A stretch of DNA of 64,000 nt from an uncultured Methylobacter sp. Its GTDB lineage: Bacteria; Pseudomonadota; Gammaproteobacteria; Methylococcales; Methylomonadaceae. Shown here in pieces: positions 1-64,000 of the stretch. Where the stretch lies: the NCBI GenBank assembly GCA_903832775.1, contig CAILCX010000062.1:1-64000 (forward strand). The letters are read 5' to 3'. The notes under the pieces are model-generated. The model ran no database searches. It was not told the origin of the DNA and saw nothing but the letters and a program-made list of their open reading frames with translations. Position 1 is the stretch's first letter. Each line of letters begins with the position of its first letter. A program made the position numbers and the translations under genes.

Positions 1-264
1 GCTTGCGCTGCCGATGAGGCGTGGGCGAGAGCTTCTTGTTCAGCCCTGCTTGCGTTTTCAGCACTAACGATCGTATTCTGAGCTGCGGTTTCGGCAGCAA
101 CAGCTTGTTGTTGGGCTAGTCTTGAAAAGTCTTGAGCAGTCAGTCCCGAAGTCCCGCTTTCTGTTGCCGCTTGTGCTGCCGATGAGGCGTGGGCGAGAGT
201 TTCTTGCTCAGCCCGACTGGCATTTTCAGCACTACCAATGGCATTCTGAGCTGCGAAAGCGGCG
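1..264. repeat. 168-bp (56-codon) period imperfect direct repeat inside the truncated CDS
   Basis: 'gcttgcgctgccgatgaggcgtgggcgagagcttcttgttcagcc...' at 1 recurs as 'gcttgtgctgccgatgaggcgtgggcgagagtttcttgctcagcc...' at 169; protein AQNxIxSAENASRAEQExLAHASSAAQA appears twice, 56 aa apart. Confidence 0.85.
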
Positions 265-485
265 CTTTCCGCATCTCTTTCAGCATGATGGCGAACTAAT
301 TCGGCTTGATAAGCATGCTGATCTGCTTGAACTGCTCGTTCAGCCGCTGATTGCGCCTGAAATTCAGCTGCTCGCTGAGATTGCTCTGCTGATAGATATG
401 AATCTTCACAACGGTTTGCGGCCTGTCTGGCGCGATCGGCTTCTTGATTGGCGATATCGAGTGCTTCGGAAATGTATTCTGACAT
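1..485 (-). CDS. Ala/Glu/Gln-rich coiled-coil repeat protein, 3' part truncated by window edge
   Basis: Reverse strand from ATG at 485 is open to the edge: MSEYISEALDIANQEADRARQAANRCEDSYLSAEQSQRAAEFQAQSAAERAV...; internal 56-aa direct repeat. Not in the ORF track because no stop is present. Confidence 0.7.
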   Translation of the reverse strand, partial: MSEYISEALDIANQEADRARQAANRCEDSYLSAEQSQRAAEFQAQSAAERAVQADQHAYQAELVRHHAERDAESAAFAAQNAIGSAENASRAEQETLAHASSAAQAATESGTSGLTAQDFSRLAQQQAVAAETAAQNTIVSAENASRAEQEALAHASSAAQ

Positions 486-866
486 GAGAGTTGCCTTCTA
501 AATGGGCTATTGTTATTGTAGATCGGATTCTATCAGCAAAACTATTGCCTGAACAGCATCAGCACCTCTGAACCGCAGTAAGGTGCAATTCGAAGGGTCA
601 AAATAACCAATTGTATTTTGTCGCATGAAGTACAAATTTCAGCTTAATGCATTAAATCAATTACATTGGGCAGCATCCACACGTATTGATTTATCAGATG
701 ACGAGCGTGGTTGATGTTTATACAAGATAGAAAAGTCGTTCCTGCTACAGCAAAGGCTGTACATCTCATAAGCACAGCCTGGTCACCATTAGAATTAATA
801 AAAACATCGTATCCATTGTCGCTTCGTGGTAAAAATAAGCCACTGAGTCTTTAGCGTTTTTGATGA

Positions 867-2667
<1,801 letters not shown>

Positions 2668-2680
<13 letters not shown>

Positions 2681-2943
2681 ACAATCAACAGCTTAAAATC
2701 AGAATCGAAAACCAGATTAAACGCATTAGAAAAGCGGAGCATGAGCGCCCAAATTTATTATCACAAACTGTTTATATCGGCACACTGGGTCTGGTCATGG
2801 TCTTGCCAGTTGTTGGCGGGGTTTATTTAGGACGCTGGCTGGATGGCATGATGGACGGTTATTCAATGCGCTGGACACTTAGCTTATTGTCTACAGGTTT
2901 AGTGATTGGTATTTTTAATGTCTATTTTTTAATTAAAGATTAA
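2668..2943 (+). CDS. atpQ: AtpQ/AtpI-like small membrane protein (F0F1-ATPase gene1 family)
   Basis: 91 aa, two TM helices, TLGLVMVLPVVGGVYLGRWLD; operon position between atpC and atpB. Confidence 0.7.
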
Positions 2944-2954
2944 GCGGCTGACTC

Positions 2955-3620
2955 ATGGAAAGCGACTTTACTTTTACTCTAGGCCCAGTGGAAATAGGCT
3001 TATCATTAATAACAACCTGGGGCATCATGTTGGTGCTGGCGATAGTTGCCGGGCTTTCAACCCGGCGTCTGGAGATAATTCCTGGCATATTGCAAACCTC
3101 CGTTGAAAGCATCGTAGCCACTATCGATGAGGCCATTACTGCTGTCGCTCCCGAACACGCTCGGCAAATCATGCCTTTCATTGCGACGCTCTGGCTGTTT
3201 CTGATCATTGCCAATCTGGTCGGCTTAGTTCCGGGCCTACACTCGCCGACTCGTGATCTTTCTGTAACCTCGGCACTGGCGGTGCTGGTGTTTTTTTCGG
3301 TACACTGGTTCGGCATCAAGACACTGGGCTTAAAAAGCTATCTTCATCATTACCTGACACCCAGCCCGATTTTGCTACCTTTTCATATTATCAGCGAATT
3401 CACCCGTACCCTGGCATTGGCAATTCGCTTATTTGGCAATATGATGAGCCTTGAGATGGCAGCCATGCTGATCTTGCTAGTGGCCGGCTTTCTTGCACCC
3501 ATTCCGATTTTAATGCTGCATATTATAGAAGCACTGGTACAAGCTTATATCTTTGGCATGCTGGCACTGATTTATCTGGCCGGCGCGATGCAATCCCAAC
3601 AACTTAATTCACCGGAGTAA
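2955..3620 (+). CDS. atpB: N-ATPase F0 subunit a
   Basis: Conserved LALAIRLFGNMMS with essential Arg and multiple TMs. Confidence 0.92.
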   Translation: MESDFTFTLGPVEIGLSLITTWGIMLVLAIVAGLSTRRLEIIPGILQTSVESIVATIDEAITAVAPEHARQIMPFIATLWLFLIIANLVGLVPGLHSPTRDLSVTSALAVLVFFSVHWFGIKTLGLKSYLHHYLTPSPILLPFHIISEFTRTLALAIRLFGNMMSLEMAAMLILLVAGFLAPIPILMLHIIEALVQAYIFGMLALIYLAGAMQSQQLNSPE

Positions 3621-3623
3621 TTT

Positions 3624-3890
3624 ATGTCTGACATTGCCTCAATTGTCCTGGGTTCCAGCATTGCCGCCATTATCGGCATCGCGTTGGGCGTCATGCTCCC
3701 GGCCTTGGCCATGGGCAAAGCCATCGGCAGTGCATTGGATGCCTTGTCGCGGCAGCCGGAATCGGAACGCTCAATCATGCGCACCCTGTTTATCGGTCTG
3801 GCCATGATTGAATCACTGGCGATTTATTGTCTGGTTATTATTTTAATCGTACTGTTTCGTAATCCGTTGCTTGAGTACATTGTTAAATGA
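3624..3890 (+). CDS. atpE: N-ATPase F0 subunit c
   Basis: 88-aa hairpin with RQPE loop and GLAMIESLAIYCLVI ion-site helix. Confidence 0.93.
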   Translation: MSDIASIVLGSSIAAIIGIALGVMLPALAMGKAIGSALDALSRQPESERSIMRTLFIGLAMIESLAIYCLVIILIVLFRNPLLEYIVK

Positions 3891-3986
3891 TAAAAGCAGG
3901 CGAAAGTTTCTAGGTTGAAGACTTTATGCCAAGAATAACCGCTGACATTAAACTTTCCATCTTGCATCTTGTGGACCTTAAAGCCT

Positions 3987-4736
3987 ATGGAATTTAATCT
4001 ATCCACCTTTGTTCTTGAAATCATCAATTTCCTGATTCTGATCTGGATTTTACAGAGGCTTTTTTACAAACCTCTGCTGAACGTGATTGCCAAGCGTAAA
4101 CAGTCTATTTACCAATCACTTGCCGATGCAAAAAACCTACAACAACAGGCCGAGCAGCAACGCAGCCTTTATGAAAATCGCCAAAAATTGTGGGAGCAAG
4201 AAAAACAGACTTCACTCATTGCCCTAGAATTGCAACTTGATGCCGAAAGAGTAACGCAACTGAACCGACTTAATACTGATCTTGAACAAGAGCGACAAAA
4301 AGCCAAGGTGACGCTATCAAGACAGCAGCAGGAGCACCAACAACAGGCCGAAAAACAAGCCTTGAAGAATGGTGCTAAATTTGCGTCACTATTGCTGCAA
4401 GAAGCTGCCGGACCTGAATTAGAGGGCCGCTTATTTATCTTAATGCTAAACAATCTGGCAACTTTACCGGAAGTCTGTAAACTGAGTTTGACTCCGCTGG
4501 AAATAAATAAAACGGTAGCGATTAAAATTACCAGTGCTTTTCCTTTATCCCTGGAAATGAGCCAGCAACTGGAACAAAAGCTGGAAAGCTTAATTAACAA
4601 TCGACTCAGTTTTCAATATCATCAGGATGTTGCCTTAATTGCCGGTCTCCGTCTCGACATCGGCTCCTGGGTATTGAACGCCAATGTAAAGCACGAACTG
4701 GTCGGTTTTGCCGAGCTTGATTATGACTACAATTGA
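3987..4736 (+). CDS. atpF: N-ATPase long subunit b (b/delta-like)
   Basis: N-terminal TM then long coiled coil; long AtpF without a separate delta gene, as in N-ATPase operons; ATG 3987 preferred. Confidence 0.82.
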
Positions 4737-6207
4737 AACTTCCAAAAGCATACTGGACAAACAAAACGACTGGCTCGCTAACTATCGGTTAGGGCTTCGT
4801 GCAACCGAACAAGGGACTGTAGTATCTATCGGTGACGGCATTAGTTGGATTAAAGGACTGCCCTCGGCGGCGATTGAAGATATCCTGATTTTTGCTGACG
4901 GAAGTCAGGGCATGGTCTTTGATCTTAACCGCGACCGCATCGGCGCGATCTTACTCTACGAGACTGAAGCGCTAACTGCGGGCACCACGGTTTATCGCTC
5001 ACGGCATTCACTCAGTATTCCCGTGGGCAACGCATTTTTAGGTCGGATTGTCGACCCCATGGGAATGCCACTAGATGGACAAGGCTTACCTTTTCCATCC
5101 GGGCGCGAAAATATGGAAAAAGGCTCACCCGCCATTATTGCCCGAGACTTTGTCCATAAACCCTTATACACCGGCATAAAAATCATAGATACACTGATTC
5201 CGATAGGTAAAGGACAGCGGCAATTGATTGTGGGCGATGAAGGTCTGGGTAGAACGTCAATCGCACTGGATACTGTCATTAACCAGAAAGGTAAAAATGT
5301 ATTGTGCATTTATGTGCTGATTGGCCAGAAACGTTCTGCCGTAGTCAATACACTTGAAACCCTGAAAAAATATGGCGCATTAGACTATACGGTTTGCGTG
5401 GTAGCCGAGGCCAGTGCCCTGCCAGGCCTGCAATATATCGCTCCGTTTGCCGGATGTGCTTTGGCCGAATACTGGATGGCTCGAGGTAGGGATACACTGA
5501 TCATTTATGATGACTTATCCACCCATGCCAGAACCTATCGGGAGCTGTCGTTATTACTCAGGCGCCCACCAGGTCGGGAAGCGTTTCCGGGCGACATTTT
5601 TTTTGTCCATTCCCGTCTGCTCGAACGTTCGACCTGTCTCAATGCAGAAAATGGCGGCGGTAGCATGACCGCTTTACCGATCATCGAAACCAAGCAGGGC
5701 GAAATTGCCGCTTACATTCCAACCAATCTGATTTCCATTACTGACGGGCAAATCTATTTGGACAATGACCTGTTTGTATCAGGGTTTCGTCCGGCCATCG
5801 ACATCACCCGCTCGGTATCACGTATAGGCGGCAAAGCACAAGATATCAGCATTCGCGACCAAGCCGGACAAATGAAACTGGATTATCTGCAGTTTTTGGA
5901 ACTGGAAGCGTTCACCCGTTTTGGGCAGCGCCTAGAAGCCTCTATGGAAGCCAGAATTAAACGGGGACGATTGCTAAGGGAGTTATTAAAGCAGGAGCGA
6001 CTGGTTCCGCACAGCACTGTTTTTCAACTGGCCTGGCTGGCCGCATTTAACTTTGGGCTGTTTAATCAAACTGATGCTAAAGACATTACGAAGGTGTTGA
6101 AGTTAATTGATCAAGGCGTCAGCATGACAGCATTGACTTTAGAAAGCTCATTAGAAGAATGGCAAAAAGCACTCAAAGAATGGCTTAACCCAGAATCACA
6201 CTCATGA
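4723..6207 (+). CDS. atpA: N-ATPase F1 subunit alpha, non-canonical P-loop
   Basis: Alpha-family fold motifs ([85 protein letters not shown]); ATG 4723 overlaps atpF end. Confidence 0.93.
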
Positions 6208-7049
6208 GTCTGAGCCGCGAACTGCAATTGCATATAACGCAATTAAAAGAGATACGCAGTATTTTAAATGCCATGAAAAACCTTGCGTTCATAGAGCTAC
6301 ACAAATTATTGCATTTTAAAATCATGCAAGGTCAATCCGTGGCCACTATAGAAAATGTAATGCAGGATTTCCTGAGTTTTCACCCCTGCAAAGTCGCGCC
6401 TGAACATGTGACGCATTTTTGTGTTTTGCTTGGAGCAGAACGGGGCTTTTGCGGTGATTTTAACGAAAGCCTGATCAACGCAATCACAAGTCAATCTTAC
6501 ACTGGTATTATAGCTGTCGGTAGTCGCCTATGTAATCGCCTGGAAACATTAACTACCCCGGTTATTGCCAGACTGGAAGGTGCAAATGTCGCGGATGAAG
6601 TTTCCATTATTGTGACTCGTCTACTCGATACGATTAACTTTTCACCTGATTTTATGCTGACTGAAGACGCTATACCCACCCTAAAGTTAACGATTGTTTA
6701 CCATGATAACAACCCTAATCAAATTAACTTACGTCAGTTGTTTCCTCCAGTTACTAATAAACATGACAGTACGCCTCACTTCGGAACCCCGCCAATACTT
6801 AATTTAACAGCGGAAGCGTTTTTTACAGAGTTAATGGATCATTATTTATTTGCTGCGCTACATGAAATTTTTTATATCTCACTGACCGCTGAAAATCAAC
6901 GCCGACTCCAACATTTGGAAGCAGCCGTCAATCATTTGGATGATGAAACAACCCAACTACAAAAAAAATCCCAGATTTATCGTCAGGAAGAAATCACCGA
7001 AGAAATTGAAGTTATCTTGTTGAATGCAGAGAATAACCTGCTTGAATAA
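6204..7049 (+). CDS. atpG: N-ATPase F1 subunit gamma
   Basis: N- and C-terminal helices typical of gamma ([27 protein letters not shown] ... [19 protein letters not shown]); overlaps atpA. Confidence 0.88.
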
Positions 7050-7200
7050 AAGTGAAACTAACAACCCAAAAGTTGGAGAATTATGCCGTGTCGAGTAAAA
7101 TGGCTTATTAAAAGTCATAAGCCGATTGATTGTTATCGTCTGCATTAAGATACATTCCCCCATTAGTTCCTGAAAAAACGCCTTACATTCTCGATTATCT

Positions 7201-7713
7201 ATGAAATTATTATCTCAATACCTGTTACTTTGCTGGTTTAAAAATAACCCCGCCGACTTGATTCCTTCCAGATCGTTTATGTGGAAAACGGTAGTGTTTT
7301 ATCTTATTTCAGGCATTATCGTTGAGGGTCTGATTGCTGATCCTGCTGATGGCACGCTGGAAGTGTCTTTAAGGACTATCATGGCCTTTTCATCTATCGC
7401 CATTTTTTTGCTGGTCAGTAAAAAATGGCAGAATTTTTATCAATTGTTTACGGCTATTTTCGTCTGTGAAAACTTTATTATGACTCTGGCGATTGCGGCT
7501 GAGGCACTCGATTTTTGGATGGTGATGAGCAAACAGGAGTTGCGCGAAGAAATATCCATCGGTTTAGCTATTTTTTTGGTTGCCTGGTACCTGGCAATTG
7601 TCAGTTACATTTTTCGTCAGTTTTTTTCGTACAAAATGAGTGCCAGCGTTATTTTTGCATTCGGTTATTTTATTTTAACTTACGGTATCCCGATGCTGGT
7701 TATGGATATCTAG
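7201..7713 (+). CDS. hypothetical polytopic membrane protein
   Basis: 170 aa, several hydrophobic segments; no family recognised. Confidence 0.6.
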   Translation: MKLLSQYLLLCWFKNNPADLIPSRSFMWKTVVFYLISGIIVEGLIADPADGTLEVSLRTIMAFSSIAIFLLVSKKWQNFYQLFTAIFVCENFIMTLAIAAEALDFWMVMSKQELREEISIGLAIFLVAWYLAIVSYIFRQFFSYKMSASVIFAFGYFILTYGIPMLVMDI

Positions 7714-7841
7714 GAGACTAACCTGGAATGGAAGTCGTCGAATTAGGCAGTAATGTCTTGATTATCATTACTTATCAAGTCAGTTGATCAAGCTAGCATT
7801 AAAAAACCATTATTACTTAGAAAGTCACCTTAGCAATTTAC

Positions 7842-8444
7842 TTATTCATCTTTTGAATCCGACTCCTGATCTAAATCATCCAATACCTTGTCGTAAACCT
7901 CACGCAAACTTAGCTCGCATTCAATACTGTCCAGGGTAATAGTTGCATCAAGTCCTTCGGCTTCAGTTAAAACCCATACGTCGCCTAGTCGATGGTAACG
8001 CTCAATGATTGCCTGATCTTGAGACACCAACAAGTATTCGCGCAATGTCGGGATCTTGCGATAATGGGCAAACTTGCCGCCCCGGTCATACGCTTCGGTA
8101 GATGGCGAAAGCACTTCAATCAGTAAAGTCGGATTCAACAGGGTATCGACATGTGAATCATCAAATTGCGGTTTACCGCAGATAACAGTGATGTCCGGGT
8201 AATGGTAGCTATGAGTATCTGCCGCTTTGACACGCATATCGTTTACGTAAGCTTCGCAGGGGCGATTTTTAACTTGGTTATGCAATTCACTAGCGATGTT
8301 AATCGTTACCAAATTGTGTTTCCGGCTTGCACCGGTCATGGCAAAGATTTCACCGTTGTGGAATTCGCTTTTACTTGAAGCTGCGCGCTCCAGAATCAAA
8401 TACTCTTCAGCGGTGTAATGCGTTTTAGTCAATACTGCGGACAT
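7842..8444 (-). CDS. Uma2 family putative restriction-endonuclease-like protein (PD-(D/E)XK)
   Basis: TAEEYLILERAASSKSEFHNGEIFAMTGASRKHN...YPDITVICG...LLIEVLSPSTEAYDRGGKFAHYRKIPTLREYLLV is typical Uma2. Confidence 0.93.
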   Translation of the reverse strand: MSAVLTKTHYTAEEYLILERAASSKSEFHNGEIFAMTGASRKHNLVTINIASELHNQVKNRPCEAYVNDMRVKAADTHSYHYPDITVICGKPQFDDSHVDTLLNPTLLIEVLSPSTEAYDRGGKFAHYRKIPTLREYLLVSQDQAIIERYHRLGDVWVLTEAEGLDATITLDSIECELSLREVYDKVLDDLDQESDSKDE

Positions 8445-8495
8445 AAATCACCTCGTTTTGTTAACAAGCTTCGTGGGATTAAAACATATAATCAG

Positions 8496-9542
8496 TTATT
8501 TGGAAAAGGCAATAAATTGCCGATAAGGCGAGCCGTGTTTCCAGGTAAAGGCTTCGGTGTAATAATGCATTAACGCCAGATAACCAAGAAAGCCCAAGGT
8601 TATGGCTTTACGAATCTCTACACCAAAGAAGAACTGGGTAAGCTGATTAACCAAGCCGTCGCCGTAGGACTGCAATACAAAAGCCAGAAAAAATGAACTC
8701 AGCGGTAACACGATAACTATCGGCAGACGACAAAATGCGGCACAGCGATACATTAAATTCTGTGGTTGCCGTTGGTGTTTGTTGTAATCGTGTGCCACGT
8801 AAAAAATATAAGCGGTCGCGTCATGTACCAGTCTTGGTATCAGAATGGCAAAGAAATAGTATTGCTGAATGAAAAGATAAAAACTGCTTAATACTAAAAA
8901 TACATTAGACCACATAAACCACTTACCCAATGGTGTGGTCGCATAGCGTTGCCCCGCAAACACACTGCAAACCAGACCGGCACATAAGCTGCCGGCAATC
9001 AGTTTTATAGCTTCGAGTTGCTGCACTTCCAGGCTGTTTTTAAGAAATATGCCGATATAAACAAAAATGCCAGCGGTTACACTAAGGCACAAGATCAGAT
9101 TGAAAAACCAATCGGGCATTCGGCACAACCCGCGTCCCACACCCAGTTGCTGTCTGATGACATGGTAGACAGTCCAGGCCGATACCGTTACATACAGTGC
9201 TTGATAAGGAATAAACAAACTACCCAGGCCAAAAACCACTGCAATAGCAAGTGTCATCAAGATGATTTTTGACTGATAGAACTTCAGATATTGGGAATTG
9301 CTAACCAGCAAAATGGAACTGGCGACGATATGCGGTGTTCCGAAAATAATTTGAAATAATAAAAATTGTTTGGGACTGCTGGGTAAATTTTCATGCAAAT
9401 AACCCTGCCAAAACCAGCCATCCAATAATTGCAATATTAAACACAAGGGAATGATGACATACAAGCCTAACAACCATTTAAAGGAAACGGTTAACAGCTT
9501 GTCGTCAGGTAATGCTTGCGCTGAAAGGGCATGGGCAGGCAT
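8496..9542 (-). CDS. hypothetical polytopic membrane protein with conserved-looking His clusters
   Basis: 348 aa, multiple TM; FGTPHIVAS, AWTVYHVIRQQLG, RLVHDATAYIFYVAHDYNKH, LMHYYTEAFTWKHGSPYR. Confidence 0.75.
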   Translation of the reverse strand: MPAHALSAQALPDDKLLTVSFKWLLGLYVIIPLCLILQLLDGWFWQGYLHENLPSSPKQFLLFQIIFGTPHIVASSILLVSNSQYLKFYQSKIILMTLAIAVVFGLGSLFIPYQALYVTVSAWTVYHVIRQQLGVGRGLCRMPDWFFNLILCLSVTAGIFVYIGIFLKNSLEVQQLEAIKLIAGSLCAGLVCSVFAGQRYATTPLGKWFMWSNVFLVLSSFYLFIQQYYFFAILIPRLVHDATAYIFYVAHDYNKHQRQPQNLMYRCAAFCRLPIVIVLPLSSFFLAFVLQSYGDGLVNQLTQFFFGVEIRKAITLGFLGYLALMHYYTEAFTWKHGSPYRQFIAFSK

Positions 9543-9642
9543 AAATATATCCTCCTGTTATTTATGTTTAGTAGAATGATGAAATTAAGTGGTTCATTTT
9601 AGCTATTTTCCAGCATTGTTTTTAGTTTTTTAGGAGAAACTC

Positions 9643-10050
9643 ATGTCATTTCAGTTGCATCCACGCCTGGCAGAAGATTGCATAAGCATTGGCCAGTTTG
9701 AATTATGTCGATTATTAATGATGAATGACAGTCAGTACCCCTGGTTTATCCTGGTTCCGAAACGGCCTGAGCTGCAGGAAATTTATCAACTCAATAAGGC
9801 AGAACGTGCGTTATTGACTGAGGAATCCAGCTATCTTGCCGAGAGTCTGGCCAAGCTTTATAAAGCCGACAAAATGAATATTGCAGCAATCGGTAATTTG
9901 GTTCCGCAACTTCATATCCATCATGTTGTTCGCTACCAAATCGATAAAGCCTGGCCTGCACCAGTCTGGGGGAAGTTTGCCGCAGTGCCTTACAATGAAC
10001 AGCAGATTATAGATAACATTGATCGTCTTAAAGACTGTTTAAAAATGTAA
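9643..10050 (+). CDS. HIT domain protein
   Basis: LVPQLHIHHVVRYQIDKAWPAPVWG, typical of Ap4A-hydrolase-like HIT proteins. Confidence 0.88.
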   Translation: MSFQLHPRLAEDCISIGQFELCRLLMMNDSQYPWFILVPKRPELQEIYQLNKAERALLTEESSYLAESLAKLYKADKMNIAAIGNLVPQLHIHHVVRYQIDKAWPAPVWGKFAAVPYNEQQIIDNIDRLKDCLKM

Positions 10051-10076
10051 CGACAGACTTTTGGTCTTAAGCAATC

Positions 10077-10517
10077 TTAATCAACCAGGAACTCGGTAAA
10101 ATAAGCTTCTTTAAAACCTTCTTCATGTTCGGCTTTGCCTTTTTTTTCCTTACCATGACCTTTGTCGCCTTCCATCTTTTCCAACGTTTCACGGATTATT
10201 TTTGTTGTTTCTTGCCGTAACGCTTCGCGCTGCTCCATGGTTTGCAATTCATCAGATGGGCGGCCGCTATATAACATGATTAATTCATGCCTTAAGGCGG
10301 GCATGTGTTTTTTTACGGCTTCAATCGTGCTGGCACCTTCAACCAATAATTGCACATTGATCAGTAAAAACTTTTTTGGTTCCGCCAAATTAACGGTAAA
10401 CTTGGGAGTCATTTCCATATATTTGGGACCCGTTTCTGCTTCCGCTTCTTTTGCTCCCTCATTTGCAGCAGCAACAGACATAAATAAAAAACTTAACACC
10501 AAAAGCCATAAACGCAT
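10077..10517 (-). CDS. FliL-like protein with N-terminal signal sequence
   Basis: MRLWLLVLSFLFMSVAAANEG signal, then FTVNLAEPKKFLLINVQLLVE...LRHELIMLYSGRPSDELQTMEQREALRQE. Confidence 0.75.
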   Translation of the reverse strand: MRLWLLVLSFLFMSVAAANEGAKEAEAETGPKYMEMTPKFTVNLAEPKKFLLINVQLLVEGASTIEAVKKHMPALRHELIMLYSGRPSDELQTMEQREALRQETTKIIRETLEKMEGDKGHGKEKKGKAEHEEGFKEAYFTEFLVD

Positions 10518-10591
10518 AACAGACTCCAATATCAAAAAATTAGTGGCTTAGTATAAGGCCAGACCCATCAATTCTAAAACGAATACACCTA

Positions 10592-11602
10592 ATGAACAGT
10601 AATCTTCCTATTGGCCCGATAATGCTTGATGTTGCTGGCTTAACCCTGGCACCAGAAGAAATGGAAAAATTAAACCATCCCAATACCGGAGCGGTGATTC
10701 TTTTTTCACGCAACTATCAAGATCCTGAACAAGTTAACCAACTGATTAACAGCCTGCGTGCTGCGCGGAATGGCAAATTACTGATTGCTGTTGATCAGGA
10801 GGGCGGCCGGGTGCAACGCTTTCAACAAGGTTACACGCGGTTACCGCCAGCCTCACATTATGCTCAAGTCCCGGAGTTGGCAGAATCCGCTGGCTGGTTA
10901 ATGGCCGCCGAGTTACTGGCTGACGGCGTTGACTTCAGTTTCGCCCCGGTTCTGGATATAGATTGCGGGGTTAGCGAAATTATTGGCAATCGTTCATTTT
11001 CAGACGATCCAGTGTTGGCAACCCGTTTTTCAAGTCAGTTTAGGAAAGGCATGAATGCCGCGGGCATGGCCGCAACTGGCAAGCATTTTCCCGGACATGG
11101 CGCTGTCGCGCTGGATTCACATCTGACCTTACCGATAGACGAAAGAGATTTGGACAGTATTCGAGCAAAAGATTTGCTGCCGTTTAAACAACTGATAGAG
11201 GAAGGACTGGAAGGCATTATGCCGGCCCATGTGGTCTACTCAAAAATAGATTCAAACCCTGCCGGTTTTTCACCGTTCTGGATACAAGAGATTTTACGAA
11301 AGGAGTTAAAGTTTAATGGCACGGTATTTAGCGATGACTTAAGCATGGAGGGCGCTGCGTCTGTCGGTGACTTTCCGGAACGCGCCAGACTCGCACAACT
11401 TGCCGGCTGCGATATGATCCTGGTTTGCAACAATCCTGTTGCCGCTGAGCAGGTGCTTGATGCCTTGCCGATCAACCAAAATCCGGTCAGGGAACAGCGG
11501 CTAAATCGTATGCAAGGCAAACCGCAAATGAACCGGGATCAACTGGTGAAAAGCGAGAAATGGCAGCGCCTATCAAGCCTAATCAGTAATCAGGACTTTT
11601 AA
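10592..11602 (+). CDS. nagZ: beta-N-acetylhexosaminidase
   Basis: GAVILFSRNYQDPEQ, AVDQEGGRVQRF, GKHFPGHGAVALDSH, FSDDLSMEGA. Confidence 0.96.
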   Translation: MNSNLPIGPIMLDVAGLTLAPEEMEKLNHPNTGAVILFSRNYQDPEQVNQLINSLRAARNGKLLIAVDQEGGRVQRFQQGYTRLPPASHYAQVPELAESAGWLMAAELLADGVDFSFAPVLDIDCGVSEIIGNRSFSDDPVLATRFSSQFRKGMNAAGMAATGKHFPGHGAVALDSHLTLPIDERDLDSIRAKDLLPFKQLIEEGLEGIMPAHVVYSKIDSNPAGFSPFWIQEILRKELKFNGTVFSDDLSMEGAASVGDFPERARLAQLAGCDMILVCNNPVAAEQVLDALPINQNPVREQRLNRMQGKPQMNRDQLVKSEKWQRLSSLISNQDF

Positions 11603-11604
11603 TC

Positions 11605-12144
11605 ATGCTTGAAGAAATTAAGCGCATACAGGCGACTGCTGATTTATTGCACAGCGAACAGGAGGTCGAAGTCGCCATCGATAATATGGCCAAGGCAATC
11701 AATATCGCGTTTGCCGATCACAATCCGTTATTACTTTGCGTTTTAAACGGTGGCATTCCAACCTTCGGTAAGTTATTGACCCGATTAACTATTCCGTTAA
11801 CCATAGATTCGATCAACGCAAGTCGTTATCAAAATCAGACCACAGGTGGCAGTATCGAATGGCGGGTCAAACCGCAAACACCACTCAAAGGCAGAACTGT
11901 GCTGATCGTTGACGATATCCTTGATGAAGGTATTACGCTTAAAACGATAGTCGATTATTGCCAAGAACAAGGCGCATCTGCTGTTTTTAGCGCTGTGTTA
12001 GTAGACAAAATACTCGATCACCAAAAACCGGTAAAAGCAGATTTTATAGGGCTAAGGTTAGAAAATCGGTATTTATTCGGTTACGGCATGGACTACAAAG
12101 GCTATTTACGAAATGCTCCAGGAATTTTCGCCTGCAAGGAATAA
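11605..12144 (+). CDS. hpt: hypoxanthine-guanine phosphoribosyltransferase
   Basis: PRPP motif VLIVDDILDEGITL; downstream of nagZ. Confidence 0.9.
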   Translation: MLEEIKRIQATADLLHSEQEVEVAIDNMAKAINIAFADHNPLLLCVLNGGIPTFGKLLTRLTIPLTIDSINASRYQNQTTGGSIEWRVKPQTPLKGRTVLIVDDILDEGITLKTIVDYCQEQGASAVFSAVLVDKILDHQKPVKADFIGLRLENRYLFGYGMDYKGYLRNAPGIFACKE

Positions 12145-12149
12145 ACAAC

Positions 12150-12887
12150 ATGACTAAATTAGCGATCATTGGTGGCACTGGTCTGACGCACCTTGAAGGT
12201 TTAAACATCATAAAGCATGAGCAAATAAACACGCCTTACGGCTCACCTTCTGCTGAGATTGTTACCGGTGAACTTAATCAATGTCAGATTATCTTTTTGG
12301 CCAGGCACGGCAATCCACACTTGATTGCACCGCACAAAATAAATTATCGGGCTAATCTCTGGGCGCTAAAGCAACTTGGCGTTGAGCAGATTATTGCTGT
12401 TGCCGCTGTAGGTGGTATTAGCAGAGACATGGCGCCAGCACATCTTGCCATTCCTGATCAGATTATTGATTACAGCTATGGCCGAAAACATACTTTTTTT
12501 GAAGAGGAGGCCGTCACTCATATTGATTTTACTTATCCGTACAATCAAGAGCTACGTTCTCGTCTGATTTGTGCTGCAGTAAAAGCCGATATAAAAATTA
12601 GCCCACTAGGAACCTATGGTTGCACGCAAGGTCCTCGCCTGGAAACTGCGGCAGAAATACGGCGTATGGAAAAAGACGGTTGCGACCTTGTTGGCATGAC
12701 CGGTATGCCGGAAGCGGCTTTGGCTAAAGAACTGGGTATAGCTTATGCGTCAATCAGTGTAGTCGCGAACTGGGCTGCAGGAAAAGCTGAGGGAGAAATT
12801 ACCATGGCAGAAATCGAGCGGCATCTCCATAAAGGCATGGCTAATACCGCTGAATTACTGAAGGCTTTTGTGGGTTGGGAACGATAA
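12150..12887 (+). CDS. mtnP: S-methyl-5'-thioinosine/thioadenosine phosphorylase family
   Basis: LAIIGGTGL, LARHGNPHLIAPHKINYRANLWALKQLG, GTYGCTQGPRLETAAEIRRM. Confidence 0.9.
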   Translation: MTKLAIIGGTGLTHLEGLNIIKHEQINTPYGSPSAEIVTGELNQCQIIFLARHGNPHLIAPHKINYRANLWALKQLGVEQIIAVAAVGGISRDMAPAHLAIPDQIIDYSYGRKHTFFEEEAVTHIDFTYPYNQELRSRLICAAVKADIKISPLGTYGCTQGPRLETAAEIRRMEKDGCDLVGMTGMPEAALAKELGIAYASISVVANWAAGKAEGEITMAEIERHLHKGMANTAELLKAFVGWER

Positions 12888-12977
12888 TAAATTCCTGAGA
12901 GCGATGCCTAAGACGCGACTAATGTTTCAGCACGCGACGAATGCATAACTCCCGCAACTTGCTTTAATTCATTAAAA

Positions 12978-13457
12978 TTAATGATGGCAACCGGCGCCAT
13001 GAATATGGCCATGGGACATTTCTTCTTTAGTCGAAGGTCTTATTTCTACAACTTCCACATCAAAAGTTAAAGGGACTCCTGCCAGTGCATGATTACCGTC
13101 AATAGTAATTTGATCACCCTCAATTTTAACGACAGTCACTTCACCAGCACCGGAACCAAGATCAGCATGAAATTGCATACCCAGTTCAATTTCATCAATG
13201 CCTTCAAACATTTCACGAGGGATAACCTGAATCATCTCATCACTTTGTTCACCATAGGCATCTTCAGCAGCAATACGAACTTTAAATTTGTCACCAACTG
13301 CTTTGCCATATAGGGCATCTTCCAGACCGGAAATAATATTTCCTGTGCCATGCAAATAAACCAAAGCCTCATCACCTATTGAACTATCAAGAACTTCGCC
13401 TTCGTCGTTAGTCAAAGTGTAGTGAATTGAAACCGCCATATTGTCAGCTACTTGCAT
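12978..13457 (-). CDS. slyD: FKBP-type peptidyl-prolyl isomerase, SlyD type
   Basis: YTLTNDEGEVLDSS, YLHGTGNIISGLEDAL, IF-domain insertion, His-containing tail. Confidence 0.93.
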   Translation of the reverse strand: MQVADNMAVSIHYTLTNDEGEVLDSSIGDEALVYLHGTGNIISGLEDALYGKAVGDKFKVRIAAEDAYGEQSDEMIQVIPREMFEGIDEIELGMQFHADLGSGAGEVTVVKIEGDQITIDGNHALAGVPLTFDVEVVEIRPSTKEEMSHGHIHGAGCHH

Positions 13458-13610
13458 GGTAAAAACCTATTTGTAATTTAAAAGCGGGATATGATAGAGA
13501 GTTATAACCTTTTTGTCTGAAAATATTTCAAATGATTGGGTTAATGTAATGTCTAGGAGTGAGTTTAAAGATAGTAATGCTTCGTGTAAATAATGGGATT
13601 TATCGTTGAT

Positions 13611-15425
13611 CTATAATATTTTTTCTATTTGAAATACACTTTGTTCCAGCAAATGTTCACTCGGTCTACCAAAAATATAACCTTGCCCATAATTAACCCC
13701 AATTTTTCTTAAAAGACTAATTGCTTCAGGGGTTTCAACAAATTCAGCGATGGTTTTTTTGCCCATTTTATTGGCAATCTGATGCATGGAGCGAACCAAC
13801 ATCTGGTCGGTTTCATCATTAACAAGATTGGAAATAAATTGACCATCGATTTTTACGTAATCTACCGGGAATGTTTTAAGGTAGTTAAAAGAACAAAAAC
13901 CTGCGCCGAAATCATCCAAAGCAAAACGGCAACCCAAGGCACGAATTCTATTAATCATAGAGCGGGTTTGTTTATAATTTTCTACGGCTGCGGTCTCGGT
14001 AATTTCAAATGTTAAGCGTTCGGCTCTAACGCCTGTCATTTCAAGCTTTTGCTTGATCATCGGCAATAAAGAAAGATCCTGGAAAGCAACACTTGAAAGA
14101 TTGATCGCCAAACATATATGAGCCAGTCGGGGTGGTAATGCTGCAAGATAATCAATAGCTTTTTCAACTACCCATAAATCAATACCGTGTATTAATCCCA
14201 TTCTTTCGGCTGCAGGAATAAACTCGTAAGGCTCAATTACGGCTCCGGTTTCATTTCTTAAACGTATTAATACTTCATAATGAGAAATCTCGCCATTGCT
14301 CAGTTTAACAATGGGTTGAAATACCAGGAAGAAGCGCTCTTTTATCAAGGCTTCTCTTAGAATCGGCACCCAATATATATCTCGATGCCTTTCCCTGACT
14401 ACCGTATCTTCTATATCATATTTCCAAACCTTGTTTCTTCCGTAAGTTTTGGCCATACAACAGGCCTGATGAGCCTGAGAAATCAATTCGCGTGGATGCA
14501 CCATTGTTTTTGATGAGTTCAGAGAACTTAGTCCAATAGACGCGGTAATATTGTAGGCAATCGACCCAATAACAAAACGAAAGTCATCCAATCCGGTTAA
14601 AATCTTTTGCGACCAAGATTCTGCTTGTTGAAGGGTGCAATTAACCAGGAAAAGACCAAATTTATCCGAATCAATTCTCGCCAAAACCCCAACATCATTT
14701 AACGTTTTTCTTATTAAAGAGATTACTTCTATGAGTAAACGGTCACCAACATCAAAACCTTCCAATTCATTTAACAAGCTAAAACGGTCAAGGTCAATAA
14801 ACAATAATGCGCTGTCCAGAGAAAAGTGCCTGCTTATATTTCTGCTCAATGTTAGCTGGATGTGCTGTTCCAAACTGCTTCTATTCAACAGTCCAGTTAA
14901 TTCGTCATGTATAACTAAATACTGAATTCGGGCATCTATGAGTTTTCTTTCGGCTAATTCTGTAAGTAAAATTTCTTGTTGCTTGTAGCGTAAATATTTT
15001 TCATTTCTAAGTAGCGTAAAAAATTTAACGGCCATTAAAAACTCGATCGAACTAAAGTTTTTGTTTATGGAGTAAACCATTTTCTTGCTAGATAAAAGGG
15101 GGTCTTCTTCTGTTGAAAAGGGATCACTTTTTAAAACGATGACTGGAATAAATACACCGCCTTCCTCATCTGAAAAAGACTCACATAAAACATTAACCTG
15201 ACACTCTGGTAAATCTTCATTGATAATAATCAGGCTTATAGCTTCGGGATTTTCGTAATACAATCGGGTGATTTTATAAACTTCAGAGCCATTAACGGCA
15301 AACTTGAAATTGTAAAATCCATTATTTTGCAATTCATTAGTTAGCCTTGCTACTACAGACTCATTGGTCTCTGCAATAACAATAATCTCTTGTTTACGTG
15401 AATCCAAAACCACAGTAATCTCCAA
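13611..15425 (-). CDS. pseudo-receiver + degenerate GGDEF + EAL protein
   Basis: GGDEF site is ARIDSDKFG (degenerate); EAL residues intact (YEVLIRL, FEITET, DDFGAGF, VKIDG, AEFVE, GQGY). Confidence 0.9.
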   Translation of the reverse strand: MEITVVLDSRKQEIIVIAETNESVVARLTNELQNNGFYNFKFAVNGSEVYKITRLYYENPEAISLIIINEDLPECQVNVLCESFSDEEGGVFIPVIVLKSDPFSTEEDPLLSSKKMVYSINKNFSSIEFLMAVKFFTLLRNEKYLRYKQQEILLTELAERKLIDARIQYLVIHDELTGLLNRSSLEQHIQLTLSRNISRHFSLDSALLFIDLDRFSLLNELEGFDVGDRLLIEVISLIRKTLNDVGVLARIDSDKFGLFLVNCTLQQAESWSQKILTGLDDFRFVIGSIAYNITASIGLSSLNSSKTMVHPRELISQAHQACCMAKTYGRNKVWKYDIEDTVVRERHRDIYWVPILREALIKERFFLVFQPIVKLSNGEISHYEVLIRLRNETGAVIEPYEFIPAAERMGLIHGIDLWVVEKAIDYLAALPPRLAHICLAINLSSVAFQDLSLLPMIKQKLEMTGVRAERLTFEITETAAVENYKQTRSMINRIRALGCRFALDDFGAGFCSFNYLKTFPVDYVKIDGQFISNLVNDETDQMLVRSMHQIANKMGKKTIAEFVETPEAISLLRKIGVNYGQGYIFGRPSEHLLEQSVFQIEKIL

Positions 15426-15677
15426 ACAGTATTTTCAGGTGTATTATTCGATTAGCATAAATTTGCTAGAAATCATCGGCCAAAAACTATCGGCACGTAC
15501 ATAATTTCAGAAGCCCTGTTTATATTTTTATTGCTTCCAAAGCCCAAACTGTCTAAATTATCCATACTACTTATAATATTTTTATTAATATTGTTTCAAA
15601 TTAGAGTTTGCTTTAAAAGCACTAACTTGATTTTAGACTACATTCATAGATTATAGACAATAATAATTAAATTTTTT

Positions 15678-16517
15678 ATGTTACCGCCAACTTTTTCTAA
15701 TTTAATAATTTCAGATTTATTTAAGGGAGATCTTCAACTAACCTCCCCACCCAGTATCTATTTTGAATTGCAGAAAACAATTGAAAATCCAGATAAATCG
15801 ATTTCGGATGTTGGTTTTATCATTGAACAAGACCAAGCGTTATCAATACGAATGCTGAAAATTGTTAACAGTGCCTTTTTCGGACTTCCTCAGCCTATCG
15901 CCTCAATTAAACGAGCTATTAGCATTATTGGTGTTCAGTCATTACAGCACCTGGTATTAGCTACGGTTGTTATCGATAAGTTTTCTTCGATGCCAGGCGG
16001 CTTGCCTTCTATTCATGATTTTTGGGCCAGAAGTCTTCGCTGCGCGCTTATCAGTAAAGAGCTCTGCCTATACCGAAACAGCAAGTTTGATTTTGAAGAG
16101 ATATTCATTTGCGGTTTATTACACGATATTGGGCAACTGGTTTTTTATCGGAGAATTCCGGAGCTAGCTCGTCAGATTGGATTATTAGTTGAAGCAAGTA
16201 GCTTGGATGAGGTTGATACAGAAAACAATATATTGGGGTTTAATCATTATCAGGCGGGAACTGAATTGGCAAAATTATGGAAACTGCCGGAAATAATAAT
16301 TGCAACTATCAGTCAACATAATAATCCTGATCATACCAGTCAATTTGCGGGAGCCGCATCAATCATAGCAACCGCTAATTATCTGTGTAAAATGGATCTC
16401 GACAACTCTTATAGCAACAGCATTTGCAACGATATACCTCAGAATGTTTTGACTGGCATTGTTGAGGAAGCCGAAAATCAATTTGAAGCAGTATTTAGCC
16501 TGTTTTATCCGGGTTGA
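15678..16517 (+). CDS. HDOD domain protein
   Basis: SISDVGFIIEQDQALSIRMLKIVNSAFFGLPQPIASIKRAISIIGVQSLQHLVLA. Confidence 0.93.
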   Translation: MLPPTFSNLIISDLFKGDLQLTSPPSIYFELQKTIENPDKSISDVGFIIEQDQALSIRMLKIVNSAFFGLPQPIASIKRAISIIGVQSLQHLVLATVVIDKFSSMPGGLPSIHDFWARSLRCALISKELCLYRNSKFDFEEIFICGLLHDIGQLVFYRRIPELARQIGLLVEASSLDEVDTENNILGFNHYQAGTELAKLWKLPEIIIATISQHNNPDHTSQFAGAASIIATANYLCKMDLDNSYSNSICNDIPQNVLTGIVEEAENQFEAVFSLFYPG

Positions 16518-16623
16518 TAAGTTCGCTCAGACTTTGAAACCATTGGTTCAGGCTTGTCTTAGCGAACGAATCAAATTTAGTGGCTATTTATCTAACTGTT
16601 TCTCTTACTAGTCAGATTTAAAT

Positions 16624-17175
16624 TTACCACTGGGACTCGCCAGTTTCAGGATCGTACATTTCGTGAGAAATTGTATGTCTGTTTGCGATTAGTTCTTCAA
16701 TGCTGGGCGATAAGGTCATGGCGCGAGAGATTGCTAATTTCATCGCTTCATAATTGGTGCGATATAAATCCTTTCTATCCAGATCAGGATTTGTAGCGCA
16801 TTCAGGAGCAATCCACAACATTGCAATAATACACAGGTCGTTAGCTTTATCTGCAGGAATAACACCGGCAATGACACTGTCCAGGACCGCATCTGCGACC
16901 GCTGATTGAACGGGGCCGCCAAACAGATTGACATAATCAGTGGATTTGATGGTGACCTTTGGAACCATGATTGTTGCTGGCCGTACTTGCTGATTACAAG
17001 CCCGAATTGCAAACATGCGGGTATGACCGGCAGTTTGTCCCATCAGATTGGCAAAAGCGTTACCAACCGGCCCTTTTACGCTACCGATAAGTATTTCAGG
17101 CATTGCATCTGTACCTTGACCGTCACTTGCAAACACCGTCGCTTCACCGGTTCTAAACCAAATTGTATCTGACAT
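16624..17175 (-). CDS. divergent formaldehyde-activating enzyme (Fae) homologue
   Basis: GPVGNAFANLMGQTAGHTRMFAIRACNQQVRPATIMVPKVTIKSTDYVNLFGGPVQSAVADAVLDSVIAGVIPADKANDLCIIAMLW...YEAMKLAISRAM is Fae-like. Confidence 0.87.
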   Translation of the reverse strand: MSDTIWFRTGEATVFASDGQGTDAMPEILIGSVKGPVGNAFANLMGQTAGHTRMFAIRACNQQVRPATIMVPKVTIKSTDYVNLFGGPVQSAVADAVLDSVIAGVIPADKANDLCIIAMLWIAPECATNPDLDRKDLYRTNYEAMKLAISRAMTLSPSIEELIANRHTISHEMYDPETGESQW

Positions 17176-17358
17176 TAACGTTCTCCAAACAATTTTAAAA
17201 TTCCATTCTATGCTGTATGGGGCAGAAGGAGCAAGGTTGAAAGCTCACAACAAATCTCTGCTCAAGGTTCAAGCCTTTAGTTTCGAAATGATCTTTTCAT
17301 AACCGGTCATCATGTTAGAATCGACTGTCGCCCGTTAATAATATTTTAGGAGTAAGCC

Positions 17359-18879
17359 ATGCTTTATATCGAACCCAATCAAACCGGCTGTAAAGTAAAC
17401 TTCAAAGCCCGGTATCAAAATTTTATCGGCGGGCATTGGGTAGATCCTGTCGATGGGCTTTATTTTGAAAACTCCAGTCCGACCAACGGCAAAGTATTCT
17501 GTGAAATACCGCGTTCAAATGCCAAAGACATTGAACATGCTCTGGATGCTGCCCATGCTGCCAAAACTGCCTGGGGAGAAACATCGGTTACTGAACGGTC
17601 AAACATACTGTTAAAAATAGCTGACCGCATCGAAGCTAATCTTGAAACACTGGCGGTTGCGGAAACTTGGGATAACGGTAAGGCTGTTCGAGAAACATTG
17701 GCAGCGGACATTCCGCTATGTGTTGATCACTTTCGCTACTTTGCCGGCTGCATTCGTGCTCAGGAAGGTTCAATCGGCGAGATTGATAAAAATACCATTG
17801 CCTATCATTTTCATGAACCCTTGGGCGTAGTCGGGCAAATTATTCCCTGGAACTTTCCGTTGCTTATGGCCTGTTGGAAGCTGGCGCCGGCTATTGCCGC
17901 TGGCAATTGTGTGGTCATGAAACCGGCTGAGCAAACGCCGGCGTCTATTTTGGTTTTGATGGAAGTGATTGAAGACTTGATTCCCGCTGGTGTTATCAAT
18001 ATTGTCAACGGCTATGGTTCGGAAGCTGGACAAGCCTTGGCGACCAGCACCCGGATTGCAAAAATCGCTTTCACCGGCTCGACACCGATCGGCTCACATA
18101 TTCTAAAATGCGCGGCTGAAAATATTATTCCCTCAACCGTTGAGCTGGGAGGAAAATCACCGAATATCTTTTTTGCAGATGTTCTGGAACAGGAAGACGA
18201 GTTTGTCAGTAAGTGTATTGAAGGAGCGGTGCTGGCATTTTTTAATCAGGGTGAAGTGTGTACCTGTCCGTCACGCCTGTTGATTCAAGAGTCTATTTAT
18301 GACGAGTTTATCGCTAAAGTCATAGCCCGTTCCAAGCAAATTAAACGCGGCAACCCACTGGATACGGAAACCATGGTCGGTGCGCAAGCCTCTAAGCAAC
18401 AGTTTGATAAAGTCCTTGGCTACGTGCAAATTGGCAAAGAGGAGGGTGCTGAAGTTTTATTGGGTGGTAAGATTGCGTCAGTTGGCAGTGGCTTTTCGGA
18501 AGGTTACTACATTGAGCCAACGATCATGAAGGGCGGCAATAAAATGCGCATCTTTCAGGAAGAAATTTTTGGCCCGGTCATATCGGTAACTACTTTTAAA
18601 GATGAAGCGGAAGCTCTGGCGATAGCCAACGACACACAATTTGGTCTTGGCGCAGGTCTTTGGACGCGAGACATGAACCGAGCCTATCGAATGGGACGAG
18701 GCATTCAAGCCGGTCGTGTTTGGGTGAATTGTTACCATCATTATCCGGCACATGCGGCCTTTGGCGGTTACAAAAAATCAGGTATAGGCCGCGAAAACCA
18801 TAAGATGATGCTGGACCATTATCAGCAAACCAAAAATATGCTGGTTAGCTACGACATTAATCCTTTGGGATTTTTCTAA
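17359..18879 (+). CDS. NAD-dependent aldehyde dehydrogenase (AldB/ExaC-like)
   Basis: [60 protein letters not shown]. Confidence 0.95.
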
Positions 18880-18915
18880 AACTTTTTGCTGCTTAGTTTT
18901 GTTTAAACTAAAGCT

Positions 18916-18945
18916 AAGCACTTCGGGTTTTGGTCCCGAGTGCTT
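18916..18945. terminator. hairpin between ALDH and cysH (convergent)
   Basis: aagcacttcggg-ttttggt... paired with cccgagtgctt (one bulged base); weak U tract. Confidence 0.5.
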
Positions 18946-18955
18946 GGCATGTATG

Positions 18956-19675
18956 TTATTTGTTCAAATTTCCCGCATGTAAACCGCATTCTTTTTTTGC
19001 ACCGGACTCCCACCACCATCGTCCAACTCTTTCATGTTGATTTGGTAATACAGTGCGGGTGCATGGTTCGCAGCCTATGCTGATAAAGCCTTTTTCGTGT
19101 AAGTCGTTATAAGGCACTTGATAGGCTTCAATATAATCCCAGACTTGAGCCGAACTCCAGTTTAATAAGGGATTAAATTTAACCAACTGATGATTGTCAG
19201 TGGAAAAAGCGGTATCGATCTGTATTTCCGGAACAGCTTGCCGAGTATCTTGACTTTGGTCTTTACGTTGACCGGTAATCCAGGCATCGACATGTGTCAG
19301 CTTGCGCTTTAAAGGTTCAACTTTACGGATACCGCAACATTCCTGATGACCGTCTTCATAAAAACTGAACAGACCTTTGCTTTTAACAAAACCATCCAAT
19401 AAATCCCTGTTCGGGGTCAACAGTTCAATGTCGATTTGATAATTTTTCCGGACTTTTTCGATAAAACGATAGGTTTCAGGATGCAGACGTCCGGTATCTA
19501 GAGAAAAAACCTGAAGGTCTTTTCTAATCGCCAACGCCATATCTATTAAAACTACGTCTTCGGCGCCACTGAAAGAAATCGCTATATTATCGAAAAGCTC
19601 AAAGGCTTTTTTCAATATGACGCGCGGATTTTTGCCATCCAGTTCGGTTTGTAATTGTTCTATATCGAGGGTCAT
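18956..19675 (-). CDS. cysH: assimilatory APS/PAPS reductase, [4Fe-4S] type
   Basis: [33 protein letters not shown] and ECGLH. Confidence 0.93.
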
Positions 19676-19710
19676 TGTGAGATGTTATCCAGGTTGCTGC
19701 GCTTTGGGCT

Positions 19711-21297
19711 TTATACTTGCAAAAAATATTGCTTCAAATAATCTTCGAAAGGAATTTGTTGGTCACTCTCAATTTCTTGCTGTTTGACATGAGACTCAGC
19801 GGCCATTTCCATAAACTGTTGTTCTTGAGACTGATCCAGCGGCTTGTCTTTAAAATACTGAGCGTGTTCGGCCGATGTATTTAAGGCAAAACGGGCAAAG
19901 GGTTGTTTAAGTTGCGCCATCTGTTCCAGCATCTGAGCCGATGCGGTTAAATCCGGATTTTCAATTAACTGGCCTTGCTTTGCTAAGGAAGAACTGTAGG
20001 GTTTATGGGTATTGTCGAGATCCAAAACGGCACATACAGCTTGCATGGATTCAAGAATTTCTCCCGCCCAATCACGTAAAAGAACTTTCTGATTGCCTTG
20101 GGTAAGTTCGAGTCCGGGTTTTCTGCCTAGATGAGAAACAGCTAGTTGATTGGCGTTGTTAATTTGATGTTCCTTATCGGATGTTTGTGGGCTGTCTTGC
20201 AATAAACAAGTCAATAATAATGCCTCTATAAAGCGCGCTTTATGTTCATCTATCCCAATTGGATTGAATATATCCAGATCCAGGGAACGCATTTCTACAT
20301 AGCGAACACCACGACGTTTAAGCGCTAAAGTCGGTTTTTCTCCGGGATCGTTAATTTGCTTGGGGCGGATCGTGCTGTAAAACTCGTTTTCAATCTGCAA
20401 AATATTACTGTTCAACTGCTGATATTCGCCATCCACCTGAATACCAATTTTTTCGTATTCAGGATAGGGTGTGTTAATGGCAGCGCTCAAGCTATTCACA
20501 TAGCCTTCAATCGAGTTGTAATCAATTCTTAGATTTGCCTGGTTTTCACTCTTGTAACCGATATCGCTCATCCGTAAGGAAGTTGCATAAGGATGGTAAA
20601 GTGTCCCATCATCAAATTCATCAAATTGCGCCATCAACGCAGGGCGACTGTTAAAAAAGTTTTTGCAAATCGCTGGTGAAGCGCCAAATAAATACAGTAT
20701 TAACCAACCCATCCGTTGAAAGTTTCTGATCAGGCCGAAGTAGGCCGCATCGGTAAACTGTTCAAGTGTCAGTGAGCTATGCTTTTGCTTATGTAAAACA
20801 GGCCATAAGGTCTCAGGCACTGAATAATTAAAATGGATACCAGCAATAGACTGCATGGTTCTGCCATAACGATGCCACAAACCATGGCGATAAACATGTT
20901 TCATCCGACCTATATTGGACGATCCATATTCGGCAATCGGTATGCTTAGGTCGCCATTAATGCCACATGGCATGCTGGCACCCAGTAGAATTTCGTTATC
21001 CAGATTTTTATAAACAAACTGGTGAATATTGCGCAGGTAGTTTAACGAATCTTTTATGTCCGCAAACGGTGGAGTAATTAATTCGATCAGTGCTTCAGAA
21101 TAATCCGTGGTGATATAAGGATGCGTTAAAGCAGCACCAAGCGCTTTGGGATGCGTTGTTTGGGAAATAACGCCCTCTTTGGAAATACGTAAGCTTTCCT
21201 TTTCTATTCCTTTAAGCCCCCCGCAAAGTAGATGCTGTTGGCCGTTTGCATTCAGTTGATCCAAGCCTGTTAAAAGCGCATTATTCACATTAGTCAT
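19711..21297 (-). CDS. gshA: glutamate-cysteine ligase
   Basis: GGLKGIEKESLR, ALTHPYITTDYSEALIELITPP, RGVRYVEMRSLDLD. Confidence 0.96.
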   Translation of the reverse strand: MTNVNNALLTGLDQLNANGQQHLLCGGLKGIEKESLRISKEGVISQTTHPKALGAALTHPYITTDYSEALIELITPPFADIKDSLNYLRNIHQFVYKNLDNEILLGASMPCGINGDLSIPIAEYGSSNIGRMKHVYRHGLWHRYGRTMQSIAGIHFNYSVPETLWPVLHKQKHSSLTLEQFTDAAYFGLIRNFQRMGWLILYLFGASPAICKNFFNSRPALMAQFDEFDDGTLYHPYATSLRMSDIGYKSENQANLRIDYNSIEGYVNSLSAAINTPYPEYEKIGIQVDGEYQQLNSNILQIENEFYSTIRPKQINDPGEKPTLALKRRGVRYVEMRSLDLDIFNPIGIDEHKARFIEALLLTCLLQDSPQTSDKEHQINNANQLAVSHLGRKPGLELTQGNQKVLLRDWAGEILESMQAVCAVLDLDNTHKPYSSSLAKQGQLIENPDLTASAQMLEQMAQLKQPFARFALNTSAEHAQYFKDKPLDQSQEQQFMEMAAESHVKQQEIESDQQIPFEDYLKQYFLQV

Positions 21298-21461
21298 AAA
21301 ATGAAGGCATTCCCTGTTGTCCTGTTATTTAGATCATTATAAAGAGTTTAACGGATTGAAGAAATAAGCTTCCAATTTAAAACCAGACCATCACCTTTAT
21401 TAGAAAACAAACCATCTCCAGAACATCTATAATCATCAATTTATCTTCAAGGATAATAGTT

Positions 21462-22943
21462 ATGTTTGAATCGGCAGAACTTGATCACAAAATAGACAAA
21501 GCTACTTACGATGAAGAAGTACCCAAATTACGTGAGGCACTGCTGGAAGCGCAGATGGATTTGGCAAAGCAATCCAAATTCCCGGTTATTATCCTTATTG
21601 GTGGACTTGATGGCGCTGGTCGAGGCGAAACCGTCAACTTGCTGAATGAATGGATGGATCCTCGATTCATCCAGACGCATGGCATGGGCGAACCTTCTGA
21701 TGAAGAACTGGATCGCCCCATGATGTGGCGATTCTGGCGCGAACTGCCACCCAAAGGCAAGATTGGAGTGTTTCTTGGTTCCTGGTATACCTGGCCGATA
21801 CTGAATCGGGTGGCAGGGCTCACTGAAGACGGTGATCTTGATCAAAGTATGGAACGCGCCAAACGTTTGGAAAAAATGCTCACCGATGAAGGCGCGCTGA
21901 TCATAAAATTCTGGATGCATTTATCAAAGAAAAAACAGGAAAAGCGCCTGCAATTGCTTGAGGAAAATCCAAAAACACGCTGGCGGGTTACCCATCGTGA
22001 CTGGAAACATTTTAAGAAATACGACAAGTTTCGAGTCGTGCATGAAAAGGTCATACGTTATACCAGTACCGCTGAGGCCCCGTGGACCATCGTTGAAGGC
22101 TATGATCCGCATTATCGTAGCTTGACTGTGGGCAAGGTCATTCTTGAAGCGATCCGTAATCGTCTGGATGATACCGAGATCAAAACAGCCGAAGTTCAAG
22201 CGCCGCCATTACCATCTATAGATCATCTGAATATTCTAAAAAACCTGGATTTGACTCAATCGATCGAAAAAAAACAATTTAAGAGTGAACTGGAAAAATA
22301 TCAGGGCAAGCTTGCGTTGTTGACCCGCGAAGCCAAGTTTAAAGAACTAACTGTCATTGCCGTATTTGAAGGTAATGATGCCGCAGGCAAAGGCAGTTCA
22401 ATTCGTCGAATTACCAGTGCCTTGGATGCGCGACGATATAATATCATTCCTGTCGCCGCGCCTACTGAAGAAGAACGTGCCCAACCTTATTTGTGGCGTT
22501 TTTGGCGACACATTCCCCGGCGTGGACGGGTGACCATTTTTGATCGCTCCTGGTATGGCCGGGTATTGGTTGAGCGGGTTGAAGGTTTCTGTTCAAAAGC
22601 AGACTGGATGCGTGCTTACAACGAGATCAATGATTTCGAAGCACAACTGGTGCGGCACAAGATTGTAGTAATCAAATTCTGGCTCGCAATCAGCAAGGAC
22701 GAGCAACTGGTACGCTTTAACGAGCGGGAAAAAATTAGCTTTAAACGGTTCAAGATTACCGATGAAGACTGGCGAAACCGTGAAAAATGGGAAGACTATG
22801 AACAAGCGGTTTGCGATATGGTTGATCGAACCAGCACTGACTGTTCACCCTGGACCCTGGTTGAAGCCAATGACAAGAACTTTGCCCGTATCAAGATTTT
22901 AAAGACCTTATGCAGAGAAATTGAAGTGGCAATGGAAAAATAG
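21462..22943 (+). CDS. pap: polyphosphate:AMP phosphotransferase (two PPK2 domains)
   Basis: GLDGAGRGETVNLLNEWMDPRF and C-terminal EGNDAAGKGSSIRR ... FDRSWYGRVLVERVEGF. Confidence 0.93.
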   Translation: MFESAELDHKIDKATYDEEVPKLREALLEAQMDLAKQSKFPVIILIGGLDGAGRGETVNLLNEWMDPRFIQTHGMGEPSDEELDRPMMWRFWRELPPKGKIGVFLGSWYTWPILNRVAGLTEDGDLDQSMERAKRLEKMLTDEGALIIKFWMHLSKKKQEKRLQLLEENPKTRWRVTHRDWKHFKKYDKFRVVHEKVIRYTSTAEAPWTIVEGYDPHYRSLTVGKVILEAIRNRLDDTEIKTAEVQAPPLPSIDHLNILKNLDLTQSIEKKQFKSELEKYQGKLALLTREAKFKELTVIAVFEGNDAAGKGSSIRRITSALDARRYNIIPVAAPTEEERAQPYLWRFWRHIPRRGRVTIFDRSWYGRVLVERVEGFCSKADWMRAYNEINDFEAQLVRHKIVVIKFWLAISKDEQLVRFNEREKISFKRFKITDEDWRNREKWEDYEQAVCDMVDRTSTDCSPWTLVEANDKNFARIKILKTLCREIEVAMEK

Positions 22944-23124
22944 ATTTAAGTAAAGTACATCTAACTTTTTAAGCTCCAGTTCAGCGTATTTAAAGAGCTT
23001 ACTTAATTATCTTTAAAATTTCATTTGGGATTGATGTTGATTTGACAGTTATTTCAAAATATTTCGTGCCGCTGGTTAATTTCGTGGACAATAAGCACTA
23101 TAAAACAGTAATAAAGAGACTCCA

Positions 23125-25056
23125 TTGACAGACACGAAACATTTTTTTAGTAGTGAAGGTGGCTTGGCCGAGGTGATACCGGGTTATCAGCCCAGGGCAG
23201 CCCAACTTGAAATGGCAGAGGCTATTGCCCGTGCCATCGACAGCAATCAAAATTTAATTGCCGAAGCAGGCACGGGAACCGGCAAGACTTTTGCCTATTT
23301 GGTGCCGGCAATTTTATCCGGCAAAAAAGTCATTATTTCGACCGGCACCAAAAATCTGCAGGATCAGTTGTTTAACAAAGATTTGCCGGTAATTCGCAAA
23401 GCGATTAAAACACCGTTTATTGCCGCATTGTTAAAAGGTCGCAGTAATTATTTGTGTACTTATCGTTTGCAAAACGCTTTAACGTCAACTTTTGGTTTTA
23501 GCAAGGAAGATGCGGTTGCGCTGGCAAAAATAAAATCCTGGTCAAAGCGCACCAAATCCGGTGATACCTCAGAAATGTCCGAGGTTAACGAAGCTGATCC
23601 GGTCTGGTATCAGGCGACCTCGTCCCTGGATAATTGTCTGGGTCAGGATTGCCCTGATTATGCCGAGTGTTTTTTGGTTAAGGCCCGAAAAAAGGCGCAG
23701 GAATGCGAGATTCTGGTAGTCAATCATCATTTGTTATGCGCTGACTGGTCGATACGCGACAGCGGTTTTGGCGAGTTATTGCCCAACGCCGAAGTCGTTA
23801 TTATCGACGAAGCGCATCAACTGGCCGATACCGCGTCCAATTTTTTAGGCATTACTGTCAGCGCCAAGCAATTAAATGATTTGGCAAAAGATGCGTTGAT
23901 GGAATATTTTAAAGATGCAACTGATCTGCCTGCTTTGCGAACTGCCTGTGAAGACCTGGAACATGAGGTTAAAGATTTGCGTCTGGCGTTTGGTATCGAA
24001 CTTAAACGCGGCGATTGGAAAGATATCGAAAACAATCCGAAAATAACCGCCAATTTGATTGCGGTTAAAGAACAGTTACAGCGCCTTGCCGATCAACTGG
24101 AACTGGCTTCGGTTAAAACCAAAGGCTTGGATTCATGCTTTAAACGTGCTGATGAACTGTTACAACAGTTAAAGATTATTCTTGAAGACAGTAGCGGCAA
24201 ATGGATACGCTGGTACGAAACCTATAAAAACACCTTTACTCTGAGTCGAACACCGCTGGATATTGCCTCCGAATTTCATTCATTTATGCAACAGCATCAG
24301 GCCGCGTGGATTTTTACCTCGGCGACCTTGAGCGTGGCCAACAAGTTTGACCATTTTGCCAATAACCTTGGGCTAGCCAATGCCGCCAGTGAAAGTTGGG
24401 GTAGTCCTTTCGATTACGCTCATCAATCCCTGTTTTATCATCCCAAAGGTTTGCCGCAACCCAATGACCCCGAATTTATTCCAACTATCGTAGACTTTGC
24501 CGTGCCGGTGTTGCAGGCCAGCAAGGGCAGGGCATTCTTTTTGTTTACCAGTCATCGTGCATTGAAACAGGCGGCTGAGTTGCTGGAGACAAAAATTGAT
24601 TTTCCGTTGTTGATTCAGGGTAGTCGCCCCAAGGCCTTGTTATTGGATGAATTTAAGGCGGCAGGTAACGCGGTGTTATTGGGGACCTCTAGTTTTTGGG
24701 AAGGTGTGGATGTTCGCGGCGAGGCATTATCCTGCGTTATCATCGACAAACTGCCTTTTGCATCGCCGGGTGATCCGGTGTTGAAAGCGCGTCTTGATGC
24801 CATGACCAAACAGGGCCGAAATTCGTTTTTTGAATATCAGTTGCCCACCGCCGTCATTGCCTTAAGACAAGGTATAGGCCGTTTAATTCGAGATGTTACA
24901 GATCGGGGTGTGTTGATGGTTTGCGACCCACGCTTGTTAAAAAAATCGTACGGCCAGATATTTTTAGACAGTGTTCCGGCGATGAAGCGTACCCGTGATA
25001 TAGAAGACGTGCGGCTGTTTTTTAAAGATGAATCGTTAGATAAAGAGATCGAATAA
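23125..25056 (+). CDS. yoaA: DinG/YoaA family ATP-dependent DNA helicase
   Basis: EAGTGTGKTFAYLVP, NHHLLCAD, IIDEAHQLAD, GTSSFWEGVDVRGEALSCVIIDKLPF, QGIGRLIRD; TTG start. Confidence 0.93.
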   Translation: MTDTKHFFSSEGGLAEVIPGYQPRAAQLEMAEAIARAIDSNQNLIAEAGTGTGKTFAYLVPAILSGKKVIISTGTKNLQDQLFNKDLPVIRKAIKTPFIAALLKGRSNYLCTYRLQNALTSTFGFSKEDAVALAKIKSWSKRTKSGDTSEMSEVNEADPVWYQATSSLDNCLGQDCPDYAECFLVKARKKAQECEILVVNHHLLCADWSIRDSGFGELLPNAEVVIIDEAHQLADTASNFLGITVSAKQLNDLAKDALMEYFKDATDLPALRTACEDLEHEVKDLRLAFGIELKRGDWKDIENNPKITANLIAVKEQLQRLADQLELASVKTKGLDSCFKRADELLQQLKIILEDSSGKWIRWYETYKNTFTLSRTPLDIASEFHSFMQQHQAAWIFTSATLSVANKFDHFANNLGLANAASESWGSPFDYAHQSLFYHPKGLPQPNDPEFIPTIVDFAVPVLQASKGRAFFLFTSHRALKQAAELLETKIDFPLLIQGSRPKALLLDEFKAAGNAVLLGTSSFWEGVDVRGEALSCVIIDKLPFASPGDPVLKARLDAMTKQGRNSFFEYQLPTAVIALRQGIGRLIRDVTDRGVLMVCDPRLLKKSYGQIFLDSVPAMKRTRDIEDVRLFFKDESLDKEIE

Positions 25057-25739
25057 TGAAATTATTGGCAGTAGAAACCTCAACCGAAGCCTGCTCGGCA
25101 GCCTTGATCATTGATAGTGAGGTTGCAGAGCGTTTTGAATTGGCCCCCAAAGAACATACCAAACTGATCTTGCCGATGATTGATTCATTAATGGCTGAAG
25201 CAGGTTTGAAACCTAAACAACTTGATGCGCTGGCATTTAGTCGTGGGCCGGGTTCGTTTACCGGCGTTCGCATAGCTACCGGCGTAATTCAGGGTATTGC
25301 CCTAGGGGCCGACTTGCCGGTTGTTCCTGTGTCTACACTGGCTGCGCTGGCTCAGGATTTTTTTGAAAATAATCCTCAAGACGCTGCCTTTGTGGCAATG
25401 GATGCGCGGATGGAAGAGATTTTTTGGGGTGTTTATCGTTGTGATAGTGCAGGTTACGCTGAACTGATGGGTAACGAAGTCGTTACACCGGCTGATTTTG
25501 TCGATTTTCCTGAGTTGCTGGGGGTCGGTATTGGTTCGGGTTGGGGTGTTTATCCTCAGGAATTAATGAGCCGTCTGGTTAATCGTGTTATTCGCTATGA
25601 GGCAGAAAGATTGCCCAGAGCCAGGGCCATTGCCAAGTTGGGCGTGCGAGGTTTTGAACTGGGTTTGGCCGTCCCGGTTGAGCAGGCCATGCCGGTTTAT
25701 TTGAGGGATAAAGTAGCCAGGAAAGAATCTGAGCGTTAA
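25056..25739 (+). CDS. tsaB: tRNA t6A biosynthesis protein TsaB
   Basis: LLAVETSTEACSAALI, FSRGPGSFTGVRIATGVIQGIA. Confidence 0.95.
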   Translation: MKLLAVETSTEACSAALIIDSEVAERFELAPKEHTKLILPMIDSLMAEAGLKPKQLDALAFSRGPGSFTGVRIATGVIQGIALGADLPVVPVSTLAALAQDFFENNPQDAAFVAMDARMEEIFWGVYRCDSAGYAELMGNEVVTPADFVDFPELLGVGIGSGWGVYPQELMSRLVNRVIRYEAERLPRARAIAKLGVRGFELGLAVPVEQAMPVYLRDKVARKESER

Positions 25740-25804
25740 ATTTTTAGTTAAATAACAGAATCTTGCTATAGATTTTGTTATTGAACTAAAACATTTCAGT
25801 TTGC

Positions 25805-26866
25805 TCATGCCAAGTTCACAAGGCTTTCAGCCATCACTTGATTTCTGCCGTTCTTTTTAGCCAGATACATTGCCTTATCTGCTCGTTCCACCAGTGTTTC
25901 AATCGAATCGTTTGGTTTTAGGCTTGAGACACCAATTGAAACGGTTACAATTCCAATCGATTCTTTACTGTCCTTCCTTTTTAAAGGGTGTTTTGCTAAA
26001 GCACCCCTTATTTTTTCTGCAATTTCCATTGCTTTATTAAATGGTGTGTCTGGCATGATAATAGCCATTTCCTCTCCACCATAGCGGGCGGCATAATGGT
26101 GATCAATAATATGTTGTTTCATTAAATTAGCGGTATATCTGAGCACGTTATCACCTACTTGATGGCCAAATGTGTCATTGACTTTTTTGAAATGATCAAG
26201 GTCTAGAAGCAGCAGGCAAAGTTCAGAATTGTCTTGTTTGTTAGTATTTATGTGTTCATCAAGTTTTTGATCAAAAGTCCGGCGATTGAATAAACCTGTT
26301 AGAGCATCAGTTTTCGCCATTTCATTAGTCTCTGCCAGTTCCTGACGTAGTAGATTTAATTCAATTGCGCTTTTATCAAGTTGATCTTGAAGTATTGAAC
26401 TGGTTGCGGCTAGGTTCAGTGTTTCAGTCATGATCTCGGTCAAGATCATTTTGATGTCAGATACCCCTTGATTGTCTTCCAGTTTCTTGCTGTAGCTTTG
26501 AAAGTGTATTGTTGCGGCATTTGCTTTAACTCCTGTAATATCAATTGCCTCGCTGGTATTATTAATAAGATTCAACAGGTTGCAGTTTATTTTTTCCAGG
26601 GACTTTAATGATATATTGCAAATATGTTTATTAAAGAGATTGAGATTTAGTTTAGAGGTAAATACTGTCTGAGTACTAAGTAACATGTCTATTTCATGAT
26701 TTAACGATATATTTCTGCCGGCAATATATTCATAAAAAACTGTAAAATTAAGGGGATCAATAGCAATTTTATGCTTTGACATTAACGGAATTATTCGTTT
26801 TATGTATTCTGAAATTTCTTCCAGGGATGTATTGTATTCTGGGAAAAATGTTAAATTTTCGCTCAT
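25805..26866 (-). CDS. diguanylate cyclase (GGDEF)
   Basis: DALTGLFNRRTFDQKLDEHI ... ARYGGEEMAIIMPDT. Confidence 0.93.
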   Translation of the reverse strand: MSENLTFFPEYNTSLEEISEYIKRIIPLMSKHKIAIDPLNFTVFYEYIAGRNISLNHEIDMLLSTQTVFTSKLNLNLFNKHICNISLKSLEKINCNLLNLINNTSEAIDITGVKANAATIHFQSYSKKLEDNQGVSDIKMILTEIMTETLNLAATSSILQDQLDKSAIELNLLRQELAETNEMAKTDALTGLFNRRTFDQKLDEHINTNKQDNSELCLLLLDLDHFKKVNDTFGHQVGDNVLRYTANLMKQHIIDHHYAARYGGEEMAIIMPDTPFNKAMEIAEKIRGALAKHPLKRKDSKESIGIVTVSIGVSSLKPNDSIETLVERADKAMYLAKKNGRNQVMAESLVNLA

Positions 26867-27338
26867 AAACTTAAGTATTTAAAAATCATTTAATATTATT
26901 TTAATTGATTTATTCTAGTCAATATTTTTAGTATTTCAAGGATAAACAGCAGTACGTATAACTACTTTTAGTTTTAATATTGATATGCTTTATAATGTTT
27001 TCTTAAATAGTCTTTTATAAGCAATGGATTGTAATTATTTTTTCGTAAATAATTATGAATATATTTTTACTTAATAATCGTTTTTTTAAATCGGTAGATA
27101 ACTTTTCAAGTGAATATAGTGTTTTTTCTTAAAAAACAGCATATAAGTTAAGTTATTTAAACTGCAAATATTATAAGGTAATTGTGATGCGAAGAGATTG
27201 TATTCAGGGGCTATACTTCCAGGCGTTGTGGCTTGGGAAAGTAAGTATTATGAGGGAAATAACAAGGCAGATAATTTTGGCTAATGCGAGAAGGTCACTT
27301 CTATAAGTAAATGGCCGGTTAAACAAATATTTAAATAA

Positions 27339-30245
27339 TCAGGTGGTAATGGTTTTCTTTAGTAATGCTTCCATTTGTTCTATAGACAAGGGTTTGCTAT
27401 AAAAGTAGCCTTGTATTTCATCGCAACCTTGCAGTCGAAGCAATTCCCGTTGTTCTTCTGTTTCGACACCTTCAGCAATGGTCTTCAGACCCAGACTCTT
27501 CGATAAATTGATAATGGCACTGACGATAGCCTTATCATCTGGGTCGATGATAATATCGCGAACAAAAGATTGGTCAATCTTAATTTTATAAACCTTAAAT
27601 TTCTTAAGATAAGAGAGTGACGAATAGCCAGTTCCAAAATCATCAATTGACATACGTACGCCAAGTAGATTTAAATTATTTATTACAATACTGGCATCTA
27701 AAGGATTATGCATTGCTGCACCTTCTGTTAATTCGAGTTCCAGATACTCAGGTGGTAATCCTTCTTCTCTGAGTATGCGGGAGACCAGTTTTAGCAGATC
27801 GGGATGACGGAATTGAACAGAAGAGAGGTTTACTGCCATAATTATTGGCCGAAACCCACTGGATATCCAGGTTTTAGCTTGACGCACTACGCTTCTTAAC
27901 ACCCATTCTCCGATTGGCAGGATTAACCCAGTGCTTTCTGCAATAGGAATGAATTCTGAAGGTGAGACCAGACCAAAATCCGGATGCTGCCAGCGTAATA
28001 AGGCTTCTGTACCAATAATATGTCCAGTATCTATGGCTATTTGTGGTTGATATTCTATATGTAGTTGATTGTTAGTCAGTGCATTCCGTAAGGCATTGGT
28101 TAAATGTAGATTGCGAGATGAACGCTCTTGCATTTCTGTGGTGAAGAATCGATAACAATTACGTCCTTCGTGTTTGGAAAGAAACATTGCTGCATCTGCA
28201 CATTTGAACAGCGTTTCCAGATCGGTGCCATCTTCGGGATACTGAGCAATTCCGATTGATGCGGTCAAAGTCAATTCGAGATCCTCAATCTGGTATGATT
28301 CTCCAATAGTGTTCAGTAATTTTTGTGCAACCAGTTCTGCTCCATTTGCATTAACTGCAGGCAACAATAGAATAAATTCATCTCCCCCCATCCGAGTTAA
28401 TGTGTCGCCCTCTCGAAGCAAGTTACGAATTCGTTTGGAAAACTCAATTAACAAGATATCGCCAACACTATGCCCGAGGGTGTCATTAATGTCTTTAAAG
28501 TGATCTAGATCGATGAATAATAATGCTAAATTTTCTTTGTTACGCTTTGCAAGTCTGATTGCGTAATTGAAATTTTCATGCAACTGGGTACGGTTGGGTA
28601 AGCCAGTAAGTGAATCAAACATAGTTAAATAACGCATACGTTCTTCAGTATGCTTTTGCTCAGTTATGTTTTCATATATACCGAGTACACCGATGGTTTC
28701 ATTCGAGTCATTTTTAAGCGGGACTTTAGACGAGCGCAAATTAACCAAACTTCCGTTAAATGTGGTTTGTACTTCTTCATAAAAAAGCTTTGATACGCCT
28801 GAGTCCATGACCTGTTGATCATCAGTTCGATAAAGTTCAGCCTGTTCGCACCAGTCTAACTCGTAATCGTTTTTACCGATAATACTCTGTTGATCAATGC
28901 CGGCATCTGCAGCAAAGGAGGTATTACACCCCAAATAACGTAAATCTTTATCTTTCCAGAAAATACGTACAGGGGCAGTATCGATAATGGTTTTTAGTAG
29001 GCTGTATGCCTCTGAAAGAGATTTTTCGGCTTGTTGACGTTGGGTCTCGCGGTCAAAGTTAGCGATTGCGAAATCAATATTTTCCGCCATTTTTACAAAT
29101 AATCTTTGTGCGTCATGATCAAAGAGGTTGAACTTGGATGCGTATACATTGAAAGAACCAATAACCTTGCCATTTCTGTGCAAGGGTAACGCCGCTGAAT
29201 TGCATAAACCAAATTTTGCACCATGCTGTTGCCATAAAATTGAGTCAGAACCAAATTCTAAATTCGAACTCCAGTAGGATTGGTCTTCATGTATGGCATG
29301 TAATGCGGCGCAATCATATCTATTCGTCGATATTTCAATGTCTTCTAAATATTCTGTGCCACTGCCATAGGAGGCAACCGATTTAAGTTGCTTACTTTGT
29401 TCATCCAGCAAGCCTATCCATGCCATTTCGACACCGCAAAGGAAAACCACATCGAAGCAAGCTTGCATAAATAAGGCATTTTCATTGGTAGAATGAATAA
29501 TTGCTTGATTGGACTGATTTAAGGCATTGTAAAGAAGGACCAGGCGTTGGTTCTCGGCTTCCGTTTTTTTGCGAGCGATAATATCCGTATAAGTCGCGAC
29601 ATAATGAGTGATGCTTTGATCGTCATCTTTTACCGCTCGTATCGATAACCAACTGGGATAAATATTGCTATTTGATCGACGATTCCAAATCTCTCCTTCC
29701 CAAGCGGAGGTGTTTGTAATGCTTTTCCAAATATCGGCGTAAAAAGTCTCGTTATGGCGATCTGATTTAAGAATACTTATTTTACGTCCCGCCAACTCTG
29801 CTTCGGAGTACCCCGTCATTGTTGCGAAGGCTTTATTGGTTCTTAAAATGATCCCAGACTTGTCTGTGACGGCAATTGATTCCTGGCTCTCAAAGATAGT
29901 GGCGGCGATGCGTAGTTCTAATTCTTGTCGTTTACGTTCGGTAATATCGTTGAATTTGATCCGGGTCATCCGGTCATTATCGACAGTTGTCACGATCATG
30001 CAACTGAGTTGAGCGGTAAAGACAGTATTATCTGAGCGTTGGAAGGATAATTCCAATTTGTGTTCTTTTCCTAGAGAAAGTTTCATCGCCCTGAAAGCAA
30101 TATACCAGCGCTCACTATCTTCGGGCGTAATTAATTCTATGAAGTGAGAGTTAATTAATTCATTAGGTTCCGTGCCAAAAAAGGCGGCTCCAGTTGGGTT
30201 GATTTCAGTTATAAAACCGTCGAAAGTGATTGTTAGATCGCCCAT
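27339..30245 (-). CDS. PAS-PAS-GAF-PAS-GGDEF-EAL protein
   Basis: TRMGGDEFILL, GTEALLRWQHP, DDFGTGYSSLSYLKKF, IAEGVETEEQ; three PAS-like and one GAF-like segment N-terminal. Confidence 0.93.
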   Translation of the reverse strand: MGDLTITFDGFITEINPTGAAFFGTEPNELINSHFIELITPEDSERWYIAFRAMKLSLGKEHKLELSFQRSDNTVFTAQLSCMIVTTVDNDRMTRIKFNDITERKRQELELRIAATIFESQESIAVTDKSGIILRTNKAFATMTGYSEAELAGRKISILKSDRHNETFYADIWKSITNTSAWEGEIWNRRSNSNIYPSWLSIRAVKDDDQSITHYVATYTDIIARKKTEAENQRLVLLYNALNQSNQAIIHSTNENALFMQACFDVVFLCGVEMAWIGLLDEQSKQLKSVASYGSGTEYLEDIEISTNRYDCAALHAIHEDQSYWSSNLEFGSDSILWQQHGAKFGLCNSAALPLHRNGKVIGSFNVYASKFNLFDHDAQRLFVKMAENIDFAIANFDRETQRQQAEKSLSEAYSLLKTIIDTAPVRIFWKDKDLRYLGCNTSFAADAGIDQQSIIGKNDYELDWCEQAELYRTDDQQVMDSGVSKLFYEEVQTTFNGSLVNLRSSKVPLKNDSNETIGVLGIYENITEQKHTEERMRYLTMFDSLTGLPNRTQLHENFNYAIRLAKRNKENLALLFIDLDHFKDINDTLGHSVGDILLIEFSKRIRNLLREGDTLTRMGGDEFILLLPAVNANGAELVAQKLLNTIGESYQIEDLELTLTASIGIAQYPEDGTDLETLFKCADAAMFLSKHEGRNCYRFFTTEMQERSSRNLHLTNALRNALTNNQLHIEYQPQIAIDTGHIIGTEALLRWQHPDFGLVSPSEFIPIAESTGLILPIGEWVLRSVVRQAKTWISSGFRPIIMAVNLSSVQFRHPDLLKLVSRILREEGLPPEYLELELTEGAAMHNPLDASIVINNLNLLGVRMSIDDFGTGYSSLSYLKKFKVYKIKIDQSFVRDIIIDPDDKAIVSAIINLSKSLGLKTIAEGVETEEQRELLRLQGCDEIQGYFYSKPLSIEQMEALLKKTITT

Positions 30246-30456
30246 TGGGATAGAATCATCCTAGTTATTTAAAGGGGGGTTAAGTATCATTTTATCCTCC
30301 GGATTGACAGAAAAAATCTGTTATTTTTGTTACTAATGAATCTATGGTATGCGTATTGTAAGCTATAACTGGCAAAGTATAGTTGTTTAATAAAATAACT
30401 AAAATTTTGGGGGATTATGAACAATATAGTAACCGGTGTTAATGGTGTCGTTATGA

Positions 30457-31122
30457 ATGTTGATGCCGAAAAGAACCGTTAAAGTCATGGTTATTGATGA
30501 TCATCCTTTTGTAGGCGAAGGGATAGCTTTGCTCATTAATCGTGAGTCACATTTTTGCGTCTGTTGTGAAATAGGGGATGCGAACGAAGTAATGGCTATC
30601 AAACGCAAGTGCCCTCATGATCTGCTAATTCTTGATTTATCGTTGGGGGATCAGTTTAGCTATCACTTGATCGCAGAATTACGAGAAGAGTTTCCTCAGT
30701 TACAAATATTAGTGATGTCGATACATGACGAAATAGTTTATGCAGGGCGCGTCTTGCAAGCCGGTGCGCAAGGCTACGTCATGAAACAGGCTGCAACTGA
30801 CACCTTGTTGTATGCCTTACGTGAAATACTGAAAGGCGAGTTATATGACAGCAGTAAAATGCGTACCCGACTCTTAAATCAATTGGTTGCTAGTGACAAT
30901 AAATCAAGAGCATCTAATGATTTAAGCTCCATCGAAACAACTGTTCTGCAATTAATCGGCAAGGGTATGGGGAAAATGGAAATTGCCATGATTCTAAATC
31001 GTAGTGTTAAAACGGTTGAAGCGCATCGCTTAAACATTCGCCGCAAACTGGATCTTCATTCCGGTCGAGACTTAACCAAATATGCTATTCAGCAGCTTGA
31101 AAAAACAAAATTATTAAATTAG
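30457..31122 (+). CDS. NarL/LuxR-type response regulator
   Basis: MVIDDHPFVGEGIALLI, LLILDLSLGD, C-terminal HTH MGKMEIAMILNRSVKTVEAHRLNIRRKLDL. Confidence 0.93.
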   Translation: MLMPKRTVKVMVIDDHPFVGEGIALLINRESHFCVCCEIGDANEVMAIKRKCPHDLLILDLSLGDQFSYHLIAELREEFPQLQILVMSIHDEIVYAGRVLQAGAQGYVMKQAATDTLLYALREILKGELYDSSKMRTRLLNQLVASDNKSRASNDLSSIETTVLQLIGKGMGKMEIAMILNRSVKTVEAHRLNIRRKLDLHSGRDLTKYAIQQLEKTKLLN

Positions 31123-31307
31123 GCGGCTATTCCGGGAATAGAAAACCTGTTTAGAAAATTCATTTCGGCCAGATTTCACGTTCATAACTTTTAATAGCAT
31201 TACTATTCGTCTCAAATGAACAAAAAAACTGACTCAAAATGACTTTTCCTCGCTACGGTTTCTATTCTTGGATACTCTTCTAGAGTTATGCCGAGCAGGT
31301 AGCTCGA

Positions 31308-32333
31308 TTAGGCTACTGCTTTGGATTTGCCTTCAGGAAACTGCATGCTCATGCAATGCAGACTGCCGTATTGGTAAACCAAGGGCCGACAGGGGATGCC
31401 GAGAATCTTACGGTCAGGAAAACAACCGGCTAGCCGTTCCATAGCAATCGCATCCATCGGGTCGCCGTAAGTTGGCACCAATATGGCGTGATTGGTAATT
31501 AAAAAGTTGGCATAATTGGCCGGTAATTGTTGGCCGTCTTCATCATAAATTGCTTGCGGTAGCGGTAACGGAACCAAGTGATAGACTTCGCCATCATCAG
31601 TTCTGAAATCCTGTAATTGCGTTTCCATGAATTTCAAACTGTTGTAATGCGCATCTTCCGGATCATCACTGCTGGTATAGGCAATGGTGTTCGCCGAGCA
31701 AAACCTGGCCAACGAATCTATGTGGGCATCGGTATCATCACCGGTCAGATTTTCCTGATCCAGCCAGAATACGCGTTTTGCACCTAGACGTTGTAATAAT
31801 TCCTGTTCTATATCCTGTTGGCTGAGGCCGTTATTTCGGTTAGGGTTTAACAGGCATTGTTTGGTAGTCAGAATGGTGCTGATGCCATCCGTCTCGACGC
31901 TTCCTCCTTCCAGGATAAAATCAATATCCGTGTAACTGGAACCTTTAAACGGTTTTGAATTTAAAAGTTTGTGGTTCAGGTCATTGTCGTGTTGATGTGT
32001 GTATTTATCGCCCCAGCCATTGAAAAGAAAATTCATGTGTATGATGGCGTTGTCTTTTTCTACGCTGAGAAAAACGGTATCCCTGACCCAGATGTCGTTA
32101 ACGGCAGCATGGATAAAATCGATATTGTCGTTGTTACTGATTAGAGATTGGATATGTTGTTGATGACTGTCGTCTCTGCACACAATATGCAGTTTTTGGA
32201 ACTGGCTGATGGTGTCGCTAATAACACTGTAGGTTTGTTCTACGTCATCAAGATTTATAAAGTCGCCGGTTTTATGTGGCCATGCGATGAGTATAGCTGC
32301 TTGTTTTTCCCATTCTGCTGGAAATCTGTTCAT
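31308..32333 (-). CDS. aguA: agmatine deiminase / peptidylarginine deiminase family
   Basis: EWEKQAAILIAWPHK, DIDFILEGGSVETDG, ILTTKQCLLNPNRN, GSLHCMSMQFP. Confidence 0.93.
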   Translation of the reverse strand: MNRFPAEWEKQAAILIAWPHKTGDFINLDDVEQTYSVISDTISQFQKLHIVCRDDSHQQHIQSLISNNDNIDFIHAAVNDIWVRDTVFLSVEKDNAIIHMNFLFNGWGDKYTHQHDNDLNHKLLNSKPFKGSSYTDIDFILEGGSVETDGISTILTTKQCLLNPNRNNGLSQQDIEQELLQRLGAKRVFWLDQENLTGDDTDAHIDSLARFCSANTIAYTSSDDPEDAHYNSLKFMETQLQDFRTDDGEVYHLVPLPLPQAIYDEDGQQLPANYANFLITNHAILVPTYGDPMDAIAMERLAGCFPDRKILGIPCRPLVYQYGSLHCMSMQFPEGKSKAVA

Positions 32334-32462
32334 AATTTTTTGTTCCCTGTAGTTGTGAGCTCCGGCTGTGTGCCGAAATCTGAGTGGAGCAACAATGCTT
32401 GCAAGCGTCCAGTCTTCCTCTTTCCCGTGAGGATTTTTTAAATTAAAGTGTTTTCCTCTTTT

Positions 32463-34139
32463 TCAAAAGGCGAGGTTGGCGCTTAGCATTTCTTTAGCAT
32501 GTGCCAGCGTATTGGCGGTTATATTGACGCCGCCCAGCATTCTGGCCACTTCCTCGATTCGTTCTTCGGTCTCCAGTAACCTTACATTGGAGGAAGTTAT
32601 ATCGGTTTGATTGTTCTTTTCAACATAAAGGTGGTGATGCGCTTGTGCAGCGACTTGTGGAAGGTGAGTGACGCACATGACTTGCCGGTTATGGCTTAAG
32701 CTGCGCAGTTTTTGTCCGACGATTTCGGCAATGCCTCCGCCTATGCCTGAGTCTACCTCATCAAAAATCATGGTCGGGGTGGATTTATCACTGGATGTGG
32801 TAACTTGAATTGCCAGGCTGATACGCGATAATTCGCCGCCTGAAGCTACTTTAGCCAGAGGTTTTGCTGGCAGCCCCGGATTGGCGCTGACCAGGAATTC
32901 GATTTTATCATTGCCATTAAGTTTGGGTGTCTCGCTCTCCAGTGCGGAAATATCGACCAGAAATTCACCTTGCGGCATACCCAGATCCTTAATCATGTCA
33001 GAAATCTTTTGTTGCAGTTTTTTGCCTACCTGCAGACGCTGTTCAGATAATTGTGCAGCGAGTTGGTGATATTGGGCTAGTAATTGTTCGACGTTGATGG
33101 TTAGCTCTTCAATGTGTTCACTGCTGTGGGCCAAGCCATCAAGTTCGTGTTCAAGTTTGCAGACCAATTCGGGTAATTGGTCTGGGGTAACGTGATGTTT
33201 GCGGCTCAGGTTTTGAATGATGCCAATCTGATTTTCCAGGGTTTCCAGACGCTGCGGGTCAGCTTCTTGAGATTCAAGAAAGCGGCGTAATTGCAGTGCT
33301 GCTTCTTCAAGCTGGATCTGGGATTCAGTGAGCAGAGTGCAGATTTCGTTTAATTCCGGAGCGAATTGGGCAATGTGGCTTAGTTCGCCGAGACAATGGT
33401 TAAGCATTTGATTGACCGATTGTTGGTCATTTTCATACAGTAGATCTACTTGGGCTTGACCTGTACTTAAGATTTGTCCGAGGTTGGCCAGTTTGGCGTG
33501 TTCTTCAGAAAGTTCTGCATAGTCGAAGTTGGCCAAATCCAGTTGCTGCAATTCTTCCAGCTGATAGCGCAGTAATTCTTCGCGTTCGGTTTGATCAACG
33601 CTTGATTTAATTAGGTGTGCCAGTTCTTTGCTGGTTTGATGCCATTGCCGGTAACTGGTGTTAATACTGTCTAGTAAAGGTTGGTTTTTTGCGTAGGCAT
33701 CCAGCAGGCGGCGTTGCTCGTCATTGTTAAGTAGCGTTAAATGAGCATGTTGCCCGTGAATCTCGACCAGTTTTTCGCTGAGTTCCTGCAAAGCCTGCAA
33801 AGTGACCGGACGGTTGTTGATATAGGCTTTGGAGCGACCATCATGATTAACCAGGCGACGGATCAGGCATTGTTGCTCGGCATCCAGTTCGTGATCTTTA
33901 AGCCATTGTAGCGCTAATGGGGCATCAGCCAAATCAAACTCAAGATTAATCTCAGCGCGTTTGCAATTGGGTCGTACATAGCCGGAATCGGCTCGGTCGC
34001 CTAAAGCAAGTCCCAAGGCCGTTAATAAAATAGATTTGCCTGCTCCGGTTTCTCCGGTCAGTACCGACATGCCTTTTTCCAGATCGAGATCCAGCGTTTT
34101 AACGACAGCAAGGTCGAGAATATTAAGATTTAATAGCAT
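32463..34139 (-). CDS. recN: DNA repair protein RecN
   Basis: MLLNLNILDLAVVKTLDLDLEKGMSVLTGETGAGKSILLTALGLALGDRAD; SGGELSRISLAIQV; IFDEVDSGIGG. Confidence 0.96.
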   Translation of the reverse strand: MLLNLNILDLAVVKTLDLDLEKGMSVLTGETGAGKSILLTALGLALGDRADSGYVRPNCKRAEINLEFDLADAPLALQWLKDHELDAEQQCLIRRLVNHDGRSKAYINNRPVTLQALQELSEKLVEIHGQHAHLTLLNNDEQRRLLDAYAKNQPLLDSINTSYRQWHQTSKELAHLIKSSVDQTEREELLRYQLEELQQLDLANFDYAELSEEHAKLANLGQILSTGQAQVDLLYENDQQSVNQMLNHCLGELSHIAQFAPELNEICTLLTESQIQLEEAALQLRRFLESQEADPQRLETLENQIGIIQNLSRKHHVTPDQLPELVCKLEHELDGLAHSSEHIEELTINVEQLLAQYHQLAAQLSEQRLQVGKKLQQKISDMIKDLGMPQGEFLVDISALESETPKLNGNDKIEFLVSANPGLPAKPLAKVASGGELSRISLAIQVTTSSDKSTPTMIFDEVDSGIGGGIAEIVGQKLRSLSHNRQVMCVTHLPQVAAQAHHHLYVEKNNQTDITSSNVRLLETEERIEEVARMLGGVNITANTLAHAKEMLSANLAF

Positions 34140-35031
34140 GAGGATCGTTGTGGTAACCACTACTCCAGTTTAGTTTATTCCTGAGGATATAATAAAAATC
34201 ATGGCCTTCAGGGTGTAAAATTCTAATAGGTTTTGGGTCTTTTTTAATCAAAATCTTGTCGCTGATCAATACTTCAGGAATTTCGATATGATCGCAAGTC
34301 ACCAGTGCATTGATTTGCTTGGTTTGGCAAAAGCTTATTTCAATTTCAGCCGAATCGTCAATCACTATAGGCCGATTTGATAAAGTATGTGGATTTAATG
34401 GTACTAAAACCAGCGCATTTAACGAAGGATGCAAAATGGGGCCGCCAGCTGAAAGTGAATAGGCAGTAGAGCCGGTCGGTGTAGAGATTATGAGGCCGTC
34501 AGAGCGTTGCGAGTTTAAAAACACATTATCTATTTTGGTGATAATTTCTATCATGCTGGGTGTTACCCAGCGGTGAATAACAACTTCATTGACCGCCGTT
34601 TCTTCGTGGATGATGTGGCCATTCCGAATGATTTTGGTGCGCAATAAATACCGATTTTCTTTCTTAAACTGTCCTTGAAGAATCTGTTGGAGCTTGTCAA
34701 TGAGTTGGTCGGGTGAAATATCCACCAAAAAACCCAGTCGTCCCAGATTGATACCTATCAACGGGATGTCGTATTCCACGATGGCGCGGGCGGCAGCCAA
34801 AAAGGTACCGTCTCCGCCAACGGCAATAACCAGATCACACTGCTGTCCCAAGGTGTTGATTGGGCATGATTTGACTAATGGATTGTCAATGAAATGGGCG
34901 CTATCTTTGGCGACCATCACCGTATAATGATGTTGTTTTAAAAATGTATACAAGACAGCAAGGGTTGTAGCGATACTGGGATCGCTGGGTTTTCCGATTA
35001 TGCCTATGGTCTTGAAAGGAGTCTGCATCAT
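34123..35031 (-). CDS. nadK: NAD kinase
   Basis: VIAVGGDGTFLAAAR, IPLIGINLGRLGFL, TPTGSTAYSLSAGGPI. Confidence 0.97.
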   Translation of the reverse strand: MMQTPFKTIGIIGKPSDPSIATTLAVLYTFLKQHHYTVMVAKDSAHFIDNPLVKSCPINTLGQQCDLVIAVGGDGTFLAAARAIVEYDIPLIGINLGRLGFLVDISPDQLIDKLQQILQGQFKKENRYLLRTKIIRNGHIIHEETAVNEVVIHRWVTPSMIEIITKIDNVFLNSQRSDGLIISTPTGSTAYSLSAGGPILHPSLNALVLVPLNPHTLSNRPIVIDDSAEIEISFCQTKQINALVTCDHIEIPEVLISDKILIKKDPKPIRILHPEGHDFYYILRNKLNWSSGYHNDPHAIKS

Positions 35032-35230
35032 GGAATAATAATCAAAAAATGATTTTGATTATACAAAAAAACGTGGGCATGACTATGAGTATTACAAATT
35101 TATTGCAATTTAATGTGTTTGAATAATAGCAGGCTGGGTTTCAACTTATCCTGATTGAGTCCCTGAAAAGTTGTTATTCTGTGTGTTATGTCATTTTAGT
35201 GTTACTTGGGGTCTTGGGAAGGTGTTGTAA

Positions 35231-35671
35231 ATGTGGATACAAAGAGAGTTTTTATTGCTGGAAAGACAGAGGGGATTTCATTTAATCACCGACGAAATCT
35301 TGAGTGTCATTCCAGAATTGGCAGGAGTTGAATGCGGCTTGCTGCATATATTTATTAAACATACTTCGGCGTCTCTGACGATTAATGAGAATGCAGATCC
35401 GACTGTACGCCTGGATATGGAAAGTCATTTTAATAGGTTTGTTCCGGAAGGGGCGCCTTATTACAAACATGCTTATGAGGGTGATGATGATATGCCTGCT
35501 CACATTAAAAATTGTTTGTTGGGTTCCAGTTGCAGTGTGCCCATTACCAAAGGCACTTTGAACTTGGGTATCTGGCAAGGCATTTATCTTTGCGAGCATC
35601 GTAATCAAGGCGGCAACAGACGAATTGTAGTGACATTACAAGGTCAGCCTAAAGTTACCATCAATAAATAA
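35231..35671 (+). CDS. yjbQ: YjbQ family protein (UPF0047)
   Basis: GLLHIFIKHTSASLTINENADPTVRLDME ... GTLNLGIWQGIYLCEHRN. Confidence 0.94.
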   Translation: MWIQREFLLLERQRGFHLITDEILSVIPELAGVECGLLHIFIKHTSASLTINENADPTVRLDMESHFNRFVPEGAPYYKHAYEGDDDMPAHIKNCLLGSSCSVPITKGTLNLGIWQGIYLCEHRNQGGNRRIVVTLQGQPKVTINK

Positions 35672-35816
35672 TTCAATCTAGCTAAAGCGCTTTGTTTATG
35701 TGGCACCCGTTAACTAGAACTTACAAAGGTCTAAATCTGTTATAATGGTTTACATACCTAAAGAGTGTCCTGTTGGACGCTATGCATTAACACTATTATA
35801 ACAAGTTGAAATATCA

Positions 35817-37616
35817 GTGGATTTAAAACATATAAGAAACTTTTCCATTATCGCTCATATCGATCATGGCAAATCGACGCTGGCTGATCGTTTTATTCAA
35901 ATATGTGGCGGATTAAGCGCAAGGGAAATGTCTGCTCAAGTACTCGATTCCATGGATATTGAGAAAGAACGCGGAATTACAATTAAAGCGCAGAGTGTCA
36001 CTCTCGACTTTAAGGCAAAAGATGGTGAAACCTACCAGCTTAATTTTATTGATACGCCGGGCCATGTTGATTTTTCCTACGAGGTTTCCAGATCTCTCGC
36101 GGCATGTGAAGGTGCGTTGCTGGTGGTTGATGCCGCGCAGGGGGTAGAGGCGCAAAGTGTTGCCAATTGCTATACTGCCATAGAACAAGGCTTGGAAGTA
36201 GTTCCAGTCCTGAATAAAATTGATTTGCCATCAGCCGAACCTGAGCGTGTAGTCGCCGAAATCGAAGAAGTTATCGGTATTCCTGCTGACGAAGCATTGA
36301 TGATCAGCGCTAAAACCGGGCTTGGTGTTCAAGATGTCCTGGAACAGTTAGTGCTTAAAATCCCTCCTCCGCAAGGTGAAATTGATGGCCCCTTACAGGC
36401 TTTGATTATTGATTCGTGGTTTGACAGTTATCTGGGTGTGGTATCGCTGGTCAGAATTGTGCATGGCAGTATTCGCAGAAAACAAAAAATCACCATCATG
36501 TCTACCGGTAAGTCTTTTATTGCCGAAAAGGTTGGTGTTTTTACGCCGAAACGCCTTGAAAAGGAACTGTTAAATACCGGCGAAGTTGGTTATGTTGTTG
36601 CCGGAATTAAAGACATTTTTGGTGCGCCCGTCGGCGATACCATCACTTGGACTGATAAGCCGGCTGCTGAACCGCTTACCGGTTTTCAAAAAGTTCAGGC
36701 ACGAGTTTTCGCTGGTTTATATCCAGTTAGCTCCGATCATTATGAAGACTTGCGTGAAGCCCTTAATAAGTTAAATCTGAATGATGCCTCGCTTTATTTT
36801 GAACCGGAAACCTCGCAAGCTCTGGGTTTCGGTTTTCGTTGCGGCTTTTTGGGTATGTTGCACATGGAAATTGTGCAAGAGCGACTGGAAAGAGAATACG
36901 ATGTCGATCTGATTACTACTGCGCCAACAGTTATCTATGAAGTCATTACTCAAAATGACGAGGTTCTGATGATTGATAATCCGGCCAAACTTCCGGATAT
37001 GGGGACTATCAAAGAAGTCAGGGAGCCAATTATCAGAGCCAATATTCTGGTTCCTCAGGCTTATCTGGGCGGTGTAATTACTTTGTGTATAGAAAAGCGT
37101 GGTGTGCAGAAAGACATGCAGTATGTCGGGCGCCAAGTGTCGTTGCATTATGAAATGCCGATGAGTGAAGTTGTGCTGGATTTCTTTGACCGCTTAAAAT
37201 CAGTGAGTCGTGGTTTTGCTTCTTTTGATTATGAGTTTTTACGTTTTCAAACAGCCGAGTTGGTTAAATTGGATGTGTTGATTAATGGAGAAAAAGTAGA
37301 CGCCTTGTCTATCATCGTCCATCGTGATTTAAGTACTAATCGTGGTAGAGATCTGGTTGAAAAAATGAAAGATCTTATACCACGGCAAATGTATGAAGTG
37401 GCGATACAGGCGGCGATCGGTTCCAAGGTTATTGCCAGATCTACCGTTAAAGCGATGCGCAAAAACGTAATCGCCAAATGTTATGGTGGTGACATCAGTC
37501 GTAAGAAAAAACTGCTGGAAAAACAAAAAGCCGGTAAGAAACGCATGAAACAGGTCGGTAATATTGAGATTCCACAAGAAGCGTTCCTGGCCGTCTTGCA
37601 GCTTAACAAAGAATAA
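35817..37616 (+). CDS. lepA: elongation factor 4 (LepA)
   Basis: [49 protein letters not shown]-terminal [33 protein letters not shown] start. Confidence 0.98.
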
Positions 37617-37621
37617 ATGTC

Positions 37622-37676
37622 AGGTTCAAGGCCAAAGGTAACAAGACTTGAACCTTGAACCTTTGGCCTTGAACCT
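37622..37676. repeat. perfect 18-bp inverted repeat between lepA and lepB
   Basis: AGGTTCAAGGCCAAAGGT (37622-37639) / ACCTTTGGCCTTGAACCT (37659-37676), 19-nt loop with further TTGAACC units. Confidence 0.9.
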
Positions 37677-37706
37677 TAATTCCTCAACCTTTAACCTGAA
37701 TTTATC

Positions 37707-38483
37707 ATGGATTACGATTTCTCTTTTTTTCTTGCCGTTGCCACGCTCGTTACGGGTGTTGTTTGGGGTGGTTATTTACTGTTGCTTAAAGCTCAGGGCG
37801 CCCAATTTGATGAGGAAAATGAGCCTATATTAGTCGAGTATGCGCGTTCATTTTTCCCTGTTGTGTTGATTGTATTGTTGCTCAGATCATTTATTGCCGA
37901 GCCTTTTCGCATACCCTCAGCGTCAATGATGCCGACTTTATTGATAGGCGATTTTATTTTGGTGAATAAGTTTACTTACGGCATACGCTTACCGGTAATC
38001 AATGAAAAGATCATTGAATTGAATGAGCCTAAACGCGGAGATATAGTCGTTTTCCGTTATCCTAAAGATCCAGCCGTCGATTATATTAAGCGCGTCATTG
38101 GTCTTCCGGGTGATCGTATTGCTTACTACGACAAAAAACTGACCATCAATGGAGAGGCAATTAGTCAGGTCTCATTGGGACGCTATCAGGGCGTGGGTCA
38201 AGGCGAGGATATGACCGGAAATGAGCATTTGTTAGAAGATTTGACCGGTATTGATCACAGTATCCTAATCAGAAATGGCGCGCCCTCGGCTGAAGGTGTT
38301 TATGTTGTGCCTAAAGGAAGTTATTTCGTGATGGGGGATAATCGCGATAATAGTAATGACAGTCGCTATTGGGGTACGGTTCCGGAAGAAAATCTGGTTG
38401 GAAAAGCTTTTTTCATCTGGATGAGTTGGGATTGGCAAAATAAAGGCGTGGGCTTAGACCGCATTGGAACAGTGTTGAAATAG
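37707..38483 (+). CDS. lepB: signal peptidase I
   Basis: FRIPSASMMPTLLIGDFILVNKFTYGIRLP, RGDIVVFRYPKDPAVDYIKRVIGLPGD, MGDNRDNSNDSRYWG. Confidence 0.97.
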   Translation: MDYDFSFFLAVATLVTGVVWGGYLLLLKAQGAQFDEENEPILVEYARSFFPVVLIVLLLRSFIAEPFRIPSASMMPTLLIGDFILVNKFTYGIRLPVINEKIIELNEPKRGDIVVFRYPKDPAVDYIKRVIGLPGDRIAYYDKKLTINGEAISQVSLGRYQGVGQGEDMTGNEHLLEDLTGIDHSILIRNGAPSAEGVYVVPKGSYFVMGDNRDNSNDSRYWGTVPEENLVGKAFFIWMSWDWQNKGVGLDRIGTVLK

Positions 38484-38604
38484 ACAGCTCTGTACTTTGG
38501 TTTTTTAAATCACAGATTGTTAATTAAATATGAATTTTTGAACTTAAAGTATCTTTTTTCTAATCTGTGAGTCCTTGTAATTAATATACCATCTGGAGAA
38601 AAGT

Positions 38605-38982
38605 ATGATTTTTTCATTTAAACGTCAGCAAGGCTTTACCCTGATTACGCTGGTTTTAATTTTAGGGTTGATCGGATTTTTTACTTTATTGACACTTAAG
38701 ATAGTGCCTATTTATTTGGATCACGGTAAAGTGAGTAGTGCTTTGACAGCGCTAAAACAAATGCCGGATATTCAATCTAAAAGCGAAGCTGAAATAAGGG
38801 AGAGTTTAGCCAAACGTTTTAATATTAATTATGTTTACGATGTTACCAAGGATGACATTAAGATCATTAAACACGGTAGCTATCTGAAAGTTGATATTGA
38901 ATATGAGACCGTTGTTAAACTGGCTGGTAATTTGAGCGCTTTAGCTGAATTTCATGACTCTATTGAGGTAGGCCAGGAGTGA
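38605..38982 (+). CDS. DUF4845 pilin-like membrane protein
   Basis: QQGFTLITLVLILGLIGFF prepilin-like N-terminus; between lepB and rnc. Confidence 0.88.
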   Translation: MIFSFKRQQGFTLITLVLILGLIGFFTLLTLKIVPIYLDHGKVSSALTALKQMPDIQSKSEAEIRESLAKRFNINYVYDVTKDDIKIIKHGSYLKVDIEYETVVKLAGNLSALAEFHDSIEVGQE

Positions 38983-39662
38983 TAAAAAAGCCTGAAGAAT
39001 TGTGTAAAAAATTGGGGCTGACATTTAATAATCCTCAGCTTTTTACCAGCGCGTTAACGCATCGAAGTGCAAGTTCGAACAATAATGAACGATTAGAGTT
39101 TTTAGGCGATTCTATCCTGGGTTTTGTTATTGCCCAGAAAATATTTGAGTTGTTTCCCTCCGCCGCTGAAGGCGTCTTAAGTCGATTAAGGGCGAGTCTA
39201 GTCAATCAGGGTTCATTAGCTGAGTTAGCTCGAAATAATCAAATGGGTGATTATTTGTTGTTAGGTTCGGGCGAATTGAAAAGCGGCGGGTTTCGTCGTG
39301 ACTCTATTTTATCCGATGCCGTTGAAGCCATTATCGGTGCGCTTTACAACGATCAGGGCATGGAGGTTTGTCAGGATTGGATTTTGCAGTTATTTGCAAA
39401 GAAACTGGAAAGTTTATCCCTCGATAATTGGCAGAAAGATCCCAAAACACAGTTGCAGGAATTGATGCAATCCAGAAAAATGGAATTACCTGTTTATAAG
39501 GTATTGACCATGTCCGGCCTTGCCCATGAACAAACTTTTAAAGTGAAATGCTCTACACCGTTGGTTGCAGAAGCCTGTATAGGTTCAGGGAACTCCAGGA
39601 AAAAAGCCGAGCAATCGGCAGCTGAGCTTATGCTCGAATTATTAGATAAGGATAGTAAATGA
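38979..39662 (+). CDS. rnc: ribonuclease III
   Basis: NNERLEFLGDSILGFVIA, C-terminal dsRBD. Confidence 0.97.
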   Translation: MIKKPEELCKKLGLTFNNPQLFTSALTHRSASSNNNERLEFLGDSILGFVIAQKIFELFPSAAEGVLSRLRASLVNQGSLAELARNNQMGDYLLLGSGELKSGGFRRDSILSDAVEAIIGALYNDQGMEVCQDWILQLFAKKLESLSLDNWQKDPKTQLQELMQSRKMELPVYKVLTMSGLAHEQTFKVKCSTPLVAEACIGSGNSRKKAEQSAAELMLELLDKDSK

Positions 39663-40540
39663 ATTGTGGTTTCGTAGCCTTGATTGGGCGCCCCAATGTC
39701 GGCAAATCAACTTTGATGAATCATTTGTTGAAGCAAAAAATCAGTATTACCTCACGCAAACCTCAAACTACCCGGCATCGAATCCTGGGTATTAATACCA
39801 CTGATGCCGGACAAGCCATTTATATGGATACGCCGGGCATGCATAACAGCGAAAAGCGGGCGTTGAATCGGTACTTAAACCGCACCGCAGACACGACTCT
39901 GTTAGGCGTTGATGTTATTGTCTGGTTAATCGATGGCTTGTCTTGGCATGAATACGATGAGGTGATCTTTAAAAAACTGGAACAGGCAGGATTGCCGGTT
40001 ATTCTTGCTGCTAATAAAGTTGATAAAGTAACGGATAAGGAAGCTATTTTAACGTTCTTTAACGAGGCTCAACATCGTTTTCCGTTCAAGCATTTAGTGC
40101 CAATTTCAGCTTTAAAAAGAACCAATCTTGATGAGCTCGAAAAGCTGATTATGGCATTGCTACCTGAGCAGGATTTGATTTATCCTGAAGACCAGGTCAC
40201 GGATAGATCAGAGCGATTTTTAGCTGCCGAAATTGTCCGTGAAAAGCTAACCCGACGGTTGGGTGATGAGTTGCCTTATGCGCTGACCGTTGAAATCGAG
40301 CGCTATGAAGAAAATCCCGGTATTACTAAAATATATGCGATTATTTGGGTTGAACGGCTGACTCAAAAAAATATCGTGATCGGCAAGGATGGCGAGATGT
40401 TGAAAAAAGTGGGGACTGACGCCAGGATAGATATTGAAAAGCTAATCGGTCATAAAGTTTATTTACAGCTTTGGGTTAAAGTGAAAAAAGGCTGGTCAGA
40501 TAGCGAGCGAGCTTTGCAAAGTCTGGGCTTTAATGACTGA
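39659..40540 (+). CDS. era: GTPase Era
   Basis: ALIGRPNVGKSTLMNHLL, DTPGMH, NKVDK, C-terminal KH region. Confidence 0.98.
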   Translation: MNCGFVALIGRPNVGKSTLMNHLLKQKISITSRKPQTTRHRILGINTTDAGQAIYMDTPGMHNSEKRALNRYLNRTADTTLLGVDVIVWLIDGLSWHEYDEVIFKKLEQAGLPVILAANKVDKVTDKEAILTFFNEAQHRFPFKHLVPISALKRTNLDELEKLIMALLPEQDLIYPEDQVTDRSERFLAAEIVREKLTRRLGDELPYALTVEIERYEENPGITKIYAIIWVERLTQKNIVIGKDGEMLKKVGTDARIDIEKLIGHKVYLQLWVKVKKGWSDSERALQSLGFND

Positions 40541-41291
40541 AACCACGGTTTATTTGCAGCCTGCTTTTATTTTACAGCAGCGCAATTATCGTGAAACCAG
40601 TTTGATTATTGATGTAATAACGCGAGATTTTGGATGGATTTCGATTTTGGCCAAAGGCGTAAGAACAGCCAAATCAAAAACGGCAGGGATGCTGCAGCCT
40701 TTTATTCCCTTGGTGGTATCTTATGCTGGTAAGGGTGAATTAAAAATACTGACCGATGCCGAGCGTTACCCAATTTCCCTTCAGGTTTGTCAGCTACATA
40801 ATTTTTCGGTTGATAAAATTCAGTCATTTAAAGAGTTAAAGGGTCTGGGAATTTATTGCGGTTTTTACCTTAATGAGCTAATTGTTTGTTTCTTGCACAA
40901 ATATGATCCACATCCCGAAGTATTTGATGATTATAGGGACTGTTTGTTTTGTCTGGCAAATTGTGTGAATCTTGAAGCGGCTTTGCGATTGTTTGAGCTG
41001 AAGCTATTGGAATGCACAGGTTATGGTTTGCAATTTGACTTGGACAGTCTCGGAAAATCAGTCGATCCATTAAAAAAATATCAATATATTGTAGGGCAGG
41101 GGGCAATTGAGACCAGGGAGGGATATTTGTCAGGCAGTACTTTATTGGCTTTAAATAAACAGATACTTACAGATTCTCAGGTTTTAAGTGAAGCAAAGAC
41201 ATTGATGAGGCGGGTTATCGATTTTTATTTGCAGGGGAAACCACTTAAAAGTAGAGCTGTCATCAGTAAAATAATGTCAATTGCTCAGTAA
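40533..41291 (+). CDS. recO: DNA repair protein RecO
   Basis: AFILQQRNYRETSLIIDVITRDFGWISILAKGVR; order era-recO-pdxJ. Confidence 0.96.
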   Translation: MTETTVYLQPAFILQQRNYRETSLIIDVITRDFGWISILAKGVRTAKSKTAGMLQPFIPLVVSYAGKGELKILTDAERYPISLQVCQLHNFSVDKIQSFKELKGLGIYCGFYLNELIVCFLHKYDPHPEVFDDYRDCLFCLANCVNLEAALRLFELKLLECTGYGLQFDLDSLGKSVDPLKKYQYIVGQGAIETREGYLSGSTLLALNKQILTDSQVLSEAKTLMRRVIDFYLQGKPLKSRAVISKIMSIAQ

Positions 41292-41382
41292 CTATTGAAG
41301 ATTAGAATGAATTTGAATAGATAGAAACTATACTGTTTACAAATTCTTGCTCATTTCAACATTAATTCAACAAATACCTATA

Positions 41383-42132
41383 ATGAATAAAACACCAATC
41401 TTGCTAGGCGTAAATATTGATCACATCGCTACTATAAGACAGGCTAGGGGTACTCTTTTTCCAGAGCCGCTTCAAGCTGCCCTGGTTGCAGAGCAGGCAG
41501 GAGCAGATGGAATCACTGCGCATTTACGTGAAGACCGTCGACATATTCAGGATAGAGATATTTATTTGTTAAAAGAAAGGTTGCACACCCGGTTGAATAT
41601 GGAGATGGCAGTGACCGATGAAATGGTCGGTATTGCATTGCAAGTACAGCCATTTGCCTGCTGTTTGGTGCCTGAAAAACGCGAAGAGTTGACTACAGAG
41701 GGTGGGTTGGATGTTGCTGGTAATCTGCTACGTTTGCAGTGGGCCTGCGATCAATTGGCGACTGCCGGCATTGAGGTGTCGCTGTTTATTGACCCCGATG
41801 AGTTACAAATTGATGCCGTAATAAAAGCGGGTGCTCCGGTAGTCGAATTGCATACTGGGTGTTATGCCGAGGCGAGTAATCCTAAACAGCAAGCTTTGGA
41901 ACTTGCACGCATCAGGCAGGCTGTTGCTTATGCGCACAGCGCCGGACTTCAAGTAAATGCCGGGCATGGTTTAAATTTTTACAATGTTGAGGCCATTTGC
42001 GCAATACCAGAACTGGTCGAGCTTAATATCGGGCATTCAATTATTGCGCAAGCCTTGTTTTCAGGCTTAGCTCAGTCGGTCAAAGACTTAAAGCGTATTA
42101 TGCGTAATGCAAGATTACAGCAAAGTGGCTGA
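41383..42132 (+). CDS. pdxJ: pyridoxine 5'-phosphate synthase
   Basis: [49 protein letters not shown]. Confidence 0.97.
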
Positions 42133-42147
42133 TTTTAAGGAAAACAA

Positions 42148-42882
42148 GTGGCCCTGGCATTTTATCAATTAACTCATGCAGGTGATCGCGAGATTAATCA
42201 GGACTTCATGGCGCACCTTATCAATGATACTTATGCGTTGTTCGTTGTTGCTGACGGCTTGGGTGGACATCATGCCGGGGAAAAAGCATCCCGTTTTTTC
42301 TGTGAAAGTCTGCTAAAGTCTGCTGAAACTTATGGCAAGCAAGTAGCCCGAAATCCTGTAGATACTTTTGTAGCCTGGATAAGTGAAGCTGTCAATGAAA
42401 TGAAAAGGAAGTTCTTAGATGATCAGTCAGGGCAAGAGGCCCACACCACCTGTGCGATTCTTTATCTGGATGAGCAACGGGTTGTAACTGCTCATTGCGG
42501 AGATACCAGAATTTACAGAATGAATGCTGACAAAATCTTATGGCGGACTATGGATCATTCAATACCGCAACAATTACTGAATGAAGGAAAGATTACAGAG
42601 CAGCAAATGGGGCAGCATCCAGAACAGAATCAGTTAACGCGAAGTATCAATATTCTGAAAGCAGTCGATATGGAAATAAATATTTACCCAGCTATGCAAA
42701 CAGGGGAGACTTTTTTGCTTTGTAGCGATGGCTTTTGGGAATATGTGAAACCCTCTGAACTGATGCAGTTGGCAGGAATTGCTAATGGTAAGACCGAGAT
42801 TGGCAAGTTGGCGCGTTTGGCAATAATTCGTGCTCGCGGGGGAAGTGATAATGTTACTGTGCAGTGGGTAAGGCGGTATTGA
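42148..42882 (+). CDS. PP2C-type Ser/Thr phosphatase
   Basis: DREINQDFMA, VVADGLGGHHAGE, TAHCGDTRIYRM, CSDGFWEYV, ARGGSDNVTV; GTG start. Confidence 0.93.
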   Translation: MALAFYQLTHAGDREINQDFMAHLINDTYALFVVADGLGGHHAGEKASRFFCESLLKSAETYGKQVARNPVDTFVAWISEAVNEMKRKFLDDQSGQEAHTTCAILYLDEQRVVTAHCGDTRIYRMNADKILWRTMDHSIPQQLLNEGKITEQQMGQHPEQNQLTRSINILKAVDMEINIYPAMQTGETFLLCSDGFWEYVKPSELMQLAGIANGKTEIGKLARLAIIRARGGSDNVTVQWVRRY

Positions 42883-43112
42883 TTATATGCTTACGAGTGA
42901 GATGCTGTTTTTTGGCAATCAATTTAAGGTTATTGATTTACAGAGTTGTTATATGTGGATTTAAACAGCCATATACTAACAATACTTGGCTATTAATAGG
43001 CTTATTTGTACTGACGAACTAAAAAAATGTGACAATGTCATTATCAAAGTCTTATTATTTTCTTTTTTATAGGCTCTATTCCTTATCTAACTAACGGCAC
43101 TAAGGTTAATGC

Positions 43113-44963
43113 ATGTTGACACACCATAAATTTTCAGTAAATTTCATTTTAGTTGCCGGAGCTTTATTGTCTGGATGCACAACAACGCGGCAAATTGTTA
43201 TTGATCACCCTACAATACAGGCTACTCAGTTCCAACCTTTACATGGTTTTCAGGTAATTGATGGTGATGATTATTATGTGCGCTTGATTTCTGAGTTTGA
43301 TTTTAAGGGTGATAATGTTTTGAAAAGCGGTTGTAGCAATATTGGACCGTCTTATGAAAAGGGCGATTTGTCTGCAGCCATCATTTACAGTGTGCGCAAC
43401 GAAGTGCTTAAGTTTAGTCGCGAGGCTACAGGTTTTTTATATCAGGCTACGACAGGTAAGTGTAATTTTACTTTTGATGCCAAAAAATTATATTTAACAC
43501 CTTGGATCCGATTGGACTCGGGAAAGGAGACTGTGGTTGATTATAATTTTTACACTAATGCCAATAGCGATGTCGATGTGTCTGGCTTAGTGGGTGATGT
43601 CAATGCAGCCAGCAATTTGTTGGCGTTAACCGGTGTAGGTATGGGGGCAGCAATTGTCGGCCAGGTTACCGGGCAATGGGTAAAGAATAATCAGCAATTC
43701 GCACCAACATCCCCGGCGACTCATCAATCAGCCAAGCATAGTTCGGAGTCGCATTCTTTGCCTGCGTTGACAGCTTTTACTGGAAATGTTGGAACGCTCA
43801 ATCAAACTATATTTAAGGTTTACGATGTCGCTGAGGGTGGTATTAATGTCTTTAGTTCAGATGCTAAGTCATTAGGTGAACTAAAGATATATCCGGAGAT
43901 TCTGTCGTCTTTGTTGTTAAAAACTATGGCAGATGGCATTCCTGATGCCCGCGATTCATCTTTCGAAGAAATAAGCTATGCGCCAATAAAATCAGCATCC
44001 GGGGAAATTAACCTTCAGCAAATGCTCGAACAATCCAAACTTCCTGAGAAGCCAAACTTGAAGCCTGACTGGAATAATTATCTGGAGGTTGAAAGTAATT
44101 GCAGGAAACTGAAGTTGGAAATGAAGAATTTGGGTTTCAATAAGTTTGATCGTGATGCAGTGCTTTATTATTACTTGGCAAAAAATCCTGATTGGCATAA
44201 CTACAATATTGACCGGCAAAAAATGCTGACTGATGAGATGAGGCCAAAGGTTATAGACAGTTATCGCAATAAAAACTTTGCTGGTTGTCTGGCAGTTGAT
44301 GATTATTCGGTCATGAAAACAATGGGTTTGTCCGTAAATACGGCTTTGGATTGGGAGCAATTTGGTGATGCAAGTCAGAAAAAAGAGCAGTTGTATTCAC
44401 CTCTCAAGTCAATAGAAAGGCAGTTGCTAGCGGTACTTAAAAATACCAATGTAACGGAAATGGAATCTCAGTTATATCCTTTATTGAATACAACAAAAAA
44501 TGGTGAGGGCACTGTGTTGCTGCAAAATCATTTAGGTGATTTTGGTCTGGAAGCATTGTTAAATCCTCCGGTTTTGCCTGTGGTTGTCGATGCAAAGGCA
44601 TCTCCAGAAGTACCTGTTGCACTAGTCCCTGCGACAACAGTAATTCCAGGTGAGGGTGTTATCGTTACTGCACGACAATTGGCGCAAGTTGCCTCTGGAT
44701 TATCAATCTCAGAATTAAGCTGTGTACGACCTGTTCCTGATGGTAATGGAAAATATGCTGGTAATTCAGGGCTTCTATTATTTGCAAGAAAAGAAGGTGC
44801 TCGGGTCAAGGGGGGAGGCATGGAATTTGAATTTTCAGGTGGCAAAATTACACGCATTGCTTTTCAGTTATCCACTTATCGCGATTTTGAGCAGGATTTG
44901 TTGGATCGACCTGAGTTAGGTGGTTGCCGAGTTGATCCTACCTTAGTGATAAAGTTGCATTAA
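43113..44963 (+). CDS. hypothetical lipoprotein
   Basis: N-terminal lipobox LLSGC; 616 aa; no family recognised. Confidence 0.75.
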   Translation: MLTHHKFSVNFILVAGALLSGCTTTRQIVIDHPTIQATQFQPLHGFQVIDGDDYYVRLISEFDFKGDNVLKSGCSNIGPSYEKGDLSAAIIYSVRNEVLKFSREATGFLYQATTGKCNFTFDAKKLYLTPWIRLDSGKETVVDYNFYTNANSDVDVSGLVGDVNAASNLLALTGVGMGAAIVGQVTGQWVKNNQQFAPTSPATHQSAKHSSESHSLPALTAFTGNVGTLNQTIFKVYDVAEGGINVFSSDAKSLGELKIYPEILSSLLLKTMADGIPDARDSSFEEISYAPIKSASGEINLQQMLEQSKLPEKPNLKPDWNNYLEVESNCRKLKLEMKNLGFNKFDRDAVLYYYLAKNPDWHNYNIDRQKMLTDEMRPKVIDSYRNKNFAGCLAVDDYSVMKTMGLSVNTALDWEQFGDASQKKEQLYSPLKSIERQLLAVLKNTNVTEMESQLYPLLNTTKNGEGTVLLQNHLGDFGLEALLNPPVLPVVVDAKASPEVPVALVPATTVIPGEGVIVTARQLAQVASGLSISELSCVRPVPDGNGKYAGNSGLLLFARKEGARVKGGGMEFEFSGGKITRIAFQLSTYRDFEQDLLDRPELGGCRVDPTLVIKLH

Positions 44964-45112
44964 TCAGTCAATTTTGACTGTCTGAAATTACGGAGTCAGA
45001 CCTTAAAGAAGCGTCGCTTTTATAGGATAAAAACTAAAGTTGGATTTGTTTGAAAATATAATCCATAATATTTTTGCGGTAAATAATAACTACAACTATC
45101 AGGAGAAATATT

Positions 45113-45511
45113 ATGGCTCTAATTACTTGGACAGCTAGTCAATATGGAACAAACGTAGGCTTTGCAGATCAGGAACATCAGATATTGTTTGACAAACTTA
45201 ATAAATTGTATGATCTGGCAACAGGTGGTGCAGAGCGTACTGCAATAGGTGCTCAACTGGATGATCTGATTTCTTATGTTGTTGATCATTTTGCTCATGA
45301 AGAAAAAGAAATGTTGGCAAAAGATTATGCCGGTTACGCAAGACACAAGGAAGAGCACAATGCTTTAGTTGGTATTTGTGGTGGCTTGCAAGCAAAGTTC
45401 CACGCAGGTGAGGCGGAAGTTGATGAAAGCGTCGGTCAATTGGTTAAAGGCTGGTTAGATAGTCATATTCCCAGTTATGATATGCCCTATGCGGATGCTT
45501 TAAACAGCTGA
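45113..45511 (+). CDS. bacteriohemerythrin
   Basis: NVGFADQEHQILFDKLNKLYD ... DHFAHEEKEMLAKDYAGYARHKEEHNAL ... DSHIPSYD. Confidence 0.94.
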   Translation: MALITWTASQYGTNVGFADQEHQILFDKLNKLYDLATGGAERTAIGAQLDDLISYVVDHFAHEEKEMLAKDYAGYARHKEEHNALVGICGGLQAKFHAGEAEVDESVGQLVKGWLDSHIPSYDMPYADALNS

Positions 45512-45530
45512 TCGATTTCAGGTTAATAAT

Positions 45531-45571
45531 AAAAGGCCTGTGAGTTGCATTGATTCACAGGTCTTTTTTTT
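45531..45571 (+). terminator. Rho-independent terminator after bacteriohemerythrin
   Basis: ggcctgtga...tcacaggtc hairpin followed by ttttttt. Confidence 0.8.
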
Positions 45572-45746
45572 ATGCTCAATAAAATCAGGGAAAGGACAGC
45601 TGGTATAGAATGCCCTCATGGGTTAAAATTGAAAAGTTTATTTGTGATAATTATTACGTAAAAAGGATTGGGGCTTGAAAGCTTAGAAATCCCGAAACGA
45701 TATAGTGCATACAAAAGTTTATAACTACTAACGAGGGGGCTGCTCC

Positions 45747-46871
45747 GTGAAGAAAACAAAGCAACTTTCCGCAGGTCTGATCTTAATGGCTTTTGGCCTT
45801 GGAACAGCGCAGGCGGATTACACGCTCAATTTAATGAAAGGGGTTACAAAGGTCAGTAATGACATTTATGACCTGCACATGCTTATTTTATGGATTTGTG
45901 TAGCCATAGGTGTGGGTGTGTTTGGTGTTATGTTCTATTCGATTTATCATCATCGTAAATCAAAAGGACATAAAGCGGCGCAGTTTCATGAAAATACGAC
46001 CGTTGAAATTATCTGGACTATTATCCCGACTCTGATTTTAATCGGTATGGCGATACCCGCTACCAAGACCATGATAGAGCTGAATGATGTGCAAGCATCT
46101 GATATGTCAATTAAGGTTACAGGTAAACAATGGTATTGGGATTACGAATATCTCGATAATGGTGTTCATTTTGAAAGCCATTTGGATGAGGCGAGTGAAA
46201 AAACTCATCGTACAGCTGGAGCAGATCCTCGTTCTGTCCCACATTATTTATTGAATGTTGATAAGCCTTTAGTAATTCCGGTCAACAAAAAAGTTCGGTT
46301 CGTCTTGACTTCTGGTGATGTGATTCACTCTTGGTGGGTTCCTGATTTAGGCTGGAAAAAAGATGCAAACCCTGGTTTTATTAATGAAGCATGGACTTTA
46401 GTTGAGAAGCCCGGCACTTATCGCGGCCAATGTACTGAGTTGTGCGGTAGAGACCATGGTTTTATGCCGATTGTTGTTATTGCAATGGAGCAACCTGAGT
46501 ATGATGTCTGGGTTGCGAAGACACTGGAGCATCAAAAGCAAAAGCCGGATTTGAGCGATCAAACTTCGGGGCAGCTTATGGCCCATGGAGAATCAGTCTA
46601 TTTGAAAAATTGTGTTGGTTGTCATCAAATTAACGGGGCTGGCGTTCCCGGTTTAATTCCTGCTTTAACGGGTAGTGCGAAGGTCACTGGAAAGTGGGAA
46701 GCATTGGATGGTTTCTTACGCGCAGGTACTGCCAAAATGCCATCGTTTGCTAAATTGAATGCCAAGGAATATGCAGAGTTGATGACTTATGTGCGCAACA
46801 ATCTGGGTAATAAAGTCGGTGATGAATTGCAACCCCGTCAAACCGCGCTACCTGATGATGACGATGAATAA
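45747..46871 (+). CDS. coxB: cytochrome c oxidase subunit II with C-terminal cytochrome c domain (caa3-type)
   Basis: CuA site CTELCGRDHGFM; C-terminal haem motif CVGCH and KMPSF. Confidence 0.96.
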   Translation: MKKTKQLSAGLILMAFGLGTAQADYTLNLMKGVTKVSNDIYDLHMLILWICVAIGVGVFGVMFYSIYHHRKSKGHKAAQFHENTTVEIIWTIIPTLILIGMAIPATKTMIELNDVQASDMSIKVTGKQWYWDYEYLDNGVHFESHLDEASEKTHRTAGADPRSVPHYLLNVDKPLVIPVNKKVRFVLTSGDVIHSWWVPDLGWKKDANPGFINEAWTLVEKPGTYRGQCTELCGRDHGFMPIVVIAMEQPEYDVWVAKTLEHQKQKPDLSDQTSGQLMAHGESVYLKNCVGCHQINGAGVPGLIPALTGSAKVTGKWEALDGFLRAGTAKMPSFAKLNAKEYAELMTYVRNNLGNKVGDELQPRQTALPDDDDE

Positions 46872-46923
46872 GATCGCGATTTTCATATTGACTCATTTTC
46901 TAACTATTCTCGAGGTATAAAGT

Positions 46924-48564
46924 ATGTCTGCTGTCGTAGTTGAACATGATCATCACGCCGATGATCATCACGATCACGGTCCTGCCAAGGGACTGTTAAG
47001 ATGGATAATTACCACTAATCACAAAGACATTGGCACATTGTATCTATTGTTTGCGCTGGCCATGTTTTTTGTGGGTGGATCAATGGCAATGGTTATTCGT
47101 GCCGAATTATTTGAACCGGGTTTACAGTTTGTAGATCCAGCTTTCTTTAATTCCATGACTACCATGCACGCCTTGGTTATGGTTTTTGGTGCAGTTATGC
47201 CGGCCTTCGTTGGTTTGGCAAACTGGCAAATTCCTTTAATGATCGGTGCCGCTGATATGGCATTGCCACGCATGAACAACATGAGTTTCTGGATGTTGGT
47301 TGCTGGAGTATTATTGTTGGCCAGCACTTTATTTATGGAAGGCGGAGCTCCTAATGGTGGTTGGACTTTATATCCACCGTTGGTATTGCAACCGATTACG
47401 GTCGGGAAAGCGTTGCCATTCGCAGTTTTCTCTGTGCATTTATTGGGTATTTCATCAATCATGGGTGCGATCAATATTATTGCGACTATTTTCAATATGC
47501 GTGCGCCAGCTATGAAACTGATGGACATGCCATTGTTTGTTTGGACCTGGTTGATTACTGCTTTTTTGTTGATTGCTGTTATGCCTGTATTTGCCGGCGC
47601 AGTGACTATGTTATTAACCGATAAGTTTTTCCATACCAGCTTCTTCAATGCAGCAGGTGGTGGTGATCCGGTTCTTTATGAACATATTTTCTGGTTTTTC
47701 GGGCATCCTGAAGTGTATATCATGATTCTGCCAACTTTTGGCGTTGCATCAACGATTATTCCAGTATTTGCCCGTAAACCTTTATTTGGTTATGCATCGA
47801 TGGTTTGGGCGACAGCTTCTATTGCGTTCCTGTCCTTTATCGTTTGGGCGCATCACATGTTTACGGTTGGTATGCCAATTGCGGGTGAGTTGTACTTTAT
47901 GTATGCCACAATGTTAATTGCAGTTCCTACCGGTGTTAAGGTCTTTAACTGGACTGCGACTATGTGGAAAGGTGCGATGACTTTTGAAACGCCGATGTTG
48001 TTTTCAATTGCTTTTGTTGTGTTATTTACCATGGGGGGATTTACCGGCTTGATGATGGCAATCGCTCCTGCTGATTTTCAGTATCACGATACTTATTTTA
48101 TCGTTGCCCATTTTCATTACACGTTAGTTCCTGCATCTGTTTTTATCTTGATGGCGGCGGGTTACTTTTGGCTGCCTAAATGGACTGGCCATATGTATAA
48201 CGAAAAAATTGGTCAACTGCATTTTTGGTTATCAACCATTTCGGTCAACATTCTGTTTTTCCCACAGCATTTCTTGGGTCTTGCAGGCATGCCCCGTCGG
48301 ATACCAGACTATGCAGTTCAATTTGCTGACTGGAATATGATATCAAGTATTGGTGGATTTATCTTTGGTGCCAGTCAATTACTATTTTTGTATATCGTGA
48401 TAGATACCATCAAAGGCGGTACAGGCGAAAAAGTATCTGATGAGGTTTGGGAAGAAGCGAGCAAGCACAGTCTGGAATGGACTTTGCCATCACCGGTTCC
48501 TTATCATACCTGGACGACACCGCCGGCGATTGTGCCTACTGAACACGTTTTGGACTCTCATTAA
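46924..48564 (+). CDS. coxA: cytochrome c oxidase subunit I
   Basis: TTNHKDIGTLYLLF, FWFFGHPEVYIMILP, DTYFIVAHFHYTL. Confidence 0.98.
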   Translation: MSAVVVEHDHHADDHHDHGPAKGLLRWIITTNHKDIGTLYLLFALAMFFVGGSMAMVIRAELFEPGLQFVDPAFFNSMTTMHALVMVFGAVMPAFVGLANWQIPLMIGAADMALPRMNNMSFWMLVAGVLLLASTLFMEGGAPNGGWTLYPPLVLQPITVGKALPFAVFSVHLLGISSIMGAINIIATIFNMRAPAMKLMDMPLFVWTWLITAFLLIAVMPVFAGAVTMLLTDKFFHTSFFNAAGGGDPVLYEHIFWFFGHPEVYIMILPTFGVASTIIPVFARKPLFGYASMVWATASIAFLSFIVWAHHMFTVGMPIAGELYFMYATMLIAVPTGVKVFNWTATMWKGAMTFETPMLFSIAFVVLFTMGGFTGLMMAIAPADFQYHDTYFIVAHFHYTLVPASVFILMAAGYFWLPKWTGHMYNEKIGQLHFWLSTISVNILFFPQHFLGLAGMPRRIPDYAVQFADWNMISSIGGFIFGASQLLFLYIVIDTIKGGTGEKVSDEVWEEASKHSLEWTLPSPVPYHTWTTPPAIVPTEHVLDSH

Positions 48565-48621
48565 GGCATAGAAAAATACATTGCCTAACTTCTGTTTTGG
48601 CAATGTATTGACTAAAAATAA

Positions 48622-48720
48622 ATGACTACTAAAAATAAAAATATTTTAACGGCTTTAATTCTTGGGGTTATCACTGTGACTTTTTATATTGTCGCAGTTG
48701 TGCAAGCCGTTTCAAAATGA
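48622..48720 (+). CDS. putative cytochrome oxidase small assembly protein (32 aa, single TM)
   Basis: MTTKNKNILTALILGVITVTFYIVAVVQAVSK*; stop overlaps ctaG start (ATGA); position coxA-[small]-ctaG. Confidence 0.72.
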   Translation: MTTKNKNILTALILGVITVTFYIVAVVQAVSK

Positions 48721-49268
48721 GTGAAGATGTCAGCAAGAAAAACGTTAAGTTAGCGAGAATATTGCTGTTAGTCGCCCTGGGAATGTTTGGTTTTGGCTAT
48801 GCACTCGTTCCTCTTTACGATGTTTTGTGTGAATGGAAATGGTTAGAGCGAGATAGACCTGATGCCATTAAAAAAGCGCCAGAGATTGGATATACAGTTG
48901 ATTTGAACAGGGAAGTAACCGTTGAATTCATGACGACACTTAATGAATCGACGCCAATGGTATTTCGTACAGAAAAAAAACAGTTAAAAGTGCATCCGGG
49001 TGAATATTACACGGTTAATTTTTATGCTGAAAATAAGACTGATAAGGCCATGGTCGCCAGAGCTATTGCAAGCTTTTCACCTGCCGTCATAAGTCGTTAT
49101 TTTGAAAAAATAGAGTGTTTTTGTTTTTCGGAGCAGACTTTTAAGGCGAAAGAAGCAAAAACAATGCCGATGCGTTTTGTGATTAATCCTGAGATTCCTG
49201 AGGAATACAAAACTATTACGCTGTCATATACATTTTTTGATAATACTGAAAAATCAGTAAAAAATTAA
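48717..49268 (+). CDS. ctaG: cytochrome c oxidase assembly protein CtaG/Cox11
   Basis: GYALVPLYDVLCEW, KIECFCFSEQ. Confidence 0.96.
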   Translation: MSEDVSKKNVKLARILLLVALGMFGFGYALVPLYDVLCEWKWLERDRPDAIKKAPEIGYTVDLNREVTVEFMTTLNESTPMVFRTEKKQLKVHPGEYYTVNFYAENKTDKAMVARAIASFSPAVISRYFEKIECFCFSEQTFKAKEAKTMPMRFVINPEIPEEYKTITLSYTFFDNTEKSVKN

Positions 49269-49280
49269 AAGGGGAAGCTT

Positions 49281-50132
49281 ATGTCTACAAACACCGCTTA
49301 TTACATCCCACATAAAGCGACCTGGCCGGTTATTGGTACGGTTGGTTTAGTGACTATGCTGGCTGGATTTGCAAATTATTTAAATGGTTCATCAATAGGT
49401 CCTACATTAATGGTGGTAGGTCTGGTTGTTTTTATTGTTATGTTAGTGGGATGGTTTACGTTACAGGCTCATGAAAGTGAGGCCGGAATGTACAGCACTC
49501 AGGTGGGTGTTTCCTACCGTATGGGCATGATGTGGTTTATTTTTTCTGAGATCATATTTTTTGCAGTGTTTTTTGGTACCTTGTGGTACACGCGTAACTT
49601 GTCTGTGCCTTGGTTGGGTGAGGGCGCTACCAAAGAATTACTGCATTCTACTTTTGAAGCGACTTGGCCAACTAATGGCCCCGGTAAATTAGGTGGTGAT
49701 TTTAAACCTATGGGTGCTTGGGGTTTGCCTTTTTTAAATACGCTTCTTCTGTTAAGCAGTGGTGTAACATGTACTTGGGCGCATCATGGTTTACTTGCAA
49801 AAAATCGCGACCAGTTAATCAAAGGCTTGATTGCAACAGTATCGTTAGGCTTTTTATTCGTTACTTTTCAAGCATTCGAATATCATGAAGCTTATACCGA
49901 AATGGGTTTGACCTTAGGCTCAGGTGTATACGGATCAACGTTTTTTATGTTAACCGGTTTTCATGGGTTCCACGTTTGCGTTGGTGCCATCATTCTAAGT
50001 GTCGTACTGTTTCGTAGTTGGAAAGGTCATTTTCAACCAGAAAACCATTTTGCTTTTGAAGCAGCGGCTTGGTACTGGCATTTTGTTGACGTGGTGTGGT
50101 TAGGTTTATTTGTATTTGTGTACTTGATCTAA
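49281..50132 (+). CDS. coxC: cytochrome c oxidase subunit III
   Basis: GMMWFIFSEIIFFAVFFG, LTGFHGFHVCVG, WYWHFVDVVWLGLFV. Confidence 0.97.
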   Translation: MSTNTAYYIPHKATWPVIGTVGLVTMLAGFANYLNGSSIGPTLMVVGLVVFIVMLVGWFTLQAHESEAGMYSTQVGVSYRMGMMWFIFSEIIFFAVFFGTLWYTRNLSVPWLGEGATKELLHSTFEATWPTNGPGKLGGDFKPMGAWGLPFLNTLLLLSSGVTCTWAHHGLLAKNRDQLIKGLIATVSLGFLFVTFQAFEYHEAYTEMGLTLGSGVYGSTFFMLTGFHGFHVCVGAIILSVVLFRSWKGHFQPENHFAFEAAAWYWHFVDVVWLGLFVFVYLI

Positions 50133-50145
50133 ATCCGCAACACAC

Positions 50146-50188
50146 AAAAAAAGCGCTGCCTAACAAAACAGGTGGCGCTTTTTTTTTG
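50146..50188. terminator. hairpin terminator after coxC
   Basis: aaaaagcgctgcct-aacaaaac-aggtggcgcttttttttt. Confidence 0.8.
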
Positions 50189-50309
50189 TCATGTCATGAG
50201 AGTTGTCGATAAGCAAAGGTTAATGCATGCGAAAGGTGAAGGACGAAAGCCAAAAACGACTAGTTTGGTTTTTTGGAGATTTATAATTAAATAACTATCT
50301 AATGATTAA

Positions 50310-50567
50310 TTACTTAGCTATATCGGTTTGCACCTGTTGGTTGTTATGAATTCTGGACCCGATACCCTGAGGTTCATACAAACCCGTTGCAACAGCAATA
50401 AAAATAAAAATAAATAGCATTAATGAAAGTCCAATTCTAAAAGTCAGTGCCTTAACTGTTTTTTTAGATTGTGCTTTTGTTTTTGGATTGAGCAAATAAA
50501 ATAGGGCGGACCCAAGACTGATAATTATCAGGATAAAGGCAATTATAACGACGCTTTTAATAATCAT
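50310..50567 (-). CDS. DUF2909 twin-TM protein
   Basis: 85 aa, two TM, GLYEPQGIG tail; typical cox-cluster neighbour. Confidence 0.8.
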   Translation of the reverse strand: MIIKSVVIIAFILIIISLGSALFYLLNPKTKAQSKKTVKALTFRIGLSLMLFIFIFIAVATGLYEPQGIGSRIHNNQQVQTDIAK

Positions 50568-50647
50568 GATAGGGAGTGTTTAGTGATAAAGTTTTCCTAT
50601 TCTCGTTTATTAGTGTCTCTCTGCCAATAGATTAAATAAAATAAAGC

Positions 50648-51385
50648 ATGATCAATAATAAGTTCTGCACTATCAAGTTTCAATTAGTTCCCTCATTAGT
50701 ATATTTAAGTTTGCTAGCACTGCTTCTTGGATTGGGTAATTGGCAATTGAGTCGGTCAGACGAAAAAAGACAATTTCTTGCTTTGCAGGAACAAGGATTA
50801 ATGCTTTCAGACGTTATAAAGTTAACAGGTCGCAGTGAAGATAATGTTGAAATGCTCCGGTTTAGAAAAACTCAGGTAATCGGGTATTATGATCAGGCGC
50901 ATCAGTTTTTGATAGATAATCAAATTAGTTCTGGCAAAGTCGGCTACTCTGTTTTGACCCCCTTGGTTCTTGAAGGCGAATCTAAGGCAGTATTGGTTAA
51001 TAGGGGTTGGATTCCGTTAAATCAGGACAGATCAGTATTGCCGGTTTTGGAGCTAAGCTCCGAATTGATAGCAGTTACGGGTCGGATAAATAGTTTCCCT
51101 AGTGTCGGTATTAAGTTAGCCGGAGCAGAAAAACCAACAGATACTTGGCCATCTGTTATACAGGTAGTTGATAGTCATATTTTGGCCAAGCATCTGGCTT
51201 ACCCGTTATTTAACTTTCAGATAGAATTGGATAAGAATCTGCCTGAAGGTTTTAAACGGGAATGGCAAACATCGACGATTATGTTGCCTGAGCAACATAC
51301 AGCCTATGCAGTTCAATGGTTTGCCTTGGCATTTACTCTAACCTTACTCTTTATTTGGTACACTTTTAAAAGCAATGATAACTGA
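50648..51385 (+). CDS. SURF1 family oxidase assembly protein
   Basis: LGLGNWQLSRSDEKRQFLAL, VLVNRGWIPLNQDR, YAVQWFALAFTL. Confidence 0.93.
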   Translation: MINNKFCTIKFQLVPSLVYLSLLALLLGLGNWQLSRSDEKRQFLALQEQGLMLSDVIKLTGRSEDNVEMLRFRKTQVIGYYDQAHQFLIDNQISSGKVGYSVLTPLVLEGESKAVLVNRGWIPLNQDRSVLPVLELSSELIAVTGRINSFPSVGIKLAGAEKPTDTWPSVIQVVDSHILAKHLAYPLFNFQIELDKNLPEGFKREWQTSTIMLPEQHTAYAVQWFALAFTLTLLFIWYTFKSNDN

Positions 51386-52115
51386 GCAGCAAAAGAAAAA
51401 TCGATTATTAATTCTGGGCATTTTTGGCTTAACCATAATTCCCTTTTTAATTGCCTGGGTCTTAAAAGAAAATCCCGGGCTAGTAAAAGGCACAACAAAT
51501 CGTGGGGAGTTAATTACACCAGCAGTAACAACGGAAAGTAATGATTTTATTGGTTTTGATGATTTTTCAATTACAAATACTGGAGAGTTGCACGGTCACT
51601 GGTTGATAGTCAATGTGATACCCAATAAGGGATGCAATCAAGTCTGCCTGGATTCATTGCTTAAAACCAAGCAGTTAAGGCTTATGTTAAACAAGGAGTT
51701 GCCACGTACTCGTCGTATCGTTCTGCTTTTTAACGAACCGGCTACTGAGCAGGCCAAGCAATGGTGGTTAAAAGACACGTTGTTATGGAGACTGCGTCGA
51801 ACAGATAACAAGGAAGATCAGGATCTGTTGTCGAACCTGCTTCATGAAGAAAATATAATTGATGATGCGTTGATAGCTAAGTTAATCGGCAACGAGAATC
51901 GGGAGTTTGCACTTAATTCAGAGCTTATCAGAATTAAACCGAGTGCCGTATTGGCTAAAAAAATAATTGAAATCAGGAAAGGTACAATTCCAGACGGCAT
52001 GTTGTTGTTAATAGATCCACTGGGAAATCTAATGATGCAATATGAGCCGGGTTTTAATACTTACAAAGTAAAAGATGATCTTATGCATCTACTTAAAATT
52101 TCACAAATTGGATAG
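51375..52115 (+). CDS. SCO/thioredoxin-like cox-cluster membrane protein with C-x3-C
   Basis: N-terminal TM; GHWLIVNVIPNKGCNQVCLDSLLKTKQLR; position SURF1-[this]-ctaA. Confidence 0.75.
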   Translation: MITEQQKKNRLLILGIFGLTIIPFLIAWVLKENPGLVKGTTNRGELITPAVTTESNDFIGFDDFSITNTGELHGHWLIVNVIPNKGCNQVCLDSLLKTKQLRLMLNKELPRTRRIVLLFNEPATEQAKQWWLKDTLLWRLRRTDNKEDQDLLSNLLHEENIIDDALIAKLIGNENREFALNSELIRIKPSAVLAKKIIEIRKGTIPDGMLLLIDPLGNLMMQYEPGFNTYKVKDDLMHLLKISQIG

Positions 52116-52124
52116 TGACAAAAA

Positions 52125-54053
52125 ATGTTTAGAAAAATAACTTTATCTGGCCTTATTTTAACGTTAATTATTATAGTCTTGGGTTCATGTGTCAGATTGA
52201 TTGGCAGTGATTTGATGTTGTCCAGCCAAAATCCTACCGTGATATTCATTGCTAATAGCCATATTTTCCTGACAGCAGGTTTGGGCTTATTAATCGTATC
52301 GTTGAGTGTATTGTCCTGGTGGCAAAAATGTCGATTCTCAGCAGTCAGTTCAACATTAGCTTTAGTCGTTTTAATTGCACTGCAAGGTGCCTTGGATTTT
52401 TGGGCTAAAGAAATATTACTTATGCCTATTATTATGACCATGCATTTGTTATTGGCCATGATAACTTTTTGGTTGATTTTTAGATTGTATTTACTTGTCA
52501 ATCCTAAGGTGCACTTGATAAAGGCAACTGAACGAATAGCAGGCAACGGTTTTATATTTTTTACCGGCTTTGCCATGATTGTTTTAATACTACAGATAGT
52601 TCTTGGTATCTGGGTAAGTACTAATCATGCAGCATTGGCTTGCACCGGTTTTCCTCAATGTAACGGTTCCTGGTGGCCTCAAGCCGATTATCAGGTAGCA
52701 CTTGATCTATTTAGCGGATTAGATACGGGTTATACAGGTGTTTTCGCCTTTGAGGGTCAAGTTGCTGCAAACTGGTTGCACAGAGTAGGATCACTATTTA
52801 CTTTTATTGTACTCAGTTTGGTGATGCTGAGTGCAACTTCAGCGCAGCATTCAAAAGCGTTAAGACGAACCGGCCTCTGGTTGAGCGTATTATTATTGTT
52901 ACAGATAGGCTCTGGTATTGTTAGCGTTAACCTTGATGCGCCTTTATGGGCTTCAGTAGCACATAATATGATTGCTACGTTGTTGATGTTACCGTTAATT
53001 GCCATCGGCTTTTACGGTCGATATGCATTTGTGGATCAGCTTAAGTCAGATGAGGGAGCTTCACCACAAGTTATTCCGAGTATTTCGGCAAGAGAAGCTC
53101 TGGTCGAAGCAGTTTATGTAATACCTGAACCAGAGTCGCTATATTTAAGGCTCAAGACACAATTACGACGGACCCGCTCAGGACTTGGTGGGGTGTTGGC
53201 TCATATTCCTTTAGGCCAAAAAGAGATTTCTGGTGATTTATTGGAAGAAATTGAAGCCAGTCTGTTGATGGCTGATATAGGTATCGATGCTACCACCGAA
53301 ATCATCAAGCGTTTAACCGAAAGTGTTGAACGACATCAACTAAATGATGGTGAGGCGTTAGCTGAAGCTTTAAAACAAGAATTACTTGAAATGCTATTAC
53401 CGTGCAGTATGAATCTGCATATTCCCAAGCAGGATAAACCGTTTGTAATTTTAGTGGTTGGTGTTAATGGCGCGGGCAAGACGACAACGATCGGTAAATT
53501 GGCCAAAAGATTGCAGGCACAAGGTCATAGTGTGATGCTGGCCGCCGGGGATACTTTTAGAGCAGCGGCTGTTGAGCAATTACAAACCTGGGGTGAGCGC
53601 AATAATATTCATGTAGTGGCTCAACATACCGGCGCAGATTCAGCTTCAGTTATTTATGACGGCGTACAATCTGCTCAGGCAAAAGGTATTGATGTACTGA
53701 TTGCAGATACCGCAGGTCGCTTGCATACAAAATCCAACTTGATGGACGAACTAAAAAAAGTAAAGCGGATTATCGGCAAGCTGGATGAAACTGCTCCACA
53801 TGAAGTTCTATTGGTATTGGATGCTGGAACAGGTCAGAACGCTTTATCGCAAACCAGATTATTTAACGAAGCGGTCGCTTTAACCGGGCTCGTTCTAACC
53901 AAGCTTGATGGCACGGCAAAAGGCGGTATTATTTTTGCCTTAGCCAAACAGTTTAAAATCCCAATTCGTTTTATTGGAATAGGCGAGGGGATTGATGATT
54001 TGCAAGATTTTGATGCGGAAGCGTTTGTGGATGCTTTGTTTGTCAAAGATTGA
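52125..54053 (+). CDS. ftsY: CtaA/COX15-like 8-TM domain fused to FtsY SRP-receptor NG GTPase
   Basis: aa 1-303 CtaA-like (8 TM; ASTNHAALACTGFPQCNGSWWP-type loop; H46/H107/H219/H280); aa ~340-642 complete FtsY (DLLEEIEASLLMADIGIDATTEII, GVNGAGKTTTIGKLA, DTFRAAAVEQL, DTAGRL, TKLDGTAKGG, GIGEGIDDLQDFDAEAFVDALF). Single open frame. Confidence 0.92.
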   Translation: MFRKITLSGLILTLIIIVLGSCVRLIGSDLMLSSQNPTVIFIANSHIFLTAGLGLLIVSLSVLSWWQKCRFSAVSSTLALVVLIALQGALDFWAKEILLMPIIMTMHLLLAMITFWLIFRLYLLVNPKVHLIKATERIAGNGFIFFTGFAMIVLILQIVLGIWVSTNHAALACTGFPQCNGSWWPQADYQVALDLFSGLDTGYTGVFAFEGQVAANWLHRVGSLFTFIVLSLVMLSATSAQHSKALRRTGLWLSVLLLLQIGSGIVSVNLDAPLWASVAHNMIATLLMLPLIAIGFYGRYAFVDQLKSDEGASPQVIPSISAREALVEAVYVIPEPESLYLRLKTQLRRTRSGLGGVLAHIPLGQKEISGDLLEEIEASLLMADIGIDATTEIIKRLTESVERHQLNDGEALAEALKQELLEMLLPCSMNLHIPKQDKPFVILVVGVNGAGKTTTIGKLAKRLQAQGHSVMLAAGDTFRAAAVEQLQTWGERNNIHVVAQHTGADSASVIYDGVQSAQAKGIDVLIADTAGRLHTKSNLMDELKKVKRIIGKLDETAPHEVLLVLDAGTGQNALSQTRLFNEAVALTGLVLTKLDGTAKGGIIFALAKQFKIPIRFIGIGEGIDDLQDFDAEAFVDALFVKD

Positions 54054-54200
54054 AGGTTCAAAAGTTCAAAGTTTGAGGCGTTTCTTGGTTTGTTGTCCTT
54101 CGTCTTTTCTCTTTTCTCTGTTCTTATGTAAATAGAGCTGTAATCATGTATTTTGATTTAGTAGGAACAAATTACCAGTGGAGTAATTACAAAAATACTT

Positions 54201-54857
54201 ATGTTAAAGTTTGAAAATGTCAGTATGAGATATCCCGAAGCCGGGGATGTATTGCGAAATGTCAGTTTCGATTTAAAGCATGGTGAAATGGCATTTTTGA
54301 CCGGGCATTCAGGGGCCGGAAAAAGCACGTTATTGAAGCTGATAGCTGTCATTGAGCGTAGTAGTCGAGGTCGAGTATTATTGGATGGTCAGAATCTGAA
54401 TGAGGCAAAAGATAGGCAAGTTCCTTATATACGCAGAAAAGTCGGATTGATTTTTCAGGATTACAAGTTGCTACAAGATAGAACGGTTTTTGATAATGTA
54501 GCCTTGCCCTTGGTGATAGCGGGTTATGGGCATCATGAAGTTTCCCGTCGTGTTCGTGCTTCGTTAAGCAAGGTTGGTCTGTTGGGTAAAGAGAGAAAGT
54601 ATCCCGCAGTATTATCTGGTGGAGAGCAACAGCGGGTAGGTATTGCAAGGGCAGTGGTTAACAAGCCGCCTATGATTTTGGCAGATGAGCCTACTGGTAA
54701 TCTTGATCCTGAGTTATCAGCAGAAATAATGCATTTATTTGAGCAGTTTCAACAGGTTGGCGTAACTGTGTTGATTGCTACCCATGATATTGCCCTGATT
54801 AGCCAAATGGATCATAGGATTTTAAAATTGGACCATGGCCAACTGGTAACGAGTTAA
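54201..54857 (+). CDS. ftsE: cell division ATP-binding protein FtsE
   Basis: GHSGAGKSTLLKLI, LSGGEQQRVGIARAVVNKPPMILADEPTGNLD. Confidence 0.97.
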   Translation: MLKFENVSMRYPEAGDVLRNVSFDLKHGEMAFLTGHSGAGKSTLLKLIAVIERSSRGRVLLDGQNLNEAKDRQVPYIRRKVGLIFQDYKLLQDRTVFDNVALPLVIAGYGHHEVSRRVRASLSKVGLLGKERKYPAVLSGGEQQRVGIARAVVNKPPMILADEPTGNLDPELSAEIMHLFEQFQQVGVTVLIATHDIALISQMDHRILKLDHGQLVTS

Positions 54858-54860
54858 GCA

Positions 54861-55853
54861 ATGAAGCACGAAAATAGAAAACATAATAATGCCGAGCGTT
54901 TGCAAACCAAAAAATCCGGCGGTAATTTTATCGATAAATGGCATGCTTATAAAAACCTGCATGCTCATGCGTTATTTTCGAGTCTAGGTCGTTTGGTTGG
55001 GACTCGTTTCTCCTCAGCTATGACCATAGTGGTCTTGGCGATTGCAATTTCTCTGGCTAGCGGCTTTTATATACTGGTTGCAAACCTTCAACAGTTGGCT
55101 GGCAATTTAGTGTCCAGCAATCAAATATCATTATTTCTTAAAGACGAAGTTTCAGAAATACGAGCACGAAGTTTTGCCGAAAAAATTAGGCAGAACTCCG
55201 ATATTCAGGATGTTAAAATTATTTCCAAAGAACAGGCTCTAGGCGAGTTTCAAGCCTATAGCGGCTTTGGAGATGCTGTAAAAGCGTTGGAAAAAAATCC
55301 TTTGCCGATAGTGATTCAAGTGTTACCTACGAATTCATTTGAAAATGAACAGGCTTTGGAAAAAATGCTTGAAGATTTTAAACGGTTGACAGAAGTTGAT
55401 TTCGCTCAAATGGATATGCAATGGGTAAAACGCCTTCAATCCATTATTGAAGTTGCCCGGCGTGGTGTGACTTTATTAAGCTTATTGCTGGGTGCAGGCG
55501 TGTTATTTATTACGGCAAACACTATTCGACTTGAGTTACATAATCGGAAGGATGAGGTGATTATAGCTAAGTTGGTGGGGGCGACAAATAATTTTATTCA
55601 TCGGCCATTCTTGTACAGTGGCTTTTGGATAGGCTTTTTTTCCGGAGTAAGCGCATGGTTTATTGTGACAATAATCATGCTGATTTTAAAGCAACCCGTA
55701 GAAAATCTATCCAGGCTTTATGACGGCAGTTTTCATCTGCTATTTTTGGGGTTTCTCGATACATTGATGCTGTTGTTTATTTCATCTGTGTTAGGGGTTG
55801 TCGGTTCCTGGATAGTGCTCCACTTTCAACTTCAGCAATTAAAACCCGAATAG
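54861..55853 (+). CDS. ftsX: cell division protein FtsX
   Basis: FtsX topology and RLELHNRKDEVIIAKLVGATNNFIHRPFLYSG. Confidence 0.96.
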   Translation: MKHENRKHNNAERLQTKKSGGNFIDKWHAYKNLHAHALFSSLGRLVGTRFSSAMTIVVLAIAISLASGFYILVANLQQLAGNLVSSNQISLFLKDEVSEIRARSFAEKIRQNSDIQDVKIISKEQALGEFQAYSGFGDAVKALEKNPLPIVIQVLPTNSFENEQALEKMLEDFKRLTEVDFAQMDMQWVKRLQSIIEVARRGVTLLSLLLGAGVLFITANTIRLELHNRKDEVIIAKLVGATNNFIHRPFLYSGFWIGFFSGVSAWFIVTIIMLILKQPVENLSRLYDGSFHLLFLGFLDTLMLLFISSVLGVVGSWIVLHFQLQQLKPE

Positions 55854-55860
55854 AAAATTA

Positions 55861-55887
55861 TTGGCACTCTTGATTAGAGAGTGCTAG
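55861..55887. promoter_or_regulatory. CIRCE-like operator (HrcA site) upstream of rpoH
   Basis: TTGGCACTC-N9-GAGTGCTAG versus CIRCE consensus TTAGCACTC-N9-GAGTGCTAA (one mismatch per arm). Confidence 0.85.
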
Positions 55888-55890
55888 AAT
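55861..55890 (+). promoter_or_regulatory. possible sigma70-like promoter of rpoH overlapping CIRCE
   Basis: TTGGCA (55861-55866) - 18 bp - TAGAAT (55885-55890), about 30 bp before ATG 55921. Confidence 0.5.
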
Positions 55891-55920
55891 TTGGTAAAGT
55901 TTTTTATCAGGGGGAACACA

Positions 55921-56778
55921 ATGAGTACCGCTTTAGCTTTACCCGTTAATTTATCAGTCGGGACATTCGACGCATATTTAAATGTTGTCAGGCAAATGCC
56001 TAAGTTGACCGTCGAGCAGGAACTTGAACTGGCGTTTAAATATAGAGATGATGGTGATCTCGAAGCCGCTCGCGAATTAGTGATGACCAATTTACGTTTT
56101 GTGGTTCACGTTGCCAGAGGTTACAGCGGTTATGGCTTGTCAATGCCGGATATTATTCAGGAAGGTAATATTGGTTTGATGAAGGCCGTAAAACGTTTTG
56201 ATCCAGATGTTGGAGTGCGTTTGGTTTCTTTCGCTGTGCATTGGATTAAGGCTGAAATTCATGAATATGTGATTAAAAACTGGGGCATAGTCAAAATTGC
56301 TACGACTAAAGCGCAACGTAAATTATTTTTTAACTTGCGTAAATCAAAGCAGGATCTGGGTTGGTTATCCAATGACGAGGCCGTTGCTATTGCCAAAGAC
56401 CTGGATGTCGATGTCAGCATAGTTTATGAAATGGAAAAGCGTCTGGGTAGCAAGGATATGTCGTTTGATATGCCGGTCGATGAAGCAAGTGAAGAAAGCT
56501 TTGTGGCTCCAGCCAGTTATTTGCAGCAATATGGTGCTGATCCTGCTGAATTGCTTGAGAATTCTGATTGGGTAGGACATGAGCAGGATTTGTTGGCTGA
56601 TGCAATGGCTGGATTGGACGAGCGTAGTCTGGACATTTTATCGAGTCGCTGGTTGATGGACAAAAAAGCTACTTTGCATGAGTTGGCCGAACGTTACAAT
56701 GTTTCGGCTGAGAGAATCAGGCAGTTGGAGCAAAATGCCATGAAAAAATTAAGAGTAGCCGTAGAATTCGCAGCTTAA
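55921..56778 (+). CDS. rpoH: RNA polymerase sigma-32 factor
   Basis: LRFVVHVARGYSGYGLSMPDIIQEGNIGLMKAVKRFDPDVGVRLVSFAVHWIKAEIHEYVIKNW; gene order ftsE-ftsX-rpoH; ATG 55921 after AGGGGGAACACA. Confidence 0.97.
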   Translation: MSTALALPVNLSVGTFDAYLNVVRQMPKLTVEQELELAFKYRDDGDLEAARELVMTNLRFVVHVARGYSGYGLSMPDIIQEGNIGLMKAVKRFDPDVGVRLVSFAVHWIKAEIHEYVIKNWGIVKIATTKAQRKLFFNLRKSKQDLGWLSNDEAVAIAKDLDVDVSIVYEMEKRLGSKDMSFDMPVDEASEESFVAPASYLQQYGADPAELLENSDWVGHEQDLLADAMAGLDERSLDILSSRWLMDKKATLHELAERYNVSAERIRQLEQNAMKKLRVAVEFAA

Positions 56779-57021
56779 GTTTATGTCTGTTAAGCTAGAA
56801 GTTAATTCAACTTTTTTAATTATTTTCGGTATAGATCCTTATTTAGAAAAGCTCCTGTTTTTTTAGGATGCTTAGTTGTGACAATAAAACAATGGTTTGA
56901 TAAAGCAAGAGTATTGCACTTGATATTTTCGGAGTGCAAGCTGAAATTGAAAAAAAACCACAATTTGTCAATAAGATAATCTCAGAGATCATTAGACGAG
57001 TCGAATCATCTTTGCCTATGG

Positions 57022-57693
57022 TCAGGAAAAGACTTTGGCTGATCCCTCTAGCTGTTCGTATTTCTGCTGAAGTTCATCAAGGCTCAGTTGTAGAGCTAAG
57101 ACCTGCTTTTCCAGAGTGTTGATTCGTTCCCGATCAAAGACTTCAGGTTCTATCTCGTCAATAGCCATTGCCGGTAAACTTGATATTTGAGGTATTCCGC
57201 TGAATAGATGGGCATAACGTGCTTCGCGTTTTCCTGGTTCGCGGGGAAGTTTGACGACTAAGGGTCCTTCCCGTGCCATGAGGTTTTCAAGTTCGGCTTC
57301 AACTTCATTCACATCGTCAAATTTACATAATCGTTCTGTGCGACTTCGCAACTCTCCAGGGGTTTGCGGACCTCGAAGGAACAACTCGCATATAATACCT
57401 ACGGCTTTTTCTGACAGATGCAGAGTTCCAAATTCGGTGTTACAGAATCGATGTCTGTATTTTGTGACGCGACTGCCATCGATGCGAAGCACCAGATATT
57501 TATTAATGAGTGCGTCTACTGAACCTTTTACCGTAATTTCCTTCAATTCCAAAACTGGATCTCGGTTGCTTTTCTGATTGCAAGCGTTTACCAGAGCATT
57601 CATCGAAAGGGGGTATTGGTCGGGTGTGGTGATTGCTTTTTCGATTAAGCAAGCTATTACCCGGGTTTCGTAAAGAGTGAGATTCATATTCAT
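57022..57693 (-). CDS. yceH: YceH family (DUF480) protein
   Basis: [40 protein letters not shown] ... [13 protein letters not shown]. Confidence 0.95.
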
Positions 57694-58207
57694 AGCATCA
57701 ATTAGAAAATCATGGATGGCGTTGCAGCTTAACGCGACCTATCGCTGCAACTTAGATTATATTGCCAATCATAAGCTATTCTCCGAAACCTAACAATAAA
57801 GGCTATGGAGATAGGTGTAACTTAATTTGGTAAGGCTTAAGAAAACTTCAGTTCCACATATTTTGAGTAAAAAACTGATAAGGATGAGTGATCAATGAGT
57901 TTAGAAATTGAACCCGTGTAAGATGATTTTGCCACGATTTCTCTGATACTTGGCTAAGCAACTTTTTTAGCTTTAACCGTTTCTGGGTTGACATCCCTGA
58001 ATTTGACGTGATCTAAGTTAAATATGGGCAGAAAAAGGTTTGATTTACGTATCGTGCAACAGATTGCCTAGCGTTATGAGGGAGAATAAGAGTGTGGATC
58101 GGAAATTATTTTGAGCATGAAGGCTTATTGGGTGGCGGTTAAAGGGTTATTTTCAATGCCGTAGAAGAGATGGTAAAAGCCAGTATGGTTGCCATGTTAC
58201 TTCATTC

Positions 58208-58242
58208 AAAAAGCTTAACGATTAAATCGTTAAGCTTTTTTT
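58208..58242. terminator. strong hairpin terminator
   Basis: AAAAAGCTTAACGAT-taa-ATCGTTAAGCTTTTT followed by T run. Confidence 0.85.
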
Positions 58243-58278
58243 ATTGTTTTACAGTTTGATTAAACCATAATGATATTC

Positions 58279-58515
58279 TTAAATCGGTCGGAGAATATCC
58301 AGAACCGCTTGAGCCTGTTTTGCAGTTTCAAGGCCGATATTTGTCAAATAACCACCGTCATCTTGAGAGATTAAGCCTTTTTCGAACAAACGATGTGTAG
58401 CTGCAATCGTTTCAGGTGTGGCGGTTTTGTGAACCTTGATGCCTTCTTGTGTGGTGGCCAGGTTATAGCGAACCAGAATATTCAGTTCTTCTACAATCGG
58501 TTGGGTATAGGGCAT
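58279..58515 (-). CDS. TIGR02647 family protein
   Basis: VEELNILVRYNLATTQEGIKVHKTATPETIAATHRLFEKGLISQDDGGYLTNIGLE. Confidence 0.85.
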   Translation of the reverse strand: MPYTQPIVEELNILVRYNLATTQEGIKVHKTATPETIAATHRLFEKGLISQDDGGYLTNIGLETAKQAQAVLDILRPI

Positions 58516-58583
58516 GGTAAATCCTCGTGTCAGTTAATTAAGTTATTAGCATAAAGCTATTTAATAAGAAGGAGTATCTTTTT

Positions 58584-59291
58584 TTACATTGTCTTTTTTC
58601 TTGCGACAATTACGCCATCTCGAATTGGATTGATAAATGCGTCAAAGTCTGGGTCATTAAAAATAAGTTTATTATGTTCCATGATTGCTTCGGTCCAGCC
58701 AGGAAAAATATCAGCAGGTTTTTTGACGGCTACTCGGCCTCTCCAAAGCACATTATCCGCAATATAAAGACCGCCAGGGCGAATACGTTTTTTAGCCATA
58801 AGCCACACAGCAGGATAATCGCCTTTATCGACATCGTTGTAACAGATGTCGAAGAAGCCTTCCGTCTGAGCAAAAATATCCTGTGCCATTCCCGCCCGAA
58901 AATCTACTCTATCCCATAAACCGGCTGCCTTGAGATAGTGCTCGGCTTTTTGTTGATTAAGAAAATCGGCGTCAGTGCATATTACCTGACCTTTTAGGCC
59001 TACTGCCCTTGCAAACCAATACGCGGAATAACCATAGCCACTGCCAAATTCAAATACTTTTTCAGCATTAATCATTTTGGCTTGCGTTTCTAGAAAAACA
59101 CCTACTAAGCGACCAACAATTGGGAAGTTGTTTTTTAACGCAAGAGCTTCCATTTCGCTCAAAACGTCATGATTGGTTTGTTGGACCAGGTCGAGCAGAT
59201 AACTTTCAATTACAGGATTAACCGGAATTAAAAAATCCGGATTTGAAGTGGTTTTAGATTTTATGTCAGCCATTACAGTAAAGGAGATCAT
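58584..59291 (-). CDS. O-methyltransferase
   Basis: VFEFGSGYGYSAYWFARAV, DICYNDVDKGDYPAVWLMAKKRIRPGGLYIADNVLWRG. Confidence 0.9.
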   Translation of the reverse strand: MISFTVMADIKSKTTSNPDFLIPVNPVIESYLLDLVQQTNHDVLSEMEALALKNNFPIVGRLVGVFLETQAKMINAEKVFEFGSGYGYSAYWFARAVGLKGQVICTDADFLNQQKAEHYLKAAGLWDRVDFRAGMAQDIFAQTEGFFDICYNDVDKGDYPAVWLMAKKRIRPGGLYIADNVLWRGRVAVKKPADIFPGWTEAIMEHNKLIFNDPDFDAFINPIRDGVIVARKKTM

Positions 59292-59310
59292 GAAAGTTGG
59301 ATTAATAGTT

Positions 59311-60195
59311 TTATAAATCAGCCAATAACTTGCTGATCATCGATTCTGCTTGGTGTAGATAGCTTTGTCCAAACAGATTCAGGTGATTAAGTATATGGTA
59401 CAAGTTGTATAGCGTTTTTCGCGATGTGTAGCCGGGAGTTAATGGATAAGATGCTTGGTAAGTCTGATAAAACGCCGGGCCAAAACCGCCAAATAATTCG
59501 GTCATAGCCAGATCGGTTTCCCTGTCTCCAAAATAACAGGCGGGGTCATAAATAACCGGTTTACCTTGGTCATCAGCTCCGACATTACCACCCCATAAAT
59601 CGCCATGCACCAAAGCTGGTTGCGGCTGATAGCCGGAAAAAAAGGGGGGTAAATTCGTGCACAGTTTTTCGCCCAGTGTTTGTAAATGACCCTTATAGCC
59701 ATGTTTCGCAGCTAGCGATAATTGATGTCCCAAACGTTGCTGTTGCCAAAAGATAAGCCAGTTTTTGTACTCACCATTTAGTTGTGGACTAGAGCCAATA
59801 GTGTTGTCGCGGTGCCAGCCAAAAAAAGACTGTTTTTGTCGGTGTAGATCTGCAAGCTGTTGGCCGAGCAGTTCTTCAGTACTTTTAGTTAAGGTTTTTA
59901 GGGCGATATATTCAAGTACCAAAAAGGCATGGTCAATTGTGCTGCCGTAAACAATAACTTTGGGAACCCGAATGGCCTGAGCTTGTTCCAGAGCTACCAA
60001 ACCAGTGGCTTCGGCCTCAAACATCGCGAGTTTCTCAGGGCGGTTCAGCTTGATAAAATAATACCCGTTTTTTGCTTTTAAACGGTAAGCTTGATTAATA
60101 TCTCCGCCTTGCATTGCTTCAGCTTTAAGAAAATTAAAGGGCTGGTCGGTTACTGATTCGATAAGTTGAATAATCGGTTGCCAATTGATCTGCAT
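59311..60195 (-). CDS. fructosamine kinase family protein
   Basis: GGDINQAYRLKAKNGYYFIKLN, LVHGDLWGGNVGADDQGKPVIYDPACYFGDRETDLAMTELFGGF. Confidence 0.95.
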   Translation of the reverse strand: MQINWQPIIQLIESVTDQPFNFLKAEAMQGGDINQAYRLKAKNGYYFIKLNRPEKLAMFEAEATGLVALEQAQAIRVPKVIVYGSTIDHAFLVLEYIALKTLTKSTEELLGQQLADLHRQKQSFFGWHRDNTIGSSPQLNGEYKNWLIFWQQQRLGHQLSLAAKHGYKGHLQTLGEKLCTNLPPFFSGYQPQPALVHGDLWGGNVGADDQGKPVIYDPACYFGDRETDLAMTELFGGFGPAFYQTYQASYPLTPGYTSRKTLYNLYHILNHLNLFGQSYLHQAESMISKLLADL

Positions 60196-60198
60196 GAC

Positions 60199-60702
60199 TT
60201 AATACAGTTTGCCGAATAAATCCAAGTGAGTCAGATATAGCCGCATATCCAGCTCGAATTGGTGATATTGCGGCTCCATGTGTAAGCAGAGTTGATAAAA
60301 CGCCTTGTTATGTTCTTTCTCCTTTAAGTGCGCCAGTTCATGCACGACTATCATTGTTAAAAAAGGTAATGGTACGTTTTTAAAAAGAGAGGCCACCCGG
60401 ATTTCATTTTTTGCTTTATGTTTACCACCTTGGACTCTGGAGATAAAGGTATGCAAGCCCAAAGCATGATGCAAGTCTTTAATCTTATCGTCATAAATGA
60501 CTTTGCTGAGTGGCTGGGATTGTTTCAGCAAAGCATTTTTCAGGTCAAGCGTATAAGCATAAAGCGCTTTATCGGTTTTGATGGTATGGGCAACAGGATA
60601 TTTTTTAAGTAATGTCTCGGTTAGCTTTTGACTATTGATCAACCGACGTATCTGGTCGGTGATATTTTCAGAATAGCCGATTAAGTATTTTAATTCTGGC
60701 AT
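60199..60702 (-). CDS. YgjP/DUF45-type metallopeptidase
   Basis: VVHELAHLKEKEHNKAFYQLC. Confidence 0.9.
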   Translation of the reverse strand: MPELKYLIGYSENITDQIRRLINSQKLTETLLKKYPVAHTIKTDKALYAYTLDLKNALLKQSQPLSKVIYDDKIKDLHHALGLHTFISRVQGGKHKAKNEIRVASLFKNVPLPFLTMIVVHELAHLKEKEHNKAFYQLCLHMEPQYHQFELDMRLYLTHLDLFGKLY

Positions 60703-60705
60703 GGC

Positions 60706-61641
60706 TTATTGTTTGAGTGAGTTGAGTATTTGTTCAAGCGGAGCCAGAGAGATCAGCGCCCGGTACAGAATGGTTTTGTCTTCCATAAGACCGTAACACT
60801 GGTAGTGATAGGGAGAAACGATGGAGTGGCCTATACCTTCTTTTCTCTCTTCGGGTGGGATTTGTTTGATAAGAATATACAGCGCATCGCCAGATTTTAA
60901 TTGGGCAAGGTTGATACGGTCAATACTGATTTTATGCGACATATAGACTAGCGGATTACGTTCAAAATCATGTTTTTCTATGACCGCCTTTTCCAGTAAG
61001 GCACTGGATATAAGACTGCATGGGAATAGTTCAGGAAAAATGGCTTTGTTTTTAAAAGGGTCAAAAAATGCATCCTGTTCAACCAGAGAGCCGCATAAAA
61101 AATTTTTTGCATTGCTGATACTTATGTATTTTCTTTTCAGAAAAAAACTGCTACCTGAGATAAATGAGCGATCCGGATGCTGGTTCAGAGCGCCAAACTG
61201 GGGAATATCGGGGTTGGGTAAAAACAAGGCAAATTTGGATTCTTTTTTGTAACCGAGCAAAGCCAAGGCGCCGCCTGATTTGACGGCAATTCTGTTGCTA
61301 AGTATCGTCTCCGGATCTTCATTGTATTGCGATGGTTTTATATCAACTGATACCACTTGACCTGGTTTTACGGCGTTAACAAAAGAAAACTGGTAGTTAC
61401 TGAAATGCAGGTTTTTATCTCTGATCAACACGTTTTCATTATGTAAACGGCGATAGAGAAAAACTTTATGTTCAATCAATGATTCTAATTGAAAGCCCAG
61501 TGCAATAGGACCTTGGAACGGATTGTGATTAATGCGTCGCCATCTATTTCTATCATGAAATAAATTAAAATCATCTGTTGCATTACGTGCAACATCAATA
61601 TGTATCTGATTAAAAATATCTAAACTGTCTGAGGTATCCAT
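60706..61641 (-). CDS. hypothetical protein with possible hot-dog (MaoC-like) fold segments
   Basis: DVARNATDDFNLFHDRNRWRRINHNPFQGPIALGFQLESLI resembles MaoC-type active-site region. Confidence 0.55.
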   Translation of the reverse strand: MDTSDSLDIFNQIHIDVARNATDDFNLFHDRNRWRRINHNPFQGPIALGFQLESLIEHKVFLYRRLHNENVLIRDKNLHFSNYQFSFVNAVKPGQVVSVDIKPSQYNEDPETILSNRIAVKSGGALALLGYKKESKFALFLPNPDIPQFGALNQHPDRSFISGSSFFLKRKYISISNAKNFLCGSLVEQDAFFDPFKNKAIFPELFPCSLISSALLEKAVIEKHDFERNPLVYMSHKISIDRINLAQLKSGDALYILIKQIPPEERKEGIGHSIVSPYHYQCYGLMEDKTILYRALISLAPLEQILNSLKQ

Positions 61642-61870
61642 AGTGCCTTGCTGATTGAAATTCGATTTGAGTTGGCTCAGACTTGTTCAGTAAAAACGAG
61701 TAAGTCTGAGTCACTGTAATTCTGGAGTACGCTGTCTTATAGAAAATTAATACAGCGTATAGCTAAATGATGGCTATTTTATAACGAATTAGCGAATGCA
61801 AATAACAAATATGGATTGTGGGTGTGGCAAATAGAAATAAATCATTGAATATCGATCCGAACATTAAGAA

Positions 61871-63043
61871 TTATAACCATTCGGCAGCGATATCAATTAA
61901 TAATATTCGTTCTTCGTCAAGTCTCAGAGATAAGGTTTTGCAAAGCATATCGGTATTAAAATCTCTATAGCGTTCGGAGGTGACCAGACGATAACTGTCA
62001 TTTACTGATTCAAGTGCCAGTAATTGATAAAAATAAGGTCGCCAGGCCCAGTTAAAACCGAGTTGTGAGGTATCTTCGAACCATTTTTTATCGGAAAAAT
62101 TAAAATTGGATGAAATTTGCTCACCTTGGTTATTACATAAATAAAAGCGTAAAACACCGCTTTTTTCAAAGGGATGTGCAGCCAATTTATTAAGATTGAA
62201 GTCAGTTTCAAGTGTCTTTTTTAAAAGCTCAATCAAATCTTTAATGTTGGCAATAAATTGTATCTTTTGCTTTTCTTTGACTAAGGTTTTGGCAAGAAAT
62301 GTTTTTCTTAATATGCCGATTTGATTTTTATAATGTAAGGGTGGTTTAAACTCTGCTATTGCCGGTGAGAACAAAAGTCCTTGCATGTATTGGGCGCCAC
62401 AGCTCAAGCCAAAATGGAAGTCATTAATGGTTTCTACGCCTTCACAAACAATACGGCATCCGGTGCGTTTGGCCAGACGTGAAATCAAATGCACTATATC
62501 GCTGGCAATCCCGCCACGTGCTGCATTCTGGAATAGCTGCATGTCGAGTTTGATAATGTCGGGTTGTATGGCTATAACTCTTTCCAATTGAGAAAATCCG
62601 GCTCCAAAATCATCTATAGCTATTTTTAAGCCATGTCTTCTATAAACGGCTGCAATTTCAACAAGCTTATCGAGATCACCCTTTGATTCGGTTATTTCAA
62701 CGATAATACGACTCCTGTCTATATTAAATTCATCGATCATAAGTACAGTCGGCAAGTAATTAAAATCGACGATCAAGTCGACCCAGGAAGCGGAGATGTT
62801 GAGGGATAAATAACCGTTGTATTTTGATTGGCTGAAATGTTGTAAAGCGAGACGTCTAACTTTGCGATCCCAGGAAATTAGTTGGTCAGTTGAAATATCG
62901 GGCGAAGTGAATATCTCACCAGCAGAAATGATAAGACCATTAGAGTCACATTGTCGGGCTAAGGCTTCATATCCTATGATGGAGCCGCTTGCTGCGCCGA
63001 TAATAGGTTGAAAATATGGGAATAAATTTTTTTCTATATTCAT
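61871..63043 (-). CDS. EAL-domain c-di-GMP phosphodiesterase with C-terminal sensory domain
   Basis: IGYEALARQ, LSLNIS, VEITES, IDDFGAGFSQ, IIKLDMQ, CEGVET, MQGLLFSPA. Confidence 0.93.
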   Translation of the reverse strand: MNIEKNLFPYFQPIIGAASGSIIGYEALARQCDSNGLIISAGEIFTSPDISTDQLISWDRKVRRLALQHFSQSKYNGYLSLNISASWVDLIVDFNYLPTVLMIDEFNIDRSRIIVEITESKGDLDKLVEIAAVYRRHGLKIAIDDFGAGFSQLERVIAIQPDIIKLDMQLFQNAARGGIASDIVHLISRLAKRTGCRIVCEGVETINDFHFGLSCGAQYMQGLLFSPAIAEFKPPLHYKNQIGILRKTFLAKTLVKEKQKIQFIANIKDLIELLKKTLETDFNLNKLAAHPFEKSGVLRFYLCNNQGEQISSNFNFSDKKWFEDTSQLGFNWAWRPYFYQLLALESVNDSYRLVTSERYRDFNTDMLCKTLSLRLDEERILLIDIAAEWL

Positions 63044-63377
63044 TTTTATGGCATTGGGTTAAGAGATTTCATCAACAAAAATCTCTGTTCCAGCAGTTTG
63101 ATGCTAGGTCTGAATATTCAAAGAGCAAGGATTACGCCAAGCTTAGTAGGTATGCGGATAACTGGCTATAAGTCTATTTGAGGTCGCTTTGTCTGTTGAT
63201 TGTTATGCATTAATTCGGTGCAACTTGGAGGTTACCGCACCATTAGTGAGCTGTTCAGCTATTGGGCAGTGCGCTAATGAATAATTTAGTGAAGTTAATA
63301 CAGGTAAAAAAATTGATGAAATTTTGAGAACATGACAGAATGCAGAAAACCAAATCAACCAAATTATTTTGAGAATT

Positions 63378-64000
63378 ATGAAAAATAGCATCCAATTCCA
63401 GCCTAAAAGTCATCGTAAACATTTAATGGTTGTTGGGTTTTGTTTATTGTCAGGATGTTCGGCATTGAATGTTAACCAAGATGATAAAAACGATCTTTGT
63501 TACTTATCCAGAAATGAATTGAGGCAATCTGAACATTATTATGCAAAATCCATCGTTCAAGGTGCAGCAGTCGGTGGAGCGGCAGGGGCGGGACTTGGAG
63601 CGTTGACTGCAGCTATAAGTGGCGGAGATGTTGGGACAGCGGCTTTGATAGGTGGTTTAAGTGGTGCTGTTGTTGGTGGTGTTGGCGGGTATTACCTAGC
63701 CAAACAAAAAGATATTTCCGATGAACAGTCTTTGGCAGTATCAGTACGTAGCGACATACTCGCAGAAAATGGACAAATTGACAGAACCGCTGTTGCCTTT
63801 GTGAGACTCCGAGATTGCCGGTTTGCCGGTGCCGAGCGAATAAAAGCAGAATACAAAGCGGCACATATTACTCGGGAAGCTGCACTTAAACAATTGGATG
63901 AACTTAAGAGTCAATTCGATGAAGATATTAAAATATCTCAAGAGTTAGGTTTGAAAATGGGTGCTCGATTGACCGAATTTCAGGATGCTAACAATAAAAT
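63378..64000 (+). CDS. glycine-zipper lipoprotein, truncated by window edge
   Basis: MKNSIQFQPKSHRKHLMVVGFCLLSGCSALN...GAAVGGAAGAGLGALTAAISGGDVGTAALIGGLSGAVVGGVGGYYLA...; open to the edge, not in ORF track. Confidence 0.75.
   Translation, partial: MKNSIQFQPKSHRKHLMVVGFCLLSGCSALNVNQDDKNDLCYLSRNELRQSEHYYAKSIVQGAAVGGAAGAGLGALTAAISGGDVGTAALIGGLSGAVVGGVGGYYLAKQKDISDEQSLAVSVRSDILAENGQIDRTAVAFVRLRDCRFAGAERIKAEYKAAHITREAALKQLDELKSQFDEDIKISQELGLKMGARLTEFQDANNK

Follow-up and report, generated by a model that had tools for sequence, protein, structure and literature searches.

FtsY is the receptor that brings membrane-protein-making ribosomes to the cell membrane, and engineered E. coli constructs have been the basis of a long debate on whether the bacterial protein needs to leave and rejoin the membrane in a cycle. 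Reportedly, an NG domain joined to an unrelated membrane protein was functional in E. coli (work of Zelazny in 1997). Here, we analyzed a 64,000-nucleotide stretch of an uncultured Methylobacter sp. genome (contig CAILCX010000062.1; hereafter, the window), in which FtsY is encoded as the C-terminal part of a protein whose N-terminal part resembles the haem A synthase CtaA. The locus raises the question of whether this fusion is real and whether its product is a membrane-integrated SRP receptor, a haem A synthase, or both.

Positions 52125-54053 of the forward strand, on which all window features described below lie, form a single ORF of 642 codons with no interruption. In Pfam, its product matched COX15-CtaA at aa 41-289 (E 4e-35; PF02628, 121.7 bits over 29.9), and SRP54_N and SRP54 GTPase in its C-terminal part. 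Profile search delimited a complete FtsY NG at aa 364-639, and the protein scored 371 bits against the NCBIfam ftsY equivalog TIGR00064 (cut-off, 260.7). The 642-aa fusion protein belongs to the FtsY family. Its N and G domains, with the G motifs intact, were assigned to 53205-54050 from profiles and structure matches. Upstream of the fusion gene lies a cox cluster, coxB-coxA-ctaG-coxC-surf1-SCO-position ORF (45747-52115), and downstream lie the usual followers of ftsY, ftsE-ftsX and an rpoH-like sigma factor (54201-56778). The SCO-position ORF (51375-52115), which separates surf1 from the fusion and is 246 aa long, showed no Pfam match below 1e-6; its placement is conserved order-wide.

AlphaFold, run on the fusion with 62 natural homologues, predicted eight transmembrane (TM) helices with high confidence (aa 2-27, 37-66, 70-96, 101-124, 141-166, 209-237, 244-269, and 274-299). 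The whole fusion had a pLDDT of 87, and the CtaA part modelled alone had one of 94; the arrangement of the domains was uncertain (pTM 0.57), and the linker was disordered in the model (pLDDT < 50 at aa 310-327). By structure search against PDB, the NG part matched the E. coli FtsY NG (6cqp, TMt 0.91) and an NG+1 construct (2qy9, TMt 0.92), and the CtaA part matched, below E 0.001, only the haem A synthases 6a2j and 8aw5. A phmmer search of PDB with the window CtaA part gave no match, whereas matches were obtained with the family profile and by structure. From alignment and model, TM1-TM4, corresponding to the former catalytic half of CtaA, are encoded at 52125-52496, and TM5-TM8, corresponding to its haem-b cofactor half, at 52545-53021. 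Because 10 Lys/Arg residues were counted inside and 2 outside, the positive-inside count fits an N-in/C-in topology. The original prediction, made from the window sequence, had described one unbroken 642-aa frame with eight hydrophobic helices, the C-terminal half of which is CtaA-like, a full FtsY NG with intact G motifs, and ftsE-ftsX-rpoH as the usual downstream neighbors, all of which was borne out here; its proposal that an even number of helices with the N-terminus inside places NG in the cytoplasm was supported by the predicted helices and the charge count.

We then asked whether the genome encodes another FtsY. In the source genome (99.6% complete, 215-contig draft), profile search for the SRP54 GTPase matched the fusion FtsY, Ffh, FlhF, and one protein below the cut-off. 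On the fusion itself, the ffh and FlhF models scored 230 and 68 bits, respectively, each below its own cut-off, which sets the protein apart from Ffh and FlhF. No second, stand-alone ftsY was found by this search, and the fusion is the sole FtsY of the genome, which also encodes 4.5S RNA and Ffh. The full-length fusion would be the working receptor.

A draft in 215 contigs might join two genes through an assembly artefact or a strain-specific frameshift. The probability of this explanation is negligible: the fusion proteins share the junction across more than 140 genomes, some of them single-contig, at 48-78% identity. Within the order, the fusion was intact and free of stops in 105 of the 107 genomes of families f1-f6, single-contig genomes included, and it is therefore not an assembly artefact. 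Thus, the COX15 plus SRP54 architecture is present in the related Methylococcales, with the frame uninterrupted across the junction. One of the two exceptions had no FtsY match; the other (G201), the only frame-broken copy, was truncated in the G domain and is probably an assembly error. In the family of the source genome (f1), the fusion is present in about 143 of 151 genomes, a number obtained by elimination of seven genomes without an FtsY match and one split over contigs. Apart from G201, the genomes without the fusion showed no FtsY over the cut-off, i.e., gaps. A named scan found fusion loci in Methylobacter, Methylomonas, Crenothrix, and Methylococcaceae/Methylococcales assemblies, and at a Cycloclasticus locus the CtaA part alone matched. 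From this match and the order, the sister families f7 and f8 appear to be Cycloclasticus-type. A fusion-like CtaA-linker match, probably of methanotroph origin, also lay on contig L190, which bears the label 'Bathymodiolus brooksi thiotrophic gill symbiont'. Another apparent CtaA fusion, of 702 aa in L148, was rejected because its frame overlaps a recQ-like gene on the opposite strand.

In f7 and f8, ctaA and ftsY are separate genes; in f7, the cox cluster ends with ctaA-ctaB, and ftsY stands first in a separate cluster with ftsE-ftsX-rpoH. In f1-f6, the cox cluster passes through the fusion directly into ftsE-ftsX (rpoH), and ctaB of the source genome is located on another contig. The fused proteins formed one side of a single branch in the NG tree (115 rows, support 95), showing that the fusion originated once, at the point of contact between the cox cluster and the ftsYEX-rpoH cluster. 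Outside the order, no fusion was found among the matches listed for 322 genomes of the class and 299 of the phylum, in which a fusion would rank top. The simplest account would be a rearrangement that removed ctaB and put ctaA against ftsY. The fusion does not exactly mark the genomes that possess a copper methane monooxygenase; the fusion-free f7 and f8 also carry PF02461 proteins.

Next, we analyzed how FtsY is translated from the fusion gene. The cytoplasmic linker in place of the FtsY A domain was assigned to 53022-53138 from the model and a start-codon scan. GTG303 is its only in-frame ATG, GTG, or TTG between TM8 and NG, and no Shine-Dalgarno-like motif precedes this codon. In 108 fused proteins, the linkers had a median length of 41 aa and a median acidic-over-basic excess of six. 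No ATG was present in 97 of the 108 linkers, and 32 were devoid of start codons altogether, indicating that the fusion is most likely the only form in which FtsY is made. An ATG with a Shine-Dalgarno-like motif occurred in 5. Across the 108 linkers, no shared internal start site for FtsY release was found, and a conserved internal start was ruled out by this survey. In genus g12 (L102, L103), an EA dipeptide repeat lengthens the linker up to 65 aa, with no ATG.

A working FtsY might still be freed from the fusion by linker cleavage or by weak internal initiation at GTG303, given that the linker is flexible and modelled at low confidence, that GTG or TTG codons occur in some linkers, and that the N-terminal anchor of E. 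coli FtsY is reportedly cleavable (Weiche 2008, as cited in PMC5533587). However, the start-codon counts reveal no common site, and clade g14 (L081:5589-7280 and L128:1512-3203), which lost exactly TM2 and TM3, keeps an even helix number and the haem-b site; an even number would be needless if NG were free. We regard such a release as quite improbable. A receptor that stays joined to its anchor agrees with the original prediction, which had read GTG303 as the sole candidate start, the product as a fusion, and the A domain as reduced to a linker; all three points stand, the last with a disordered linker of ~40 aa.

CtaA is built of two four-helix bundles that superimpose on each other, an N-terminal catalytic one and a C-terminal haem-b-binding one (PMC8239418). 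We compared the two halves by counting residues in the 108 fused proteins, two of which are duplicates, using B. subtilis numbering. The C-terminal half is kept: H216 was present in 106/108, H278 in 107/108, and Cys pair 2 in 106/108, with only 2, 1, and 2 changes on the tree, respectively. In the window copy, these residues are H219 (52779-52781) and H280 (52962-52964), both at haem-b ligand positions, and C173/C179 in a periplasmic loop (52641-52661). The N-terminal half is eroded: E57 remained in 42, H60 in 70, R61 in 64, H123 in 71, and Cys pair 1 in 69 of the 108, with 18, 18, 13, 17, and 13 changes on the tree. The whole catalytic set (Cys pair 1, E57, H60, R61, and H123) was intact in 30 of 106 fused proteins. 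Mean identity over 136 genome pairs was 0.74 for NG, 0.33 for the fused N-half, 0.42 for the fused C-half, and 0.61 for stand-alone CtaA. Median dN/dS values were 0.034 for NG, 0.098 for the C-half, 0.146 for the N-half, and 0.289 for the linker, well below 1 throughout. With the N-half as an internal control, selection maintains the haem-b site, not catalysis.

In the window copy, Cys pair 1 and the equivalents of E57 and R61 are gone, and H60 and H123 are kept as H46 and H107. This loss looks recent because close relatives (L006, L008, and L010) retain the catalytic set. The window copy belongs to the haem A synthases by family and fold; it is not classed as one by enzymatic function, given the loss of Cys pair 1, E57, and R61, and it is unlikely to make haem A. 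A stand-alone CtaA of type 1.3 was found besides the fused copy in nearly all fused genomes examined; that of the source genome is at L035:1432-2424, and other rows are L136-L154. H60N together with the absence of Cys pair 2, which defines CtaA type 1.3 (PMC8239418), was found in all 18 type-1.3-like rows from fused genomes, two of these being the source genome's copy. Haem A synthesis may have been taken over by type 1.3 CtaA in most lineages.

These data bear on a bifunctional reading, in which the CtaA half makes haem A and the NG half serves as the SRP receptor, an arrangement that would link membrane insertion with oxidase assembly. The fusion gene lies at the end of the cox cluster, and the enzyme may work in the 30 of 106 fused proteins with the complete set. 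In the f5 genome G154 (L075:6861-8951), moreover, the fused copy was the only CtaA found, scored 272 bits, among the highest, and has a complete catalytic set; G154 is possibly a surviving ancestral bifunctional state. However, the window copy lacks Cys pair 1, E57, and R61, the catalytic residues changed 13-18 times on the tree, g14 is without TM2-TM3, and the second CtaA in nearly all fused genomes examined is better conserved (61% vs 33-42% mean identity). We judge a bifunctional enzyme very unlikely as a general account. The tie to haem/oxidase biogenesis that had been suggested for this locus was not supported, given the missing catalytic residues, the incomplete set in most relatives, and the separate CtaA elsewhere in the genome.

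The near-invariance of the C-half raises the further possibility of a haem- or redox-gated receptor, in which NG would respond to haem supply or redox state through the C-terminal haem b or through the Cys pair on the periplasmic side, with its activity or location set accordingly. The tree places 17-18 changes at the corresponding histidines of the N-half but only 2, 1, and 2 at H216, H278, and Cys pair 2, residues that anchoring by itself would not require. Nevertheless, haem and disulphide may merely stabilise the bundle, and a disordered linker with an uncertain domain arrangement (pTM 0.57) speaks against signalling. In addition, the fusion persists in three lineages (L111, L113, and L126) from which haem ligands or Cys pair 2 have disappeared, indicating that haem is not strictly needed and that anchoring is the minimal function. 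Gating is an unlikely but conceivable addition. The C-terminal bundle of the anchor probably binds haem b, judging from the conserved ligands.

Taken together, we favor, with a probability of about 0.85, the reading that the fusion is the cell's only SRP receptor, permanently membrane-anchored by a CtaA-derived bundle, gated by alphaN1, and retaining the C-terminal haem-b-type bundle. A natural, permanently membrane-integrated receptor, as originally proposed, is supported by the sole FtsY, the eight predicted helices, and the lack of conserved internal starts. In a methanotrophic Methylococcales ancestor, a cox cluster that ended in ctaA, ctaB being absent there, would have been placed directly before ftsY-ftsE-ftsX-rpoH, and the ctaA and ftsY reading frames would then have fused. 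The eight-helix CtaA moiety (N-in, C-in) would take the role of the FtsY A domain as membrane anchor, with NG held in the cytoplasm by a flexible ~40-aa linker. Haem A synthesis would mostly have passed to the separate type 1.3 CtaA, after which the catalytic N-terminal bundle decayed repeatedly. The C-terminal bundle, with haem-b ligands and disulphide, would be kept as a folded, probably haem-bound, anchor core, and this role may be the reason for its retention.

The alphaN1 regulatory/lipid helix region of FtsY NG+1, ESLYLRLKTQLRRTRSGLGG, was assigned to 53139-53204 from alignment and model, and its residues R342, L343, L347, and T350 were invariant in 62 rows. In E. coli, soluble FtsY adds little to targeting (PMC2780400), a TM-tethered NG supports growth, and a tethered NG without alphaN1 (dN1) fails, being pre-activated (PMC5533587). 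The natural fusion agrees with a receptor that is tethered at all times yet remains under alphaN1 control; alphaN1 would be kept as a switch coupling lipid contact to activation, so that constant tethering would not pre-activate the receptor.

The fusion resembles E. coli FtsY in its NG (~60% identical), intact G motifs, alphaN1, and adjacent ftsE-ftsX-rpoH; however, the E. coli protein is peripheral with an acidic A domain, in place of which the fusion has an eight-helix integral membrane moiety. With its hydrophobic N-terminal anchor joined to NG, the modelled fusion would by analogy be an integral-membrane FtsY of the Streptomyces type, a membrane-embedded bacterial FtsY (Bibi 2001, Maeda 2008, as cited in PMC5533587); the anchor differs in origin, being a short hydrophobic segment there, as far as that citing paper describes it, and an eight-helix former enzyme with a conserved haem-b site here. 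The engineered TM-NG (PMC5533587) likewise combines a membrane-protein anchor with NG and is functional in E. coli, but it is artificial, whereas the Methylococcales fusion is natural, order-wide, and long-standing. With CtaA/COX15 (B. subtilis 6a2j, Aquifex 8aw5), the fusion shares the fold, eight helices, haem-b histidines, and Cys pair 2, although the window copy and most relatives have a decayed catalytic half and carry a C-terminal NG. CtaA-CtaB fusions (PMC8239418) also join CtaA to another protein; the partner there is the preceding pathway enzyme, whereas that in Methylococcales is an essential targeting GTPase. In the eukaryotic SRP receptor, the FtsY homologue SRalpha is also permanently tethered, being held by the integral SRbeta (PMC2780400), but that receptor has two subunits and its anchor is an unrelated GTPase. 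No description of a CtaA-FtsY fusion was found in searches of an open-access full-text library.

The fusion represents a real variant of the bacterial SRP receptor that extends across the order. Most of one bacterial order would depend on an SRP receptor that is unable to leave the membrane and has kept the alphaN1 switch, and retention of alphaN1 in a tethered receptor is what the two-step model predicts (PMC5533587). The fusion would also exemplify an essential targeting GTPase that captures a metabolic membrane enzyme as its anchor, with the internal duplication of CtaA providing a built-in control in which the haem-b bundle appears to have been selected for and catalysis dropped. If true, haem or redox gating would tie co-translational membrane-protein insertion to the respiratory state in methanotrophs.
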